Positions 1 to 64,000 of a stretch of 64,000 nt of DNA are shown here, in pieces. A program made the translations under genes and the position numbers. Below the pieces are notes generated by a model that searched no databases, had not been told where the DNA came from, and saw only the letters and a program-made list of their open reading frames with translations. Source of the stretch: Halioglobus japonicus (lineage in GTDB: Bacteria; Pseudomonadota; Gammaproteobacteria; Pseudomonadales; Halieaceae); NCBI RefSeq assembly GCF_001983995.1, contig NZ_CP019450.1, positions 3,658,001-3,722,000 of the forward strand, read 5' to 3'. Within the stretch, counting starts at the first letter, position 1. The number at the start of each line of letters is the position of its first letter.

Positions 1-286
1 CGAAACAAGGTCTGGGAGCGGTTAGGCCCTTTCGAAATCGTCCGTAGCCATGGATAGCGAAGGCCGAAGCGCGCCATGGATGGCCTTGCAGCGGTTTCGC
101 AAGGACCTGACCGTTCCCGGACCGACGCTCAGATCACGAGTATGTCCCAATATGTCACCCAGACTGACTTCTTAGGCTATTGCCTGCAAATCACCAGTAA
201 GTACCCTGAAGATCCTTCATCTAGCGGGCTTTGAGCACATAAACTGCGCCCGACCCTCCCGCTTACGTTTTATTGACGGAGACACC
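1..286. other. non-coding leader region before the first gene
   Basis: No convincing reading frame of either strand covers this stretch. It holds the repeat-like element described separately. At its right end a GGAG ribosome binding site about six bases before the ATG at 287 serves the first acyl-CoA dehydrogenase gene. The promoter of that operon is probably here, but I cannot pick out a clear -10/-35 pair. Confidence 0.5.
47..84. repeat. possible intergenic repeat element with two GCCATGGATRGC units
   Basis: GCCATGGATAGC (47-58) is followed by GCCATGGATGGC (73-84), separated by a GAAGGCCGAAGC-type spacer, and then by GCGGTTTCGCAAGGACC (91-107). The layout resembles small GC-rich intergenic repeats found in gammaproteobacterial genomes. 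Only one copy is visible in this window, so repeat status is an inference from its internal near-duplication. Confidence 0.3.
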
Positions 287-1501
287 ATGACAGCTGCCGA
301 TAGGAGTTCGACTGTGCAGGACCTGGAACAGTTTCGCCTCGATGTTCGCCAGTGGCTTGAAGATAACTGCCCCGAGTCACAGCGCCAACCCATTACCCCC
401 GAAGAACAGTACTTCGGTGGTCGCAATGCGACGTTCCCGAGTGAAGACGCCCGCATCTGGTTTGAACGGTTCCGCGACAAAGGCTGGGTATGCCCCGAGT
501 GGCCAACCGAGTACGGTGGTGGCGGCCTGAGCCCGCAACAGGGCAAAGTTATCAAGGAAGAAATGAAAGCCATCCGGGCGCGCACGCCGCTGTACGGCAT
601 AGGCATCTGGATGCTCGGCCCCGCGTTGCTGGAATTTGGCAATGAGGCGCAGAAACAACAACACATTCGCGACATCATCGATGGCAAGGTGCGCTGGGCC
701 CAGGGTTATTCCGAACCCGGTTCAGGCTCCGACCTCGCCAGCCTGCAGTGCAAGGCCGAGGATATGGGCGACCATTTCCTGGTTAACGGCTCCAAGATCT
801 GGACCACTGCCGCTGACAAGTGCGATTGGATTTTCTGCCTGGTCAGAACAGATCCGGATGCAAAGAAACAGGAAGGTATCAGCTTCCTGCTGATCGACAT
901 GGACGACCCCGGTATAACCACCACCCCGATTGAGCTGATTTCCGGCGAATCCGAGTTCTGCCAGACCTTTTTCGACAATGTGAGGGTCCCCAAGGAAAAC
1001 CTGGTCGGTGAACTGAACGCGGGATGGAGCGTCGCCAAGGCACTGCTGGTCCACGAACGCAAGCTGATGTCAGAGATTGGCAGCGACTCACCCCGCGAGG
1101 TGGTCGTTCCCAACCAGGCAGCGCGCCAGTACCTGGAATTTGAGGACGGCAAGATCGCCGACGCTGAGCTGCGCTCGCGCCTGGTGGACTACGACATGGA
1201 AATGCACGCCGTGGGCCTCACCCACTTCCGCACCTTCGAAGAGAAAGTTGCCGGCGTGCGCAGCGCCGCACCGCTGGTCATGAAGTATGTGGGCACCGAG
1301 GCGGAGAAACAGAAGAGCGAGTTGCTGCTGGCCATTATGGGCAGCCAGGGGCTTGGCTGGGAAGGCGAAGGCTTCAACCGCGCCGAAATCGACACACTGC
1401 GGCTGTGGGCTATGTCCTACGCCATGACGATTGCCGGCGGCACCTCAGAAGTACAGCTCAACGTGATCGCTAAAAACGTATTGGAACTGCCCCAGGGCTA
1501 G
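287..1501 (+). CDS. acyl-CoA dehydrogenase, large subunit-like (steroid/FadE type)
   Basis: A 404-residue flavoprotein of the acyl-CoA dehydrogenase superfamily: N-terminal helical domain, the middle FAD-contact segment (YSEPGSGSDLASLQ) and a C-terminal helical domain ending AGGTSEVQLNVIAKNVLELP. The position that carries the catalytic Glu in medium-chain enzymes (YEGT) reads AGGT, so the base must lie elsewhere or in a partner. The next gene encodes a second, dissimilar dehydrogenase 10 bases downstream, and a ketosteroid isomerase homologue follows. This is the arrangement expected for two-subunit steroid-side-chain dehydrogenases such as mycobacterial ChsE1-ChsE2. The family call is firm; the substrate is inferred. 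Start chosen at the ATG with GGAG upstream. Confidence 0.85.
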   Translation: MTAADRSSTVQDLEQFRLDVRQWLEDNCPESQRQPITPEEQYFGGRNATFPSEDARIWFERFRDKGWVCPEWPTEYGGGGLSPQQGKVIKEEMKAIRARTPLYGIGIWMLGPALLEFGNEAQKQQHIRDIIDGKVRWAQGYSEPGSGSDLASLQCKAEDMGDHFLVNGSKIWTTAADKCDWIFCLVRTDPDAKKQEGISFLLIDMDDPGITTTPIELISGESEFCQTFFDNVRVPKENLVGELNAGWSVAKALLVHERKLMSEIGSDSPREVVVPNQAARQYLEFEDGKIADAELRSRLVDYDMEMHAVGLTHFRTFEEKVAGVRSAAPLVMKYVGTEAEKQKSELLLAIMGSQGLGWEGEGFNRAEIDTLRLWAMSYAMTIAGGTSEVQLNVIAKNVLELPQG

Positions 1502-1511
1502 GAGAGGTAAC

Positions 1512-2651
1512 ATGGCACTGGTACTGAATGAAGAACAGCAATTCCTGCAGGATACTGCCCGGGAATTCTTGAAAACCAATGCGCCGGTTGAGGCATTGCG
1601 GACCCTGCGCGACGAGCGCAACAAAACGGGCTACGACAGCGCACTGTGGCAGCAAATGGCAGAGCTCGGTTGGGCCAGTATTATTCTGCCGGAGGAATAC
1701 GGCGGCCTAGATTTTGGCTTTCTCGGCCTCGGTGTGGTCATGGAAGAAGCCGGTCGTACACTCACCGCATCCCCGCTGTTCGCCTCGGCCGTTGTCGGTG
1801 CCTCGGCCATTTTGCTGGGCGGCACGCCCTCCCAGAAAGAGACGCTGCTACCAGCCATTGCAGCAGGCGAGACTACCCTGGCACTGGCCCTGGAAGAGCA
1901 CAACCGTCACAAGCCCCACAGCATTGCGACTACCGCCGAGACCACTGACGATGGGTACGTACTGAACGGGCGCAAGACATTTGTGCTGGACGGCCACAGC
2001 GCCAACCAAATTCTGGTCGTGGCGCGCAGCGCAGGCGACACTGGCGACAGCGCTGGCTTGAGCCTGTTTCTGGTGTCCGGTGATGCCCCCGGCATACAGC
2101 GTCAGCGCACGCTGATGGCCGACAGCCGCAACGCTGCCAATATCACGCTCGATAATGTCGCGGTGGGCCCTGAGGCACTAGTGGGCGAGGCTGGCCAGGG
2201 TTGGTCGGTACTGGAGCCGGTGCTGGATCGCGGCCGGGTAGCGATGGCCGCTGAAATGATGGGTATTGCCCTGGAGTGCTTTGAGCGCACAGTGGCCTAC
2301 CTCAAGGAACGCGAACAGTTCGGCGCACTTATCGGCAGCTTCCAGGCGCTACAGCACCGCGCCGCCTTTATGCAAACCCAGCTTGAACTGGCGCGTTCGG
2401 TGGTATTGCAGGCCCTGTCCGCCGTCGATGAAACCCCCGAACAATTGCCGCTGCTGGCAAGCCTGGCCAAGGCTCGTCTCAACGATCTCGCGCAGCTGGT
2501 GACCAACGAAGCGGTGCAAATGCACGGTGGCATCGGCGTCACCGACGAAATGGAAATCGGCTTTTTCCTCAAGCGCGCACGCGTCGCCATGCAGGTATTC
2601 GGCGACACCAGCTTTCACAAGGACCGCTACGCCACCCTGTGTGGCTACTAA
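1512..2651 (+). CDS. acyl-CoA dehydrogenase, small subunit-like
   Basis: A 379-residue acyl-CoA dehydrogenase starting 10 bases after its neighbour and preceded by a GGAGAGG ribosome binding site. It has the family N-domain (EEYGGLDFGFLGLGVVMEEA) and the conserved C-domain motif (QMHGGIGVTDEM). The catalytic-loop region reads VFGDTSFHKDRY, so it also lacks the YEGT glutamate. A Glu in the helix reading DRGRVAMAAEMMG could act as base, as in isovaleryl-type enzymes. Shorter and unlike the upstream subunit, it probably forms a heteromer with it. The substrate is unknown; a steroid side-chain or branched acyl-CoA is suggested by the downstream isomerase. Confidence 0.85.
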   Translation: MALVLNEEQQFLQDTAREFLKTNAPVEALRTLRDERNKTGYDSALWQQMAELGWASIILPEEYGGLDFGFLGLGVVMEEAGRTLTASPLFASAVVGASAILLGGTPSQKETLLPAIAAGETTLALALEEHNRHKPHSIATTAETTDDGYVLNGRKTFVLDGHSANQILVVARSAGDTGDSAGLSLFLVSGDAPGIQRQRTLMADSRNAANITLDNVAVGPEALVGEAGQGWSVLEPVLDRGRVAMAAEMMGIALECFERTVAYLKEREQFGALIGSFQALQHRAAFMQTQLELARSVVLQALSAVDETPEQLPLLASLAKARLNDLAQLVTNEAVQMHGGIGVTDEMEIGFFLKRARVAMQVFGDTSFHKDRYATLCGY

Positions 2652-2660
2652 GGAGCAACA

Positions 2661-3011
2661 ATGGAATACGCAGACAAAGTCGCGGCGGTAGAGCGCTACG
2701 TCGAGGCCTTCGACAAACAGGACATGGCAATCATCCGCGATATCTACGCGGAGGATGCTATTGTTGAAGACCCAGTGGGCAGTGATAAGCATGTGGGCAT
2801 TGAAGCGGTGTGTGCTTTTTATGAAGGCGCCCTGGGGTCGGGTGCCAAACTCGTACTCAGCGGCCCGGTCCGCTCAGCCGCCAACACGGCAGCATTTCCA
2901 TTTCAGGTCAAAATGGGTGACATGAGCATCGATATCATCGATATCTTTGAATTCAATGAAGCGGGTAAGGTCGTCAGCATGAAGGCCTACTGGGGCCCCG
3001 AGAATATGTAA
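2661..3011 (+). CDS. steroid delta-isomerase-like protein (NTF2 fold)
   Basis: A 116-residue NTF2-fold protein closely resembling ketosteroid isomerase. The catalytic set aligns with the Comamonas enzyme: Tyr13 in RYVEAF (Tyr14), Asp37 in VEDPVGS (Asp38) and Asp94 in IIDIFEF (Asp99). The C-terminal GKVVSMKAYWGPENM stretch also matches. The family reaction is 3-oxo-delta5 to 3-oxo-delta4 steroid isomerisation in the cytoplasm. It lies 9 bases after the second dehydrogenase with a good AGGAG site, so all three genes are probably co-transcribed. It ends two bases before the convergent c-di-GMP gene. Function inferred from motif conservation; other NTF2-fold isomerases remain possible. Confidence 0.75.
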   Translation: MEYADKVAAVERYVEAFDKQDMAIIRDIYAEDAIVEDPVGSDKHVGIEAVCAFYEGALGSGAKLVLSGPVRSAANTAAFPFQVKMGDMSIDIIDIFEFNEAGKVVSMKAYWGPENM

Positions 3012-3013
3012 TC

Positions 3014-5332
3014 TCAGCCGCCCGGCACCTGCCGGGCGCGCCCATCCAGCCCCTGCAACTCACGCACAAAATGCCAGGGCTTTAACAGCTCGGCAAACTC
3101 ATCCACCGGTACGGGCGCACTGAACAGGTAGCCCTGAATAATGTGGGCGCCGTGCTCGCTGATAAAGTGGTACTGCTCCGGCGTCTCAACGCCCTCCACC
3201 ACAACGTCCAGCCCCAGCCCACGGGCCATGGCGATAATCGCAATTACCAGGCTGGCATCTTCGGCGCTGTTCTCGGCGGCGATAACAAAGCTACGATCAA
3301 TCTTCAGCTCGGTTAACGGGAAACGGCTGAGGTAACTCAGCGATGAATAACCGGTGCCAAAATCGTCGATGGACAGACTCACACCCATTTCCCGCAACTC
3401 GCTCAAGGCCTTCACCGAAGCGTGGGTATCGCCCATCACAACACCCTCAGTCAGCTCCAGCTGCAACACACTGGGGTCGACCCCTGTCTCTTCGAGAATG
3501 TCTTTGACCTTGCGCACAAAGGTAGGCGTGAATTGCAGGGCAGAGACATTGACGGCCACTCGCGGCAATAGCAGTCCCTGCTCGCGGAAGCGCTTTACCT
3601 GCATACAGGCCTCGCGGATCGCCCAGTCGCCCATATCATTGATAAGCCCCATTTCTTCGGCGAGGGGAATAAACCGGAACGGGGGTATCAGTCCCTGCTC
3701 TGGGTGCCGCCAGCGCATCAGGGCCTCGGCGCCTTCCACGGCACCCGTGCGAGTGTTCACCTGTGGCTGGTAGTACAGCACCAGTTCATCGCGCTCGATA
3801 GCGCGCCGCAAATCGGTCTCGAGCGTCAGGCGATCCAGACCTGCCGCATCCATATCGTTGTTGTACACCAGGAAGCTGTTTTTGCCCGTGCTCTTGGCGT
3901 GGTACATCGCGGTATCCGCGCAGCGCAGCAGGCCCTCCACGTCGTCGGCATGGTCAGGCGCCAGGGCAATACCTACGCTGGGGGTGACCACCAGTTCATG
4001 GCCGTCGATCAGCATGGGTTCCACCAGCGCGTCGAGCAGTCGCTGCGCAACCACCCCCGCCGCCTCGGGGCCCGCCACATGGTTGAGCACCACGGTGAAT
4101 TCATCGCCGCCGAGCCGCGACACCCCGATCTTGCCGCTGGTCTCACTGTAGTGCGCTACCACGTCGCTCTCGCGCACGCAGTTCGCCAGCCGTGCACCGA
4201 CCTCTCGCAACAGTAAATCGCCGGCGCTATGCCCCAGGGAATCATTGATCCGCTTGAAGTTGTCCAGATCAAGGAACAGCAGCGCCAGCTGCTCCTCGTT
4301 GCGTTTGGCCAGTCGCAACAACAGCGACAATTGCTCGGTAAACAAGCGGCGATTCGGCAGTGATGTCAGGCTGTCGTAGTAGGCGAACTGACGCAGCCGG
4401 TTCTTGGCCTGGGTGACCTGCTTGACCGCCTGATTGAGCTCCTGGTTGCGCTTGGACAACTGCGCGGTACGCTCCTCCACCTTCATGCTGAGCAGTTGGT
4501 GGTCGACATCCATACGGGTCTTGTAGTCGGACATACCGCTGAAAATGCCGTTGATGATGCGCGCGATGTCGCTGATCTCACCGCTGCCGCGAGCCTGTAC
4601 CGGCTTCTCCAAACGCCCCTCTGCGAGCTCCTGCGCTGCCCGCGCCAGCCGGGCCAAGGGCGCGGTAATCCGGCGTGTGAAGACGGCACTGAACAACATG
4701 CTGACACAAGCGAACAGCGCGCTAATCAGGAAGACACGGTACAAATGGGGAGTGACCTGCAACAGAATCTGCTGCTGGGGTACTACGAAGTCGAGATAGC
4801 CCACCACGTGGCGGCTGCCCTCGGCAAAGACTTCACTCTGAGCCAGTACAAAAGCCTGTGTATCCACCGATGACTGCGGATTAACGCCGGAGAACACCGG
4901 TAAGTTGAGATGCAGCTCTGCACCCGGAGGATAAAAGGCACTGACTAACCCGACACCTGCGGCGGTCCCATCGCGATTCAAGGACTGCAAGTTGGTTTCT
5001 GCAGAGGTCGTATTGCCCCGCGCCTCATCGAACCCGGCCAGGTCCGAGGAGCGACCGAGCACGATGCGATTGTCACCCTGGGTGGAATAGGCGGTAATGC
5101 CGATCACGGGTGTCTGCAGCATGGGCTTCAGGGCAGCCGACAGGGCCTGGCTGTCGCCCAGGTACATCGCGTAGGCAATCTGGTACCGCGAACGGACCTC
5201 GCGCTCCAGCTGGGCAAAAGCCCGCTCGCGCTCGGCATTGAATTCGTGTGTTGCACTGACCCCGCAGACCAGCAGGCCCACGCTGATCACTATCGTACTT
5301 ACCAGCGCATTGAACTTTCCGGCAATGGTCAT
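3014..5332 (-). CDS. membrane GGDEF-EAL protein (c-di-GMP synthase/phosphodiesterase)
   Basis: About 772 residues. An N-terminal membrane segment (about 5-27) is followed by a periplasmic sensor region, a second membrane segment near 200-220, a HAMP linker and a short coiled coil. Then come a GGDEF domain with intact RLGGDEF (408-412) and an EAL domain with intact EALMRW (536-541) plus the downstream DDFGTGYSSL motif. Both active-site signatures look complete, so it could make or degrade c-di-GMP; which activity dominates cannot be read from sequence. The frame stays open to 5422, but I place the start at the ATG at 5332 because the protein then begins directly with the membrane segment. It ends 2 bases from the convergent isomerase gene. 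Confidence 0.88.
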   Translation of the reverse strand: MTIAGKFNALVSTIVISVGLLVCGVSATHEFNAERERAFAQLEREVRSRYQIAYAMYLGDSQALSAALKPMLQTPVIGITAYSTQGDNRIVLGRSSDLAGFDEARGNTTSAETNLQSLNRDGTAAGVGLVSAFYPPGAELHLNLPVFSGVNPQSSVDTQAFVLAQSEVFAEGSRHVVGYLDFVVPQQQILLQVTPHLYRVFLISALFACVSMLFSAVFTRRITAPLARLARAAQELAEGRLEKPVQARGSGEISDIARIINGIFSGMSDYKTRMDVDHQLLSMKVEERTAQLSKRNQELNQAVKQVTQAKNRLRQFAYYDSLTSLPNRRLFTEQLSLLLRLAKRNEEQLALLFLDLDNFKRINDSLGHSAGDLLLREVGARLANCVRESDVVAHYSETSGKIGVSRLGGDEFTVVLNHVAGPEAAGVVAQRLLDALVEPMLIDGHELVVTPSVGIALAPDHADDVEGLLRCADTAMYHAKSTGKNSFLVYNNDMDAAGLDRLTLETDLRRAIERDELVLYYQPQVNTRTGAVEGAEALMRWRHPEQGLIPPFRFIPLAEEMGLINDMGDWAIREACMQVKRFREQGLLLPRVAVNVSALQFTPTFVRKVKDILEETGVDPSVLQLELTEGVVMGDTHASVKALSELREMGVSLSIDDFGTGYSSLSYLSRFPLTELKIDRSFVIAAENSAEDASLVIAIIAMARGLGLDVVVEGVETPEQYHFISEHGAHIIQGYLFSAPVPVDEFAELLKPWHFVRELQGLDGRARQVPGG

Positions 5333-5492
5333 CCGGCGTCCACCTGTCCCCTTGTTGTTATGCTCACAGTATGTGGTATCCCACCGCCGGTTTCCAAGGG
5401 GCGAAAGATCAACTTTTCCCACTTTTTTGCTGGTCGAAAAGCAGGCGCCTATGGTTGAATTCCCCTATTAAAAACAAAAGGATGCGACTTAG

Positions 5493-6020
5493 ATGTCGGA
5501 ATTCCAGCTAACCCATGTCGCGCTGGTCGGCGCGCGTATGGATGCCTTTTCTCCGCAGGGCTTCAAAACGCGCAGTGAGCTTAATATGAAACGGGTCTTT
5601 CCGGACACCGCCGGACTAAAGTTATCCGATATGGACACGGCACAGTTTCGTGAGCATTTTGACCAGGCCCTGCCCCTGTGGGTGCACAATATTGTGACCG
5701 ACCGCGAATTTCCCGGCCGCAGCAAGCTGGCTATGTGCCTGCGTCGCTTTGAGGGCGAATTGCGCGATCATCGCGAAAACGAGGTGATTGCCAGCGTATT
5801 AAGCTCCGGTTTTCGCAATCGTCCCCTGGATCCACTGGCTCTGCCCGAGAGCATGCCGCTGCGCCAGCGCTGCGCAATGCTGATGTATATCGATGTCTGG
5901 CAGGAAGCCTACCGACGCATGACAAGGGAGTTGTGTGCGCTGCTAGAGGAGCAGGCTGAGGTACTTGATCAGTGGATAGCGACAGCGGAGCCTGAGATCG
6001 ACCACGCTATCGCGTCCTGA
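5493..6020 (+). CDS. hypothetical protein, 175 aa
   Basis: A soluble, fairly acidic protein of unknown function. It has an early VALVGARMDAFSPQGFKTR stretch and a helical C-terminal half rich in Leu, Arg and Glu. No signal peptide, membrane segment or cysteine motif is visible. An AAAGGA ribosome binding site precedes the ATG. It is divergent from the GGDEF-EAL gene, sharing a short upstream region, and convergent with the next gene. I do not recognise the family. Confidence 0.65.
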   Translation: MSEFQLTHVALVGARMDAFSPQGFKTRSELNMKRVFPDTAGLKLSDMDTAQFREHFDQALPLWVHNIVTDREFPGRSKLAMCLRRFEGELRDHRENEVIASVLSSGFRNRPLDPLALPESMPLRQRCAMLMYIDVWQEAYRRMTRELCALLEEQAEVLDQWIATAEPEIDHAIAS

Positions 6021-6028
6021 TATCCCGA

Positions 6029-6361
6029 TCAGGCGTCCGCCGGACGGCGATCGCCTGCTGACTTCCCTACCATACGCACGGTGCGCTGACAGGTATCCAG
6101 CCAGGGCTGGACGGTGTCGGTTTTCAAGGCGCGCACAAACCCGCCTTCACTGCGACACGAAATACTGGTCTTGTTTGGCGTCCAATCACCCTCTTTCGGG
6201 CGCGGCTTACGCTTGGAGTAATACCACAGGCCACGGCGGTCCTGCATGATGTAATTGGCATCGTCAGGAAGGAATACCTTTTTCCCGTCGATGACGGCAA
6301 AGACCTCCAGGTCACTGCCGGTTTCGCTTTCTAGCGATGCTGTTGGTGTTATAGTCAACAT
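6029..6361 (-). CDS. hypothetical protein, about 110 aa
   Basis: A small soluble protein with DLEVFAVIDGKKVFLPDDAN and GLWYYSKRKPRPKEGDW stretches, suggesting a compact beta-rich fold, and two cysteines near the C-terminus. Function unknown. The start may be the ATG at 6361 or a GTG at 6373. It lies downstream of an AT-rich region containing repeated GCCAAATT motifs that may hold its promoter. It is convergent with the 175-residue gene. Confidence 0.55.
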   Translation of the reverse strand: MLTITPTASLESETGSDLEVFAVIDGKKVFLPDDANYIMQDRRGLWYYSKRKPRPKEGDWTPNKTSISCRSEGGFVRALKTDTVQPWLDTCQRTVRMVGKSAGDRRPADA

Positions 6362-6484
6362 CTCTGCCCCCACAAAAAATAGTCAGTTCCATTCCATTGG
6401 CTGGGCGGGTATAAGCCCGCAAGATGCCGCAACTCCGCGACATGCCCGCTAGTTATATGTGAGGATCGGGCAAGGGGCAAAGGT

Positions 6485-6590
6485 AATTTGGCCAGATTTT
6501 TGCTGAATTTGCCAAATTCGGTATTAGTTGGCCATTTTTTTACGCATCTTGATCATTTCTAGGGACCGAGTGCGATTGATGTGCCAAATT
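6485..6590. promoter_or_regulatory. AT-rich intergenic region with repeated TTTGGC/GCCAAA motifs
   Basis: Between the unknown small gene and the Chp-like operon there are four related motifs: AATTTGGCCA (6485-6494), AATTTGCCAAATT (6506-6518, nearly palindromic), TTGGCCA (6528-6534) and GTGCCAAATT (6581-6590). The stretch is much more AT-rich than its surroundings. It could be an operator array for the 110-residue gene transcribed leftward. No bound regulator can be named. Confidence 0.35.
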
Positions 6591-6606
6591 TTCGACGCCT
6601 AAGCGG

Positions 6607-7008
6607 CTAATTCGTAATCAGCTGCATGTGAGGCGGGGACTTTGGCGTGGGGTCCAGGGCCTCCAGTGGCTCGGGTACCCCCTGAGACATCAGCTCGGCA
6701 GCCTGTTCCACGGCACTCATCAACATCTGCAGTGACATGGTTGAGCGCAGCTCCGGCGTGGCCAGCTTACCCTGCAAATCCGCCACGTCACGGTCGCTGA
6801 TAAAGCCCAGCACCACCGCGTTGGTCAGGTAGTCGCGAATAATCTGGCGACTGACCTGATCCTGCAAATAGCTCTGATAGCCCTCATCGCCGAACACCTG
6901 CACCAGAACCGATTTCTGCTCTTCGGTCAGGGGCCCGGTCACAAACGGCAGTTCATCGCCAAATGCGAGCTCTATACTTTCCACCAACTTGTCCAGTTGC
7001 AAATGCAC
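6607..7008 (-). CDS. hypothetical protein, fourth gene of the Chp-like operon
   Basis: A 133-residue soluble, mainly helical protein (LDKLVESIELAFGDELPF at the N-terminus, ending in a proline-rich tail). The start is placed at the GTG at 7008 because AAGGAG lies seven bases upstream; an ATG at 7029 has no such site. No known domain recognised. It is the last gene of the four-gene operon with the PilG-like and Hpt proteins, 29 bases after its neighbour, so a role in that signalling pathway is plausible by context only. Confidence 0.6.
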   Translation of the reverse strand: MHLQLDKLVESIELAFGDELPFVTGPLTEEQKSVLVQVFGDEGYQSYLQDQVSRQIIRDYLTNAVVLGFISDRDVADLQGKLATPELRSTMSLQMLMSAVEQAAELMSQGVPEPLEALDPTPKSPPHMQLITN

Positions 7009-7037
7009 GGAAGTGCTCCTTGGGGTCATGGGTCGAA

Positions 7038-9800
7038 CTAACCTTTTATCTCAAGGTTTTGTCCGGTCAATTCATTGATTTGGCCAACCAGTGCACGGAA
7101 ATTAAATGGTTTGCCCATATAGCCGTTACAGCCTGCTTCCTCGGCGAGGGCGCGATGCTTGGCCCCGGTGCGTGAGGTCACCATAATCACCGGCAGGTGC
7201 CCGTATCGGCTCGATTCGCGAATTTCCCGCAGCGTCTGGATGCCGTCTTTAACGGGCATCTCCACGTCCAGCAGAATGATGTTCGGCAGCCGATCCGTGC
7301 TGTTAAGCCACTCGATCGCAAGCGCGCCGTTCTCGGCCGTCTCGGTCTCCGCACCTACGCCACCCAGCTGGCTCGTCGCGACCATTCGCTGGGTACGGGA
7401 GTCATCAACGACCAGTGCAAAGACGCCATCTACCACTTCCTGCGGCGCCGGGGGTACCGGTTCTGCGGGCTCTGCTACAGCCACAGCGGGCTCAGTCTGC
7501 CCACCGAGTGATTGCATGGCAACTGCCTGCTGCTCAAGCAACGCCTCGGCGCTGGCGTTATTGCGACTGGCCTGAGCGATGAGTTCCGCAAGACCATCCA
7601 GCTCTCCCTGCAATGCCGGGTTCTGCTCTGCGTAGATAAGACTCCGCAGTGTGCCCAGTCGCGCCTCGATGGCGACAAACAGGTCGGTTGTTGCTGCGCG
7701 CAGATCCGTTTCCTGGGCTGTAAGCGCCTGCATCTCGCCGAGTTCGGCCGGCGCCGCAGATTCATCCGCCATAGGCTCAGGCACCGGGGGTGCTTCTGGC
7801 GACGCTGTATCCGCCTCCTCCGGCAATTCGAGAGCTTCCTCCACGACAACAGCGGCCTCAGCGCTATGCTCTTCGGGCATCGCCGCATAAGGGAAGACAT
7901 TGCCGATATCACAGCGATTGGCTTTGATAGCCGCAACACCCTGGGCAGCGGCTTCCTGCCAGGCGCGCATTATCCTGAAGTAATCCGGGGCCAGGTCGCC
8001 GGTGGGGGCGGGCAGGCCTTCAAACAGAATTTCGTAGTTCTCCATCAAAGTGCCGAACCCGGCAAGGCCAACACCATTGGAGATGCCCTTCAAAGTATGC
8101 AGAATGCGGGCGATTTCCGCTGTGGGTGCGTCGCCGTCAAGCTCGGCCTCCCAGGCGTTCAGTATCTGCGCCAGCGCGGCCACTTCGGAGGTACCCTCCT
8201 CCGCAAACGCGTCGAGGAAATTTTCCAGTACATTGGCGCCTTCGGGGGCGCGCGGAATAAAGGACAGATGCGCCGGTATGCACCAGGCAGCATCCTGAGG
8301 TGCCGCAGCCGCGACTGCAGGCTGTTGTGGTTCCGGCTCCGGTTCTGGCTTCGCAACAAACGTGGGTTCAGGCGCAGTCTCTACAGCGGATGACTCAGCT
8401 GCAGGCTCTGCCGCCGCCAAATCATCGCCGCCGTCGAACTCGTCAAACAGGGCATCGATATCGGTATCTTCTTGCCCTGGTTCCCAACCACTGGGCGCGA
8501 GATCGGCATCGAGATCGTCGTCGAGAATGCTCTCTTCAAATACATTGTTATCGACAGCGCGCAACACCGGCGGGGTATCGATTTCAATAACCCCCCTCTC
8601 CCCACTTTCGCGGAACAGGTTGTTACAGATCTCGCCGCTGTCCATCCAGCACAGACGCAGGAAAATGGCGTCGCGCTGCGTGTCGGTCAATTCGGCGAGA
8701 CTGGCAGGGATGGCAGTGAAGATATCCATCACCCGGGCATAGTCCTGCTGCTGGGCCAGGTTGGCACTGGATTCGTCCGTGGCCATGGAGAAATCCGCGT
8801 AGACCGAGTCTGCCGGGCGGCCCATGGCCACCAGTCGTGCTCCCAGGGCCATGTTGAGCTCTTCCATCAGCGGTGCAATCAGCGGCGTGACCGCCGCCAA
8901 AATGCTCTCGCCCAACTCGGCCACTTCCTGAATTTCTTCGGGCAGGTCTACCGGCTCGTCGGGCTCTACATCAACCACCGGCTCCATGGCGACCAGTTCC
9001 AGGCCTCCAATATCACCCTGTGCTTCACCTAATTCACCGCCGGCAACGAGGTAGTCATCAAAGGCCTCGTCATCGACAGGCGCCGGATTCTCGGCAATAT
9101 AGTCCTCTACTGAATCGGCTGCAGGCTCTGTCTCCGTAGCGGCTGACTCGACCTCATCTACCTGCTCCACGGCGGATTCAGTGACTTGCACCGCGGGGGC
9201 CAGCGTCTCAGGTTCAGTGGCAGCGGGTGCTGCCTCAACAGGCTCGGTCACATTTACGGGCGCCACAGCCTCGACAGGCTCTGCTGCCACAGGCGCCGGT
9301 GCCGCGTCGACTTGATCGCCGCGCTTGACGCGTTTGACCTTCAGATAGGTTTCACCGATATCATCGTCATCTTCCAGACCGAGAATATCGTCACCATCCT
9401 GTACATCGATCTTGCCCTCAAACACCCCCACGTCCCCGTCGCGGGAGAAATCAAGGGCCATAACCTCTTCAATCTCGAGGTCTTCACTCAGGCTCTCATC
9501 CATCGAGTCGCGGTAGATATCGCTGGACGCTCCGTCCGAGGACATGACCACTTCCTCGCCGACGTAGGCGTCAAACGAATCGGCGCCATCCTTGCCACGC
9601 TGCATTGGACGCGCAGCAATCTCAGCCTCAAATGCGCTGAGAGACATATCCACGGGGTCCTGGCGATCGACGACAAACAGCTTCTCAGTCGGCTCGTCTT
9701 TGTCGAGCTCGTCCATCAACCAGAGGACCATCGCCTCCTGAGCGCTGTCCAGGCCATCCGCCGCATCCTGCGACCCGACTTTGTTCTCATCAGTATGCAC
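7038..9800 (-). CDS. acidic Hpt and response-regulator protein without kinase core (Chp-like)
   Basis: A 920-residue protein with three parts. The first, roughly 1-540, is extremely acidic and low-complexity, with many Pro-Val-Glu-Ala stretches. The second is a histidine phosphotransfer domain with HTLKG (His568). The third is a C-terminal receiver domain (about 795-915) with the DD pair of VVDDSRTQ, phosphoacceptor Asp845 in LLDVEMP, and GKPF lysine. ChpA/PilL-type chemosensory kinases end in the same Hpt...receiver order, but here no dimerisation, HATPase or CheW domain lies between. Start is a GTG with GGAAGGAG seven bases upstream. It follows the ChpA-N-like gene by 29 bases. Likely a phosphorelay component needing a kinase encoded elsewhere. 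Confidence 0.8.
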   Translation of the reverse strand: MHTDENKVGSQDAADGLDSAQEAMVLWLMDELDKDEPTEKLFVVDRQDPVDMSLSAFEAEIAARPMQRGKDGADSFDAYVGEEVVMSSDGASSDIYRDSMDESLSEDLEIEEVMALDFSRDGDVGVFEGKIDVQDGDDILGLEDDDDIGETYLKVKRVKRGDQVDAAPAPVAAEPVEAVAPVNVTEPVEAAPAATEPETLAPAVQVTESAVEQVDEVESAATETEPAADSVEDYIAENPAPVDDEAFDDYLVAGGELGEAQGDIGGLELVAMEPVVDVEPDEPVDLPEEIQEVAELGESILAAVTPLIAPLMEELNMALGARLVAMGRPADSVYADFSMATDESSANLAQQQDYARVMDIFTAIPASLAELTDTQRDAIFLRLCWMDSGEICNNLFRESGERGVIEIDTPPVLRAVDNNVFEESILDDDLDADLAPSGWEPGQEDTDIDALFDEFDGGDDLAAAEPAAESSAVETAPEPTFVAKPEPEPEPQQPAVAAAAPQDAAWCIPAHLSFIPRAPEGANVLENFLDAFAEEGTSEVAALAQILNAWEAELDGDAPTAEIARILHTLKGISNGVGLAGFGTLMENYEILFEGLPAPTGDLAPDYFRIMRAWQEAAAQGVAAIKANRCDIGNVFPYAAMPEEHSAEAAVVVEEALELPEEADTASPEAPPVPEPMADESAAPAELGEMQALTAQETDLRAATTDLFVAIEARLGTLRSLIYAEQNPALQGELDGLAELIAQASRNNASAEALLEQQAVAMQSLGGQTEPAVAVAEPAEPVPPAPQEVVDGVFALVVDDSRTQRMVATSQLGGVGAETETAENGALAIEWLNSTDRLPNIILLDVEMPVKDGIQTLREIRESSRYGHLPVIMVTSRTGAKHRALAEEAGCNGYMGKPFNFRALVGQINELTGQNLEIKG

Positions 9801-9829
9801 GTTGCTTCTCCTTCCGCGCAGCGGCCGGG

Positions 9830-12244
9830 TTAGTGGCCCAGAGGCTCAACAACCGAGCTATCGGATGCGCTTGCCGATGCCTGATCGTCTATCTGGGGAA
9901 GCGTGCCAGCGAGATCTTCACCGGCGCCACTGGCCATCCGGAAACAGCGGTCTGTGAGCTCACGTGTGCGGGTAACATCGAAGCTGGTGCCATCTTTGTA
10001 CGAAGCCACCAGCACGGGAAGTTCATTAACGACATCGTCCATCAACAGTTTCAGGCTTTCACCGACTTCGAGGTCGCCATCGAGGACGCGGTCTAGCATG
10101 TCCTGTACCGCCCAGCCCAACTCACCGAGAATGTTCGCACCGACTGCGCGCCCATTACCTTTGAACGTATGGAAGTGCCGGCGAATATCGCGCAGTACGT
10201 CCTGATCGTCGGGCGTTTCCAGCCAACGCGGGGTGAGCGTGGAAATTTCCGCGACAATCTCCTCGGATTCCTCGATAAATACCTCGCGAAACTCCGGCGG
10301 AATATCTGCGTCTTCCACATAGTTCTTGGGCTCGGCCCAGCTGCCTTCGACAACCTCGGCTCCAGATGACAGCTTGGCCGCAAATTCGTCGAGTTCGGCA
10401 GCGCGCTGACGAGCAATCGCAAGCATGTGCTCGGTATCATCCAGCGGGTCAATCACCGAACGCTGCAGGTGCAGCTCAAGCTGGGCAAAAGCCTCGGCAA
10501 AGCAGCGGAAGGCGTCATCTTCACGCACCTCACCGGCTTTGCTGGCGGCGCGCAGCCACCCGGAGCAGCGGTCGATGATGCTTGCCTCTTCTTCCATACC
10601 CGCAAATCCCAGTGCGCCGGCGATCTCGTCCAGCAATTCCAGGGACAGGTCTATCGCCTTGCGATCGGGCAGGGTTTCCTGCTCATTGAGGAAGACTCTG
10701 GAGAGCTCCAATAAGCGATCGACGTCCGCCTCACCGGCGTCGGCCTGGCGCACTGCCTCGCGCAGTTCTTCATAGCCCTGATCGGTCTTGTTAAGGTGTC
10801 GATTCAGGGCGACCGTGAGGCGCAGCAATGCCGCGTCATCCTTGGGTTTGCGCGCCAGGGCACTGGCCAGTTCCTTGCGGCGCAGGATCTGGTGCATGTA
10901 GTTTTCCACCAGTCCCATGTGATTGAAGGTGGCAGCGACGACACTTTCGCGCAGCTCAAATTCACGACTGGAGAACGAACTGCCCAGGCCGTGCTCCAAC
11001 TTGTGCTCGATATCCAGTTTAACGTCGACAATACCGCGAATAATGTCGCTGATTGCCTGGGTAAGCTGTTCCGGTGATTCGTTGAAATCGCCGCGATACA
11101 GCTTCTCGAGACGCCCCTGCACACCGTGCAGTGAGTCTGCATGGACCATCTGGCCGGCTGCTTCAAGGCGGTATTGGGTGGCCTCAATGCCCACCAGAGC
11201 AGTGTTATCCAGTTCACGGCCGTCGCCACGCTTGGCTTCCTCGGCGAGATCGTGGGTATTCAGGTGGTCGACCACCGTATTGAGCTGATCCAGCGCCGAA
11301 CTCAACGCCGTCACCAGCGCATCGGCATGAATCAGGTTGCCATTAGCATCGCTTAGCGTGTTCTCGGAAATACCAAAAATGCCGCGAATTCGACCGATAT
11401 GTACCGGCCGCGCCTTGCAGGCAGCAATGTAGTACAGCATCTGTTGCAGCGTCGCCTGGTAATCCATGTTGGGGTCGATAGCCGCGCCATTCTCGCGGGC
11501 ATACTTGATCGTAAAGGCGCCGGTCTTGAAAATCTGGGCAATGCATTCGTCGGGCACAATCAGGCCACCAGCAACGCCCTCACAAATGCCGATCATCGTC
11601 AGCCAGAAGCGCTCCGGCTCGGTGCCGACAAAAAGGGTTTGCATGCGGCGGGAAATCCGCGCCACCGTCTTCATGCTTTCCTTCACATTTTTGCGGCGCA
11701 GGGCCATCTTGGCCATTTCCAGGTACAGGGCCAGCATGACGTTGGCGCGCTCGCGAATTTCCTCGTCCGCAGCGGGCTGTCCGCCCACGGTAATACCTGC
11801 ATTTTCAGGTATTTCCATGTGGAAGAAGTAGGCCGGCGGACGGGGACGTTCGCCCAGCCAGCGGCGCATATCATTCACGTGTTGTTCGAGTCCCTGACCG
11901 GAGTCTGCGCGGGCGTTCTGGGCGTGGGCAAAGTAGGCAGGTAATACCTTGAGCGCCTGCATAAGGCCACCCATGGTGAGCTTGCGCCGCTCTCCGGTGA
12001 CCTTGTCCTTGTACAGGTAGTTGAGGCTGCGCTCCATCTCCAGCGTGAGCATTTCCCCCTTGCGCATACCCAATGCCCGCAGGGTGGAGGTAATCTGGTG
12101 CACGGCCCACATGCATTGCAGGAGCGGGCGCTTGTTGGACGGGTCATTGCTGTAGTCCACCAGGGACGCCTCAGCATTCTCCGCCTGCTTATTCATCAGG
12201 CCGACGACCCATTTTAGGGCTACGATGTCAGTTTTGCTGGCCAC
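9830..12244 (-). CDS. ChpA N-terminal-like Hpt protein without kinase core
   Basis: About 804 residues. The N-terminus (VALKWVVGLMNKQAENAEAS and the following helical region) resembles the N-terminal module of ChpA, the large kinase of type IV pilus chemosensory systems. An Hpt domain with HFHTFKGNGRAVG (His692) sits near the C-terminus. No HATPase, dimerisation or CheW domain is present, and the protein stops shortly after the Hpt. I place the start at GTG 12244, with GGAGG seven bases upstream; a TTG at 12250 is too close to that site. It lies 90 bases downstream of the PilG-like gene and 29 bases upstream of the acidic Hpt-receiver gene. Confidence 0.75.
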   Translation of the reverse strand: MASKTDIVALKWVVGLMNKQAENAEASLVDYSNDPSNKRPLLQCMWAVHQITSTLRALGMRKGEMLTLEMERSLNYLYKDKVTGERRKLTMGGLMQALKVLPAYFAHAQNARADSGQGLEQHVNDMRRWLGERPRPPAYFFHMEIPENAGITVGGQPAADEEIRERANVMLALYLEMAKMALRRKNVKESMKTVARISRRMQTLFVGTEPERFWLTMIGICEGVAGGLIVPDECIAQIFKTGAFTIKYARENGAAIDPNMDYQATLQQMLYYIAACKARPVHIGRIRGIFGISENTLSDANGNLIHADALVTALSSALDQLNTVVDHLNTHDLAEEAKRGDGRELDNTALVGIEATQYRLEAAGQMVHADSLHGVQGRLEKLYRGDFNESPEQLTQAISDIIRGIVDVKLDIEHKLEHGLGSSFSSREFELRESVVAATFNHMGLVENYMHQILRRKELASALARKPKDDAALLRLTVALNRHLNKTDQGYEELREAVRQADAGEADVDRLLELSRVFLNEQETLPDRKAIDLSLELLDEIAGALGFAGMEEEASIIDRCSGWLRAASKAGEVREDDAFRCFAEAFAQLELHLQRSVIDPLDDTEHMLAIARQRAAELDEFAAKLSSGAEVVEGSWAEPKNYVEDADIPPEFREVFIEESEEIVAEISTLTPRWLETPDDQDVLRDIRRHFHTFKGNGRAVGANILGELGWAVQDMLDRVLDGDLEVGESLKLLMDDVVNELPVLVASYKDGTSFDVTRTRELTDRCFRMASGAGEDLAGTLPQIDDQASASASDSSVVEPLGH

Positions 12245-12333
12245 TACCAAACCTCCGGTTTTCCTTTTTTTTTGCGGACTATGGGCCGCTTATCTTTATA
12301 GGTACTGCTGGTGCACGCGGGCTTCAGGCTTTT

Positions 12334-12750
12334 TTAGACTGAGGCAATTTTTCGCTGTCGGGTATGGGTGTAAATCAACCGACGGAGCACACTCTCCGGC
12401 GGAATCTTGGTCACGTGAGCGGTAGCGCCGCGGGCCTGCCCCTTGGCAATATCAAAAATACCATCCGAGGAAGACAGCATAACCACAGGGGTATCGCGGG
12501 TGGCTTCTGCGTTTCGGATCAGGGTACAGGTTTGATACCCGTCCAGCTCTGGCATGGTGATATCCAGGAAAATCAGGTCGGGTTTGAAGCGACGCAGCAT
12601 GCCCAGAGCCTTGTAGCCGTCCTCGGCGGACTCTACCTCGCAGCCCATTCCCTTCAGCGTGTGGGACATCATCATCCTGATGGTCTTGGCGTCATCAACA
12701 ATGGCGATTTTTACGCCGCTGATGTCCATTTCTTCAGTTTGTTCGCTCAT
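12334..12750 (-). CDS. PilG-like response regulator
   Basis: A 138-residue single-domain receiver: AIVDDAKTIRMMM acidic pair, phosphoacceptor Asp63 in FLDITMPELDGYQTC, VVMLSSSDG and TKIP near the lysine position. The IRMMM...GYQTC pattern is typical of PilG, the twitching-motility receiver phosphorylated through ChpA. It is the first gene of the minus-strand operon. A GAGGGCAAAA ribosome binding site precedes the ATG. The rest of a classical pilGHIJK-chpA cluster is not present here. Confidence 0.75.
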   Translation of the reverse strand: MSEQTEEMDISGVKIAIVDDAKTIRMMMSHTLKGMGCEVESAEDGYKALGMLRRFKPDLIFLDITMPELDGYQTCTLIRNAEATRDTPVVMLSSSDGIFDIAKGQARGATAHVTKIPPESVLRRLIYTHTRQRKIASV

Positions 12751-12948
12751 TTTTGCCCTCAGTTTTATTCGTTACTGTGAGTCAGATACATGGGTTGTCG
12801 TCACAGTATTGAGAGAGGGGGCGCTCCCAGCAACAAAAATCTGCAGTTTTCTCCAGAAAGGAGCAGTTTCTGTGATGCACTCCACATCCCCCCTGAAAAG
12901 AGGCCCAGGCACAAGATGTTGTGGTATTGAGTGAAATGCCCGGTGGGG

Positions 12949-13562
12949 CTATTCGACGGGAAACATATAGTTTCTGAAAGGCTCCAGATGACCGGGCTGA
13001 AAGTCCTGCAACTCGTAGATATTAAACTTGTGCATCAGCGTCAGACAGCGCTGAAACGCCTTGTCGGCGTCGTAGGCTGAGGGGGCAATCCCGTATTCAT
13101 CGGTCAATTGCGCAAAAATCAGCGATGCAATCTCGCGCCGGGCCTGGTCCTGCCGATACATGCTGGCATTCACAGGGGATGACACCACCGGCGAGCCGTA
13201 GATCAGGAATGCCTCCCAGCGGCTCACATCCTGCGCCTCATCCATTTGCGCCAGCAAAAACGACACCATATTCCTCAAATCCAGTGGCGGCGGCAGAATG
13301 TCCTTCTGCAGCCACTTGCGCACTTCCGTCTCGCGCCAGCAGCTATTAATGCCCAACACGGCCAGCACCCGCCCCTCCGCCTGCGCCGGAACGACGCCAG
13401 AGAGATCCCAGAGCATATTCAACCGGGCGGAAAACCCCAGGCTGGCGGGCAGTGCCTCCTGGGCCAACTGTTCGAACTGGGACGCCAGCTCTTCCGGCGA
13501 TCGCTGGGAGCGGGCCGGCGCCCGGGGGCTGGGTGGGTCTTGGATTCGTGGGGCATGCTCAT
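12949..13562 (-). CDS. hypothetical protein (probable 204 aa, frame interrupted by a one-base deletion)
   Basis: In the sequence as given, this frame can only start at a TTG at 13467 (172 residues). However, the frame reads naturally further upstream (QDPPSPRAPARSQRSPEEL). The upstream gene's stop overlaps an ATG at 13562 in ATGA fashion, but in another frame. Adding one base to the G4 run at 13550-13553 joins that ATG to the frame and gives about 204 residues. The protein is soluble and helical, with no recognised domain. Tight coupling to the dead enhancer-binding-protein gene suggests they work together. Function unknown. Confidence 0.6.
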
Positions 13563-16129
13563 GCTTCCTGCAAAATTTGTTTTAGCCGCTTTTGATAAGT
13601 AGGCGTAGAGACCCCCATGATTCTGGCGCGGTCGGCGACGCTGATCTCATCGCACTGCTGCAGTACCAATCCCAGCAGCAATTCCTCGGCAAACTGTTGG
13701 GGCACATGCTCGCCTGGCACCGCTTCGAGAATCCACTGACGCACCAGGCTGCGCGAATCCTCCCATAGCAAACTGGTCTCACGCTCTCGCTCTCGCGCCT
13801 CAATTTTCGGCATCCAGCGGCCAATATTGCGCGTGCGGGTCTGGAGAAACTGCGCCGTTCCACGGGTGTCACCGCCAAAGCGCTCCAGTGCCGCCAGCAC
13901 GATTTCATCGTCAAGCCAGGCACCGAGTGGCCGAATCACCCCGTGCTCGAGACTGCTCGCCAGGGCCTTGGCCAGTGCGGCTCGCATCTCCTCCAGCGCA
14001 GATGGCGCATACTCCTCCGGCTCTGCCGCGGATTCTTCCTGCAGCACTTCCAGGAAAGGCCTGGGAGCCCCGCTGACCGCACTGCCATCAGCGCTGATGC
14101 CCGCGAAGACACCGAGGTCCACCGGGGTGACCCATTCATTCTCAGTGCGCCCCAACGCCTCTCGAACCATGTCGCGCATTTCGCTGATATTACCCGGCCA
14201 GCGGTACTGCTGCAGGGCCTGCTCGGCATCTGCCGTAAAGCCCAGTACCCGCCGATCCAGATGTTCAGCTTCCTGCTCGAGAATTTTGTGCGCCCATCGC
14301 AGCACGGCACGACCCCGGTCGCGCAAGGGCGGCACCTGGATGGGATAACCCGCAAACACCCCCGCCAGGCGTTCATCCAGCTCGCCGCGGTGCACCAGGG
14401 CCTCGAGACTCTCGGGAAAAAGGCCCACATAGCGTGCCTGGGGCAGGTAGTGACTGCCCCGCTCGCCCGTCAACGTCCGGGTAGACAGAATACGAGCCAG
14501 GCGACCCTGGGTCTCGGCGTGAAGTAAATGAGGCGACTTGAATACCAGCGTACGGCCCGCGCTGGCCTCCAGTGCCTGGACAATATTACGCAGAGCGTCC
14601 GCCCTGCTGCGATAGGCGCGACAATCGAGCCAAAGGATATCCGCGGCGGCGCCACCTGCTTCGGTATTGATCACCTGGGCGACGTACATTTTGCCTGTGC
14701 CGCGGGCACCGATAACCGCCACGGGCATATCTACGCCGGCCAGGAACACAGCCTGGTCTATCGCGCCTTCCATGTTATCGAGCACATAGCCCTCGATGCC
14801 CTTCTCCATTTCTCTGGCCAGGGGCTTGTCTTCAGCAGCTTCGTCCACCATGGAAGCCGGACCCAACTTGCCGCCCAGAGTGACGCCAAGATAGTGTTGG
14901 ACCGAGGGCGAAGGTCGGAAGGCATCCACACAATCCGGCTCTGCCAGCAATGCGATACAACCCCAAGGTTGCCCCGCGCCGCGCAATGCCACCAGGGCCG
15001 CCCGCTGCTCCGGAAGCTCCAATATGTCGCGCCCCTGCAGCTGCACGGCACTCACGCCTCGCAGCACCCGCCGCAGCTGGGAGGGCAGCCGTGAAGAAGG
15101 CAGCTCGACCGCTCCCTCGCTGGCCTGGCGATAGGCGGCGCTGATACTGAGTTTGCCCGTGGCATCCCACTGTGCCAGGGCCGCCACATGCAGACCGCGC
15201 TGACTCACCAGCAGCGCCAGCACCCGGGCGACGGCCTCCTGGGCAGACATGGCTTCTACCTGCATGCCAACCAATCGGCGCAAGACCACAGTAGCATCTA
15301 CATCAGGGCGGCGATCGGGGAATGCCCCGGCGGCATTCAATGCTCGCGCAGCCTGGCCTTGCTGATCCCAGGGACTGGCAAAGCGGATACGCTCCTCAGG
15401 TGTCGACTGGGCGTGAAGCAGGGCTCCGTTGGCCGCCAGCAAGGCATCCAATGAGCCCTGTTCCCGGCGCTGTTGGGCCAGGCCGATACTGGCCCGCGCC
15501 ACCCTCGCCCCGGAGTTCATCTGTTCCAGCCGCTGGTGCAGGTGTGACAAAAGTGCCCGGCTGATATCCAGCGCACTTTCCGGTGTCAGCCCACGCAATA
15601 ACAGGGTCAATGTGGCTCCCGCCGGCAGACCGAGCCAATCCTCATCCCGCAGCACCTGCTGCAGGCCGCTGCGCAAGTCCATCATCAGTCGCTCGGTTTC
15701 CACCGCCCCCCAACTGGGACTGAACTCGAGATGGTCGATACCGAGTACGGCAACCACATCATCGCCGGTAACTGACTCCAGTTCGAGCAGCGCATTATCC
15801 AGTTCCAGCTCGCGCAGAAACAGAAGCAGTGCAGGCTCTCCCGCAAACCACTCCGGGACCGCCATGCCACCGACGACGCATTCACTCTGCGTGCCACTGC
15901 CGACAATCATGGGAGACAATGCGGCGCCAGCCCCCGCTTCCAGAGCCTGGGTAACAACAGCCGTGCAGTTTGGAGAGACAATCAGGGCATCGCGCCAGTC
16001 GCGGCCTACTCTTTCCTCACCCGTGGGATTGGGCAACGCGCCTTCGATGGCCAACACCTGGCCGCTGGCACGGGAGATGACCACCAGTGTGGTATTCAGA
16101 TCGGTCAGTTTTGTTGTTGTGTCCGACAT
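13559..16129 (-). CDS. degenerate sigma-54 activator-like AAA protein with GGDEF-like and GAF-like regions
   Basis: 856 residues. Residues about 110-240 look like a GGDEF fold that has lost its motif (LPAGATLTLLL where RLGGDEF is expected). About 280-400 is GAF-like. The AAA region has an intact Walker A (GARGTGK, Lys480), but the Walker B acidic pair is replaced (TLVFKSPHLL, Lys531-Ser532), the GAFTGA sigma-54 contact loop is absent, and the arginine-finger segment is altered. The YRWPGNISEM motif remains. Two helix-turn-helix-like stretches follow, the last ending LKQILQEA. It therefore probably neither hydrolyses ATP normally nor activates sigma-54, and may act as a nucleotide-binding scaffold or repressor-type regulator. 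It overlaps the following unknown gene. Confidence 0.7.
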   Translation of the reverse strand: MSDTTTKLTDLNTTLVVISRASGQVLAIEGALPNPTGEERVGRDWRDALIVSPNCTAVVTQALEAGAGAALSPMIVGSGTQSECVVGGMAVPEWFAGEPALLLFLRELELDNALLELESVTGDDVVAVLGIDHLEFSPSWGAVETERLMMDLRSGLQQVLRDEDWLGLPAGATLTLLLRGLTPESALDISRALLSHLHQRLEQMNSGARVARASIGLAQQRREQGSLDALLAANGALLHAQSTPEERIRFASPWDQQGQAARALNAAGAFPDRRPDVDATVVLRRLVGMQVEAMSAQEAVARVLALLVSQRGLHVAALAQWDATGKLSISAAYRQASEGAVELPSSRLPSQLRRVLRGVSAVQLQGRDILELPEQRAALVALRGAGQPWGCIALLAEPDCVDAFRPSPSVQHYLGVTLGGKLGPASMVDEAAEDKPLAREMEKGIEGYVLDNMEGAIDQAVFLAGVDMPVAVIGARGTGKMYVAQVINTEAGGAAADILWLDCRAYRSRADALRNIVQALEASAGRTLVFKSPHLLHAETQGRLARILSTRTLTGERGSHYLPQARYVGLFPESLEALVHRGELDERLAGVFAGYPIQVPPLRDRGRAVLRWAHKILEQEAEHLDRRVLGFTADAEQALQQYRWPGNISEMRDMVREALGRTENEWVTPVDLGVFAGISADGSAVSGAPRPFLEVLQEESAAEPEEYAPSALEEMRAALAKALASSLEHGVIRPLGAWLDDEIVLAALERFGGDTRGTAQFLQTRTRNIGRWMPKIEARERERETSLLWEDSRSLVRQWILEAVPGEHVPQQFAEELLLGLVLQQCDEISVADRARIMGVSTPTYQKRLKQILQEA

Positions 16130-16180
16130 GCCCGGCAGTATAGGGGAAACTCACCACCGGGAGATAGTTTCAGCCACTGG

Positions 16181-17140
16181 ATGCTTTCATATTTGCGGTG
16201 CTATGCTCTGGGCCATTCCAGCGGGCAAACGAGAGCGAACTTGAACAAAACATACCTGGCGTGGGGAAGCTTCGCCATCATCGCAACCCTGTTCGCAGCG
16301 ATTCAGTTTGCCCCTGCTCCCGCCGTTATTGTCCCCGCACAATTGCCAGTTAGTGAACGCGAACAGCACCGCACGCTCAATTTTGAGGGCATCCACAACT
16401 TCCGCGACCTGGGTGGCTATCGCACCGAAGATGGCCGCACCGTGCGCTGGGGAAAACTCTATCGCTCCGCCAATTTTCATACGGCCAGCAGAGCCGATCG
16501 GCAAGTACTGAGCGATCTCGGCATCAGCAAGATTATCGATTTTCGCTCATCCGCCGAAAAAAAACAGGAGCCCAATAAGTTCCCCGAACTTCCGCCGTTT
16601 GCCGTCGTGGAAATTCCCACACTGGATGGTGGCGACAATGATGTCGCCACGGAAATCATGGCGCGCATTGAAGACGGCAACATGGCTGACCTCGATCCGA
16701 ATGCCTTTATGATCGCGGCGAACCGTCAGTTCGCATACACCTTCACGCCACAATTTAACCAGTTTATTGACGAAGTAGGCGACAGCGGCGACGGTGCGGT
16801 AGTGTGGCATTGTAGTGCCGGCAAGGACCGCACCGGTTACGCAGCCGCCATCCTGTTGCGCATTCTCGGCGTGCCGATGGCCTCGATTAGCGAAGACTAT
16901 ATGCTCAGCAACGACTATGCTCTGGAGGGGCGACAGGGAATGCTCCGAGTATTGCGGCTGTTCAAAGGTGATGAAGCCGCCGACAAGATCGCCGTATTGT
17001 TGGGCGTTCAGCCAAACTGGCTGGAAGCCGCGTTTGCAGAAATAGACGCCCGTTGGGGCAGTTTCGACAACTATGTATCCCAGGGCCTGGGATTATCGAC
17101 CGAGCAGGTAGAGGCCCTCAGGAACAGCCTACTGGAGTAG
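16181..17140 (+). CDS. exported tyrosine/dual-specificity phosphatase (MPtpB-like)
   Basis: 319 residues with an N-terminal hydrophobic segment (FAIIATLFAAIQFAPAPAVIV) acting as signal or anchor. The phosphatase domain opens with NFRDLGGYRTEDGRTVRWG and contains the active-site loop HCSAGKDRTG (Cys211). This pattern is typical of the MPtpB/atypical tyrosine phosphatase family, which can also act on phosphoinositides. The active domain would lie outside the cytoplasmic membrane. A TTG at 16241 is an alternative start that still keeps the hydrophobic segment. The cardiolipin synthase gene begins two bases after its stop, so a role in phospholipid metabolism is worth considering. Confidence 0.8.
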   Translation: MLSYLRCYALGHSSGQTRANLNKTYLAWGSFAIIATLFAAIQFAPAPAVIVPAQLPVSEREQHRTLNFEGIHNFRDLGGYRTEDGRTVRWGKLYRSANFHTASRADRQVLSDLGISKIIDFRSSAEKKQEPNKFPELPPFAVVEIPTLDGGDNDVATEIMARIEDGNMADLDPNAFMIAANRQFAYTFTPQFNQFIDEVGDSGDGAVVWHCSAGKDRTGYAAAILLRILGVPMASISEDYMLSNDYALEGRQGMLRVLRLFKGDEAADKIAVLLGVQPNWLEAAFAEIDARWGSFDNYVSQGLGLSTEQVEALRNSLLE

Positions 17141-17142
17141 CC

Positions 17143-18582
17143 ATGGACGCAGCCTGGGTTAACACTGCAATCGCTGTAGGCGTTGCCCTGTTTTACGTGG
17201 CGGCACTGGTGTCCGCTATTGAGGCCATACTGCAATCCCGCACACCCCAGGGCGCCATTGCCTGGGCTATTTCACTCCTGAGCTTTCCCTTTATCACTGT
17301 ACCGCTGTACCTGATTTTCGGTCGCAGCCGGTTCGCAGGCTATCAAGAGAAACGCGATCGCATGGAGCGCGAATCACTGGAACTCATCCAACGTACCAGC
17401 GGCAACGTCCAGGAATTCGTGCTCCCGGTTACCGGTCGTGACCCCCTCTACACCAGCTTATTCAACCTCGCCAGAATGCCTGCCACCCGCGGCAATCAGG
17501 TTGATTTATTAATCGACGGCAATGCCACCTTTGACGATATCAGCCGGGGATTGGAGCAGGCCCAGGACTATATTCTCTTTCAGTTCTACATTATTCGCGA
17601 CGATGAACTCGGCCGCAGACTGGGGCGCATTCTTGCGGACAAGGCCCGGGCTGGCGTCGAAGTATTTCTCACCTATGACGAGATCGGCAGTCGTCAATTC
17701 CAGCGCTCAAGGCTCTGCAAGCAACTGCATATGAGCGGTGTAAGGGTCGCCCCTTTCAACACCACCCAGGGCCGCAGAAATCGCTTTCAACTCAACTTCC
17801 GCAATCACCGCAAGGTCGTCGTGGTCGACGGCAAACAGGCATGGATCGGCGGTCACAATGTGGGAATCGAATACCTGGGCTTGAGCAAACGTTTCGGTCA
17901 TTGGCGCGATACCCATGTGCGTTTTCAGGGCCCGGCGGTGATCGGCGCCGAGCAGGCCTTTGCCACGGATTGGCTGTGGGCGACCGGCGAGGATCTCGAA
18001 ATCAGCTGGGACTTTAACAGCAGCGCTGAAGGATCCAGCACCGTGCTGGTGTTTCCCTCGGACCCCGCCAGTGAATACGAAGAAGCCGGACTGATGTTTC
18101 ACCAGGCCATCGTCGCCGCCCAGCACCGGATCTGGATTGCCAGCCCGTATTTTGTGCCCGATCGCGGCATTATTTCCGCGCTGCAACTGGCAGCTTTGCG
18201 CGGCGTCGACGTCCGCGTGCTGATTCCGGACGAGCCGGACGGCCCGATGGTAGCCATGGCCAACTGGTCATTCACGCGCGAGCTATTGGCCGCCGGCGTC
18301 AAGATCTATCGCTACCAGGGCGGCTTTATGCACCAGAAAGTGTTGCTGATGGACGATCAACTGGCCGGCGTTGGCACGGCAAATTTCGACAACCGCTCGT
18401 TCCGCCTGAATTTCGAAATCACGGTGCTGGTTAACGATGTGTTCTTCGCTCGGAAGGTCGAGGACATGCTCAATACCGACCTCGGGCGCAGCCGCGAGGT
18501 CAGCCTGGACGAGTTCGACAATAAACCCGCCTGGTTTACGGTGGCCATGGCCACCGCGCGCTTGTTTGCACCCGTGCTGTAG
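17143..18582 (+). CDS. cls: cardiolipin synthase
   Basis: 479 residues. Two N-terminal membrane segments are followed by two phospholipase-D (HKD) motifs: HRKVVVVDG (His222) and HQKVLLMDD (His397) with GTANFDNRS. This is the ClsA-type enzyme that condenses two phosphatidylglycerols to cardiolipin at the inner membrane. The start is the ATG at 17143, because the first membrane segment begins there; the open frame upstream overlaps the phosphatase gene. Length and order are normal for the family. It is convergent with the symporter gene, 12 bases apart. Confidence 0.92.
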   Translation: MDAAWVNTAIAVGVALFYVAALVSAIEAILQSRTPQGAIAWAISLLSFPFITVPLYLIFGRSRFAGYQEKRDRMERESLELIQRTSGNVQEFVLPVTGRDPLYTSLFNLARMPATRGNQVDLLIDGNATFDDISRGLEQAQDYILFQFYIIRDDELGRRLGRILADKARAGVEVFLTYDEIGSRQFQRSRLCKQLHMSGVRVAPFNTTQGRRNRFQLNFRNHRKVVVVDGKQAWIGGHNVGIEYLGLSKRFGHWRDTHVRFQGPAVIGAEQAFATDWLWATGEDLEISWDFNSSAEGSSTVLVFPSDPASEYEEAGLMFHQAIVAAQHRIWIASPYFVPDRGIISALQLAALRGVDVRVLIPDEPDGPMVAMANWSFTRELLAAGVKIYRYQGGFMHQKVLLMDDQLAGVGTANFDNRSFRLNFEITVLVNDVFFARKVEDMLNTDLGRSREVSLDEFDNKPAWFTVAMATARLFAPVL

Positions 18583-18594
18583 CGAGGTGGGGCG

Positions 18595-19944
18595 CTACTC
18601 GCTAACGCCCATAATGAAGATGATAAGCAACGCCGGTGGCACCACGTACCGGATCAGGAAGCGCCACAGGGTGTAAGCCCAGCCCGCGATCGGCGCGAGT
18701 TCATCCTGGGTCACCTCCCGAGTCACAGCCCAGCCGGCGAATACAGCGATCAACAGACCACCCAGTGGCAGCAGGATCTGGTTGGAGAAGTAATCCATGA
18801 TGTCGTTGAAGTTCAGGCCGCCCATGGAGACGTCACCAATGACGTTGTAGGACATCAGGCTGACAATACTGAACACCGCGATGCTGCCCACCACGATGAG
18901 CGCACTGCGATGCCGGGGAATACCGAACCGTTCTTCGGCCCAGTGATTCACTGCTTCAACCAGGCCGACCATGGAGGTAATACCGGCTACCGACAACATC
19001 AGGAAGAACATGACCGCAAACACATAGCCGCCGGGCATTTGCGCAAAGGCCACCGGCAGGGTCTGGAATATCAGTCCTGCGCCGGCCGCTGGATCCAGGC
19101 CGTTGTTAAACACGGCAGGGAAGATCACCAGACCCGCCAACAGGGCAACCAGAGTGTCGGCAAATACGATGATCAGTACCGATTGGGAAATAGAGATAGA
19201 CCGCGGCAGATACGAGCCGTAAGTCATCATACCGCCCATGCCCACACCGATAGAGAAGAACGCCTGGCCAATGGCAGCCAACACCGTCGCGGCACCAATC
19301 TTGCTGAAATCAGGCGTAAACAGCCAGTCGATCGCCTCCGCAAAACCGCCGTTGAAGTAGTTAAACACTGCCAGCCCCAACAGCAGCATGAACATGAGGG
19401 GCATCATGATATTAACGGCTCGCTCAATCCCCTGTTTGACCCCGGAATAAATAATCAAACCGGTAATGGCAAGACCGATCAGCGTCCAGAACAACATACC
19501 AACGTTGTCCTGCAGGACACCACTGAAGGTGGCTTGCGCGGCCGCGGCGTCCACACCCGCGAAGCCGGTGGTCAGTGCCTTGAACAGATACCACAGTACC
19601 CAGCCGACCACGCCGGCGTAGACAATTTCAATGGTATAGGCCGCCAGCAAGCCCATGGCGCCGACGATCTTCCAACTGGGAGAACGCTTGTTCTCAATCG
19701 CGACATTGGCCATTGAGGCCGGGGGGCTGGCCTGGCCGCGGCGACCGATTAACAGCTCCGCCATGAGTACGGGTACGCCGATCAGAATCGCGCAGCCCAG
19801 ATAAATAATGACAAATGCACCACCGCCGTTTTCGCCGGTGACATAGGGGAAACGCCAAATATTTCCCAGGCCCACGGCAAAACCAACCGATGCCATGAGA
19901 AATGCAAAACGTGATGACCAGTGCGCGCCGCCGGCTGCAGCCAT
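18595..19944 (-). CDS. sodium-dependent neurotransmitter-type (NSS/SNF) symporter
   Basis: A 449-residue polytopic membrane protein with about eleven to twelve hydrophobic segments. The first contains GFAVGLGNIWRFPY, the conserved substrate/sodium-binding TM1 motif of the NSS family (LeuT-like), and ENGGGAF follows. Bacterial members import amino acids or related amines with sodium. The substrate cannot be told from sequence. It is transcribed leftward after the Xaa-Pro aminopeptidase gene with a 68-base gap; uptake of amino acids or dipeptide products would fit that neighbour. Confidence 0.9.
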   Translation of the reverse strand: MAAAGGAHWSSRFAFLMASVGFAVGLGNIWRFPYVTGENGGGAFVIIYLGCAILIGVPVLMAELLIGRRGQASPPASMANVAIENKRSPSWKIVGAMGLLAAYTIEIVYAGVVGWVLWYLFKALTTGFAGVDAAAAQATFSGVLQDNVGMLFWTLIGLAITGLIIYSGVKQGIERAVNIMMPLMFMLLLGLAVFNYFNGGFAEAIDWLFTPDFSKIGAATVLAAIGQAFFSIGVGMGGMMTYGSYLPRSISISQSVLIIVFADTLVALLAGLVIFPAVFNNGLDPAAGAGLIFQTLPVAFAQMPGGYVFAVMFFLMLSVAGITSMVGLVEAVNHWAEERFGIPRHRSALIVVGSIAVFSIVSLMSYNVIGDVSMGGLNFNDIMDYFSNQILLPLGGLLIAVFAGWAVTREVTQDELAPIAGWAYTLWRFLIRYVVPPALLIIFIMGVSE

Positions 19945-20012
19945 GGTGTGTTCTCCGAAAAATTGTTATTGGGCGCAGTCTACACACACGCCCTTGGCCT
20001 TACAAAGGGGCC

Positions 20013-21800
20013 CTAGGCCGCAACAGGTGCGGTGGCGTCTTCCAGCCAGGCCAGTACATCCCCCTCCAGACGAGGGGCGATCAGGGTAAATACCTGTTGA
20101 TGATAGCGATTCAACCAATCCAGCTCTTCAACTGTCAGCAGGGAGACATCGAGCAGACGACGATCAAACGGCACCATCGTCAGTGCTTCGAAGCCCAACA
20201 TAGGAACTTCGGTGTCTGCGTCTACGGGCTGCACAACCACCAGGTTTTCACAGCGAATACCATAGGCATTATCGCGATAGTAACCGGGCTCGTTGCTGAG
20301 GATCATGCCAGGCTGCAGCGGGAATGGGTTGTGCGCCTTGGCGATGCGTTGCGGCCCTTCGTGCACGCTGAGATAAGCGCCCACTCCGTGACCGGTACCA
20401 TGATCAAAATCATGGCCTTCACGCCACAGGAACTGGCGCGCCAGCGCGTCCAGGTGGGTGCCGGTAGTACCGCGCGGGAAGCGTGCCTGATCGAGCGCAA
20501 TATGGCCCTTGAGCACCAGGGTAAACATACGCCGCACTTCGGGACCGGGGTCGCCAATAGCCACCGTGCGGGTAATATCGGTCGTGCCATCCAGGTACTG
20601 GCCACCGCTGTCGACCAGGTACACAGAGTCTGGTGTCAGACGTCCGGGCTGCTCCACGTTCTGATGGTTATAGTGGCACATCGCGGCATTACCACCTGCG
20701 GCGGATATCGTGTCAAACGAAGGTCCGCGATAGTGTTCTCCCTGCTCCCTGAAGCTGCCCAGTTTGTCAGCCAGTACTGCCTCATCGTGCAGGTTACCGG
20801 CGGCAACCTCAGCGTCCAGCCACTGCAGAAACTGAATTTCAGCGACGGCGTCGCGCAGGTGTGCCTGCCTCGCGCCTTCAATTTCGACCGAATTCTTACT
20901 CGCCTTGGGCATGAGCACCGGGTCTTCTGCGGCGACCAGTTCGGCACCGCCGCGCGCCAGGCACAATTGCGTCCAGGCATTGGCGCTGTCCGGGTCTGCA
21001 AGTACGCGCATCCCGGCGCAGCCAAGCAGCGCTGCCTCGGCATCGCTTTCCGGTAAAAATGTGACGCCTGTGCCAACGTGTTGCTCCCACCCGTCGGGGA
21101 CGCGGCCAGGCTCGGCAAACACCTGGCATGTGCCATCGACCGCAAGCAGCGCAAAGCTCTGCAATATCGGCAGGCAGGGAATGTCCGTGCCCCGCAGGTT
21201 GAGCAGCCAGCTCACCGAGTCGGGGGCAAAAATCAGCGCAGCATCAGCACCTTTGACGCGTACCAGTTCAGCGATATCCGAGCGCTTCTGGGCGCTGCTG
21301 GCGCCGGTATAGGCCTCGTCGAGCATGACTGCGGGGCTGATAGCGGCTGCAGGACGATCCTGCCAGCAGCGGTCGACGATATTGTCAGCATCCGCCATCA
21401 GCGTAATACCCTTGGCAGCCAAATGCTGATCACTCTGCTGATACCATGCCAGCGTATGCAGGCGCGGGTCACAGGCAACCTGGCTGCCTTCACCGAGGAC
21501 AGTGGTCAGCCAAGCCACAGGGGGTTCTTCAATCAGGTGATGGTATTCAAACAGGTCAGGATCGACCTCATTGCGCACCTGCACGGTGTAGCGGCCATCG
21601 ACGAATATCGCGGCGCGTTCGGCAAGCACCACAATAGCGCCGGCAGAACCGGTAAAACCGGCCATCCACAGCATGCGCTCATTGTGCTCGGGGAGGTACT
21701 CACCCAGGTATTCATCGGCCCTGGGGATCACTAGTGCATCGTAGCCGCGCTCACTCATCAGGGAGCGAACCGCGGCCAGACGATCGGCAATCAAAGACAT
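20013..21800 (-). CDS. Xaa-Pro aminopeptidase (M24B family)
   Basis: 595 residues with two creatinase-like N-terminal domains and a C-terminal M24 pita-bread catalytic domain. Metal-ligand motifs are visible: VDSGGQYLDGTTDITR (two Asp), HGTGHGVGAYLSVHEGP (His) and SNEPGYY (Glu), with a final Glu in RCENLVVV. It removes an N-terminal residue preceding proline in the cytoplasm. The length matches the long bacterial/eukaryotic-type aminopeptidase P rather than the shorter PepP. Rubredoxin lies 51 bases upstream on the same strand. Confidence 0.9.
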   Translation of the reverse strand: MSLIADRLAAVRSLMSERGYDALVIPRADEYLGEYLPEHNERMLWMAGFTGSAGAIVVLAERAAIFVDGRYTVQVRNEVDPDLFEYHHLIEEPPVAWLTTVLGEGSQVACDPRLHTLAWYQQSDQHLAAKGITLMADADNIVDRCWQDRPAAAISPAVMLDEAYTGASSAQKRSDIAELVRVKGADAALIFAPDSVSWLLNLRGTDIPCLPILQSFALLAVDGTCQVFAEPGRVPDGWEQHVGTGVTFLPESDAEAALLGCAGMRVLADPDSANAWTQLCLARGGAELVAAEDPVLMPKASKNSVEIEGARQAHLRDAVAEIQFLQWLDAEVAAGNLHDEAVLADKLGSFREQGEHYRGPSFDTISAAGGNAAMCHYNHQNVEQPGRLTPDSVYLVDSGGQYLDGTTDITRTVAIGDPGPEVRRMFTLVLKGHIALDQARFPRGTTGTHLDALARQFLWREGHDFDHGTGHGVGAYLSVHEGPQRIAKAHNPFPLQPGMILSNEPGYYRDNAYGIRCENLVVVQPVDADTEVPMLGFEALTMVPFDRRLLDVSLLTVEELDWLNRYHQQVFTLIAPRLEGDVLAWLEDATAPVAA

Positions 21801-21851
21801 TTGGGAATTCCGGGAAAAATGTGCCGCGATTCTACCCGAAATGGGTGGACA

Positions 21852-22031
21852 TTACTCCTCGTAGAGGTCGAAATCGGCCTTGGAGATACCGCAGTCAGGG
21901 CACTCCCAATCCTCGGGAATATCTTCAAACCGCGTGCCCGGGGCAATGCCATCATCTGGCAGGCCTTCGGCCTCATCGTAGATAAAACCGCAGATCACGC
22001 ATTCGTATTTTTTGTAGTCGCTGTCGCTCAT
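21852..22031 (-). CDS. rubredoxin
   Basis: A 59-residue protein with the two CxxCG iron ligands of rubredoxin ([15 protein letters not shown] and [14 protein letters not shown]). It is a small cytoplasmic one-electron carrier, often serving alkane hydroxylases or oxygen/peroxide reduction. A GGGAG ribosome binding site lies upstream of the ATG at 22031. A TATAAT-like -10 box lies in the 110-base gap behind gspN. No rubredoxin reductase gene is adjacent. Confidence 0.93.
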
Positions 22032-22082
22032 GGTCAGTCTCCCTGTTGTTATCGATCAGTGTGGTTGATTCAGCTGAGCCCG

Positions 22083-22088
22083 ATTATA
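22083..22088 (-). promoter_or_regulatory. putative -10 box for rubredoxin
   Basis: On the minus strand the sequence reads TATAAT, 52 bases before the rubredoxin start, in the gap after gspN. The -35 position (TCGCCA at 17-base spacing) is a weak match. This would let rubredoxin be expressed apart from the secretion operon. Confidence 0.4.
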
Positions 22089-22141
22089 GAGACTGACAGA
22101 CACACTGGCGAAAAATACGGCTCAAGCTAGTGAACCAGTAA

Positions 22142-22884
22142 TTACAAAGCACCGGTCAGCTTGACCCGGAAGTTCTGGCCCTCGGGGGTCGCCACCAGTT
22201 GCAGCGACTGCTGCAGCATACGGTCATCAAGGCCCGGGCCGCTCAGCAATACATCGACGCTGTACTGGTTTCCCTCTAACGCCAGTCCGCCCTCGGCGAC
22301 CAGGTCACCCGAGAGCGTGATCACTTCGCCGGCAATGTTGCCGTTTTCGCTCGATGTAAGCTCAAGGGCATAGTCGCCGAGAGGCCGAATCGCGCCCGAG
22401 GCTCGCCAACCGGCCTGCTGCCAGACCAGGCGACCTTCCGCCGCCACCGGCACCCCGCCCGGACGCTGAGCCGTGATGCCTGCAACGACACCAGACCGGC
22501 CAATTCGAGGGGCAATACCTGCTTGACCAGTTCTGCCGGCAGGCGTACGTCGACGGCATTGAGATCGATGTCTTCGGCGCCGCGCACCAACAGTTGCGCA
22601 TTCAGGTACTGCTGGCCCCATTGGCTGCGCAGCTCAACACGCGGCGCCAACAGCAGCAGCGACCAGGGTTTGATCCGCCACTCCAACTGCCCCAACTGCA
22701 GTGCACCCACCTGGGTACTCACAACGGCACGGCTTGCAGTGCCGTGCCACAGGCTGCCATTGACGCCCTGAAGCTGGGCCTGTCCGGCGGGAATAAACAC
22801 GGTGACCAGTCGCGCTGGCGCCAACACCAGCAGACACACCAACAGAAACAGGGCTGCAACCAGCCCGAACTTAAAACGTTGCAT
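22142..22884 (-). pseudogene. gspN: type II secretion protein N, frame broken by one base
   Basis: The first part (from 22884) has an N-terminal membrane anchor (FKFGLVAALFLLVCLLVLAP) and the GspN-like GSLWHGTA and LGQLEWRIKPWSLL stretches. Near 22453-22460 the frame fails; the remainder (VPVAAEGRLVWQQAGW onward to 22142) continues in another frame. Adding one base to the CCCC run at 22453-22456 restores a single frame of about 247 residues, the usual GspN length. It is the last gene of the gsp operon, two bases after gspM. Either a sequencing error or a recent mutation; GspN is dispensable in several type II systems. Confidence 0.8.
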
Positions 22885-22886
22885 GA

Positions 22887-23360
22887 TTATCCCGCCTGCG
22901 CCAGCCGAACCGTGGCGTTGACACGACCACTGCCACCACCAGGCGTTATCGAGGCTTCCTGAATCAGCAGGCTTTCGCGATATTCCATCTGGTGCAACCA
23001 GGCCAGCAGGTCGTCAAAGGCGACAGCTTCAAGCCGCACCTGCACCTCGCCCCGGGAATTGGGTTGCAGGCGCGCTACCTGCAGCCCCAGCGCACCGGTG
23101 GTGCGGTTGATGACTGCCGTGAGATTACGGCGATTCTGTTTACCGGCACCGGACTCACGCAACTGCAAAATCTGCGACGCCATAACGTCCACGCGTTGCA
23201 GTGACTCCGACAGCGCCCTGTTCTGGCGCTCCATTTCGGCCCGCGCACCCGCGATGGGCGCCACCGCCAACAGGTAGATCATGTAGAGCGCCAGGGCCAC
23301 CCCCAGCACCACCACACTGAGCTGCTCACGCTGTGTCAGCCCTTCGTACCAGTCCTTCAC
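22887..23360 (-). CDS. gspM: type II secretion system protein M
   Basis: 157 residues. A short cytoplasmic N-terminus (MKDWYEGLTQREQ) precedes one membrane segment (about 15-36) and a periplasmic coiled-coil plus ferredoxin-like domain (QVRLEAVAFDDLLAWLHQM). GspM partners GspL in the inner-membrane platform. The start overlaps the end of gspL by four bases (ATGA). Length and hydropathy match the family; primary sequence is variable in GspM, so position in the operon supports the call. Confidence 0.88.
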   Translation of the reverse strand: MKDWYEGLTQREQLSVVVLGVALALYMIYLLAVAPIAGARAEMERQNRALSESLQRVDVMASQILQLRESGAGKQNRRNLTAVINRTTGALGLQVARLQPNSRGEVQVRLEAVAFDDLLAWLHQMEYRESLLIQEASITPGGGSGRVNATVRLAQAG

Positions 23361-24559
23361 GATCTATCCCTCACTCGCAGCCGGGCGCGGACCCGCTCAC
23401 CCTGGGCGCTAGAGTTCTCCATTATCGCTTCCAGTCCTGTTTCGTTAATACCCTCGCGCACCTGCTCCACTTCGCCGTAATCGGCGGCGACGATGTTGAG
23501 GCGCATTTCATCGGATTTGGCGTTGTAGTTGATACTGACAATGTCCGTGCTCTTGCGGGTGCTCACCACTCGCCCAACGCGCTCCATCAGGCTGGCGAAG
23601 CCGCTGACCGCGCCGCTACCGGTCAGTCCATTGAGCTGATTGCGCAGCTGCTTCTCGACGTCAGATATGGCGCCGCGGGGAATCACCTGACGGAAGCTCG
23701 CCTCGCGGGCACCGCGCAGCGCCAGGTTCTGCTCCTTGAGCTGCCGGTAATCGAGACCGGTCGCCACCAGATGCAGTGCCAGTGCGCAGCCAAACAACGC
23801 CGCCGCTACCCGCGACTGACGCCACCAGCGCTGCAGGGGCAAACGCCTTGCGTAGTCGCCCTGGCGTAGATTGAGCGCAGGCTCAGGGGCGTCCGTCAGC
23901 ATCATTGCCGCATACAGGTCACCGCGCCGCCACTGCGCTTTGCTGCGCAACGACGCGGGCAATAATTCGATATCGCTGTCCTGCTGCTGGCCGTAAATGA
24001 CCACCGCTCCAGGCTCAGTCGTATCCGCCAAGGCAGCCGCCAGTAGCGCGGGAACCATGACGCGTTCAACCGAAAATCCTTCACAGCGCCCGGTACGCAC
24101 GATGGCGCTGTCATCTTCCAATACCAGACACCACTCGTTCGCTTGCCAGGGGAGCAACAGCGGTTCCGGTATCCACTGACCAACGTCTGGCAGGCCGGAC
24201 AACAGGGCCTCGTACTCACGCATATGGTCATCGCTACAGACAGCGACGGCGTATTCCAGGGGCGCGACCTCGCTACTGGCAAAGTGCAGATCATCGACGT
24301 CCTCTGCCAGTTCCTCCTCCAACATAAAAGGCAAGGACTTGGCGAAGTGGCGTTTTTCAGGCGCGGTAATCGTCAGGGGTAACAGGCGCACATCTTCACC
24401 CGGGACGGCGAAGATCGGCACCTGCCGGCGCTCCGCCACGGCTGCGCGCAGGGCGGCGAGCTCGGTCTCGTGACCCAGGCTGCGGGCACCCTCGGTGGCA
24501 CCCGGCGGGTACCAGGCCGGTTCGCCGTCGATCCTGCGGATTATCGCTGTATTCTGCAA
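23357..24559 (-). CDS. gspL: type II secretion system protein L
   Basis: 400 residues. An N-terminal cytoplasmic actin-like region (about 1-235, including LLPLTITAPEKRHFAKSLPF and EEELAEDVDDLHFA) is followed by a single membrane segment near 245-262 and a periplasmic ferredoxin-like domain at the C-terminus. GspL recruits the GspE ATPase to the inner-membrane platform with GspF and GspM. It starts 30 bases after gspK. Confidence 0.9.
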   Translation of the reverse strand: MQNTAIIRRIDGEPAWYPPGATEGARSLGHETELAALRAAVAERRQVPIFAVPGEDVRLLPLTITAPEKRHFAKSLPFMLEEELAEDVDDLHFASSEVAPLEYAVAVCSDDHMREYEALLSGLPDVGQWIPEPLLLPWQANEWCLVLEDDSAIVRTGRCEGFSVERVMVPALLAAALADTTEPGAVVIYGQQQDSDIELLPASLRSKAQWRRGDLYAAMMLTDAPEPALNLRQGDYARRLPLQRWWRQSRVAAALFGCALALHLVATGLDYRQLKEQNLALRGAREASFRQVIPRGAISDVEKQLRNQLNGLTGSGAVSGFASLMERVGRVVSTRKSTDIVSINYNAKSDEMRLNIVAADYGEVEQVREGINETGLEAIMENSSAQGERVRARLRVRDRS

Positions 24560-24589
24560 GGTGGTTCCTACTCCCGGGAATGGTCGGCG

Positions 24590-25612
24590 CTACAGGCCGC
24601 CGGTTGATCTTTGTACAACGTTGATCTGGCGGTTAACGCGCTCGAGTACACTGTACATTTGCGTTCGACGGTCGGCAACTTCCACCGTGGCGCGCAGCAG
24701 AAACCAGGAGGAGAATTCCGTGACCATGGCGCGCGCCTCGGTCATGTTCTCAGCCCGGTCTACCAGCATCGGGTGGTTGAAAAAATCTTCCTTGTCGCTG
24801 AACCCGGTTTCCTCCCGGAACTGGACAATGCTCTGGGCATCAAACTCACTGAGCGGCTCCAGGCTGTTGTCCGGGCCCAATGATCGCAACACCATGGCCG
24901 GTGCGGTGTGGATATTCAGGAGCGCCGGCTGCGTTGGCCATACTGTCACCCAGGGCGCGAGCGCTGTATACAATTCGGGGCTGACGCCGCGCACTGCGCG
25001 CAGCTCACTGGCGCTCATCATCGGCCGGTTGGCGGCCCGATAGGCCGGAACTAACCCGGAGTAAAAGTCATCTTCCGCCCCGTCAGGACGCACATTGCTA
25101 TCGCCATCCAGCCAGTCGCCAATAGCGCGCGCAATCGCAATGGCTTCGAACTCGCCCACATTTTCCACACCCACAGCCAACACCAGCCGCACGAACTGCT
25201 TCTGGCTGGCAGTCAGGGGCCGCTGGCCTTCACGCTCCGGGGCACGTTCACTCAGTGAATTGAGATTGAAACGCCCCTGTAAGTCTTCCAACTCACCGAC
25301 CAGCCAACCGCCCTCTTCCAGCGGATAAGGCTGTGCTTCCCGCGCCCAGACCTCACCGAGATCATCGCGGTTTAATTGCGCTTCGCGGTCGGCATCATCA
25401 TCTGCCAGCAGAGCCAGCGTCGCCAGCCCCTCGGCACCGAGCAGATAGGCCCGGGACTGGGCCATGACAAAGGTATTTGAGCCCTGGGTGTAAAGGCGGT
25501 CGAAATCTCGCGTCATGGCGACAATCAGCACCGCGCACAAGGCAAAAACCAACAGCGCCAGGACCAGCGCTGCACCCTGTTGCTGACGAGGACTAGAGCG
25601 GCGGCAGGACAT
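24590..25612 (-). CDS. gspK: type II secretion minor pseudopilin K
   Basis: 340 residues. The prepilin-like N-terminus (QQQGAALVLALLVFALCAVL) lacks the usual Glu5, as is typical for GspK, which caps the pseudopilus tip. The large periplasmic domain contains LEDLQGRFNLNSLSE and helix-hairpin-helix-like SASELRAVRGVSPELY segments seen in the family. The start lies inside the end of gspJ (20-base overlap), indicating translational coupling. Confidence 0.92.
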   Translation of the reverse strand: MSCRRSSPRQQQGAALVLALLVFALCAVLIVAMTRDFDRLYTQGSNTFVMAQSRAYLLGAEGLATLALLADDDADREAQLNRDDLGEVWAREAQPYPLEEGGWLVGELEDLQGRFNLNSLSERAPEREGQRPLTASQKQFVRLVLAVGVENVGEFEAIAIARAIGDWLDGDSNVRPDGAEDDFYSGLVPAYRAANRPMMSASELRAVRGVSPELYTALAPWVTVWPTQPALLNIHTAPAMVLRSLGPDNSLEPLSEFDAQSIVQFREETGFSDKEDFFNHPMLVDRAENMTEARAMVTEFSSWFLLRATVEVADRRTQMYSVLERVNRQINVVQRSTGGL

Positions 25613-26240
25613 ACAGCCTTCTCATTTCACCCCAGTCTTCGAGTTCCAGGCGCACTTCCAGCGCAAGTGGCGGCTCTATCAGGCTGCCCGGCGTCGATGG
25701 ATCGGCGACCCAATTTTCAGGCCAGTTGCGGGTCTCTATCTGGGTGCCTCTGACACCGCCCTGCAGCGCCGCTTCCGACTCCAGGAACAACACACTCACT
25801 GACGCCACACCTTCAAGCAGTCGAGCCGACTGCGGCTCGGTATCATCGGCACGGTCCAGCACCGGGTAGGCATCGCGCCACAGCACGTCATTCTCCAGGC
25901 GATAATTCACCCGCTGTACTTCGCTGCGCGGCGCGCCAATGGGGTTGTGCCATCCACCGCGGCTAAAGCTCAGCGGAAATCGGGCCGCGGGTCCTCCCAC
26001 CAGCGCCGATTCGAGCTCACCAAATTCATCGCGCACCGGGCGCTCTACAAAGTGCTCAAGATCCCGACTGAGAATCATCCAGGCGCGATTGATCTCATAG
26101 CCGCGCCGGGCGGCATCTTCATTGGCCTCAGCACCGAGCATCACGGTGGACAGGCTGGAATAGGCAATGGTCGACACGAAGGCGGTAATCGCGAGGGCAA
26201 TCAGCACTTCGACCAGCGTAAATCCACGTGCCTTATTCAC
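25593..26240 (-). CDS. gspJ: type II secretion minor pseudopilin J
   Basis: 215 residues beginning MNKARGFTLVEVLIALAITA, a standard prepilin signal cleaved after Gly by the prepilin peptidase, with methylatable Phe and conserved Glu5. The remainder matches GspJ in length and in stretches such as RAWMILSRDLEHFVERPVRD. It joins GspI and GspK in the pseudopilus tip. It overlaps gspI by eight bases and gspK by twenty. Confidence 0.93.
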   Translation of the reverse strand: MNKARGFTLVEVLIALAITAFVSTIAYSSLSTVMLGAEANEDAARRGYEINRAWMILSRDLEHFVERPVRDEFGELESALVGGPAARFPLSFSRGGWHNPIGAPRSEVQRVNYRLENDVLWRDAYPVLDRADDTEPQSARLLEGVASVSVLFLESEAALQGGVRGTQIETRNWPENWVADPSTPGSLIEPPLALEVRLELEDWGEMRRLYVLPPL

Positions 26241-26658
26241 CGCCAGCCTCCCCCTCGGGGTTTTGCAGCGATGTCAAATCGCCGCTGAGAAACGCCACCA
26301 GCGTAAACAGCGGCTCATCGGCGCCGTTCTCATCGAGGGCGACATCAATTTCGACGCGATAAAAATCCGGCACCTCGGTATCAGCACTCTCCAGCCACCA
26401 GTACCACTCGCGGCCCGCCAATTCTTCGGAGCCACTCTCCTTGCCCTTGAACAATTCCTGTCTGGCCCGCGACAGCAGGCGCAACTCGGCGAGTTTGTTT
26501 GCGGCCACTATATTGGCCATGGACTTATCGCGCAGATACGCAGTTGCATCTACCTGGCGCGACAGCGCGACCAGCAACGCCGGCAAGGCCAGCGCCACGA
26601 TGGCCAGGGCGACCATGACTTCGACGAGAGTAAAGCCCTTGCTCGTCAGCCTGCTCAC
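26233..26658 (-). CDS. gspI: type II secretion minor pseudopilin I
   Basis: About 141 residues. The start is a GTG at 26658 overlapping the gspH stop (GTGA), which puts the prepilin signal SRLTSKGFTLVEVMVALAIV directly at the N-terminus; longer upstream starts would bury it. After the membrane helix there is the GspI-type ANIVAANKLAELRLLSR segment and a short beta domain. Part of the pseudopilus tip complex. Confidence 0.92.
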   Translation of the reverse strand: MSRLTSKGFTLVEVMVALAIVALALPALLVALSRQVDATAYLRDKSMANIVAANKLAELRLLSRARQELFKGKESGSEELAGREWYWWLESADTEVPDFYRVEIDVALDENGADEPLFTLVAFLSGDLTSLQNPEGEAGGE

Positions 26659-27230
26659 AGGTCTTGCAGCTCCGGTTCTTCGCCGCGATAGAGTGCGCGG
26701 AAGTTGCCGAGCAGGTCCCATTCTAGGCGCCACAGTAATTCGCCATTGCGATCGTCGATCACCGAGAGATTGCCCGGCGGTGTTTCACCACTGGCATAGA
26801 ACACCATTTGGGGGGCGGGAAACTCCTCGGTAGGCAGGAAGACCTCCTGCTCCTGCAGCACGCCATCCAGCTCCAACTCCAGGGTAATGTCAGCGGGGAG
26901 ATCCATGGGGCGGAACACGTCCTTGCCACTGGCGGGAGCCCGCCATCGCTCCGGTCCGCGCTCCAGCCAGTCCAGTGAATAGGCGCTGTCCGGTTCATCG
27001 CTGCGCAGCAGCAACAAGCCGAAATCCCAGCCCACAAACTGGGCTTCATCCAGGGCATAGGCGGCAGTATCCGCGATCTCTTCCATCTGGCCCTGCAGTT
27101 CATAATCGCCGGCGCCGGAACCGACGTTCAGCGTGACCAGCGATGTGACCAGTACGACCACAAACAGGGTCACCAGCAACTCCAGCAGGCTGAAGCCACG
27201 CTGGTCAATCCGCCGCGCTGGCAACCCCAT
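26655..27230 (-). CDS. gspH: type II secretion minor pseudopilin H
   Basis: 191 residues. Prepilin signal RRIDQRGFSLLELLVTLFVV, a hydrophobic helix, then a beta-rich domain (ADTAAYALDEAQFVGWDFGLLLLRSDE) typical of GspH. It lies five bases after gspG and overlaps gspI by four. GspH sits between the major pseudopilin and the tip. Confidence 0.92.
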   Translation of the reverse strand: MGLPARRIDQRGFSLLELLVTLFVVVLVTSLVTLNVGSGAGDYELQGQMEEIADTAAYALDEAQFVGWDFGLLLLRSDEPDSAYSLDWLERGPERWRAPASGKDVFRPMDLPADITLELELDGVLQEQEVFLPTEEFPAPQMVFYASGETPPGNLSVIDDRNGELLWRLEWDLLGNFRALYRGEEPELQDL

Positions 27231-27235
27231 GCAAC

Positions 27236-27670
27236 TTACTCTTGGCTTTTCCAGTTGCCGATATCGGCATTCTGGCCTTCTCCGCCAGACAGTCCGTCGG
27301 CCCCCAGCGAGTAAATGTCGACTTCGCCGTTCTCGCCGGGACTCAGGTAGAGGTAGGGGCGACCCCAGGGATCCAGTGGCACCTCGGGCAGGTAACCACC
27401 TTGCTTAAAGTTGCGGGGCTCGGGGTCGAGCGTACTCGCCTCAACAAGGGCTTCAAGGCCTTGCTCGGTAGTGGGATAAACGTAGTTATCCAGGCGATAA
27501 ATTTTCAGGGCGGTTTCAATGGCCTTGAAGTCGGCCTGGACTTTCTGGACCCGGGCATCATCAGCCTGGTTCAGCACCGTGGGTGCCACCACGCTGATCA
27601 ACAGGCCCATGATGACCAGCACCACCAGGATTTCCACCAGCGAGAAACCCGCCTGTTTAGAAGCATTCAT
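27236..27670 (-). CDS. gspG: type II secretion major pseudopilin G
   Basis: 144 residues. Prepilin signal KQAGFSLVEILVVLVIMGLL, then the highly conserved family body: DNYVYPTTEQGLEALV, PLDPWGRPYLYLSPGENGEV and DIYSLGADGLSGGEG with the calcium-binding region. This is the main subunit of the pseudopilus piston and needs processing by PilD/GspO. Four bases separate it from gspF. Confidence 0.96.
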   Translation of the reverse strand: MNASKQAGFSLVEILVVLVIMGLLISVVAPTVLNQADDARVQKVQADFKAIETALKIYRLDNYVYPTTEQGLEALVEASTLDPEPRNFKQGGYLPEVPLDPWGRPYLYLSPGENGEVDIYSLGADGLSGGEGQNADIGNWKSQE

Positions 27671-27674
27671 ATTG

Positions 27675-28895
27675 TCATTTCACCATTGTGTTCAAATCAA
27701 AAATCGGCAGGAGAATGGCGAGCACAATCACCAGCACCAAGCCTCCCATTACCACGACCATCAGCGGCTCAAACAGGGCCATGATTGTGCCCAGCGTCAT
27801 CTCCAGCTCTCGTTCCTGATTGGTCGCGGAGCGTTCCAGCATGGTCTCCAACTCGCCACTGGCCTCACCGCTAGCCACCATGTGTACCATCATCGGCGGA
27901 AAGCGACCGCTCTCGCGCAGGGCCCGGTGCAGGCTGCCACCTTCGGCAACCATTTCCGCCACCTTCTGGCTGTCTTCACGCAGCACCCGGTTGGTCAGGA
28001 CCTGGCCGGCGATGCGCAATGAATCCAGCAGCGGCACGCCGCTGGCCATAAGAATACTGAGTGTCGATGCAAAGCGGGCGGTATCCAATGCAATAATCAG
28101 ACGCGAGATACCCGGCGTACGCAGCAACAGTGCGTGCCAGGCACGCTTGCGCGATTCGTTGCGCAACAAGCGCTGCACCAGCACCGCCAGCAGCACCAGG
28201 CCAAGCAACATCCAGCCACCCCATTCGCGCAGGAAATCGCTGGTGGCAATGAGCCCGCGGGTCAGGGCCGGCAGTTCGCGACTCGAGTGCGCGAAAATCC
28301 CCACCAGTTCAGGCACCACGAAGACCATGAGCGCGGTGACCACCGCTATCGCCACACCGACCAAAATAAACGGATAAATCATGGCCATCTTCAGTTTCTG
28401 GCCTGTGTACTGGCGCTGTTCGGTGTAATCGGCCAACTGTTCCAGCACCGGACCGAGATAGCCGGCGTGCTCACCCGCATTCACCATGGCCCGATACATC
28501 TCGTTAAAGACCTGCGGAAACTCACCCATGGCATAGGCCAGCGTATAGCCCTCCGCCACCCGGCTGCGCACCTGTAACAACAGCGCTTTGATCCGCGGGC
28601 TGCGGCTTTGTTCCGCGGCGGCCTGCAGCGCTTCATCAATAGGCAGGTTACTCTGCACCAGTGTGGATAGTTGCCGCGTAACCATGGCCAGGTCACCCGG
28701 GCTGATACGCGGCTTGAACAGCGATATGCGGAAGCTCCCCGTATTGGCAGCCTGACGATTCGCCTCAGCGACCTCTACCGGGCGCAGGCTCTGGCTGCGC
28801 AGCTGTCCGCGAACCTGACGCTCGGAATCACCCTCGACAATCCCCTTGACGAGTTTTCCATCGGGGTTGAGGGCACGATAGCGATAGGCGGTCAC
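27675..28895 (-). CDS. gspF: type II secretion inner-membrane platform protein F
   Basis: 406 residues with two T2SSF domains and three hydrophobic segments (near 170-190, 220-240 and at the C-terminus). The motif SGVPLLDSLRIAGQVLTNRVLREDS and the C-terminal LEPLMVVVMGGLVLVIVLAILLP region (split here as LEPLMVVVMGG and VLAILLPIFDLN) are typical. It links the GspE motor to the pseudopilus base. Thirteen bases after gspE. Confidence 0.95.
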   Translation of the reverse strand: MTAYRYRALNPDGKLVKGIVEGDSERQVRGQLRSQSLRPVEVAEANRQAANTGSFRISLFKPRISPGDLAMVTRQLSTLVQSNLPIDEALQAAAEQSRSPRIKALLLQVRSRVAEGYTLAYAMGEFPQVFNEMYRAMVNAGEHAGYLGPVLEQLADYTEQRQYTGQKLKMAMIYPFILVGVAIAVVTALMVFVVPELVGIFAHSSRELPALTRGLIATSDFLREWGGWMLLGLVLLAVLVQRLLRNESRKRAWHALLLRTPGISRLIIALDTARFASTLSILMASGVPLLDSLRIAGQVLTNRVLREDSQKVAEMVAEGGSLHRALRESGRFPPMMVHMVASGEASGELETMLERSATNQERELEMTLGTIMALFEPLMVVVMGGLVLVIVLAILLPIFDLNTMVK

Positions 28896-28908
28896 GGCGA
28901 CGTCTCGA

Positions 28909-30429
28909 TCAGCTAACGGCCGTTACACGCAGGACTTCGGCAATGCTGGTTTCGCCCGCCAGAATACGGCGCCGGCCATCGCTCTCGATACCGGGGTAGT
29001 GCTGCCGGGCGTGGGCCAGCATGTCCTGCTCGCTGGCACCTTCATAGATCAGGCCGCGCAGGGCTTCATCCACCTCGATCAATTCATAAATACCGGTACG
29101 ACCGCGATAGCCGGTGTAGTTACAGCGCTTGCAGCCGCGGGGCTGGCACAGCACAACCGGCTCATCGCCCTCGATACGGAGCAGTTCCCGCTCAGCCTCG
29201 GTAGCAGGCGCCGAATCCTTACACTCGTGGCACAGCAGGCGCACCAGGCGCTGCGACATGACCGCAAGCAGGCTGGAGGACAGGAGGAAGGGCTCCACGC
29301 CCATATCCTTGAGGCGGGTGACCGCGCCGATCGCGGTATTGGTGTGTAGTGTGGATAACACCAGGTGTCCTGTAAGTGAGGCCTGAACCGCAATCTCGGC
29401 AGTTTCCAGATCGCGAATCTCACCCACCATCACCACGTCGGGATCCTGACGCAGAATGGCCCGCAAACCCCGGGCAAAGGTCATGTCGACCTTGGTATTC
29501 ACCTGGGTCTGGCCAACACCCGGCAACATGTATTCCACCGGGTCTTCAATCGTGAGAATGTTGCGCGAACTCTCATTGATGTTGGAAAGGCCTGCATACA
29601 ACGTGGTGGTCTTACCCGAGCCAGTCGGGCCGGTCACCAGAATAATACCGTGGGGACTGTGCAGGTGGCGGCTGTAGGCCTCCTGAACCTGCTCGTTCAT
29701 ATTGAGCTGCTCCAGTTGCAGCTGCCCGGCGGCAGTGTCCAATAGACGCAGCACCACCCGCTCGCCGTGGGCTGAGGGAATGGTCGACATGCGGATATCC
29801 ACCGCATGACCGGCAATTTTGACCGAGATACGGCCGTCCTGGGGCACACGTTTCTCGGCAATATCCAGCTTGGCCATTACCTTGAGACGCGACACCAACA
29901 GTGGCGCCAGCATGCGCTTGGGCGAAAGCACTTCGGCCAGCACACCGTCTATTCGGTAGCGCACACTGAGGCGGTCCTCGAAGGTCTCAATGTGAATATC
30001 TGAAGCCTGGTCGCGCACCGCCTGGGAGAGAATGGCATTGATGAGCCGGATAATGGGCGCGTCGTCCTCGGCCTCCATCAAATCGCCCGCCTCCGGGATT
30101 TCGTCGGCGAGACGACCGAGATCGACGTCGGCGCTGATGTCCTCGGCCATCTGCACCGCCTCATTGTTGTCGCGCTGATACGCAACTGTCAGACGACGCT
30201 GAAACTCTTCGGCACTGACCACCTGCAAGGTAAATGGCTCCTGCAGAAAACGCCGAAGCTCCGTCAGAACCGGCAGCGTGGGCTGACCATGATAAAGAAT
30301 TTCCGGCCCCTCGCTGCCGTCAACCAGCAACACGCCCTGTTGCTGCGCAAAGGTGAAGGGCAGACTGCGGCGACCCGCCGGCTGTGAAGCCTGCAGCGGT
30401 TCCGGTGCTATGTCAGCCTCAGCGGTCAT
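28909..30429 (-). CDS. gspE: type II secretion ATPase E
   Basis: 506 residues. N-terminal GspL-binding domain, then the secretion-ATPase core with Walker A GPTGSGKTTTLY, Asp box IEDPVEYMLPGVGQ, Walker B EIRDLETAEIAVQASLTGH and His box. A zinc-binding module follows (CHEC...CKRC). It energises pseudopilus assembly from the cytoplasmic face. The ATG lies inside the end of gspD (11-base overlap). Confidence 0.96.
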   Translation of the reverse strand: MTAEADIAPEPLQASQPAGRRSLPFTFAQQQGVLLVDGSEGPEILYHGQPTLPVLTELRRFLQEPFTLQVVSAEEFQRRLTVAYQRDNNEAVQMAEDISADVDLGRLADEIPEAGDLMEAEDDAPIIRLINAILSQAVRDQASDIHIETFEDRLSVRYRIDGVLAEVLSPKRMLAPLLVSRLKVMAKLDIAEKRVPQDGRISVKIAGHAVDIRMSTIPSAHGERVVLRLLDTAAGQLQLEQLNMNEQVQEAYSRHLHSPHGIILVTGPTGSGKTTTLYAGLSNINESSRNILTIEDPVEYMLPGVGQTQVNTKVDMTFARGLRAILRQDPDVVMVGEIRDLETAEIAVQASLTGHLVLSTLHTNTAIGAVTRLKDMGVEPFLLSSSLLAVMSQRLVRLLCHECKDSAPATEAERELLRIEGDEPVVLCQPRGCKRCNYTGYRGRTGIYELIEVDEALRGLIYEGASEQDMLAHARQHYPGIESDGRRRILAGETSIAEVLRVTAVS

Positions 30430-32434
30430 CCGCCGCGGCCTCTTCGGTCATTTGTTCGAGCTGTTTGATCTGCGCATCCCAATCAGGCAGTACCGGCAAG
30501 TTACCATCGTCCAGGAACATCAGGCCCTGCTCGCGACGCAGCAGCTGCTGTTCACGAATATAGCGGTACTTCTCGGCCGTGGCGCCGTCCAGGGCCTCGT
30601 CATCGCGAATAATGGTCGGGCGAATAAAGATCAGCAGATTGGTCTTATCAACCTCGACACTGTCCGAACGGAACAGCCGCCCCAGTACGGGAATGTCGCC
30701 GAGAATGGGCACCTTCTGCTGGCCATCCTGAACGTTGTCTTCAATCAGGCCGCCGAGAACGACAATTTGATTATCGTTGGCCAGCACCGTGGTCTTGATT
30801 AGGCGCTCACTGGTAATCAGGTCTGCCGCGTCGGAAATCTGCGAGGCGCCCAAAATCACATTGGACACTTCCTGCTCGATATCCAGCACCACCGAATCAC
30901 CCTCATTAATGCGCGGCGTCACAGACAGGGTAATACCCACGCTTTCACGTTCAATGGTCTGGAACGGGTTGGTAGAGCCGCTGTTAGCACCGGTATTGGT
31001 GTAGGATCCGGTAATGAAAGGTACGTTCTGGCCCACGGTAATGTAGGCCTCCTGGTTATCCAGGGTCAGCAAGCTGGGCGTGGAGAGAATATTGGCATTG
31101 CCCGCGGTTTTCAGTGCATTGAGAATCACCGTCATGGTGAGGTCGTCATCGACACTGCCCCACCCGAGAGACAAACCGGGAATCCCGGACAATGCGCCGG
31201 CCAGATCCTGAGAACTGAATTCACCATCACCGGAGTCGTCGTCACCGTCACTGGGTGGCGTCAACGCACCCGCAAGGCGTTCGGCGGTGCTTTGGCTGTT
31301 AATGTTACTGCCGTAGAAACCGTCATCGTTGGCAAACAACCACTGCAGGCCCAGCTCTTGCGCATCAGACGCCGTCATTTCCACAATAATGGCCTCGACC
31401 AGCACCTGGGCGCGACGAATATCGAGTCGATGAATCACTGCCTCCAACGCGGCCATTTCATCGGCGTCGGCGGTGATGATGAGTGCATTGGTGCCCTCGT
31501 CAGCTTCAATCGTGGAGGTATTGCCCCCGGAGCGACGCTTGTTCTCATTTTCGTCGAGCTTGTCTATGTTCTGCATGACCCGGGTGAGGACCTCGGCGAT
31601 CTCTGTGGCCTGGGCATACTCAAGGTAAACGACTTTCACGTTGCCGCTTTGCTCCAGGGGCGTGTCGAGATGGCGAATCAACTGCGCTGCCCTGGCGCGC
31701 TCCAGTTCATCACCGGTCACCAGCACGCTATTGGTGCGGGAATCGGCTACCAGTAAAACCTCGGGTTCGGCGCCACCACTCTGCTTGGCCTCGGATTTGT
31801 TGAGCTGGTCCAGCATGGACACCACATCCTCAGCCACTGCATAGCGCAACTGGATAATGTCGGTTTTCTGCACGGCCGAATTATCCATGCGCTCGATAAT
31901 GCCGCGAATACGCTCGATATTGGCAGACACATCCGAAATGATAATGGCATTGCTCGGGGCATAGGCCGCCATATGCGCCTGCTGGGGCACCAGCGGCCGC
32001 AGCACAGGAATCAACTTGGCGGCGGAGATATTGTCCAGGCGAATCACCTGGGTAACGTACTCATCGCCCGGGCGGACCTTCTCATCCGCAAGCGAGACCG
32101 GTGCCGAACGGGCATCCTTACTCTGAATAACACGGACCACACCCCCGCTGCGCACTGCGGTATAGCCGTGCACTTCCAGAATGGACAGGAACAGATCGTA
32201 CAATTCATCGCGCGACACGGGCTTGCTGGAGACGACCTTGACCTTGCCCTTCACCGCGGGATCGACAACGATCGTGGTGCCGGTCACCTCGGCCACAAAC
32301 TTGATCAGTTCCTGGATGTCCGTCTCTTTGAGATTCACCGTGAAGTCCTGACCGGCGGCAGGCATTGCTGACATCATCAGGGTCAGCAAAAGGGCACCGC
32401 ATGACTGGCGCAGTCTGGTAGAAATCACGTTCAC
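30419..32434 (-). CDS. gspD: type II secretion outer-membrane secretin D
   Basis: 671 residues with a signal peptide (LLLTLMMSAMPAAGQ), periplasmic N0-N3 domains (DFTVNLKETDIQELIKFVAE start) and the C-terminal secretin barrel with LSTPSLLTLDNQEAYITVGQ and VPFITGSYTN. The barrel ends in RPTIIRDDEALDG, followed by a short tail that could hold the S-domain pilotin contact. It forms the outer-membrane gate. It starts 31 bases after gspC. Confidence 0.96.
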   Translation of the reverse strand: MNVISTRLRQSCGALLLTLMMSAMPAAGQDFTVNLKETDIQELIKFVAEVTGTTIVVDPAVKGKVKVVSSKPVSRDELYDLFLSILEVHGYTAVRSGGVVRVIQSKDARSAPVSLADEKVRPGDEYVTQVIRLDNISAAKLIPVLRPLVPQQAHMAAYAPSNAIIISDVSANIERIRGIIERMDNSAVQKTDIIQLRYAVAEDVVSMLDQLNKSEAKQSGGAEPEVLLVADSRTNSVLVTGDELERARAAQLIRHLDTPLEQSGNVKVVYLEYAQATEIAEVLTRVMQNIDKLDENENKRRSGGNTSTIEADEGTNALIITADADEMAALEAVIHRLDIRRAQVLVEAIIVEMTASDAQELGLQWLFANDDGFYGSNINSQSTAERLAGALTPPSDGDDDSGDGEFSSQDLAGALSGIPGLSLGWGSVDDDLTMTVILNALKTAGNANILSTPSLLTLDNQEAYITVGQNVPFITGSYTNTGANSGSTNPFQTIERESVGITLSVTPRINEGDSVVLDIEQEVSNVILGASQISDAADLITSERLIKTTVLANDNQIVVLGGLIEDNVQDGQQKVPILGDIPVLGRLFRSDSVEVDKTNLLIFIRPTIIRDDEALDGATAEKYRYIREQQLLRREQGLMFLDDGNLPVLPDWDAQIKQLEQMTEEAAADDR

Positions 32435-32465
32435 GAAAAAATATCCTCTGTCCTCTGTGCGCTTG

Positions 32466-33380
32466 TCACTGCGCCTGCTCTTCGCCCAGGCTGACGGTCA
32501 GCGACACCTGCTGATCGCCCCGCTGCAGTTCAAACACTGCTTCGCTGGCCGTTCTCAACGTCTGGTAAAGACGCATGGTATTGGAAGGGTCATCCAGCGC
32601 TATTCCATTGACGCTGGTTACAAGATCACCGGACTTGAAGCCCAGCTGTGCAAATTGGTCTTTGTCTTTTCCGGGTGATATCCGGTAGCCCTGCAAGTCG
32701 CCGTCGTTGCGTACCGCAGCCACATTCACGACCTCTGCCAGGGATTGGGGGTTCTGGTACAGCCGCTGACGGTAGCCTCGGGCCAGTTCGGTGGCGGTGG
32801 CATCCTCGCGCTTATCGACTTGTGCTGCCGGTGCCGCCCGGCGCACGTTCCTGGGTTGCGCCGATGCGCTCGCCTGGGCATCCAGCTCGGTTTCCTCAAA
32901 CAATACCAGCAGTTCATAGGTGCCAGCGTTATCAAGCACGACCTGATGGGGCATCACCTTGGCCAGCGTGACCCGGCTGGACACAGGCAGCTTGTCGTCG
33001 ATGGCGTAAACAGCCTGCTTGTTGCGATGTTCAATAATGGCGTGCCCGAACCCGTCCTCCGTCGAGGCAACCACGCCCCGTAACTTCAGCTGCAAGCGGG
33101 TTTCACGAGCCCCTTTTTCGATGCCGTCACGCTCCGAGACATTTGCCTCGGCTATCACCACCTCAGGCACAGGAGTCTCCTCTACTCCGGCTTCGCCGAA
33201 CAAGTGCCAACCACGCATAGCCTCGATGTCCACCTCGGCGGGTCCGGCACTGCGCGTCTGCTGCACGACCGGATTGACCACGGGCACCACCGACGCAACC
33301 TCTTCAGCGGGAACCACCAGGGCCCACACGATACGCGCCAGGGAATACAGCAACCAGCCCACCATTAGCACGACGGTCAA
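32466..33380 (-). CDS. gspC: type II secretion protein C
   Basis: 304 residues from a TTG at 33380. One membrane segment (VVLMVGWLLYSLARIVWALV) is followed by a periplasmic HR domain (LQLKLRGVVASTEDGFGHAI) and a C-terminal PDZ domain (GFKSGDLVTSVNGIALDD). The frame is open upstream to a TGA at 33462-33464, and QTLSPALHQLGQPVNLRRAR looks like the usual cytoplasmic tail, yet there is no in-frame ATG. An ATG at 33465 would join if one base were removed from the CCC at 33453-33455. The true start is therefore uncertain. First gene of the gsp operon. Confidence 0.88.
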   Translation of the reverse strand: MTVVLMVGWLLYSLARIVWALVVPAEEVASVVPVVNPVVQQTRSAGPAEVDIEAMRGWHLFGEAGVEETPVPEVVIAEANVSERDGIEKGARETRLQLKLRGVVASTEDGFGHAIIEHRNKQAVYAIDDKLPVSSRVTLAKVMPHQVVLDNAGTYELLVLFEETELDAQASASAQPRNVRRAAPAAQVDKREDATATELARGYRQRLYQNPQSLAEVVNVAAVRNDGDLQGYRISPGKDKDQFAQLGFKSGDLVTSVNGIALDDPSNTMRLYQTLRTASEAVFELQRGDQQVSLTVSLGEEQAQ

Positions 33381-33547
33381 ATTACGGGCACGGCGAAGAT
33401 TGACCGGCTGACCGAGCTGGTGCAGCGCGGGGCTCAGGGTCTGGCTGAGTTTCCCGAGACTTCATTGGTTGTGGTGAGCCACTGGGCTGGCAAGGACTGA
33501 CTGCTCTCTTTGTACACGCGAGGCGCGCAGGTTGATGGATTCGCTCG

Positions 33548-33575
33548 ATTATAGGGTGCGCAGGCTAAAGATAAA
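33548..33575 (-). promoter_or_regulatory. putative sigma-70 promoter of the gsp operon
   Basis: Minus-strand TATAAT (33553-33548) with TTTATC at the -35 position (33575-33570) and 16-base spacing, about 80-170 bases before gspC depending on its start. The -10 is a perfect match; the -35 is moderate. Confidence 0.5.
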
Positions 33576-33604
33576 ACCGCGGTATTGCAGTGAATGCGAG
33601 AAGA

Positions 33605-33787
33605 TTAGCCCTGCAAAAAATACCGGCCGATGGCCAGCACCAGAGACAAACCCACCAAGGGATAAATCCAGCGGCTGATTTTTTGTGCCTGCTCCGGCTC
33701 CATGGGCTTGGCGACCCGCTCCAGCACGAACGAAATCAGGGCAATACCACCGAAAATGGCCGCCAGCAGGATGAGTAAATTATCCAT
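33605..33787 (-). CDS. small membrane protein, 60 aa
   Basis: Two hydrophobic segments (LLILLAAIFGGIALISFVL and IYPLVGLSLVLAIGRYFLQ) separated by a charged loop (ERVAKPMEPEQAQKIS). The ATG at 33787 overlaps the end of trmH by eight bases, so the two are co-transcribed. I do not recognise a function. A longer in-frame start inside trmH is possible but less likely. Confidence 0.65.
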   Translation of the reverse strand: MDNLLILLAAIFGGIALISFVLERVAKPMEPEQAQKISRWIYPLVGLSLVLAIGRYFLQG

Positions 33788-34490
33788 TGTTTGCTCCAGA
33801 GCGTGGCGCATCACCGCGGCGCACGCTTGCATACCAGTCAGAGGGGTTGTCGATCTCCCCCTCGGCGTTCAGTGGCGGATAGGCCAGGCCCCGTTCGCGA
33901 CAGAATTGTGCTACTGCCGCATGCCCCCACTCGAAATATATCTTATCGTACGTCGCAGGGTCGAGCCGGGGCGAATCATAGAGCCCGGCGATTTGTCGCT
34001 GGCGCTGCGCCTCGGCCAGGATAATCCCCGCCGCCACTGAGACATTGAACGACTCCACCATGCCAACCATGCGTATCGTAATGCACCGATCCACATAGTT
34101 CGCAGCACTCGCACTCAGGCCGCGCCGTTCGGCGCCCATGACCAGTGCCGTAGGCACGGTGTAATCAACATCACGGTAATCTACCGCATCATCCTCCAGG
34201 TGGGCAGCGACCACCTGGTACCCCTCGCTGCGAAGTTTCGTCAGGGCGTCTTCGGCACAGCTGTACCTGACCACCTCAACCCAACTGTGGGAACCCATGG
34301 ACGTACCGCGAAAGGCGGTGTAGTCCTCATCGCCAATCACCGCGTGCATGCGGGCAACACCCGCGGCATCACAATTGCGCACGATGGCAGATAAATTTCG
34401 CTGCTTGTGGACAAAGTCGGTGACCACGGTCAGGTCGGGCTGACGACGGTCCAGCACCCCCCGCAGCCTTGCAATCCGCTCAGGCGTCAT
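33780..34490 (-). CDS. trmH: tRNA (guanosine-2'-O)-methyltransferase (SpoU/TrmH family)
   Basis: 236 residues. SPOUT-family trefoil-knot methyltransferase with motif 1 VHKQRNLSAIVRNCDAAGV, motif 2 TALVMGAERRGLS and motif 3 VGMVESFNVSVAAGIIL, the arrangement of TrmH, which 2'-O-methylates G18 of tRNA using S-adenosylmethionine. The C-terminal extension (GLAYPPLNAEGEID) is also TrmH-like. Located upstream of, and overlapping, the 60-residue membrane protein gene. Confidence 0.9.
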   Translation of the reverse strand: MTPERIARLRGVLDRRQPDLTVVTDFVHKQRNLSAIVRNCDAAGVARMHAVIGDEDYTAFRGTSMGSHSWVEVVRYSCAEDALTKLRSEGYQVVAAHLEDDAVDYRDVDYTVPTALVMGAERRGLSASAANYVDRCITIRMVGMVESFNVSVAAGIILAEAQRQRQIAGLYDSPRLDPATYDKIYFEWGHAAVAQFCRERGLAYPPLNAEGEIDNPSDWYASVRRGDAPRSGANNG

Positions 34491-34564
34491 GATCTACGGG
34501 GTATCCATATGGGGAAGCGAGGAACGACTCAGCCAGGCCATGGCGGAAAATACCACGGCAGAAC

Positions 34565-35707
34565 TCAGACGATGAGGGTGGTGAGCCGGGAAATAGTGGT
34601 CGCGTTGCCACCTTTGGCCCGGGAAGCCTCGAGCGCCTTGTCGGCAACCGACTCAATCTGCCGGGCCAACTGCTGCATATCAACCGCCGGATAGTGCTGG
34701 GGCTCCCAGGACACCAGCCCGATACTCAGCGTCACCTGCAGCACCGCGCCACGGCCATCGTCAATGGCAAAATCCTCGATATCTTCACGCATGCGCTCGG
34801 CGATATCCTGCCCCAGTGTCTCGCCGCAACCGGTTAACAGCACCGCCAGCCGGGACTGCTCGAGCCGCGCCATCAGATCTGTCAAACGCAGATCGGACGC
34901 CACCCGCTGGGCCACACGTTTGAGCACAAACTGGCTGCGCTCCTCGCCATAGTGATCATGCAGTTCGGCGTATTCATCCACCTCCATGAGCAAAATGGTA
35001 ATCGGCTGGTTGTTGCGCCGCGCCCGGGAAATCTCCCGGGCCAGATCCTGTTCAAAGCCGGTTTTATTGGCCACTCGGGTCAGGGGATCGAGGCGCACCA
35101 GATTATCGATCTGCTGGCGCTGCACCGCAGCGAGGTAGCTTCGGGACACGATGGCCGCCAGATGGGCAATAAGATCCTCCTCGGCATCCCCGAAACTCAG
35201 CCCTTCCTCCTGAATCCCCAGGTGCAGGCTGCCCACCAGGCGCCCTGATTCCATCAGCGGCAGCATCAGCGCGTAGTCGATGCCATGTTCGGATTTAAGC
35301 ACCTCGAACATGCGCGAATCGGTAGCGTCGATAAGCTCAATATCCGGCTCCAGCTCATAGAGCTCTTGCAGGACGAACGCGTCGTTATGGACCTGCAGAT
35401 AGTGCCCGAACCGCTCTCCCCCACCAATAAGCTCGCCGAGTTCGCCATCCTGATCCAGCAACCACAACTCGGCCACACGATAGGAAAAGTGACGCGGCAG
35501 ATTGAATATCAGGATTTCCAGGAGGGAGGTAAGGTCCTGGCTGTCGAGCAGCATGTGCTCGAACTGCTGGCATTGCAGATAGAGATAACGGTTGAGCTGA
35601 ACGCTCTCGGTCAGGCGCCTTTCACGCAGTTCGGCGCGCGAGGTCGCCGGGGGCGCGCCCTGGATTTCCTCGCGCTGTAAACGGCCGATGCCGTCGGAAT
35701 CTACCAT
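34565..35707 (-). CDS. GAF-like and degenerate GGDEF protein
   Basis: About 380 residues. A helical N-terminus and a GAF-like sensor region (about 70-210: FSYRVAELWLLDQDGELGEL through SGRLVGSLHLGIQEEG) precede a GGDEF-fold domain whose signature is replaced by EQSRL (283-287). The fold is otherwise recognisable (LVRLDPLTRVANKTGFEQDL; LSIGLVSWEP), so it is probably catalytically inactive and may bind nucleotide or act by protein contact. Starts at 35707 or 35737 are both possible. It is divergent from the ketopantoate reductase gene. Unlike the GGDEF-EAL protein at 3.0 kb, it has no membrane segment. Confidence 0.75.
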   Translation of the reverse strand: MVDSDGIGRLQREEIQGAPPATSRAELRERRLTESVQLNRYLYLQCQQFEHMLLDSQDLTSLLEILIFNLPRHFSYRVAELWLLDQDGELGELIGGGERFGHYLQVHNDAFVLQELYELEPDIELIDATDSRMFEVLKSEHGIDYALMLPLMESGRLVGSLHLGIQEEGLSFGDAEEDLIAHLAAIVSRSYLAAVQRQQIDNLVRLDPLTRVANKTGFEQDLAREISRARRNNQPITILLMEVDEYAELHDHYGEERSQFVLKRVAQRVASDLRLTDLMARLEQSRLAVLLTGCGETLGQDIAERMREDIEDFAIDDGRGAVLQVTLSIGLVSWEPQHYPAVDMQQLARQIESVADKALEASRAKGGNATTISRLTTLIV

Positions 35708-35862
35708 GTACCACCCACGCTGCCCTGACCTCGACATCGGGCCGGACCGATTGTTATATGAGCCTAGTTTATGCCCCCGATAGCGCCGTTGCAATCGTCG
35801 CGGATTGGGCCTGGCGGCCGAACAGTGGCATAGTGACGCGCTCAACCGGACAAGAGATACCT

Positions 35863-36750
35863 ATGGCCAAAGGCTGGCATATACTGGGCGCGGGAGCCAT
35901 TGGCTGCCTGTTTGCGGACGCGCTGGCAAGCAGCGGCGCGCCCACCACACTGGTGCTGCGCGCCAATACACCCTCAGCGCCCCCGTTGCAGATGGAGCGG
36001 AATGGCCAGACCCACACACGCTCCCTGTCCTCCACAAACGCACCCGACGTCAGCCCCATCGACCACTTGCTGGTCACCACCAAGGCTTATGACGTAGTCA
36101 GCTCGGTCAACTCAGTCCGCCACCGCCTGACCGCGGACGCCACTATCGTGCTCCTCGCCAACGGGCTGGGCTACGCGGAGGATGTGGCCAGTCTGGTCCC
36201 CGGGGCCAACCTGTACTGCGGAACGACCACTGAAGGAGCATTTCGCCGTGCCCCCTGGCACATTTGTCATGCGGGCCGCGGCCAGACGCTGCTGGGCGCA
36301 TTTGCCGGACGGGCGAGTACGCCTGACTGGTTCGACGACTGGCAGGCGCTCAAGCTCGAATGTCGCTGGACGAACACCATTCACGCCGCACTCTGGCACA
36401 AGCTGGCGATCAACTGCGCCATCAACCCCCTGACGGCGCGACACCGCTGCCACAACGGCGAACTGGCCAATAATCCGGTCTTTGCGCGGCAGGTCACCGA
36501 GCTCTGTAAAGAAATCGCGGACGTCTCGCGCGCTGCGGGCTTTGATGACATTGCCCACTCCATCAAAGGAGACGCCTTTGACGTCATCCAGCGCACAGCG
36601 GCCAATCGTTCATCCATGCTGCAAGACACACTGGCCGGCCGCAGCACTGAGATAGAATTTATCACCGGCCACCTTGTTAACCGCGCGGAGCAGTTAGATA
36701 TTGAGGTGCCCGCCAATCGCGACTTACTGGAGCAGATCCGCAATGCCTGA
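35863..36750 (+). CDS. panE: 2-dehydropantoate 2-reductase (ketopantoate reductase)
   Basis: 295 residues. N-terminal Rossmann fold WHILGAGAIGCLFADAL for NADPH, catalytic Lys in VTTKAYD, and the C-terminal helical domain (ALWHKLAINCAINPLTARH and SSMLQDTLAGRSTEIEFITG). It reduces ketopantoate to pantoate in coenzyme A synthesis. The start is the ATG at 35863 with AAGAGA upstream, because the Rossmann motif follows immediately. Its last bases overlap the YhhN gene. Paralogues of PanE with other 2-keto substrates exist, so the pathway is likely rather than proven. Confidence 0.85.
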   Translation: MAKGWHILGAGAIGCLFADALASSGAPTTLVLRANTPSAPPLQMERNGQTHTRSLSSTNAPDVSPIDHLLVTTKAYDVVSSVNSVRHRLTADATIVLLANGLGYAEDVASLVPGANLYCGTTTEGAFRRAPWHICHAGRGQTLLGAFAGRASTPDWFDDWQALKLECRWTNTIHAALWHKLAINCAINPLTARHRCHNGELANNPVFARQVTELCKEIADVSRAAGFDDIAHSIKGDAFDVIQRTAANRSSMLQDTLAGRSTEIEFITGHLVNRAEQLDIEVPANRDLLEQIRNA

Positions 36751-37408
36751 ATTTTTCTGGGAACTTGCGAAATTGCCACTCCTCACAGGCGGGGCGGCAA
36801 CCATCGCACTGGTGACCGCGGACTTTGGTGGCTGGCGTCCCGGTCGCTACCTGCTCAAGCCCCTGGCTGCCGCGTGCTTCATATGGCTGGCACTGAGCCT
36901 GGGGGCCACGGCATCGAATTACGGCCTTGTTATGCTCGCTGGGCTGATACTGTGTATGCTGGGCGACATCACACTGATGTTCGAATCCGAAGGCGCGTTT
37001 CTCACCGGACTGGTGGCTTTTCTCTGCGGACATCTGGCGTATGTGGCAGCGTTTTTGCAGCTCCCCATTAACACTTATGGTGTGCTGTTGTCGCTGTCCC
37101 CCACCATCATTTTGGTAGCCATAACACTGCGCTGGCTCTGCCCGCACCTTGAAGGCCCGATGCGGCATGCCGTACCCGCATATATCGGTGTTATTGCGGT
37201 CATGTTAGTTGCGGCGGGGGGAACGCTGGGCCTCGCCGGTGCCGGGCTTATTATCCTCGGGGCCTGGGGTTTCGCCCTCTCCGATCTGGCTGTGGCGCGG
37301 CGCCAGTTCATCAGCTCTTCACGGATTAACCAGCTGTGGGGCACGCCGCTGTACTTCGCTGCCCAGTATCTACTGGCGGCATCAGTGTGCTTCTACTCAG
37401 CAGGGTAA
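36743..37408 (+). CDS. YhhN family membrane protein (lysoplasmalogenase-like)
   Basis: 221 residues, about eight hydrophobic segments. GLILCMLGDITLMFES and GAWGFALSDLAVARRQF carry the conserved Asp residues of the YhhN/TMEM86 family, some of whose members hydrolyse the vinyl-ether bond of lysoplasmalogens. The start is at 36743, inside the end of panE. The 3' end overlaps the convergent kinase gene by 16 bases. Substrate in this organism unknown. Confidence 0.82.
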   Translation: MPEFFWELAKLPLLTGGAATIALVTADFGGWRPGRYLLKPLAAACFIWLALSLGATASNYGLVMLAGLILCMLGDITLMFESEGAFLTGLVAFLCGHLAYVAAFLQLPINTYGVLLSLSPTIILVAITLRWLCPHLEGPMRHAVPAYIGVIAVMLVAAGGTLGLAGAGLIILGAWGFALSDLAVARRQFISSSRINQLWGTPLYFAAQYLLAASVCFYSAG

Positions 37409-38808
37409 ACCGTCACGACCATCTGGCGGATTTCGTCCGACCAACGTTCAGGTGCAGCGTCGGCGACCAGCAGTCGCTGGACTCGGTGCTCGCCTGGCAG
37501 CAAACCACGCTGCATGGCCAACAGGCAGAAATCGTCGCCACAACGCAACTGCACAGACAGCTTCGCAGCCGCCGGTAGTGGCAGGTCTCCATCACCATAA
37601 ATGACACTGGGCCGAGCGGCTCCGAGCAAACGCACACCGGGCAGGCGCTGTTCCAACTCACGGCTCACCAGGCCCAGCACATCATCGGCAGTGACCCGCA
37701 ATACAGACACAGCCGACGGTGATATTTCGATATCAGCAAGATCAACCTCTATCACGGACTGCGCCGGTCGCGTCCACCACATGATGCCGGCCATACCGCC
37801 GACCAGCATCAGCGCGAGCGCAGCCCTGGCAGCACCTGACACTGGCATGCGCTGACGCCAGAGTGAACGCAGCTCCATACCCGCGCGCCTGCGGCCACTG
37901 ATCTGGCCAAATTCATCGGGTATATCCAAGGGCTCTTCGGTCGCCGACTCGGGCCGGAAATAGGGCGCAGCCTGTGCCTGCAGACCGGGCTCACTCAGCA
38001 GCGAACACTCCAATCTCAGGGTGCGCAGCTCGCGACGCACGAGATGCGTATCCTGCGGGCGGCGCGCGGGCTCCGCCTGCAACAACCGGCGCACCAGCGC
38101 AGCGAGCGCAGGCGGATGACCGGAATGAGACTCCCACTCGGTCAGCGCCGGCAGTTCATAGCGACTCGCAGCCAGTGCCCGCTCCGCCGCCTGGAGTGTC
38201 ATTGGGAAGGCGTGCTCACCGGTAAGCATTCTGTGGAGTAAGCGGCCCAGGGCAAACAGGTCAGTACGCAAGTCAACCGGTTCACTCAGGACATGCTCCG
38301 GCGCCAGTGCAGAGAGGCTCCCGCCGGCGAGTGCAGCCTCGGGGGACGAGGGAATGGCGGCGGTACCGAAGTCCGCGAGGCATATACCACCCGCCTCATT
38401 CACCAACACATTGGACGCCTTGATGTCGCCATGCACCAGCCCTATCTGGCTGGCGGCCGCCAGCGCCGCAGCCACATCGCATGCGATTTTCAAGGTGCTG
38501 GCCAGGCTCAGCGATACATGCCCGAGCAAGTGCTCCAGATCTGTGCCTGGCACATAGGCCATCACCAGCGCAAGATGGGTTGGCGTCTCGATGACATCGA
38601 AAATTTTGACGATGCGCTCGTCGTTCAGGCTGGCGACCAGACGTGCCTCACGCATCACGATGCGATGCATGGCACGCCCCTCGGGCAGAGGGCGAATTTT
38701 TATCGCCACCTGCCGACAGAGCCGCGCGTCATAGCCCAGATAAACCTGCCCCTGACCACCGGAGGCAATCAGACGGACAAGTTCATAAGGACCTACTGTG
38801 GTGTTCAC
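37393..38808 (-). CDS. membrane-anchored serine/threonine protein kinase
   Basis: 471 residues. PknB-like kinase domain (about 8-270): GQGQVYLGYD glycine loop, Lys37 in VAIKI, catalytic loop HGDIKASN (Asp128, with Gly instead of the usual Arg), DFG at 146-148 and APEH. A single membrane segment lies near 325-345 (ALALMLVGGMAGIMWW), followed by an outer domain of about 125 residues containing two cysteines. The start overlaps the stop of the FHA-sigma-54 regulator gene (38805-38808), so the two are coupled. A phosphothreonine-binding FHA partner next door makes a direct signalling pair likely. Confidence 0.88.
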   Translation of the reverse strand: MNTTVGPYELVRLIASGGQGQVYLGYDARLCRQVAIKIRPLPEGRAMHRIVMREARLVASLNDERIVKIFDVIETPTHLALVMAYVPGTDLEHLLGHVSLSLASTLKIACDVAAALAAASQIGLVHGDIKASNVLVNEAGGICLADFGTAAIPSSPEAALAGGSLSALAPEHVLSEPVDLRTDLFALGRLLHRMLTGEHAFPMTLQAAERALAASRYELPALTEWESHSGHPPALAALVRRLLQAEPARRPQDTHLVRRELRTLRLECSLLSEPGLQAQAAPYFRPESATEEPLDIPDEFGQISGRRRAGMELRSLWRQRMPVSGAARAALALMLVGGMAGIMWWTRPAQSVIEVDLADIEISPSAVSVLRVTADDVLGLVSRELEQRLPGVRLLGAARPSVIYGDGDLPLPAAAKLSVQLRCGDDFCLLAMQRGLLPGEHRVQRLLVADAAPERWSDEIRQMVVTVYPAE

Positions 38809-40376
38809 GGCACGGGGTGCCGAACTTGCTCCTGGCGCAGCCGCGCTCGCAGACCACTGGCCGACACTTCCAGCTGCCGCGCCACCTCTGCGGTATTACC
38901 GCGACAGCGCTCGAGCGCCTGTTCGAGCTCATCCTGAGCAACTTCACCGGCAAGACGATAGCGGGCATCACTCGCAATTTTGCGATACACCGCCTGCCGA
39001 CTGACATTGAGGCTGCGTGCTACAGGCCGCACTTCGTGGCCATGGTCATGCATCGCGCGGGCGAATTCCTCGTCACTCACCTCTGCGATGTGGCGCAATT
39101 TTTCGGCCACCGCATTGGCCGTAACGGTCTCTTCGGCAGCTTCCTGCGCTCGTGAAAGCAGGTCCAGCAGGATCGTCGGCAACACCAGCGAACTGCGACT
39201 CGCGACGGCGACCTGCCGGCAGGCATTCTGCAGTTGGCGGATGTTGCCGGGCCAGGTATAGCACAGGCAGGCATAGTAAAAATTGGCCCAGCTAGCAATT
39301 TGTCGAGCGGTGCTGTCCGGCCCCGGCAGCAATGAGGCGCGGCCCTGCCCGTAAAACGCATCGCGCAGAAAGTGACCCAGCAGCTCACCGAGATCCTCGC
39401 GATGCTCACGCAGCGGACGCAAGACAATTTCCAGGGCCGCCAGGCGATGGCGCAGGGCCGCATTGAATCCGCTCTCGCGGCTGTCCACATCCGCATCGGT
39501 CGCCGAGATCACCCGCAACTCGACCTTCTCCAAATCGCCGCCAACCGGTTGGATTTCCCGCTCCTGCAAGGCGCGCAATAGCTGTGGCTGAATTTCGGCC
39601 GGGGTATCGCCAATTTCATCAAGAAACAGGGTCCCGCCCGCCGCCTGCTGAAAGTAACCGCGGCGCGACTTGTCAGCGCCGGTGTAAGCGCCACGGCTAG
39701 CGCCAAACAGCGCTGAGGGTGCCAGAGAAGCCGGTATGGCGGCCATATTCACAGTCACCAGGGGCCGTCCGCTGCGCTCGCTGGCGGCATAAATTGCCCG
39801 GGCAAGTACTTCTTTGCCCGTACCGGTGGCGCCGCGCAACAGAATATCCATATCTGCCGCGGCCACCGTCGAGATCTGTTGTCGCAGCCCCTGTGAATAG
39901 GCGCTGCCCCCCACAAGGCCGTGACCGGGAGTAGCGCCCGCAGGCTCGCGCTCGTGTCCAATCGCGAGCCACAGCACCACCGTGTGGGCCAGCAAAATGG
40001 CCACGCCGGTCGTCAACTGCTCTGGCGTGAGTGCCATCTCCGAATCCAGTTCGACACCATTGACGCGACAACGGCTGGTACCGGGGTCGCGCTGCAGATG
40101 CAAGCCACGGGCACTGTATTCGAGACTCAGTGCCCGTCGACTGACATAGGGTTCAGCCAGACATTGCGCGGGACCTGAGGGTTCACGCTGAAAGTCCAGC
40201 GTCTCGCGACCAAGCACAACAGGCAGGCGCGAGCGGTGCATGACAGCATACTCGCCGACCCGGGTGAGGTCCGGGTGAAAAACTATCGTGGCGATCAGAC
40301 TCAGGCGTGGGCGCAGGCCAGGCAGAGCCGTGTCCAGGGAGGGCAAGGTGGCATCGTCGCTATGGGGATCAGGCAT
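38805..40376 (-). CDS. sigma-54-dependent transcriptional activator with N-terminal FHA domain
   Basis: 523 residues. FHA-like N-terminus (about 35-140: VVLGRE, VSRRALSLEYS, RVNGVEL) that should bind phosphothreonine. The AAA+ domain has Walker A GATGTGKE (Lys188), the sigma-54 contact loop GAYTGA (229-234), Walker B GTLFLDEIGD and WPGNIRQLQNAC. Two helix-turn-helix-like segments follow, the last Fis-type (GNTAEVARQLEVSASGLRARL). All parts needed for open-complex formation with RpoN are present. Probably controlled by phosphorylation from the overlapping Ser/Thr kinase. Target promoters are unknown. Confidence 0.88.
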   Translation of the reverse strand: MPDPHSDDATLPSLDTALPGLRPRLSLIATIVFHPDLTRVGEYAVMHRSRLPVVLGRETLDFQREPSGPAQCLAEPYVSRRALSLEYSARGLHLQRDPGTSRCRVNGVELDSEMALTPEQLTTGVAILLAHTVVLWLAIGHEREPAGATPGHGLVGGSAYSQGLRQQISTVAAADMDILLRGATGTGKEVLARAIYAASERSGRPLVTVNMAAIPASLAPSALFGASRGAYTGADKSRRGYFQQAAGGTLFLDEIGDTPAEIQPQLLRALQEREIQPVGGDLEKVELRVISATDADVDSRESGFNAALRHRLAALEIVLRPLREHREDLGELLGHFLRDAFYGQGRASLLPGPDSTARQIASWANFYYACLCYTWPGNIRQLQNACRQVAVASRSSLVLPTILLDLLSRAQEAAEETVTANAVAEKLRHIAEVSDEEFARAMHDHGHEVRPVARSLNVSRQAVYRKIASDARYRLAGEVAQDELEQALERCRGNTAEVARQLEVSASGLRARLRQEQVRHPVP

Positions 40377-40462
40377 GCTCGCTCCTGTCGCTACTCCGGT
40401 CAGTCGGAGATGACAGGAAAGCTTAGCAGCTGGCGGAAATCCTGCTCGCTAATCGGCCGCCG

Positions 40463-41302
40463 TCAGCCCGCCAGCGCCCACAGTGAAATCACCACTATCC
40501 AGCAGACCGCTGCGCGTTGCACCAGGGCACTGAGATCCTCATTTTGGCGCGCGGCATAGTCGCCAAAGCCATCTTCAGGAGTGGCGCTCTTGTCGTGACC
40601 AACCGCTGCCCTACCCACGCTCAGCAACAGATCCCGGGCGGACTGCCGCGGGTGCCGAAAGCCGGCGTAACACTCGTCGATACTCTCCACAAAATTACCC
40701 ATGACCGTAAAGGAGAGCGCCGCCAGCCGTGAGGGAATCCAATCGACGATGGTCATCCAGGATCGGTGTTGGGCGGAGCTGCACCCCAGATCCAGCAGCC
40801 GATAAGCCAGCGCCGCCGCCGGCCCCAGCAAGACAAAATAGAACAGCACACCGAACCAGCCACGCAGACTCTGCAGCAACAGATTGCGTTGCACTGCCAT
40901 GTGAACATCCCCCACTGCCTGCGGACTGTCTCTCTCGGCGAAGTTTTGCGGGTCGTTTTCCATCGCCGTATGCCAGGCCGCTTCGAAGTCCCCGCGTCGA
41001 CACTGGGAGCGATACTGCTCGGCGGCCTGGCCGGTATTACCCCGCCCTAGCGCATAGAGAAACACCACACTCGCAGCCGCGATCCACGGCAGCCCGAACA
41101 GCACGCCCCTCAATACGTCCAGGAGCAGTGAGAGGATGGTTACGGGCAAGCCCACCTGCACCACTAGCCCCAGGGTCTCAGTCAACCCCCAGCCGGCGAG
41201 CCGCTCGCCCAGTTGCCGAAACCAGGCATCGTGATGCAGCAGTTGGCGATACGGCCATACCAGGCTCAGCACCAGTGCGAGTATCAGGGCAAGAAACGTC
41301 AT
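40463..41302 (-). CDS. ampE: AmpE-like inner-membrane protein
   Basis: 279 residues with about four membrane segments. It begins MTFLALILALVLSLVWPYRQ and has the AmpE-type FGVLFYFVLLGPAAALAYRL and YAGFRHPRQSARDLLLSVGR stretches. AmpE is encoded with AmpD and modulates beta-lactamase induction and peptidoglycan recycling by an uncertain mechanism. The ATG overlaps the ampD stop by four bases. Confidence 0.85.
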   Translation of the reverse strand: MTFLALILALVLSLVWPYRQLLHHDAWFRQLGERLAGWGLTETLGLVVQVGLPVTILSLLLDVLRGVLFGLPWIAAASVVFLYALGRGNTGQAAEQYRSQCRRGDFEAAWHTAMENDPQNFAERDSPQAVGDVHMAVQRNLLLQSLRGWFGVLFYFVLLGPAAALAYRLLDLGCSSAQHRSWMTIVDWIPSRLAALSFTVMGNFVESIDECYAGFRHPRQSARDLLLSVGRAAVGHDKSATPEDGFGDYAARQNEDLSALVQRAAVCWIVVISLWALAG

Positions 41303-41864
41303 GCGGGTACCTCCTGTACACCAATAGTGCGCCGGTAGCGCGCCCAGTCGAAAGCCTCGCCGGGGTCAGTTTTTCGCCCGGGTGCGATGTCGGCATGGCC
41401 CGCTACCCGGGTTGGCGCCATTTTCGGATAGGCGGCGAACAGCGCAAGTGAAACCGCCTGCAATGCCTGATACTGGTGCTCTGTATACGCTGCGACATCG
41501 GTGCCCTCCAGCTCAATACCAATGCTGAAATCGTTACAGTTGTCGCGCCCGGCGTAGTGAGACTGCCCCGCATGCCAGGCGCGATCGTCAAAACTGACGA
41601 ACTGGATCAGCTCGCCATCACGGCGAATTAACAGGTGTGCAGAAACGCGCACATCCCGAATTTCCTCGAAAAAAGGATGCGCATCCCAATCGAGGCGATT
41701 GCAGAAGAACTCTTCGATACAGTGCCCGCCGAATTCGCCGGGGGGAGCGATATGTTGTGAATCACGAGCAGCTCCGGCTCACAACCGTCGGGGCGAGCCT
41801 CAAAGTTCGGCGATGGCGCGCGCCGGGCGTCCTTCAGCCAACCGTCCTGGACGACGAGACTCAT
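41299..41864 (-). pseudogene. ampD: N-acetylmuramoyl-L-alanine amidase AmpD, frame broken by one base
   Basis: The N-terminus (WLKDARRAPSPNFEARPDG, ELLVIHNISLPP) lies in one frame and the rest (RVSAHLLIRRDGELIQFVS, RAWHAGQSHYAGRDNCNDFS, GHADIAPGRKTDPGEAF) in another. Adding one base to the G6 run at 41740-41745 gives a continuous protein of about 188 residues, including GEFGGHCIEEFFCNRLD, matching AmpD throughout. Zinc ligands (His in IHNIS, His in GHADIAPGRKTDPG with Asp) are present. AmpD cleaves 1,6-anhydro-muropeptides in the cytoplasm. I regard the break as probable sequence error. Confidence 0.85.
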
Positions 41865-41999
41865 CTTGAATACTTGTGCGGGGAAGTCACCATGGCATGC
41901 ATCATAGGCCACATTCCCTCGCGCGCTCAACGACCACTTTGGTTCGCTCGCGCCCGGTAGCCCTGTTACAATCAGCGCCCCCAGCAAGAGCACCCACGC

Positions 42000-42854
42000 A
42001 TGACCCAGTCCAACCCACTGCTTCTACCTCCGGCACCCGCGCTGATCGAGGCAAATGTTACCGCGGCCCTGGCGGAAGACGTCGGCGACGGTGACATTAC
42101 TGCCCGCCTGATCGCGGCGGACAGCCGCGCATCCGGGAGAGTCATCACCCGTGAAGCAGGCGTGCTCTGTGGACGGGCCTGGGTGGAAGAAACGTTTCGC
42201 CAGGTCGACTCGGACATGTCCCTGGATTGGCGCGTGGCGGATGGCGATGTACTCGAACCGGACACGGTTCTGTTCCACTTTGGAGGACCCGCCAGATCAC
42301 TGCTCACAGCCGAGCGATGTGCGCTGAACTTTTTACAGCTGCTGTCGGGCACTGCAACCACCTGCGCACGCTACGCCAGTCTGGTTGCCGATACCGGTGT
42401 GCGCTTGCTCGACACCCGCAAAACCATTCCGGGGCTTCGCGTCGCCCAGAAATATGCAGTGAGCTGTGGAGGCTGCCACAACCATCGCATTGGCCTGTTC
42501 GATGCCTTCCTGATCAAGGAAAACCACATCGCTGCCTGTGGCGGTATCGCGGCAGCAGTAACGCGCGCCCGGGAAATTGCGCCGGGCAAACCAGCGGAAG
42601 TGGAGGTCGAGAACCTCGAAGAATTGAATCAGGCCCTGCAGGCAGGCGCTGATCGCGTGATGCTGGACAATTTCAGTCTGGAGGACATGCGCACAGCCGT
42701 GGCAACAACCGCGGGCCGGGCCGAATTGGAAGCCTCAGGCAATGTCACCGAGACAACCCTGCGTCCGATTGCCGAGACCGGCGTGGACTTTATCTCGATC
42801 GGCGCCCTGACCAAAGACTGCAAGGCGCTCGATCTTTCCATGCGGTTGCTATAG
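42000..42854 (+). CDS. nadC: nicotinate-nucleotide pyrophosphorylase (quinolinate phosphoribosyltransferase)
   Basis: 284 residues. Type II phosphoribosyltransferase with [60 protein letters not shown] and [13 protein letters not shown], covering the substrate arginine/histidine/lysine set. It converts quinolinate and PRPP to nicotinate mononucleotide in NAD synthesis. Divergent from ampD, the arrangement also found in Pseudomonas. It ends overlapping the convergent rraA gene by six bases. Confidence 0.96.
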
Positions 42855-43331
42855 CAGTGGTTCAGCGCTGACAATAACACCGTTATTGTCAGCGTAAATG
42901 TACTCTCCCGGCGCAATGGTAACGCCACCAAAAGCAATAGTGACATCACGCTGGCCCATACCCAGCTTCTCCGTCTTCAGCGGCGTCGTCCCCAGTGCCT
43001 GAACGCCCAGGTTCGTCGCGCCGATTTCATCGACATCGCGAATTGCGCCGTTAATCACCAGCCCGGCCCAGCCATTCTGTGCCGCCTGCTCAGCGAGCAT
43101 ATCGCCCAGCAGCGCACGCCGCAGTGAGCCACCACCGTCGACCACTATCACCCGGCCTTCGCCGGGTTCACCGACAGCCTGCTTGACCAGCGAGTTGTCC
43201 TCGTGACACTTAATGGTCACCACAGGACCCCCAAAATGAGCGACCTTACCAAAGTTGACGAACTGCAACTCGATGGCGCGTGCGCCGGGGTGCTCGTCGG
43301 TCAGGTCAGGCGTAGAGATGACCGCCGTCAT
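42849..43331 (-). CDS. rraA: RraA family protein (RNase E activity regulator / HMG aldolase-like)
   Basis: 160 residues. The start is the ATG at 43331, giving [16 protein letters not shown]; longer starts run into the upstream dehydrogenase gene. Conserved [35 protein letters not shown] and [16 protein letters not shown] match RraA, whose members either inhibit RNase E or act as 4-hydroxy-4-methyl-2-oxoglutarate aldolases. The Gly-Asp (GDMLAE) and Arg-Asp (IRDVD) residues needed for the aldolase are present, so both roles remain possible. It sits one base after the dehydrogenase gene. Confidence 0.85.
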
Positions 43332-43332
43332 A

Positions 43333-45102
43333 TCAGATCCACTCCAGCGGGAATGACTGCAGCTGGCCCGCGGCGCCCGCAACCGCACCTGCATGCCCGG
43401 CACAGCGCGGCAGGATCTGCTCTGCGTAGAACGCCGCGGTAGCAATCTTGGCCTCATAGAAGGGATTGTCGCTGCCCGCTGCCAGCTTGCCGGCGGCAAC
43501 CAGCGCGCTACGCGCCATTTGCCAGCCGCCGAACAAATAGCCGGTTTGCATCATGTATTCAAAACTCGCGCCCATGGCCACACTGGCATCTTCTTTCAGG
43601 GCCGCCAGAACGAGTTGCGTACAGTGTTCCTGCTCAGCCAGGGCCGCAGCCAGAGGCGCGGCCAGGGGCGCCAGGCGCACATCGTCGCTGGCCTCCAGCT
43701 GGGCGATTGTCGCGCGGATCTCAGCGGCTACAGCTTCCATGGTGGCACCGCCATCGCGACCGAGCTTGCGAGCCACGAGGTCCGCGGCCTGAATACCGTT
43801 GGTGCCCTCATAAATCGGTGTAATACGCACGTCGCGCAGGTACTGCGCGGCGCCAGTCTCTTCGATGTAGCCCATGCCGCCATGCACCTGCACGCCAAGC
43901 GAGGCGACCTCCTGACCCACTTCGGTCAGCCAACCCTTGATCACCGGAATCATCAGGTCAATCCGGCGCTGCTGTTCGCCACGCACTTCCTGGGGACCGC
44001 GATGGGCCAGGTCCATGGTAATGGCTTCAGCGTAAGCCAGCGCGCGCATCGCCTCGGTAAGCGAGCGCATAACCAGCAGCATGCGCTTCACATCCGCGTG
44101 TTCGATAATGGGCTTGCCACCCTGAACGCGCTCACGAGCGTAGGCTACGGCTTTCTGCAGTGCACCTTCGGAGGCACTCAGGCCCTGTACACCCACTTTC
44201 AGACGGGCCTCGTTCATCATGGTGAACATGCACGCCAGGCCGTTATTTTCCTCACCCAGCAGGTAACCAATGGCGCCTTCGTTGTCGCCAAAGGCCATGA
44301 CACAGGTGGGACTGCCGTGAATGCCGAGCTTGTGCTCGGTGGACACCGGGTAAACATCATTGCGCTCACCCAGTGACCCGTCTTCGTTCACCAGGAACTT
44401 GGGCACAATAAACAGGGAAATACCGCGGCTACCGGCGGGCGCATCGGGCAGTTTCGCCAGCACCAGGTGGATAATGTTCTCGGTGGCCTGATGATCGCCC
44501 CAGGTGATATAGATTTTTTGACCGGTGATACGGTAGTGGTCACCTTCAGGCACAGCGCGGGTCTTCATGACACCCAGATCGGATCCGGCCCCGGATTCGG
44601 TCAGGTTCATGGTGCCCATCCACTGGCCGGTGTGCATTTTTTCCAGATAGGTCTGCTTCTGCGCCTCAGTGCCGTGGGCGTGAATCGCCAACGCCGCACC
44701 GCTGGAGAGCATGGGGGCCAGGCCCAGCGCCAGGTTGGCGGAGTTCCACATCTCCGTGCCCACGGTATTGTAGATTTCGGGCAGGCCCTGGCCGCCGTAG
44801 TTGGCATCGGAGGAAATACCAATCCAGCCGCCCTCGCCCAGCTTGTTCAGAGCGTCTTCAAAACCCGGGGATGCGGTCACCACACCATCGGCGCAGGTGG
44901 CCGGGTGCTCGTCGCCGACCCGGCGCAAAGGCGCCAGCTCATCGCCGGCGAGTTTGGCAGCTTCGTCCAGCAGCGCAGTGGTCAGCTCGGGGCCGAGGCC
45001 GTAGTCAGCGAAGTCTGGCAAACTGCCAAGCACAGCCTCAACGTCGAGCACCTCATCGACGAGAAAGTTCATATCTTCAACGGGGGCGCGGTAAGTTCCC
45101 AT
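43333..45102 (-). CDS. long-form acyl-CoA dehydrogenase
   Basis: 589 residues, the length of the FadE-like group with a C-terminal extension. [19 protein letters not shown] contacts [22 protein letters not shown] is conserved, and the classical catalytic Glu is present in [14 protein letters not shown], in contrast to the two dehydrogenases at 0.3-2.7 kb. It probably oxidises medium- to long-chain acyl-CoA in beta-oxidation. Co-directional with rraA; divergent from the LysR gene, which may regulate it. Confidence 0.9.
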
Positions 45103-45196
45103 GCTAACTCCTGCTACTTCGTAGTGTATTGGGCGGTATTTTTCGGGGTACGCGTTTTTACGCGGGAAGGCCGACCGACGATCAGACTTTGGTCAA

Positions 45197-45235
45197 TGCC
45201 ATAGAGATTGGCAATTTTAGCGTTACGCGTATAAT
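45197..45235 (+). promoter_or_regulatory. promoter and operator-like dyad of the LysR gene
   Basis: TTGGCA (45208-45213), 16 bases, then TATAAT (45230-45235) form a strong sigma-70 promoter 55 bases before the GTG start. A dyad TGCCA-N7-TGGCA (45197-45213) overlaps the -35 box, a position suited to autoregulation by a LysR-type protein and to shared control of the divergent acyl-CoA dehydrogenase. Confidence 0.6.
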
Positions 45236-45290
45236 TCGCCTAAGCAATACCCAGTATTTTCATCATTCACCAAGTGAATGCGGAGCACCT

Positions 45291-46289
45291 GTGAACGTCA
45301 ACCGAGTCGACCTCAACCTGCTGGTTTACCTGGACGCCTTGCTGCGAGAGCGCAATGTCACCCAGGCCGCCAACCAGCTCAATTTATCCCAGCCCGCCAT
45401 GAGCAATGGCCTGCGTCGCCTGCGCGAGCTGTTTGATGATCCGCTGTTAGTGCGCACCAGCGAGGGCATGACCCCCACGGAACGCGCCCTCGAACTCGAA
45501 CCGGTGGTTCGCGAGGTACTGACCAGCATAGACCGCGCTGTCCAACCGCGCAGTGAATTTGAGCCCGGCGACGCCCAGCGGGTATTCCGGATCATGGCCA
45601 GCGATTACGCCGAGGCCACGCTGTTTCCCACTGTACTGGTCAAACTGCGCGAACTTGCCCCCGGCATTACCCTGGACATTATGACGCCCTCGGACGTGAG
45701 CTTTCTGGATGTGGAGCGCGGCAAAGTCGACATGGTGATCAACCGCTTCGACTCCATGCCCCAGTCCTTCCACCAGATCCACCTGTGGAATGACACCTTC
45801 ACTTGCGTATTGAATGCCAATCATCCGCTACTCGACGAGTTCACACTGCAGAACTACCTCAGCAGTGACCACGTTTGGGTAAGTAAAACTGGCATGGGCG
45901 TGGGTGTAGGTGTGAATCCCGACGATGTGCAGCGCCTCGGCTGGGTGGATTCCGCACTGGACAAACTCGGCGAGAAGCGCCAGATCCGGGTCTTCACCCG
46001 CCACTACCAGGCGGCCATGACCCTGGCAGAACAGAATGACCTGATTGTGACCATCCCCACGCGCGCCGCGCAACTGAAGCGGGACAACCCTCGGGTGGTG
46101 CTGCGTGATCCACCGCTGGAAATCCCGCCACTGGAATTGAAAATGGCCTGGAGCCCGCTCCTGCAGCACAATCCCGCTAACCGCTGGCTGCGCAAATTGA
46201 TTACCGATACCGCCAGGGAACTGGACGGCCAGGCCCCACCCCCTGACCGAGGTGCCCCGAACTTAAATTCACCCAAACAATGGCAGTGA
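45291..46289 (+). CDS. LysR-family transcriptional regulator
   Basis: 332 residues from a GTG with GGAG upstream. N-terminal winged helix-turn-helix (DLNLLVYLDALLRERNVTQA, LNLSQPAMSNGLRRLRELF) and a substrate-binding domain of the NodD/PcpR-like type (RIMASDYAEATLFPTVLVKL; VDMVINRFDSMPQSFHQIHL). It lies between a divergent acyl-CoA dehydrogenase and the downstream malate synthase. Control of acyl or glyoxylate metabolism is likely; the inducer is unknown. Confidence 0.9.
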   Translation: MNVNRVDLNLLVYLDALLRERNVTQAANQLNLSQPAMSNGLRRLRELFDDPLLVRTSEGMTPTERALELEPVVREVLTSIDRAVQPRSEFEPGDAQRVFRIMASDYAEATLFPTVLVKLRELAPGITLDIMTPSDVSFLDVERGKVDMVINRFDSMPQSFHQIHLWNDTFTCVLNANHPLLDEFTLQNYLSSDHVWVSKTGMGVGVGVNPDDVQRLGWVDSALDKLGEKRQIRVFTRHYQAAMTLAEQNDLIVTIPTRAAQLKRDNPRVVLRDPPLEIPPLELKMAWSPLLQHNPANRWLRKLITDTARELDGQAPPPDRGAPNLNSPKQWQ

Positions 46290-46392
46290 TAAAAACGATA
46301 AATTAGCTAAATCTTGGTCTGTCTCCTAGAATTCCCGCTGTGATTCGGAGCCCGCCATCGCGGGCTTCCCCCAGCGTTACAAGGAACAAGCC

Positions 46393-48572
46393 ATGACTAA
46401 TCGCATTCAAGTAGGTGGGCTGCAGATCGCCCCCGTACTCCACACCCTGCTGGAAAATGACATTGCCCCGGCACTGGTATTGCCCCGGCGGACTTCTGGG
46501 CCGCCCTGGAAGCCATTCTGGCGGACCTGGCGCCCAAAAATCGCGAACTGCTCGCGAAGCGCGACGACCTGCAGGCCAACATCGATGCCTGGCACCAGGC
46601 CAACCCAGGCGCCGACTACGACCGCGATGCGTACAAGGCATTCCTGCAGGAGATTGGCTACCTGCTGCCCGAAGGCGATGACTTCGCCATCAGCACCGAA
46701 AATGTCGATCCGGAAGTGGCTACCCTCGCCGGCCCACAGCTGGTAGTGCCGGTCATGAACGCACGGTATGCGCTCAACGCCGCCAACGCCCGCTGGGGCA
46801 GCCTGTACGACGCCCTGTACGGCACCGACGTGATTGCCGAAGACGGTGGTGCTGAGCGCGCCGGCGGCTATAACCCGGTCCGCGGCGAGCGCGTCATTGC
46901 CTACGCCCGCGCCTTTCTCAACAAGCACTGCCCGCTCACCGCGGGCGATCACACCCAGGCCACCGCTTACACCATTTCAGGCGGTGAGCTGCAGGTGGCC
47001 CTGGAAGACGGCAGCACAGTCAGCCTTGCCGACAGCGACCAGCTGCGCGGTTACACCGGCGATGCAGCGCAGCCCGACACAATCCTGCTGTGCCACAATG
47101 GCCTGCACATCGAAATTCAGATCGACCCCAACAGTCCGATTGGCGCCACCGACAAAGCCGGCGTTAAGGACCTGGCCCTGGAATCGGCTCTCACCACCAT
47201 TCAGGATTGCGAAGATTCCGTGGCGGCGGTGGATGCCGACGACAAGGCCGTGGTCTACACCAACTGGCTGGGCCTGATGCGCGGCGACCTCGCCGACAGC
47301 TTCCAGAAGGGCGGCCAGGCCATGACCCGTACCCTCAACCCGGACCGCAGCTACACCGCGCTGGATGGCTCGACCCTGACCCTGCCCGGGCGCAGCCTGC
47401 TGTTCGTGCGCAACGTGGGCCACCTGATGACTAACGATGCGATTCTCGATGCCAGCGGCAATGAAATTCCCGAGGGCATTATGGACGGCATGTTCACCGC
47501 CCTGATCGCCATGCACGACCTCAACAAGGGCGCCGATCAGCCGCGCAACTCCCGCGAGGGCAGCGTGTACATCGTAAAGCCGAAAATGCACGGCCCCGAG
47601 GAAGTCGCCTTTACCTGCGAACTGTTCGACCGCGTTGAAGACGCACTGGGGCTGGCTCGCAATACGCTCAAAGTTGGCATCATGGACGAGGAGCGCCGCA
47701 CTACCGTTAACCTCAAGGAGTGTATCCGCGTGGCCCGTGAGCGCCTGGTGTTCATCAACACCGGCTTCCTCGATCGTACCGGTGACGAAATCCACACCAG
47801 CATGGAAGCCGCCGCCATGACGCCCAAGGGCGCCATGAAGCAGGAGCCCTGGATTAACGCCTACGAAGACTGGAACGTCGACCAGGGCCTGGCCTGTGGC
47901 CTGCTGGGTAAAGCCCAGATCGGTAAAGGCATGTGGGCCATGCCTGACATGATGGCAGAAATGATGACCGCCAAGGTGGGCCATCCGATGGCCGGTGCCA
48001 GCACCGCCTGGGTGCCCTCTCCCACCGCCGCCACCCTGCATGCCATGCACTACCACGATGTCAACGTGGCTGCCCGTCAGGAAGAGATCAAGTCCCGGGA
48101 CATTGCCTCACTGGATGACATTCTCAGCATTCCCCTCAAGGGCGCCGAGGGCTTGTCCGCCGAGGACATTCAGCGTGAGCTGGATAACAATGCCCAGGGC
48201 ATTCTCGGTTACGTGGTGCGCTGGGTCGACCAGGGTGTGGGCTGCTCCAAAGTGCCCGACATCAACAACGTCGGCCTGATGGAAGACCGCGCCACCCTGC
48301 GTATTTCCAGCCAGCATCTCGCCAACTGGATTCGCCACGGTGTCTGCAGCGAAGCGCAGGTACGCGAGACCCTGGAGCGCATGGCCACCATCGTCGATGA
48401 GCAAAACGCCGGCGATCCCGCCTACCGCAACATGGCACCCGACTTTGACGACAACGTGGCCTTCCAGGCCGCCTGCGACCTGGTATTCCTGGGCAAAGAG
48501 CAGCCCAGCGGCTACACCGAGCCGGTGCTGCATGCCCGCCGCAAGCAAGCCAAGGCCAAGTACGGCGCCTGA
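46393..48572 (+). pseudogene. glcB: malate synthase G, frame broken by one base near the 5' end
   Basis: The ATG at 46393 (AAGGAAC upstream) opens MTNRIQVGGLQIAPVLHTLL, then the frame fails at about 46477. The continuation [20 protein letters not shown] onward is in the next frame and runs to 48572. Adding one G at 46476-46477 gives an uninterrupted protein of about 726 residues, aligning to malate synthase G from end to end. Active-site stretches [19 protein letters not shown] and [20 protein letters not shown] are intact. It condenses glyoxylate and acetyl-CoA. The break is probably a sequence error. A strong terminator follows. Confidence 0.9.
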
Positions 48573-48581
48573 TCAAACCGC

Positions 48582-48619
48582 ACACAAAAAAGCCGGCGCT
48601 TGCGCCGGCTTTTTTGTGT
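48582..48619. terminator. bidirectional rho-independent terminator
   Basis: ACACAAAAAAGCCGGCGC pairs with GCGCCGGCTTTTTTGTGT around a tiny TT loop (the real loop probably CTTG). The GC-rich stem is flanked by A and T runs on both sides, so it can end the malate synthase transcript and the convergent glycosyltransferase operon. Confidence 0.92.
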
Positions 48620-48645
48620 CTCTGCAAACTCGACCCATCGCGCAA

Positions 48646-49518
48646 CTAGTCGTCGTGCTCTACCGCATCCTTGTATTGCAGGTTGGTAAGCTGCTCCGCG
48701 AGCAGCCCCATTAAGAACACCACCATTCCCGCCAGAATTAACAGCGTACTCATGTTCGTGAAACGCCAGCCTCCCGAGGAAATGCTACCCAGCAAATAGT
48801 TCATCACCCCCAGGCCCGCCACCAGCATCGACGTGGGAAAATATATCTTGAGCGGTGAATACAGGGTGCCGATTTTGAAAATGATCAGAAAAAATCGAAC
48901 ACCGTCACGCACCAGGTTGATGTGACTCTTACCGAGACGCGCCGCGACTGAAATCGGCACAAACCCCACCGAGTATCCGGCCCGGAAAAATGCCATGGTG
49001 GAAGTAGTGGGATAACTGAAGCCATTGGGCAACAGGTACAGAAAACTCAGGAATTTCTTGCGGTTCACCACCCTGAAACCCGAGGTCAAATCATGAATGC
49101 GGCGATTCACCATCCAACTCGCCAGCCAGTTGTAGAGGCTGTTCGCACTCCAGCGCGCCAGACTGGCCTGATCGTCAATGCCGCCACGGGCACCGACCAC
49201 CATGTCGTAACCTTCCTCTACCTTGTACAGTAAACGCTCAATATCGGCGGGATTGTGCTGACCATCACCGTCCATGAACACGATGTGCTCACCGCGCGCC
49301 GCGCGCGCCCCGGACTTGATCGCCGCTCCATTGCCCTTGGGGTAGGGATGGGTCACCACGCGCACACCGTGCGCCTCACACACCTGCAAAGTCCCGTCGG
49401 TCGAGCCATCGTTCACCACGATAATCTCGGTCTCAGGATATTTTTCCCGCAGCAGCGGCAAGGTTTTGGCCAGCCCCTGCTCTTCGTCCTTGGCGGGAAT
49501 GACAATGGAAAAGTCCAC
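48646..49518 (-). CDS. family 2 glycosyltransferase (polyprenyl-phosphate sugar transferase type)
   Basis: 290 residues. GT-A domain with FSIVIPAKDEEQGLAKTLPL, VVNDGSTDGTL, FMDGDGQHNPADIERLL (DxD-like) and HDLTSGFRVVNRKKF, as in dolichyl-phosphate-mannose synthase-like enzymes. Two C-terminal hydrophobic segments follow. It should load a sugar onto a polyprenyl-phosphate at the inner membrane. It lies three bases after two GT-C-type membrane proteins that could use such a donor. Last gene of that operon, before the bidirectional terminator. Confidence 0.88.
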   Translation of the reverse strand: MDFSIVIPAKDEEQGLAKTLPLLREKYPETEIIVVNDGSTDGTLQVCEAHGVRVVTHPYPKGNGAAIKSGARAARGEHIVFMDGDGQHNPADIERLLYKVEEGYDMVVGARGGIDDQASLARWSANSLYNWLASWMVNRRIHDLTSGFRVVNRKKFLSFLYLLPNGFSYPTTSTMAFFRAGYSVGFVPISVAARLGKSHINLVRDGVRFFLIIFKIGTLYSPLKIYFPTSMLVAGLGVMNYLLGSISSGGWRFTNMSTLLILAGMVVFLMGLLAEQLTNLQYKDAVEHDD

Positions 49519-49521
49519 GCT

Positions 49522-51411
49522 TTATTTCTCCATATATAGCGCCAGGGTCTGGCGTTGAGCAACACTCAATGTACCGTCAGCCTGCATACGAAGCAATGCA
49601 TCCAGAGCCGCTTGTCGATGCTCTGCGTCCTGTAGTGCCGTACCGAAATGCAATTGCATCAAGAGTCCATCCACATTACCCGGTCGCAGACGCAGGTATC
49701 GCTGGTTATAGAACAGGGCATGCTCATAGCGCTGCAGCGTGTTCTCCAGTGTCGCCAGGCCATAAAAAAGTGAGTAATGCGCAGTAGCGACGGCGTTCTC
49801 CATCCCGAAAATTTGCCACATGCGATCGGCCAGTGCGATCGCGTTGAAGGTGGGGCACTCACCCTCCTGCACCAGCCGTGCCAGGTACAGTAGGCTCGCC
49901 GGCGAGCGGAACGGGCGCTGGGGATGCTCAAGACCCAGTTGGGCAATCATTTCCCCCGGCGCGGCTTGGTCGACAATACAGTAGAGCGTGAGATTTCGAA
50001 TCGCCAGATCCGAGGAGCGCTCGTGCGGTGCCGCCTTGAACGCTTCGAGCGAGTATTGGCGGGCCAGGGCCATATCACCCGCACTGGCCATTAACAGCGC
50101 CATATCGCTGGTCGCTCGGTAGGACCGGGGATGGCCGTTGTAGTGAGCAAACGTGAGAAGCGGGCGGCTGGACCAGAGCTGAACCTGTGAGGCCGTCAGC
50201 AAGGCCAGCCACAGGCAGATAACACCTGACCACGCCAGCAACGGTTTGTGCAATTGTGGCCAGCGCCTGAGCAACACTGACAGCAGAACTCCCAGCGATA
50301 TGAGCAACCCAATGGCAGGGAAATAATTGCGATGTTCGAAATAGAGCTCCAGCGAAAACACCGACGCCTCGATACTGTGCCCCGCCAGAAACCACAGCGG
50401 GCCCAGCGCGAAGCGGCGACCCCAGGGCCAACGGCTGGCCACAGCCACACATGCCAATACTGCCAGCCAGGCGATGAGTGCCGAGCGCGCTGTGGGCTCT
50501 GCCAACGAATGAGAGACAGGATAGTCATCATGATAAATGCCCATGCGCAGGACATCGGGCCAGATCAGCTGCCCCACATAGTCCCACAGAATCGACAGCT
50601 GGGTAATAACGCGCTCTTCCATAGTATACGCGCGCCGCGCAAACGCCGCGGCCAGGTCCTGGTACAGCACGGCCAAAGCCACCAGCAGGCCGACCCCACC
50701 GACGACAATCAGGCCCCAGACCACCAGCCGCAAGCGCGGCATCAATCGACCCTGCTCGTCCCGAAACTGATACCAAAAGGCCTCCAATAGAAGAATCACC
50801 GGCACCACCACAATGGTATTTTCCTTGGCCAGCAGGCCCAGTGCCACGCACAAACCCAGCGCCACCAGATAGCCACCGCGGTATTCGCCCGCGGCCAATC
50901 TGCGACGCCACAGCGCATAACAAATACAGGCCGCAAGCATGAACGTGCTGCTTAACATAGCCATGCGCTGCACGGCGTATAGCACCGAGCTGACGAACAA
51001 TGGAGACAGCAGCCATATGGCAGTCAGGACCAGGGCAAGCGATGTAGCCCGCCGTTCACCCACACCCGAGAAGATGAGTGTGAGCAGCCAGAACAGCAGG
51101 CCACCGTTGGCGATGTGCAGGACTATGTTAAGTGTTTTAGAGATGGCGATGTCATCGCCGAGCAGGACTTTCTCGGCAACAAAGGTCGCCATTGATACTG
51201 AGCGGCCCAGCAATCCCGACGTATCGCGAAAAACGAAGTCCCAGGCCAGTGACGGCGACTGCTCAAGCTCCGACAACGGCCCCAACACCACGCGGTCATC
51301 GAGTAGCGCCGGCCCGCTCTGACCGGGCCAGTATATCCACAGGGTAAACAGGCACAGCAGCAGGAAGCTCAGCCCCAATATCACCCGGCTATTCGCAGCA
51401 ATCATCTTCAT
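49522..51411 (-). CDS. TMTC-like polytopic membrane protein (putative GT-C glycosyltransferase), second copy
   Basis: 629 residues, about ten to eleven membrane segments, then a soluble C-terminal region of about 200 residues that is helical and TPR-like (DMALARQYSLEAFKAAPHER). The first periplasmic loop has an acidic pair (ALLDDRVV, Asp38-Asp39), the expected metal/sugar site of GT-C enzymes. VSSVLYAVQRMAMLSSTFML and LAKENTIVVVPVILLLEAFW are shared with the upstream paralogue. The start overlaps the paralogue's stop (ATGA). No enzymatic proof; pilin glycosylation is suggested by the neighbours. Confidence 0.72.
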   Translation of the reverse strand: MKMIAANSRVILGLSFLLLCLFTLWIYWPGQSGPALLDDRVVLGPLSELEQSPSLAWDFVFRDTSGLLGRSVSMATFVAEKVLLGDDIAISKTLNIVLHIANGGLLFWLLTLIFSGVGERRATSLALVLTAIWLLSPLFVSSVLYAVQRMAMLSSTFMLAACICYALWRRRLAAGEYRGGYLVALGLCVALGLLAKENTIVVVPVILLLEAFWYQFRDEQGRLMPRLRLVVWGLIVVGGVGLLVALAVLYQDLAAAFARRAYTMEERVITQLSILWDYVGQLIWPDVLRMGIYHDDYPVSHSLAEPTARSALIAWLAVLACVAVASRWPWGRRFALGPLWFLAGHSIEASVFSLELYFEHRNYFPAIGLLISLGVLLSVLLRRWPQLHKPLLAWSGVICLWLALLTASQVQLWSSRPLLTFAHYNGHPRSYRATSDMALLMASAGDMALARQYSLEAFKAAPHERSSDLAIRNLTLYCIVDQAAPGEMIAQLGLEHPQRPFRSPASLLYLARLVQEGECPTFNAIALADRMWQIFGMENAVATAHYSLFYGLATLENTLQRYEHALFYNQRYLRLRPGNVDGLLMQLHFGTALQDAEHRQAALDALLRMQADGTLSVAQRQTLALYMEK

Positions 51412-53354
51412 TGAGGCGCCACATGATAAATTTTGCGCAATGTGGACTGCTGCCAGCGATGCGGATCACCACGCATGATCTGACGCCCCATCTCATAGGC
51501 GAGACCGGCATTCCCGACAAACGCAGCTTCCCTTAGCAGGCGATACTGCAGGCGTTGGTCGCCAGGGAACAGTACCAGCCCGTCGCGCAAGCCTGCCATG
51601 CGCCGCGCCGCCTCAACCCCGGCCTGCTCCTGGTAGAGATGACGGAGGATAAACCGGTCCGCTCGGCCAGGATGCACCTGTTCCAGTTCCGCCAGAATAT
51701 CTTCCGTCAGTGACTCGCCGCCAGGGCAGCTCTCCTTGGCCAGGCAGCGCATCAGCGACTTCAGTGCGCCAACGTCCGCCGGCCGAAGCGGCCGGCGGGC
51801 AATCTCTTGCCGCAGTCTGGCTAGCCAGTCAGGAGCCGTGTTGAGCGCCGCAAAATAATTGCTGTCCAACTGATACAGCGTAACAAGCACCGCGACGTCC
51901 TCAGGATACAACCGCGCCGCCTCACCAAAGTGATAGCGGATAGCCACCAGCCTGTCGCGACGCTCGATCTTTTCCAGCGTCGCCTCGGCTCGCTGCGCTT
52001 GAAAGTCGCGCAGTAGCGCATTGCCATACACGTAATGCGATCGTGAAGAATCTGGGTGGTTGTGAACATCAACCGCATGAAGGGTGTCGGCGTTACTCCA
52101 GGCCGCCGCGCGGAAGTTCAGCATGACCAGACAAATACCCAGCGCGCCTGCCAGCGGCCAGGGAAAACGCGCCTGAGATACGCCGCGAGGCCGCCAGCAC
52201 AGCAGCGAAGCCAACAACAGGCAAACGCCTACCGAGGGGAGATAACTGCGGTGCTCAAAGGCCAGCATTAGTGGCCAGATTGTGGACTCAGAAGCATGTC
52301 CTACCAGGTAAAAAGCCAGCGCAAACAGCAGTAGAGGGGCACGATTTCGCAGTACCAGGCCCGCCAATATGACCATGCACCATGCAAGTAGGGATATCAG
52401 GGTGGTGACGGGAGCCAGCAGACCCGTGGAAAGTCGCACTGCGTCATGGTGTAAGCCCATGTGCGCGATATCCGGCCACACTATCCAACCCAGGTACTGC
52501 CATAGCAGGCGTGCCTGAGTAAACATACGCTCGCCCAGCGTAAAATCCCGTGTGGCATAGCGATTGATCAGCCAGTCAGGCCCAACCAGACCAATCAGCA
52601 CGAGCACAATGGCCGGCAGTAACAGGGCAAACCAGGCGAGGGTGTTAAACCAGGCAATACGCTTACCCCTCCATCGCCCGCGATAAAAGCAGAACTCCAC
52701 GACGGCCACCAGCCACGGCAACAGCAGGCCATTTTCCTTACTGAGCGATGCGCCGAGCCACAACAACAGCATCCACAGCACCGCGGCCAAAACATCTCCC
52801 GGAGTACCGCCCTGCTCAGACCAGGCGTGTCGATAGCGCGCAAACACGTACAGGCCAAGCAGCACAAAAAGGGTCGACATTTGCGCCATGCGCTGCACAG
52901 CGTAGAGCACCGTCGACAGATGCAGGGGCAGCACAAGCCACAACAGCGCAGCCCCCGCGGCAATCCATTCACCGCGGTGCACCGCCACACCCTGCATACG
53001 CGGCGATCGCATCAACTGCAGGCAAAGCAAATAGACCAACAGGCCGTTGAACGAGTGAATAACGAGATTAACTGCCTTGGAAGTTGCCGGCCGAAGTTCG
53101 CCCTGCAGCGCATGCTCGGCGGTAAAGCTGAGCATGGACAGTGGTCTGCGCAGTACACCGGCACCCGAGCTGAAACTGGCGGTGCGCCACTCATCAACCA
53201 CATCGGCCTGGATAGCCAGTTGATGATTGTCCACCAGGTTGGGCATGTCGTCGTACAGCCAGGGGCCATCCAGGCCACGGCTGTAAATCAGGCACACCGC
53301 CACGATTCCCAGCAGTAGCAACCAATGCACCCCTGTAACACGCCTGGTCGACAT
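51408..53354 (-). CDS. TMTC-like polytopic membrane protein (putative GT-C glycosyltransferase), first copy
   Basis: About 648 residues with an AGGA site four bases before the ATG at 53354. The N-terminal loop LDGPWLYDDMPNLVDNHQL with Asp36-Asp37, followed by RRPLSMLSFTAEHAL and VNLVIHSFNGLLVYLL, closely follows the pattern of TMTC-type O-mannosyltransferases. TVLYAVQRMAQMSTLFVLLG matches the adjacent paralogue. The C-terminal third is soluble and repeat-like. It begins about 100 bases after the pilA terminator, on the same strand as pilA. Confidence 0.75.
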   Translation of the reverse strand: MSTRRVTGVHWLLLLGIVAVCLIYSRGLDGPWLYDDMPNLVDNHQLAIQADVVDEWRTASFSSGAGVLRRPLSMLSFTAEHALQGELRPATSKAVNLVIHSFNGLLVYLLCLQLMRSPRMQGVAVHRGEWIAAGAALLWLVLPLHLSTVLYAVQRMAQMSTLFVLLGLYVFARYRHAWSEQGGTPGDVLAAVLWMLLLWLGASLSKENGLLLPWLVAVVEFCFYRGRWRGKRIAWFNTLAWFALLLPAIVLVLIGLVGPDWLINRYATRDFTLGERMFTQARLLWQYLGWIVWPDIAHMGLHHDAVRLSTGLLAPVTTLISLLAWCMVILAGLVLRNRAPLLLFALAFYLVGHASESTIWPLMLAFEHRSYLPSVGVCLLLASLLCWRPRGVSQARFPWPLAGALGICLVMLNFRAAAWSNADTLHAVDVHNHPDSSRSHYVYGNALLRDFQAQRAEATLEKIERRDRLVAIRYHFGEAARLYPEDVAVLVTLYQLDSNYFAALNTAPDWLARLRQEIARRPLRPADVGALKSLMRCLAKESCPGGESLTEDILAELEQVHPGRADRFILRHLYQEQAGVEAARRMAGLRDGLVLFPGDQRLQYRLLREAAFVGNAGLAYEMGRQIMRGDPHRWQQSTLRKIYHVAPQ

Positions 53355-53452
53355 CAATTCCTGTGAACTCCCCCGTAGTTTTGCTGGGCATGCTCACACC
53401 GAAGCGGCAAAAGTACAAATAGAAATATCAGATATCATTCATCAGACATAAA

Positions 53453-53476
53453 AAAACCCGGCCTGAGCCGGGTTTT
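53453..53476 (-). terminator. rho-independent terminator of pilA
   Basis: AAAACCCGGC / CTGA loop / GCCGGGTTTT. On the minus strand the stem is followed by a run of seven T. It sits 19 bases after the pilA stop and would limit read-through into the glycosyltransferase-like genes. Confidence 0.9.
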
Positions 53477-53494
53477 CTCTACACCACAAGGCGT

Positions 53495-53986
53495 TTAGCC
53501 ACGACAGGTCGCTGGCAGCCAGTTGGTGTCGCTGGTGAAGTCAGTATCAGCGCCATCGGTCGCACCGCTAGGGTCGCCAGGCTTGCACTTCCAGAAAATC
53601 TCACGCGCAGCGTTGCTGACTGTACCGGACAGGTGGAAGACACGAGAGTCTCCATCTGGGAATACAGAGCCCTTCACTACAGCATAGATTACTGGATCGC
53701 TCGAATCGTCAGGCGCGTAGTAAGATACTGTGGTTGTGATCTCAGTATCAGGCGCATCGCCTACGCCAGCCTGTGTATCACCAACGGGCACGTCTCCAAG
53801 CGCGGAATAGTACTCAGCAACACTGGTCTTAAGCTCAGACATGTACGCCATCGGCTCAGACATACGCGCACGGATAGTGTAATCCTGATACGCGGGCAGT
53901 GCGATCGCAGCCAGGATGCCGACGATCGCAATTACGATCATCAGTTCAATCAGGGTAAAACCCTGCTGTTTCTTTTGGATGTTCAT
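53495..53986 (-). CDS. pilA: type IV major pilin
   Basis: 163 residues. Prepilin leader MNIQKKQQG followed by [20 protein letters not shown], the canonical N-methylated helix with Glu5. The globular domain ([20 protein letters not shown]) ends in a disulfide-bonded loop between the Cys of FWKCKPGD and the Cys of PATCRG. It is cleaved by PilD and polymerised by PilB/PilC, whose genes are divergent at 54.4 kb. Ser/Thr-rich stretches near the C-terminus ([11 protein letters not shown]) are possible glycosylation sites. A sigma-54 promoter lies upstream. Confidence 0.95.
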
Positions 53987-54412
53987 GTTTCCCTACTCCA
54001 TTAGAGGATAAAGATTGTGGTTTTTTGGCCCCGTGAGTTCCCGCAAACGCTCACGGACTCCTTGGTGCTTGATGGATAATGCACAAACTGAGCCAACATG
54101 TGAACAGATCACCTCAAAAAAATTAATCCAAATAAAACAGAAAGTTAAAGACCACCACTACACAATAGCGACGTTAAGCAGGTCGCCGCACGAGCCTACT
54201 ATTCTCGCCATAATGTGACCATTTTTGTCACTATAGCGACTTAGCGCTCCAGGCAGGCGCACTGACGCCTGTGTACAATGTCATATTCGTTCAATATTTC
54301 TCGACTTAAATCGGGTCAAGGCTAGGAGCACCCCAGCGCCGTGGTTATACTGAGTGAAAATTGCGCTTAAAAAATAAGTAAACACTAACGCTGCTAAAAG
54401 GATTATGAGCAG
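53987..54412. other. pilA-pilB divergent intergenic region
   Basis: 426 bases without a gene. It contains the sigma-54 promoter of pilA, a hairpin in its leader (CCGTGAG at 54031-54037 pairing with CTCACGG at 54050-54056) and AT-rich sequence before pilB. A TATACT at 54346-54351 could be a -10 box for pilB, but its -35 is poor. Confidence 0.6.
54080..54095 (-). promoter_or_regulatory. sigma-54 promoter of pilA
   Basis: Read on the minus strand: TGGCTC-AGTTT-GTGCA. The GG and GC dinucleotides are at the exact -24/-12 spacing, with two mismatches to TGGCAC-N5-TTGCA. It lies about 95 bases before the pilA start. pilA genes are classically driven by RpoN with PilR, which is not encoded in this window. 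Confidence 0.65.
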
Positions 54413-56128
54413 ATGAACGACAAAGCCATCGGGCAACTGAGTGGCCTTGCAGGTCGGCTTGTGGCCGAGGGGGTCATTTCGGCTGAAACCGCCACAGAGG
54501 CTCAGCGCACTGCGTCTATGGAACAGATGCACCTCGTACAATATCTGGTTGAAAAACAGAATGTAGACGGTTACCGCCTGGCCGAGGTGGCATCCCAGGA
54601 GTTCGGTGTCCCTCAGTTCGACACCGAATGTTTCGATATGGCAGCCATGCCCACCGGTCTGGTGGACGTGGAACTGGTCACCAAACATCACGCCCTGCCG
54701 CTCTACCGGCGCGGCAATCGGTTGTTCATCGCAGTCTCAGACCCCACCAACCTGGCGGCACTCGACGAAATCAAATTCCACACCGGCATTAACACAGATG
54801 CCGTGTTGCTGGAGGAAGCCACCCTGAGCAAGTTGATTGCCAACTGGGTGGATATGCAGGACACCCTCTCCGATGGCCTGGATGACCTGGACGCGAGCGA
54901 CCTCGACGGCATCGACGTAGGCACAGGCGAATCCAGTGACGACGACGAAACCAGCGACGTCGATGAAACGCCTATCGTGCGCTTTGTAAACAAGGTGCTG
55001 ATCGACGCCATCAAACAGGGTGCATCGGATATTCATTTCGAGCCCTACGAGAACAGCTATCGCGTGCGTTTTCGTACCGATGGCGTACTCAGGGAGATGG
55101 TCAAGCCACCGCGCAACCTGTCACACAGGCTGGCGGCCCGCCTCAAGGTGATGTCGCAGATGGACATTTCCGAACGCCGGGTCCCCCAGGACGGGCGTAT
55201 TCAGATGAAACTGTCCCGCAATCGGGCCATCGACTTCCGTGTGAACACCCTGCCCACACTGTTTGGCGAGAAAATCGTACTGCGTATTCTCGACCCAACC
55301 AGCGCTCAGCTCGGTATTGATGCCCTCGGTTATGAGGACGATCAGCGCGAGATGTACCTTAAAGCCCTGGGACAACCGCAGGGCATGATCCTGGTCACCG
55401 GCCCCACGGGCTCCGGTAAGACAGTCTCGCTTTACACCGGCCTTAACATTCTGAACACCGCCGAGCGCAATATCTCGACCGCCGAAGACCCGGTGGAGAT
55501 TAACCTCGAGGGGATTAACCAGGTTCATGTGAACCCGAAGGTCGGCCTGAATTTTGCCGAGGCCCTGCGCTCCTTCCTGCGCCAGGACCCGGACATCATC
55601 ATGGTGGGTGAGATTCGTGACCTCGAAACCGCCGAGATCGCGATTAAAGCCGCCCAGACCGGTCACCTGGTACTGTCGACGTTGCACACGAACAGCGCCG
55701 CGGAAACGGTAACCCGTTTGCTGAATATGGGCGTCCCCGCGTTTAACGTGGCGACGTCTGTTGATTTGATTATTGCCCAGCGTCTGGCCCGGCGGCTGTG
55801 CAAGGAATGCGCCGCGCCTGCGGATGATATTCCGCACGACGTGCTCATTAAACAGGGCTTTACCGAAGCACTGCTGGCCGAAGCGACCATTTTGAAAGCG
55901 GTTGGCTGCAGTCTGTGTCAGGATGGCTACAAGGGCCGTGTCGGTGTGTATGAAGTCGTCAGGATTACACCACCTATTGCCAGGATCATCATGGAAGAAG
56001 GGAATTCACTGCAAATCCAAGATCAGGCCACCCAGGAGGGCTTTAATACGCTCAGGGTTTCGGCACTGCGCAAGGTGGCCCAGGGGCTGATCAGCCTGGA
56101 AGAGGCCAACCGGATTACCGTGGATTAA
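54413..56128 (+). CDS. pilB: type IV pilus assembly ATPase PilB
   Basis: 571 residues. N-terminal MshEN-like domain (YRLAEVASQEFGVPQFDTEC), an acidic linker, then the hexameric ATPase core: Walker A GPTGSGKTVSLY, Asp box AEDPVEINLEGINQ, Walker B EIRDLETAEIAIKAAQTGH. A zinc-binding region follows (CKEC...CSLC). It powers pilus extension. The MshEN-type N-terminus may bind c-di-GMP, which would connect it to the diguanylate cyclase proteins in this window. First gene of pilB-pilC-pilD-coaE. Confidence 0.95.
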   Translation: MNDKAIGQLSGLAGRLVAEGVISAETATEAQRTASMEQMHLVQYLVEKQNVDGYRLAEVASQEFGVPQFDTECFDMAAMPTGLVDVELVTKHHALPLYRRGNRLFIAVSDPTNLAALDEIKFHTGINTDAVLLEEATLSKLIANWVDMQDTLSDGLDDLDASDLDGIDVGTGESSDDDETSDVDETPIVRFVNKVLIDAIKQGASDIHFEPYENSYRVRFRTDGVLREMVKPPRNLSHRLAARLKVMSQMDISERRVPQDGRIQMKLSRNRAIDFRVNTLPTLFGEKIVLRILDPTSAQLGIDALGYEDDQREMYLKALGQPQGMILVTGPTGSGKTVSLYTGLNILNTAERNISTAEDPVEINLEGINQVHVNPKVGLNFAEALRSFLRQDPDIIMVGEIRDLETAEIAIKAAQTGHLVLSTLHTNSAAETVTRLLNMGVPAFNVATSVDLIIAQRLARRLCKECAAPADDIPHDVLIKQGFTEALLAEATILKAVGCSLCQDGYKGRVGVYEVVRITPPIARIIMEEGNSLQIQDQATQEGFNTLRVSALRKVAQGLISLEEANRITVD

Positions 56129-56158
56129 TAACAAGACTAGGGGACGAGGCGTTACCAA

Positions 56159-57376
56159 ATGGCAACAGCGACCGGAAACGATTTATACATCTGGAGCGGT
56201 ACCGACAAAAATGGCCGCAATACCAAAGGCGAAATCAGCGCCTCCAGCCAGGCCATGGCGAAGGCACAATTGCGCCGCCAGGGCGTGGTGCCCAAATCTG
56301 TGAAGAAAAAGCCCAAGCCGCTCTTCGGTGGCAAAGGCAAGCCGATTAAACCCGAAGACATCGCCACCTTCACCCGCCAGTTGGCAACCATGATGAAGGC
56401 GGGTGTGCCACTGGTACAAAGTTTCGAAATTGTCGCCGATGGCGCTGACAAGGAAACCATGCGCGAGATGATTGTCGCGATCAAGAACGACGTGGCATCC
56501 GGCACCGGCCTGGCGCCATCCCTCGAAAAGTACCCTCGCCACTTTGACGACCTTTACTGCAGCCTCGTAGCATCCGGTGAAGAGTCGGGCACCCTGGAAG
56601 TCATGCTTGACCGGGTCGCCACCTATAAGGAAAAAAGCGAAGCACTGAAACGCAAGATTAAAAAGGCCATGACCTACCCACTGGCGGTGATTGCCGTGGC
56701 TGTCGTGGTAACCGTGATTCTGCTGGTCAAGGTGGTGCCGACGTTTGCGGTGACCTTCCGCGGCTTTGGTTCAGATCTGCCCGCATTCACACTGTTCGTA
56801 TTGAAGATCTCAGAGTTCGTGCAGGAGTGGTGGTTTATATTCCTTATTGCATGTATCGCCGCATTCTTTGCGTTCAAGGAAGCCAAATTCCGCTCGGTCA
56901 AATTTGCCGAGTTTCTCGACAAGATGGCCCTGAAAGCCCCGGTGATCGGTGGCATCGTCCACGATGCGGTTATTGCGCGTTTCTCGCGCACGCTGTCGAC
57001 CACATTTGCAGCGGGTGTGCCTCTGGTCGACGCGCTGGAATCGACCGCTGGCGCCGCGGGCAACGCGATTTATGCCAAGGCCATTCGCCAGATCAAGGAC
57101 GACGTTACTACCGGTACCACCCTGTACAACGCCATTCGCACCACCGGCCTGTTCCCGAATCTGCTGCTGCAAATGGTCTCAATTGGTGAAGAGTCAGGCT
57201 CTCTGGATGAAATGCTCGACAAGGTGGCCGACCACTATGAAGAGGCCGTCGACAACGCGGTGGACAACCTGAGCGCCCTGCTGGAGCCGATGATCATGTC
57301 AATCCTCGGCGTGCTGGTAGGTGGCCTGCTGGTTGCCATGTACCTCCCCATCTTCATGCTCGGTACCGTCATCTAA
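56159..57376 (+). CDS. pilC: type IV pilus inner-membrane platform protein PilC
   Basis: 405 residues with two T2SSF domains and three membrane segments. ATFTRQLATMMKAGVPLVQS and FSRTLSTTFAAGVPLVDALE are the duplicated family motif, and LLEPMIMSILGVLVGGLLVA closes the protein. It transmits PilB/PilT motor action to the growing pilus. Thirty bases after pilB. Confidence 0.95.
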   Translation: MATATGNDLYIWSGTDKNGRNTKGEISASSQAMAKAQLRRQGVVPKSVKKKPKPLFGGKGKPIKPEDIATFTRQLATMMKAGVPLVQSFEIVADGADKETMREMIVAIKNDVASGTGLAPSLEKYPRHFDDLYCSLVASGEESGTLEVMLDRVATYKEKSEALKRKIKKAMTYPLAVIAVAVVVTVILLVKVVPTFAVTFRGFGSDLPAFTLFVLKISEFVQEWWFIFLIACIAAFFAFKEAKFRSVKFAEFLDKMALKAPVIGGIVHDAVIARFSRTLSTTFAAGVPLVDALESTAGAAGNAIYAKAIRQIKDDVTTGTTLYNAIRTTGLFPNLLLQMVSIGEESGSLDEMLDKVADHYEEAVDNAVDNLSALLEPMIMSILGVLVGGLLVAMYLPIFMLGTVI

Positions 57377-57406
57377 CGCGCCACGGCTCCGGGAACAAGG
57401 TTTACG

Positions 57407-58270
57407 ATGTCTGAAATCCTCGCCCTGCACCCGGGGCTGACCTACACCGTGCTGCTGGCACTGGGTCTTATTGTCGGCAGTTTTCTCAATGTGGTAATTC
57501 ACCGCCTGCCCATCATGATGGAGTCGCGCTGGCGGCGCGACTGCTGTGAGCTGCTCGAGGTTGAGCCGGAGAAAGAAGAGCCGCAACTCACCCTCGCGAC
57601 ACCCAACTCCCACTGCCCGGCCTGCCAGGCACCGATTAAACCCTGGCAGAATATTCCTGTGCTTAGCTATCTGTTGCTGGGTGGCAGCTGCGCCAACTGC
57701 GGAGTGCGCATCTCAGTTCGCTACCCCATTATTGAGCTGCTCACTGGCCTGATGACACTGGCATTGGCCTGGTTCTTTCCGCCCTCGCCGGCACTGCTGG
57801 GCGCCATGCTGCTGACCTGGGCACTGATCGCACTCACCATGATCGACATCGATCATCAGTTACTCCCGGACGACATTACGCTTCCACTCATGTGGCTCGG
57901 ACTGTTGTTTAACCTGTGCGGTACCTTTGTGCCCATTGAGCAGGCCGTCATCGGCGCCATGGGCGGCTACTTGAGCCTGTGGAGCGTCTACTGGATATTC
58001 AAACTGCTCACCGGCAAGGAAGGCATGGGCTATGGCGACTTTAAACTCCTGGCCGCCCTCGGGGCCTGGCTGGGCTGGCAGATGCTGCCCCTGATTATCC
58101 TGCTATCCTCCGTGGTTGGCGCTGTCGTCGGCATCGGGCTGATGATTGCCCGCAATCGCGGCCGCGAAGTACCCATCCCCTTTGGCCCCTATCTCGCCGC
58201 GGCCGGATGGTTGGCGCTGATAGTGGGAGACACGCTTAACAGCACGCTGCTGGGAGTTGCGCCCCAGTGA
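57407..58270 (+). CDS. pilD: prepilin peptidase/N-methyltransferase PilD
   Basis: 287 residues, about eight membrane segments. An N-terminal cytoplasmic loop has the zinc cysteines CPAC and CANC. The aspartyl protease residues lie in MIDIDHQLLPDDITLPLMWL and GMGYGDFKLLAALGAWLGW. It cleaves and methylates PilA and, since no gspO lies in the gsp operon, presumably the GspG-K pseudopilins as well. The last bases overlap coaE. Confidence 0.96.
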   Translation: MSEILALHPGLTYTVLLALGLIVGSFLNVVIHRLPIMMESRWRRDCCELLEVEPEKEEPQLTLATPNSHCPACQAPIKPWQNIPVLSYLLLGGSCANCGVRISVRYPIIELLTGLMTLALAWFFPPSPALLGAMLLTWALIALTMIDIDHQLLPDDITLPLMWLGLLFNLCGTFVPIEQAVIGAMGGYLSLWSVYWIFKLLTGKEGMGYGDFKLLAALGAWLGWQMLPLIILLSSVVGAVVGIGLMIARNRGREVPIPFGPYLAAAGWLALIVGDTLNSTLLGVAPQ

Positions 58271-58857
58271 TTGTCGGTGTGACCGGTGGCATCGGCAGCG
58301 GCAAGTCTGCCGTCACCTCACGGTTTGAGGCGCTGGGAATAACCGTGGTCGACGCGGATATCGCTGCGCGCGTTGTGGTAGAACCCGGCGGCGCTGCACT
58401 CGAGGCCATTGCCCAGCGCCACGGTGAAGCCATTCTACTGCCAGATGGCAGCCTGGACAGGGCAGCGCTGCGCAAGATTGTGTTTGCCGATGAAGCCGAA
58501 CGCCACTGGCTGGAGGCCTTAACCCACCCCTTGATCGGCCAGGAAATTCGCGACCAGCTCGCCGCTGCCACATCGCCCTACGCTATTCTTGCCTCGCCAC
58601 TCCTGCTGGAGACGCAGCAGAAAGACCTCACCGACCTCATTGTGGTTGTTGATGTACCGGAAGATATTCAACTGTCGCGTACCGTTGCCCGGGACAATAA
58701 TGATGAGGCTCAGGTGAAACGGATTATGGCGGCGCAGATGTCGCGCGAGGAGCGTGTGGGGAAAGCGGATATTGTGATCGACAATTCGAAATCACTGAAC
58801 GCCCTGGATGGTATCGTCGAGCAATTGCACGCGCAATTTCTCGCGCAATCAGCGTAG
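58267..58857 (+). CDS. coaE: dephospho-CoA kinase
   Basis: 196 residues from a GTG overlapping the pilD stop by four bases. P-loop TGGIGSGKSAVTSRF, VDADIAARVVVEPG, HPLIGQEIRDQL and the lid region RTVARDNNDEAQVKRIMAAQ. It phosphorylates dephospho-CoA in the last step of coenzyme A synthesis. The pilBCD-coaE order is common in gammaproteobacteria. It overlaps the convergent mutT gene by nine bases. Confidence 0.96.
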   Translation: MIVGVTGGIGSGKSAVTSRFEALGITVVDADIAARVVVEPGGAALEAIAQRHGEAILLPDGSLDRAALRKIVFADEAERHWLEALTHPLIGQEIRDQLAAATSPYAILASPLLLETQQKDLTDLIVVVDVPEDIQLSRTVARDNNDEAQVKRIMAAQMSREERVGKADIVIDNSKSLNALDGIVEQLHAQFLAQSA

Positions 58858-59244
58858 GTAGGCCTGCACTGCCTTAACAATCGGCACATTGGCCGCCGGA
58901 AATTCATAACCCGCCAGTTCCGCAGCAGACACCCAGGCCATGGGTTGTTGCTCCAGCCCACTGGGCTGCCCCGCAAACGCCGGGACAATATGTACGTCCA
59001 GGAAGACCCGCTTGTCACCGTAGTCGTGGCGAATTTCGATCAGCGGCTCGCTAGCGCTGACCTCGATTCCCAATTCTTCGGCAAGCTCACGCGACAAGGC
59101 CGCCTGTACAGTTTCGCCGGCTTCCACTTTCCCGCCGGGAAATTCCCACAGGCCGCCCTGGTGGGCATCGGCGGCGCGGCGGGTGAGAAGAATATTCCGC
59201 TCGGCGTCGAGAATAACGCCCACAGCGACATGCACCTCAGTCAT
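58849..59244 (-). CDS. mutT: 8-oxo-dGTP diphosphatase MutT (Nudix)
   Basis: 131 residues. The Nudix box is complete, with GKVEAGETVQAALSRELAEE followed by LGIEV, after LWEFPGG. It begins MTEVHVAVGVILDAERNILL, typical of MutT. It removes oxidised guanine nucleotides. One base follows argJ, forming secA-argJ-mutT. Confidence 0.93.
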   Translation of the reverse strand: MTEVHVAVGVILDAERNILLTRRAADAHQGGLWEFPGGKVEAGETVQAALSRELAEELGIEVSASEPLIEIRHDYGDKRVFLDVHIVPAFAGQPSGLEQQPMAWVSAAELAGYEFPAANVPIVKAVQAYLR

Positions 59245-60474
59245 TCAGGTACGGTACTCAGCATTGATACGCACGTAGTCGTAGGAAAAATCAGTGGTCC
59301 AGACACTGGCAGCGGCGTCACCCCGATTCAGGCACACACGAATGACGATATCTTCGGCCGCCATTGCTGCAACACCCTGTTCTTCGGTATAGCTGGCCGC
59401 ACGACAGCCGCGCTCGGCAATCAGCACATCATTGAGATAAAGGCCGACGCGATCCACATCGAGTTCAGCCAGACCGGCGCGTCCGATGGCCGCCAGCAGT
59501 CTTCCCCAGTTGGGGTCAGAGGCAAACAGCGCGGTTTTCACCAGCGGCGAATGGGCAATCGTAAAGGCCACGTCCAGGCATTCCTGCTCATTCAGGCCAC
59601 CTTCGACAGCGACGGTGACAAACTTGCTGGCACCCTCGCCGTCGCGCACCAGCGCCTGGGCCAGGGTCACCGCGACTTCCTGCACGGCATCGCGCAGTGC
59701 CAGCGCCAATGCTGAACCGGCATCTTGCTCGACAGCATTGCCCGCGGCACCGGTTGCCACCAAGACGCAGGCGTCGTTGGTGGAGGTATCACCATCAACC
59801 GAGACCCGGTTGAACGACATGTCGGTCGCCTCGCTGAGCAGACGTTGCAGCAGCTCCGGAGCCACCGCAGCGTCAGTGGCAATATAGCCCAGCATGGTCG
59901 CCATATTGGGGCGGATCATACCCGCGCCCTTGGCAATACCGGTCACAACATAGTCGATGCCGTCGCAGTTGAAAGACACCGACAAACCCTTGGGCCGCGT
60001 GTCAGTAGTAAGAATACCTTCCGCCGCATCGGCCCAGCCGTCGGCATCAAGGCCGGTTACCGCCGCGGGAATTGCCGCGGTGATTTTCTCTACCGGCAGC
60101 GGCTCACCGATGACGCCCGTCGAAAACGGCAAAACCTCTGCCGCATCTGACCCTGTGGCTTCTGCCACAGCAGCACAGCAGGCACGTGCGTCACGCAGGC
60201 CAGTCTCTCCGGTGCCCGCGTTGGCATTGCCAGTATTAACGAGCAGATAACGAGGCTGTGCCTGGCTTGCACCCAGATGTGACTCGGCCACCGCTACCGG
60301 CGCCGCGCAGAATGCATTCTGGGTAAACACGCCGGCACAGTTGGCGCCAGGGGCCAGCTCCATCAATACCAGGTCCTTGCGTCCCGGTGTCTTTACACCG
60401 GCAGATACCGTGGCCAGGCGCAGCCCTGGCACGGGCAGGAGCTTGGGGAGCGTATCGTTTCCTACGGCCATCAA
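59245..60474 (-). CDS. argJ: glutamate N-acetyltransferase / amino-acid acetyltransferase ArgJ
   Basis: 409 residues. Self-cleavage and nucleophile site KGAGMIRPNMATMLGYIATD (Thr within ATML), with SFNRVSVDGDTSTNDACVLV and LFASDPNWGRLLAAIGRAG. It transfers acetyl from N-acetylornithine to glutamate in the cyclic arginine pathway. Six bases after secA. The frame can be read to its C-terminus without interruption. Confidence 0.95.
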   Translation of the reverse strand: MMAVGNDTLPKLLPVPGLRLATVSAGVKTPGRKDLVLMELAPGANCAGVFTQNAFCAAPVAVAESHLGASQAQPRYLLVNTGNANAGTGETGLRDARACCAAVAEATGSDAAEVLPFSTGVIGEPLPVEKITAAIPAAVTGLDADGWADAAEGILTTDTRPKGLSVSFNCDGIDYVVTGIAKGAGMIRPNMATMLGYIATDAAVAPELLQRLLSEATDMSFNRVSVDGDTSTNDACVLVATGAAGNAVEQDAGSALALALRDAVQEVAVTLAQALVRDGEGASKFVTVAVEGGLNEQECLDVAFTIAHSPLVKTALFASDPNWGRLLAAIGRAGLAELDVDRVGLYLNDVLIAERGCRAASYTEEQGVAAMAAEDIVIRVCLNRGDAAASVWTTDFSYDYVRINAEYRT

Positions 60475-60480
60475 ATCACC

Positions 60481-63183
60481 TTAGAGCTTGCCGCAACACT
60501 GTTTGTATTTCTTGCCGCTGCCACAGGGGCAGGGATCATTGCGGCCCACCTTGGGCGCTTCGCGGGTAAAGGTGGAGGGCTGCTGCGGCGCTTGCGGCTC
60601 TTCCGCCTCGGACTCACCCATCGCAGATGCTTCGGCGTGCTGGAAGGCGAGCTTTTCACGCTCGGCAGCTTCCCGGCGCTGCCGCTCAATCAGCTCTGCT
60701 TCATCTTGGCGCTGGATTTGCACATGGCTGAGGAATTTCACCACCTCAAGCTTGAGATTGCTAAGCAGGTCTTCAAACAGGGCAAAGGACTCGCGCTTGT
60801 ATTCCTGCTTGGGGTTTTTCTGGGCGTAGGCGCGCAGGTGAATACCTTGGCGCAGGTGGTCCATCGTCGCCAGGTGCTCCTTCCACAGCGTATCGAGCAC
60901 CTGCAGCATGATCTGCTTTTCGATCTTGCGCATGTCAGGGCCCACAGATTCGCACTTGGCTTCATAGGCCGCCTGAACTTCATTCACAATTCGCTCACGC
61001 AGGGCTTCTTCGTGAAGCTTGTCGTCGGCGTCCAACCAGGACTGCACGGGCAGCGGCAGCGCAAACTCGGCTTCGAGCTGCTTTTCCAGGGCTGGAATAT
61101 CCCACTGCTCTTCCACGCTCATCTGCGGAATAAAGCTGTCGACCGCCTCGTTCACCACATCAGCGCGAATAGCCGTAATAGTGTCGGAAATGTCCGCTTC
61201 ACCAAGCAGGTCATTGCGCTGCTCGTAAATGATCTGGCGCTGGTCATTGGCGACGTCGTCATATTCCAGCAACTGTTTGCGGATATCGAAGTTGCGGCCT
61301 TCTACTTTGCGCTGGGCTTTTTCAATCGCGTTGGTCACCATGCGGTGCTCAATCGCCTCGCCCTTCTCCATGCCCAGGGCCTGCATGAAGTTTTTCACCC
61401 GGTCAGAGGCGAAGATGCGCATGAGGTTATCTTCCAGCGACAGATAGAACCGCGACACACCGGGGTCACCCTGGCGCCCGGCACGGCCGCGCAGCTGGTT
61501 GTCGATACGGCGTGATTCGTGTCGTTCAGTGCCGAGAATATGCAGGCCGCCGGCCTCCAGCACCTGCTGGTGACGCTGCTCCCAGGCTTGCTTGAGCTCG
61601 GCTTTGCGCACATCGGAGATTTCGCCAGCGGCAGTCATTTCTGCCTCCAGATTACCGCCGAGCACGATGTCGGTACCGCGGCCCGCCATGTTAGTGGCGA
61701 TGGTCACAACACCGGGGCGGCCCGCCTGGGCGATAATTTCCGCCTCCTGTTCGTGGTATTTGGCGTTCAGTACCTTGTGCTGAATCTTGGATTTGCGGAA
61801 ACGCGCCGACAGTTCTTCTGAGGTTTCAACAGAGGCCGTACCTACCAGTACCGGTGCACCTGCCTCCATACAATCCTTCACGTCGGCAACAATGGCGTCG
61901 AACTTCTCTTCGCGGCTGAGGTAGACCACATCGTTGAGGTCCTTGCGTTCCTGCTTCTTGTTGGTGGGAATGACCAACACTTCCAAACCATAAATCTGGC
62001 GGAATTCAAAGGCCTCTGTATCCGCGGTACCGGTCATGCCGGCGAGCTTGTCGTACAGGCGGAAATAGTTCTGGAAGGTGGTGGACGCCAGGGTCTGGCT
62101 TTCACTCTGGATCGCCACGCCCTCTTTCGCCTCGATCGCCTGATGCAGACCTTCAGAGAGGCGCCGGCCGGGCATGGTACGACCGGTATGCTCGTCGATC
62201 AGCACCACCTGCCCTTCCTGTACAATGTACTCCACATCCTTCTGGAACATGGCGTGGGCACGCAGGCCTGAATACACGTGGTGCAGCAGGTTCAAGTTGG
62301 TGGCCGCGTAGAGGCTGTCGCCCTCCTGCAGCAGACCTTCGCGAATCAACAGTCCCTCAATGAACTCATGACCGTCTTCAGTCAGCTCCACCTGGCGGGC
62401 CTTCTCATCCACAGTGAAGTGGCCGGACTGGCCTTCAACATCAGCCTGGAGCGAAGGAATGAGCTTGTTAATGCGCTTGTAAAGCTCTGAACTGTCTTCA
62501 GAGGCGCCGGAAATCACCAGCGGTGTACGGGCCTCATCGATCAGGATGGAATCCACCTCGTCGACAATGGCAAAGGCCAGGTTGCCCTGCATCTTGTCAC
62601 CCAGGGTGAAGGCCATATTGTCGCGCAGATAATCGAAACCAAACTCGTTGTTGGTGCCGTAGATAATGTCGGCGCTATAGGCGGCGGTTTTCTGTTCCGG
62701 CAACTGCCCGGAGCGAATCACACCCACACTGACACCGAGGAATTCATACAGGGGCCCCATCCAGGCAGCATCCCGGGTGGCGAGGTAATCGTTGACCGTA
62801 ATCAGGTGTACGCTGCCTGCCAGCGCGTTCAGGTAGGCCGGCAGGGTCGCTACCAGCGTCTTACCCTCACCGGTGCGCATCTCTGCAATTTTGCCTTCGT
62901 GCAGCGCCATGCCGCCGATCAGCTGCACGTCAAAATGGCGCAGGCCCAGAACCCGCTCGCCAGCCTCACGCACAACGGCAAACGCTTCGGGCAGTATCTT
63001 GTCCAGGGTATCGCCGTTCGCCAGCCGACCTTTGAATTCTTCCGTCTTGGCTTTCAGCTGCTCATCGCTGAGCGCCGCCGTGTCTTCGGCCAGGGCATTA
63101 ATCTTTTTGACCACCTTGCCCAGGCGCTTGAGCTCCCGGTCATTGCGGGTGCCAAAAATCATCTTCAGGGGATTGCCAATCAT
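60481..63183 (-). CDS. secA: protein translocase ATPase SecA
   Basis: 900 residues, normal length. Walker [25 protein letters not shown]-type [20 protein letters not shown], helicase region [20 protein letters not shown], and C-terminal zinc motif [16 protein letters not shown] that binds SecB. It drives export through SecYEG. A hairpin and a TATAAT box lie in the 82-base leader. Confidence 0.98.
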
Positions 63184-63214
63184 AGCTGTTCAACTTGTCT
63201 TGTATACGAAACAA

Positions 63215-63241
63215 CCCGCCGGACCTACGTGGACGGGCGGG
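63215..63241 (-). other. hairpin in the secA leader
   Basis: CCCGCC (63215-63220) and GGCGGG (63236-63241) pair with extra CC/GG contacts, between the possible -10 box and the secA ATG. The following sequence is only moderately T-rich, so this may be a weak terminator of the upstream peptidase gene or a secA leader structure. Confidence 0.35.
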
Positions 63242-63255
63242 AACAAAAAGAAGGG

Positions 63256-63261
63256 ATTATA
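63256..63261 (-). promoter_or_regulatory. putative -10 box of secA
   Basis: TATAAT on the minus strand, 73 bases before the secA start and just past the stop of the M23 peptidase gene. The -35 region is a poor match, so confidence is limited. Confidence 0.4.
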
Positions 63262-63265
63262 CGCG

Positions 63266-64000
63266 TCAGCGGCGGGTTCGTCGTATGTAACTTGACGGGT
63301 CGACTGAGCGACCGTGCTTGTAGACTTCGTAGTGGACATGGGCACCGGTACTGCGACCGGTGGAACCCATTAAGGCAATCGGCTGGCCCTTGCGCACCAC
63401 ATCACCCGGCTTGACCAGGCTCTCTTTATTGTGGGCATAGCGGGTGACAAAGCCATCGCCATGGGAAATTTCAATGGTCTCACCGTAACCGCTCTTGGAC
63501 CCCGTCCAGGTAACAACGCCGGCCGCCACAGAGATGACATTGGTGCCTTCCTTACCGGCGAAATCGACGCCGTGATGGAAGGCGGGCTTGCCGGTAAAGG
63601 GATCGTTGCGTTTGCCATAGAAAGAGGAAATCCAGCCCTTTTCGACCGGGCGCCCGGAGAGGAACGTCTGCTCATCTAGCTTGCGGTTACTGAGCAGCGT
63701 CTCGAGAATTTCCAACTGCTGCTCACGGTCTTCTACCCGGGCCTGAAACAGGCCGAGCTCGGCCATCAGGTCCGAGGTGCTGTATTCAACGCTGAATTCG
63801 CCGCCCAGCGGACCACCCATAGCCGGGGGCTCGCTGAAATCAAATTCACCCTCTTCGAGATCTGCCATGGCGGTGAGGTGCTGACCAAGTGCATCCAGGC
63901 GGGTCATCCGCGCCTGCATTTCGGCCACATTACGGGTCATTGCGGCCATCTTGCGCTCGGCCTGAGCCTGCAGCTGCGCCAATTCCTGCTCCTGCTCAGC
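63266..64000 (-). CDS. M23 family peptidase (partial; 5' end beyond the window)
   Basis: The C-terminal part, about 244 residues, runs off the window edge. A coiled-coil region (QAQAERKMAAMTRNVAEMQA) precedes the LytM/M23 zinc peptidase domain: FHHGVDFAGKEGTNVISVAA, RYAHNKESLVKPGDVV and GAHVHYEVYKHGRSVDPSSY carry the His/Asp/His ligands. It probably cleaves peptidoglycan cross-links or activates amidases in the periplasm; the N-terminal membrane anchor is expected outside the window. The upstream position next to secA is common in pseudomonad-like genomes. Confidence 0.9.
   Translation of the reverse strand, partial: AEQEQELAQLQAQAERKMAAMTRNVAEMQARMTRLDALGQHLTAMADLEEGEFDFSEPPAMGGPLGGEFSVEYSTSDLMAELGLFQARVEDREQQLEILETLLSNRKLDEQTFLSGRPVEKGWISSFYGKRNDPFTGKPAFHHGVDFAGKEGTNVISVAAGVVTWTGSKSGYGETIEISHGDGFVTRYAHNKESLVKPGDVVRKGQPIALMGSTGRSTGAHVHYEVYKHGRSVDPSSYIRRTRR

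Follow-up and report, generated by a model that had tools for sequence, protein, structure and literature searches.

What does a Chp-like chemosensory operon do once its histidine kinase core is gone? The question is raised by four genes on the minus strand of a 64,000-nucleotide stretch of the Halioglobus japonicus genome (hereafter the window), in which an earlier reading of the bare sequence, the original prediction, had seen a PilG-like receiver, two large proteins resembling the ends of a ChpA kinase, and a small unknown protein. Our comparison with related genomes identifies these genes, by homology, as what is left of an operon for a split Chp system, the chemosensory system of type IV pili; the composition of this operon is, on the same evidence, a secondary reduction of a complete split-Chp operon still present in the relatives examined.

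The four genes and their domains

The close spacing of the genes was borne out: the operon consists of four intact, open minus-strand genes without a single internal stop in the window frames, separated by gaps of 83, 29 and 8 bases (the last becoming 29 with a later start of the fourth gene). Numbers of promoter and terminator matches in the sequence were not above those in shuffled sequence. The first gene (12334..12750, minus strand) encodes a single-domain PilG-like receiver of 138 amino acids with a Response_reg match of 83 bits and Asp63 as acceptor, just as had been proposed. The second (9830..12250, minus) encodes the N-terminal half of ChpA as a separate protein of 806 amino acids, comprising a helical FimL/ChpA-N-like region (residues 1 to 625) and a C-terminal Hpt domain. 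Residues 7 to 625 align with the N terminus of a fused ChpA encoded in the same genome at 26% identity (E = 4e-39), and the AlphaFold model of the whole protein is all-helical (mean pLDDT 78.7, pTM 0.46). The Hpt domain (residues 653 to 740; 10031..10294, minus) scores 48.5 bits against PF01627, so that the predicted Hpt protein stands; its acceptor, in the motif HTFKG, is His694 in the 806-residue frame (codon at about 10169-10171), the number 692 given before applying only with an 804-residue start.

The third gene (7038..9800, minus) encodes the C-terminal half of ChpA, a protein of 920 amino acids in which, according to Pfam and the alignment with orthologues, HATPase and CheW are absent. 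It runs from an acidic N terminus through a conserved middle region, an Hpt domain and a shortened dimerisation segment to a receiver. Both of its predicted acceptors proved correct: His568 lies in the HTLKG motif of a diverged Hpt (residues 529 to 593; 8022..8216, minus) that scores 18.8 bits, below the Pfam cut-off of 24.6 bits, and Asp845 lies in the C-terminal receiver (residues 796 to 908; 7077..7415, minus; Response_reg, 72.7 bits).

The fourth gene (6607..7008, minus) encodes a helical protein of unassigned fold, which is found downstream of the gene for the C-terminal half of ChpA in 21 of 24 related loci. Its predicted length of 133 residues holds from the GTG start that fits the homologues; the longest frame (6607-7029) has 140 codons for amino acids, and Pfam finds no domain in it. 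The protein has 318 homologues at E ≤ 1e-3, 120 of them among the matches listed. Its AlphaFold model is helical (pLDDT 77.2), and a PDB fold search with this model gave no match at E ≤ 0.001 (best E = 3.4).

Reduction of a complete split operon

The missing kinase core was the central claim of the original prediction, and it holds for the most part. Neither HATPase_c nor CheW gives a Pfam match at E ≤ 1 in any of the four proteins, and thus neither large protein contains a kinase domain, whereas orthologues from three relatives (L003, L004 and L008) score 62 to 70 bits for HATPase_c and 32 to 35 bits for CheW. When the 920-residue protein was aligned with eight intact orthologues of 1212 to 1577 amino acids, the gap fell in a linker (7424..7505, minus), the site of the deletion, where the relatives have HATPase_c and CheW; the loss of these two domains is, by this alignment, in frame. 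The dimerisation domain, which had also been called missing, survives in part as a shortened and diverged segment (residues about 690 to 765; 7506..7733, minus), and this stretch was the sole match when the core of an intact relative was used as a tblastn query (E = 4.5e-5). H-kinase_dim gave no Pfam match in the window or in the intact relatives scanned; the shortened segment nonetheless aligns with its counterparts.

The related loci show what surrounded this core. Across the 24 loci, pilJ is present in all, pilI in 22, the kinase core in 23, a chpC-like gene in 21 and cheR in 11, and the six misses of pilI, kinase core or chpC-like gene all occur at loci running into a contig end. In relatives, pilI and pilJ (with cheR in those 11 loci) occupy the site that is a bare gap between the PilG-like and ChpA-N genes here (12251..12333, minus). 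In 29 of the 33 genomes sampled from the family, the ChpA-N gene has a kinase-core match within 10 kb; the four exceptions are two genomes with the core on other contigs, the genome of the window, and Halioglobus maricola. In tblastn searches of the 64-kb window with PilI, PilJ, CheR and ChpC of relatives nothing significant was found, and matches at E = 0.83 to 0.92, considered as remnants of pilI, pilJ or chpC, were taken as chance. The claim that no pilH, pilI, pilJ or pilK lies nearby is therefore upheld as far as PilI, PilJ and CheR in the window are concerned, but the relatives' operon does contain pilI, pilJ, a chpC-like gene and, in those 11 loci, cheR, and the same genome carries a complete Chp cluster. 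The comparison shows that this lineage has lost pilI, pilJ and chpC and, from its kinase, HATPase and CheW.

The reduced operon recurs in H. maricola, where the genes encode 138, 806, 896 and 133 amino acids, and tblastn gave no significant match to a PilJ-type receptor or to PilI/ChpC couplers in its 20-kb locus. Because this single-contig genome shares the architecture, the reduced operon is not an artefact: the idea of an assembly or sequencing error, or of a normal chpA broken by a frameshift, for which we found no evidence, is thereby refuted and retains a vanishingly small probability. A near-identical ChpA-N protein (P0003) is, moreover, listed from another contig of 382,027 bases, and there are no stops within the frames. 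A frameshift in particular was ruled out since all frames are open and ChpA is encoded by two genes in the relatives as well. The view of the large proteins as two ends of a split ChpA was right, the homologous parts having been found in both, and the comparison of gene order it called for returned the complete split operon in relatives and the reduced form in H. maricola.

Another reading is slow decay, in which the operon is a passing remnant being lost after a fused cluster took over. It draws on the loss of several genes and two domains, on the faster evolution of part of the 920-residue protein, and on the lack of the ChpA-N and 133-residue genes in six sampled genomes with only a fused cluster. 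Against it, the operon DNA of the two reduced species is only about 70 to 76% identical and yet all four frames are open in both; stops, frameshifts and neutral dN/dS, the marks of pseudogenes, are absent from the four genes, and the domain loss is in frame. The dN/dS values (pilG, 0.005; ChpA-N, 0.023; Hpt-receiver protein, 0.048; 133-residue protein, 0.046) all reject 1; with dS between the two species at 1.2 to 8.3, depending on the gene or segment, they are rough, yet safely far below 1 (the control comparison L001-L003 was saturated in the middle region). The four retained genes are under strong purifying selection, and we regard decay as improbable.

Conservation is uneven along the operon. 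The PilG-like protein is 98.6% identical to that of H. maricola and about 93% to those of six intact relatives, compared with 92% and 75 to 78% for the ChpA-N protein; the C-terminal receiver of the 920-residue protein is 80 to 81% identical to those of the six intact relatives. In relative-rate tests acceleration was not significant in pilG or the ChpA-N Hpt and not consistent in ChpA-N, a pattern that also speaks against decay. Strong acceleration was found in the Hpt and dimerisation segments of the 920-residue protein, which flank the lost core (for instance 46:6 unique changes in the Hpt, p = 1e-8, and 35:1 in the dimerisation segment against L001), and the upstream AAA and 172-residue genes showed some acceleration too. 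Given this acceleration and the score of the remnant Hpt under the Pfam cut-off in both reduced genomes (18.8 and 20.8 bits), the transfer step at His568 may be dead.

A second Chp cluster and the role of the retained proteins

That an operon lacking receptor, connectors and kinase engine is under strong selection in two marine species suggests that a second, complete system drives what is left. A genome-wide search, proposed at the outset, did uncover such a system: a complete Chp cluster, receptor and couplers included, 2.4 Mb away on the contig, whose fused ChpA of 1802 amino acids (1.254-1.260 Mb) has two Hpt stretches, HATPase_c, CheW and a receiver. The genome also has a second CheA-like gene (a 707-residue frame matching Hpt and CheW), FimV and three genes of the PilT family. 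An orphan system in a kinase-less genome is thus ruled out; the suggestion that a kinase elsewhere feeds the relay is correct in that a full ChpA exists, the feeding in trans being our interpretation.

We give slightly better than even weight to the reading that the operon is an output module of PilG, ChpA-N and receiver that the fused ChpA serves in trans. The operon from which it descends already encoded ChpA as two proteins, divided between the Hpt domains. In this lineage the parts that build a receptor array or couple to it—PilJ as receptor, PilI and ChpC as couplers, and of the kinase both HATPase and CheW—were cleanly lost. Retained were the PilG-like receiver, the ChpA-N half, which has a working-type Hpt, the Hpt-receiver protein and the 133-residue protein. 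On the favoured reading, the second cluster's fused ChpA would supply phosphoryl groups in trans, with His694 of ChpA-N as a putative hub passing phosphate between Asp63 of PilG and Asp845 of the receiver, and the ChpA-N region might dock or position PilG, by analogy with FimL and ChpA in Pseudomonas.

The distribution of the fused cluster was compared with that of the reduction. Within the genus (eight genomes) the fused cluster occurs in two, and the same two carry the reduced operon; five of the six genomes without it were examined, and its site is empty in all five. Since the two reduced genomes are sisters in the tree, this link amounts to one event. A Mangrovimicrobium genome (G007) combines the fused cluster with a split operon that is intact, so the fused cluster is not sufficient for reduction. 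In the six sampled genomes with a fused cluster only, the ChpA-N and 133-residue genes are both absent, which indicates that fused Chp is generally independent of the module. A complementary loss of Hpt in fused ChpA was sought and not found, both HxxKG motifs being intact in all eight fused ChpAs compared. The cluster also has its own receiver, 43 to 46% identical to the PilG-like protein. The single event, the G007 genome, the absence of the module beside other fused clusters, the intact motifs and this receiver all weigh against supply in trans.

Alternatively, the retained receiver and Hpt proteins might act as a phosphate sink or brake, draining phosphate from PilG or the fused ChpA and carrying no activating signal. 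The acceptor aspartates are preserved in both receivers, and the fused cluster may lack a PilH-like sink, since among the matches listed (E ≤ 1e-10) its only receivers are a single stand-alone protein and the domain within ChpA. A sink has no need, however, of a 625-residue ChpA-N region or of a PilG-like protein as conserved as this one, and we consider it unlikely. We also find it rather unlikely that the ChpA-N protein and its partners form a pure FimL-like scaffold that places PilG at the pole, with phosphotransfer irrelevant. The N-terminal region is homologous to that of ChpA, which FimL is described as resembling (PMC3019171), and FimL is reported to retain PilG at the cell pole and is not believed to take part in phosphotransfer (PMC10519157; PMC3019171); but both acceptor sites of FimL are given as glutamine (PMC3019171), whereas here HTFKG is kept in an Hpt that is not accelerated, and the receiver aspartates are kept too.

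HTFKG of the ChpA-N Hpt is conserved in both reduced Halioglobus genomes and in P0032, a protein of a second reduced lineage known from metagenomes. In this lineage (P0302/P0304, with P0032 apparently on the same contig and bearing the histidine) the loss goes deeper, the Hpt of the kinase half being gone as well and the receiver retained. The tree and the differing extent of loss suggest an independent origin; the data do not reject a single origin of both reductions, with p-AU = 0.066 and 7% of the 200 bootstrap trees in its favour. We propose tentatively, and with somewhat less than even confidence, that chemosensory systems could be reduced, more than once, to an array-free, kinase-free phosphorelay of PilG, ChpA-N with its Hpt, the receiver protein and the 133-residue protein, preserved together and connected anew to a different chemosensory kinase.

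This natural deletion parts the array and kinase side of Chp from the side of phosphotransfer and PilG, and intact orthologues within the genus serve as controls. What a ChpA-N/FimL-type region does for PilG when its own kinase is gone thereby becomes testable, as does the ability of a single ChpA to serve two PilG modules.

Comparison with known chemosensory systems

In titles and abstract openings of literature on Chp/FimL, CheA and Halieaceae, we found no description of a kinase-less split Chp arrangement. A survey of 13,673 CheA proteins reports that none lacks the kinase or the CheW domain (PMC10782961); a survey of this kind would probably not count orthologues without a kinase core. With Pil-Chp (ChpA, PilG, PilI, PilJ, ChpC) the operon shares a homologous PilG-like receiver, ChpA N-terminal region, Hpt and C-terminal receiver; it differs in that ChpA comes in two pieces and that receptor, couplers, HATPase and CheW were not found in the window operon. 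Bipartite CheA, in which another protein encoded in the operon carries the Hpt, has been described (PMC10782961). Among the relatives, the split operons that are intact conform to this type in part, whereas the kinase half in the window has lost its catalytic core.

Another parallel is CheA3 of Rhodobacter sphaeroides, described as kinase-dead with its Hpt phosphorylated in trans by CheA4 (PMC10782961; PMC6829392), a partition, with a non-functional CheA3 kinase domain, that is presented as a unique case common to twenty other Rhodobacteraceae genomes (PMC10782961). In both systems a CheA homologue lacks a working kinase domain, and trans phosphorylation would be a further shared trait. In contrast, CheA4 lies in the same operon as CheA3, which retains CheW and a place in the array, whereas here the candidate ChpA is encoded 2.4 Mb off along the contig, and CheW and the array parts are gone from the operon.

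The ChpA-N protein itself can be compared with FimL, a protein that binds PilG and FimV at the pole; FimV is encoded in the present genome too. In Pseudomonas aeruginosa, FimL and ChpA are reported to share N termini and together to recruit PilG to the pole (PMC10519157). Like FimL, as portrayed in PMC3019171, the ChpA-N protein is a stand-alone homologue of the ChpA N terminus; unlike FimL, here compared by description, which lacks an acceptor histidine, it has an Hpt above the cut-off with HTFKG, and PilG-like and receiver partners in its operon. The reduced operon may thereby offer a picture of how a FimL-like scaffold could originate from ChpA.

Composition and extent of the reduction

The reduced operon consists of four open, closely spaced minus-strand genes (window 6607..12750) with products of 138, 806, 920 and 133-140 aa. 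The 138-aa PilG-like protein is a single-domain receiver with acceptor Asp63; the 806-aa ChpA-N protein has an Hpt domain at its C-terminal end, with acceptor His694 in HTFKG; and the 920-aa ChpA-C remnant bears a weak Hpt (His568, HTLKG) and a C-terminal receiver (Asp845). No known domains were found in the 133-140-aa protein, and NCBIfam gave no specific name for any of the four, none of the matches shown attaining its curated cut-off. Asp63, His568 and Asp845 had been named as acceptors in the original prediction and stand as given, whereas its His692 is His694 in the 806-aa frame and takes the number 692 only with a shorter start. The PilG-like receiver (window 12334-12750, minus strand) reads K-I-P after the conserved lysine; the receiver of the fused cluster has K-P, the usual form in receivers.

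As predicted, HATPase and CheW are missing, with no HATPase_c or CheW match in any of the four proteins at E≤1. Aligned with eight intact orthologues, the remnant has lost the stretch holding HATPase_c and CheW in frame and retains the acidic N-terminus, middle region, Hpt, receiver and a shortened dimerisation segment; the dimerisation domain, also predicted to be gone, persists as this shortened segment. Halioglobus maricola has genes of 138, 806, 896 and 133 aa with the same order and domains, at 70-76% DNA identity between the two loci, and a near-identical ChpA-N protein (P0003) comes from a 382,027-base contig. We take the loss to be both clean and old. Measured by path in the ChpA-N tree, the window's clade has as its nearest relative P0006, which apparently lies on one contig with an intact 1380-aa ChpA-C (P0244).

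A second reduction is seen in two metagenomic relatives of the remnant, P0302 (802 aa) and P0304 (793 aa), where the receiver is the one domain matched by Pfam; they have lost Hpt, HATPase_c and CheW, and a dimerisation-like segment is discernible by eye. P0304 probably shares its 9506-base contig with P0032, a ChpA-N protein with HTFKG, and P0302 its 45502-base contig with the 133-aa homologue P0222. P0032 falls outside the window's clade in the ChpA-N tree, although the AU test does not reject a common origin (p-AU 0.066). The middle region of the 920-aa protein (window 8481-8933, minus strand) is recognisable in both reduced lineages; in H. maricola it matches a YbjN/T3SS-chaperone-like family weakly and below threshold (E 0.051).

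The split operon in relatives

Scanning one genome per species with the 806-aa protein gave 24 loci, the named genera being Halioglobus, Pseudohalioglobus, Seongchinamella, Parahaliea, Haliea and Mangrovimicrobium, the last five of which we take to be Halieaceae, where taxonomy places Halioglobus. The pilG-like gene is present at 22 of the 24 loci, some of which are truncated, and the 133-aa gene at 21. Between the pilG-like and ChpA-N genes, relatives carry pilI (CheW-type; 22 loci), pilJ (receptor; 24, some partial) and, at 11, cheR; a kinase core is found at 23 and a chpC-like gene at 21. The six misses (pilI at L014 and L023, the core at L024, chpC-like at L014, L017 and L024) all fall at loci that reach a contig end on the side of the missing gene. 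Uncut ChpA-C frames in relatives span 1212-1880 aa, and those at the intact loci L003, L004 and L008 have Hpt, HATPase_c, CheW and receiver. When the relatives' pilI, pilJ, kinase-core, chpC-like and cheR queries were run against the window and the corresponding locus of H. maricola, only the dimerisation segment matched significantly within the reporting limits of the search, which fits the predicted absence of pilI and pilJ nearby.

Among 33 family genomes (a sample of 39 minus six with fused ChpA as sole match), 29 have a kinase-core match no more than 10 kb from the ChpA-N gene. In G022 and G023 the core is on other contigs, and the remaining two exceptions are the window's genome and that of H. 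maricola. In an order-wide sample of 105 genomes, those extra-family matches that were listed, a part of the total, lie mostly in long open frames of ~1500-2800 aa, as in fused ChpA, the sample not resolving shorter frames outside the family. The operon is a reduced form of a known kind of system, not a new kind; literature searches turned up no description of an operon that had lost its kinase core, couplers and receptor and conserved the rest.

The 133-aa protein has a helical structure, its central helix being highly conserved (consensus YLQDQVNRQIIRDYLTNA); a fold search gave no match. Of ten genomes tested, the four with the split operon all have this protein and the six with only the fused cluster all lack it.

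Several neighbours are also shared. An 856-aa protein (window 13559-16129, minus strand), which many relatives also encode upstream of this operon, has weak GGDEF, sigma-54-type AAA and AAA lid domains; no GAFTGA motif was seen in it by eye, and it is possibly a degenerate enhancer-binding protein. A 172-aa protein of no family (window 12949-13467, minus strand; 78-83% identity in six intact relatives) precedes the pilG-like gene at 20 of 24 loci, and a 114-aa protein, likewise of no family (window 6029-6373, minus strand; 82-86% in six intact relatives), adjoins the operon downstream and is present at 21 of 24. Close relatives also share the gene order farther downstream (window 2661-6020), where a large gene that looks GGDEF/EAL-type by eye is accompanied by small conserved ones.

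The fused Chp cluster

In line with the suggested option of a kinase elsewhere, the window's genome has a complete Chp cluster (G000:C1:1.2537-1.2627 Mb) comprising a receiver, CheW, a PilJ-type receptor, ChpA and a second CheW protein, its 1802-aa ChpA containing two Hpt stretches, HATPase_c, CheW and a receiver. Also in this genome are FimV, three PilT-family genes above cut-off and, at 1.56 Mb, a separate CheA-like frame that has Hpt and CheW. H. maricola has an equivalent cluster (ChpA 87% identical) with the same flanking genes on both sides. Only these two of the eight genomes of the genus have fused ChpA, and they alone have no kinase core next to the ChpA-N gene; because they are sisters in the ChpA-N tree, this association counts as a single event. 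The two flanking genes are adjacent, leaving an empty site, in five of the other six (the sixth, G062, stops at a contig edge).

Mangrovimicrobium sediminis (G007) has the cluster at that site together with an intact split operon, and in G006 and G008 it stands without those flanking genes (19 kb examined). Six genomes with the fused cluster alone (G006, G008, G019, G032, G047 and G058; 86-99% complete) have neither a ChpA-N nor a 133-aa gene. Of the two end genes of the fused cassette (loci L030, L065, L069, L122 and L125), one is weakly YARHG-like and the other is a TonB_C (chalcone-isomerase-like) gene; the cassette occupies one site in three genomes, and in another two it lies apart from the genes that flank that site.

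Selection and proposed working

Pairwise codon models of the window and H. maricola, with dS often near saturation, gave dN/dS of 0.005 (PilG-like), 0.023 (ChpA-N), 0.048 (ChpA-C remnant) and 0.046 (133 aa). Taken piece by piece, the remnant gave 0.015 for the N-terminus, 0.058 for the middle, 0.072 for the Hpt, 0.074 for the dimerisation segment and 0.034 for the receiver, and a value of 1 was rejected in every case. Relative-rate tests compared the two reduced genomes with L001, L003 and L004 (six comparisons each; outgroup Mangrovimicrobium, L022). Unique changes, reduced versus intact, were 37-46 versus 6-9 in the remnant Hpt (p 1e-8 to 4e-5), 29-35 versus 0-4 in the dimerisation segment (p 2e-10 to 3e-6) and 14-16 versus 2-4 in the receiver (p 0.001-0.02); the remnant N-terminus was significantly accelerated in four of six comparisons and the middle region in none. 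Counts were 5-6 versus 3 in the PilG-like protein (not significant), 63-74 versus 47-68 in ChpA-N (p ~0.02 in the two comparisons with L001, 0.4-0.8 in the other four) and 7-8 versus 5-7 in its Hpt; the 133-aa protein gave p 0.05-0.5. These results indicate that constraint was relaxed or changed beside the lost core and, to a milder degree, in the receiver and N-terminus; PilG shows no such change and ChpA-N no consistent one. The upstream AAA gene and the 172-aa gene are also somewhat accelerated, in four of six comparisons each, which speaks against a wholly specific pattern.

The receptor- and ATP-binding parts are gone, and the phosphate-carrying and -receiving parts and the ChpA-N region are kept. 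We propose, as the likeliest reading, that fused ChpA feeds the reduced module in trans, with His694 as a putative phosphate hub and ChpA-N as a candidate dock for PilG; its rivals are a phosphate sink, a pure scaffold and slow decay. Feeding in trans would resemble Rhodobacter sphaeroides, where CheA4 phosphorylates kinase-dead CheA3 (PMC6829392; PMC10782961). For docking, an account of Pseudomonas aeruginosa describes FimL and ChpA, with homologous N-termini, as jointly keeping PilG at the pole and ChpA as phosphorylating PilG (PMC10519157). FimL, which a pure scaffold would resemble, is described as having no acceptor histidines (PMC3019171).
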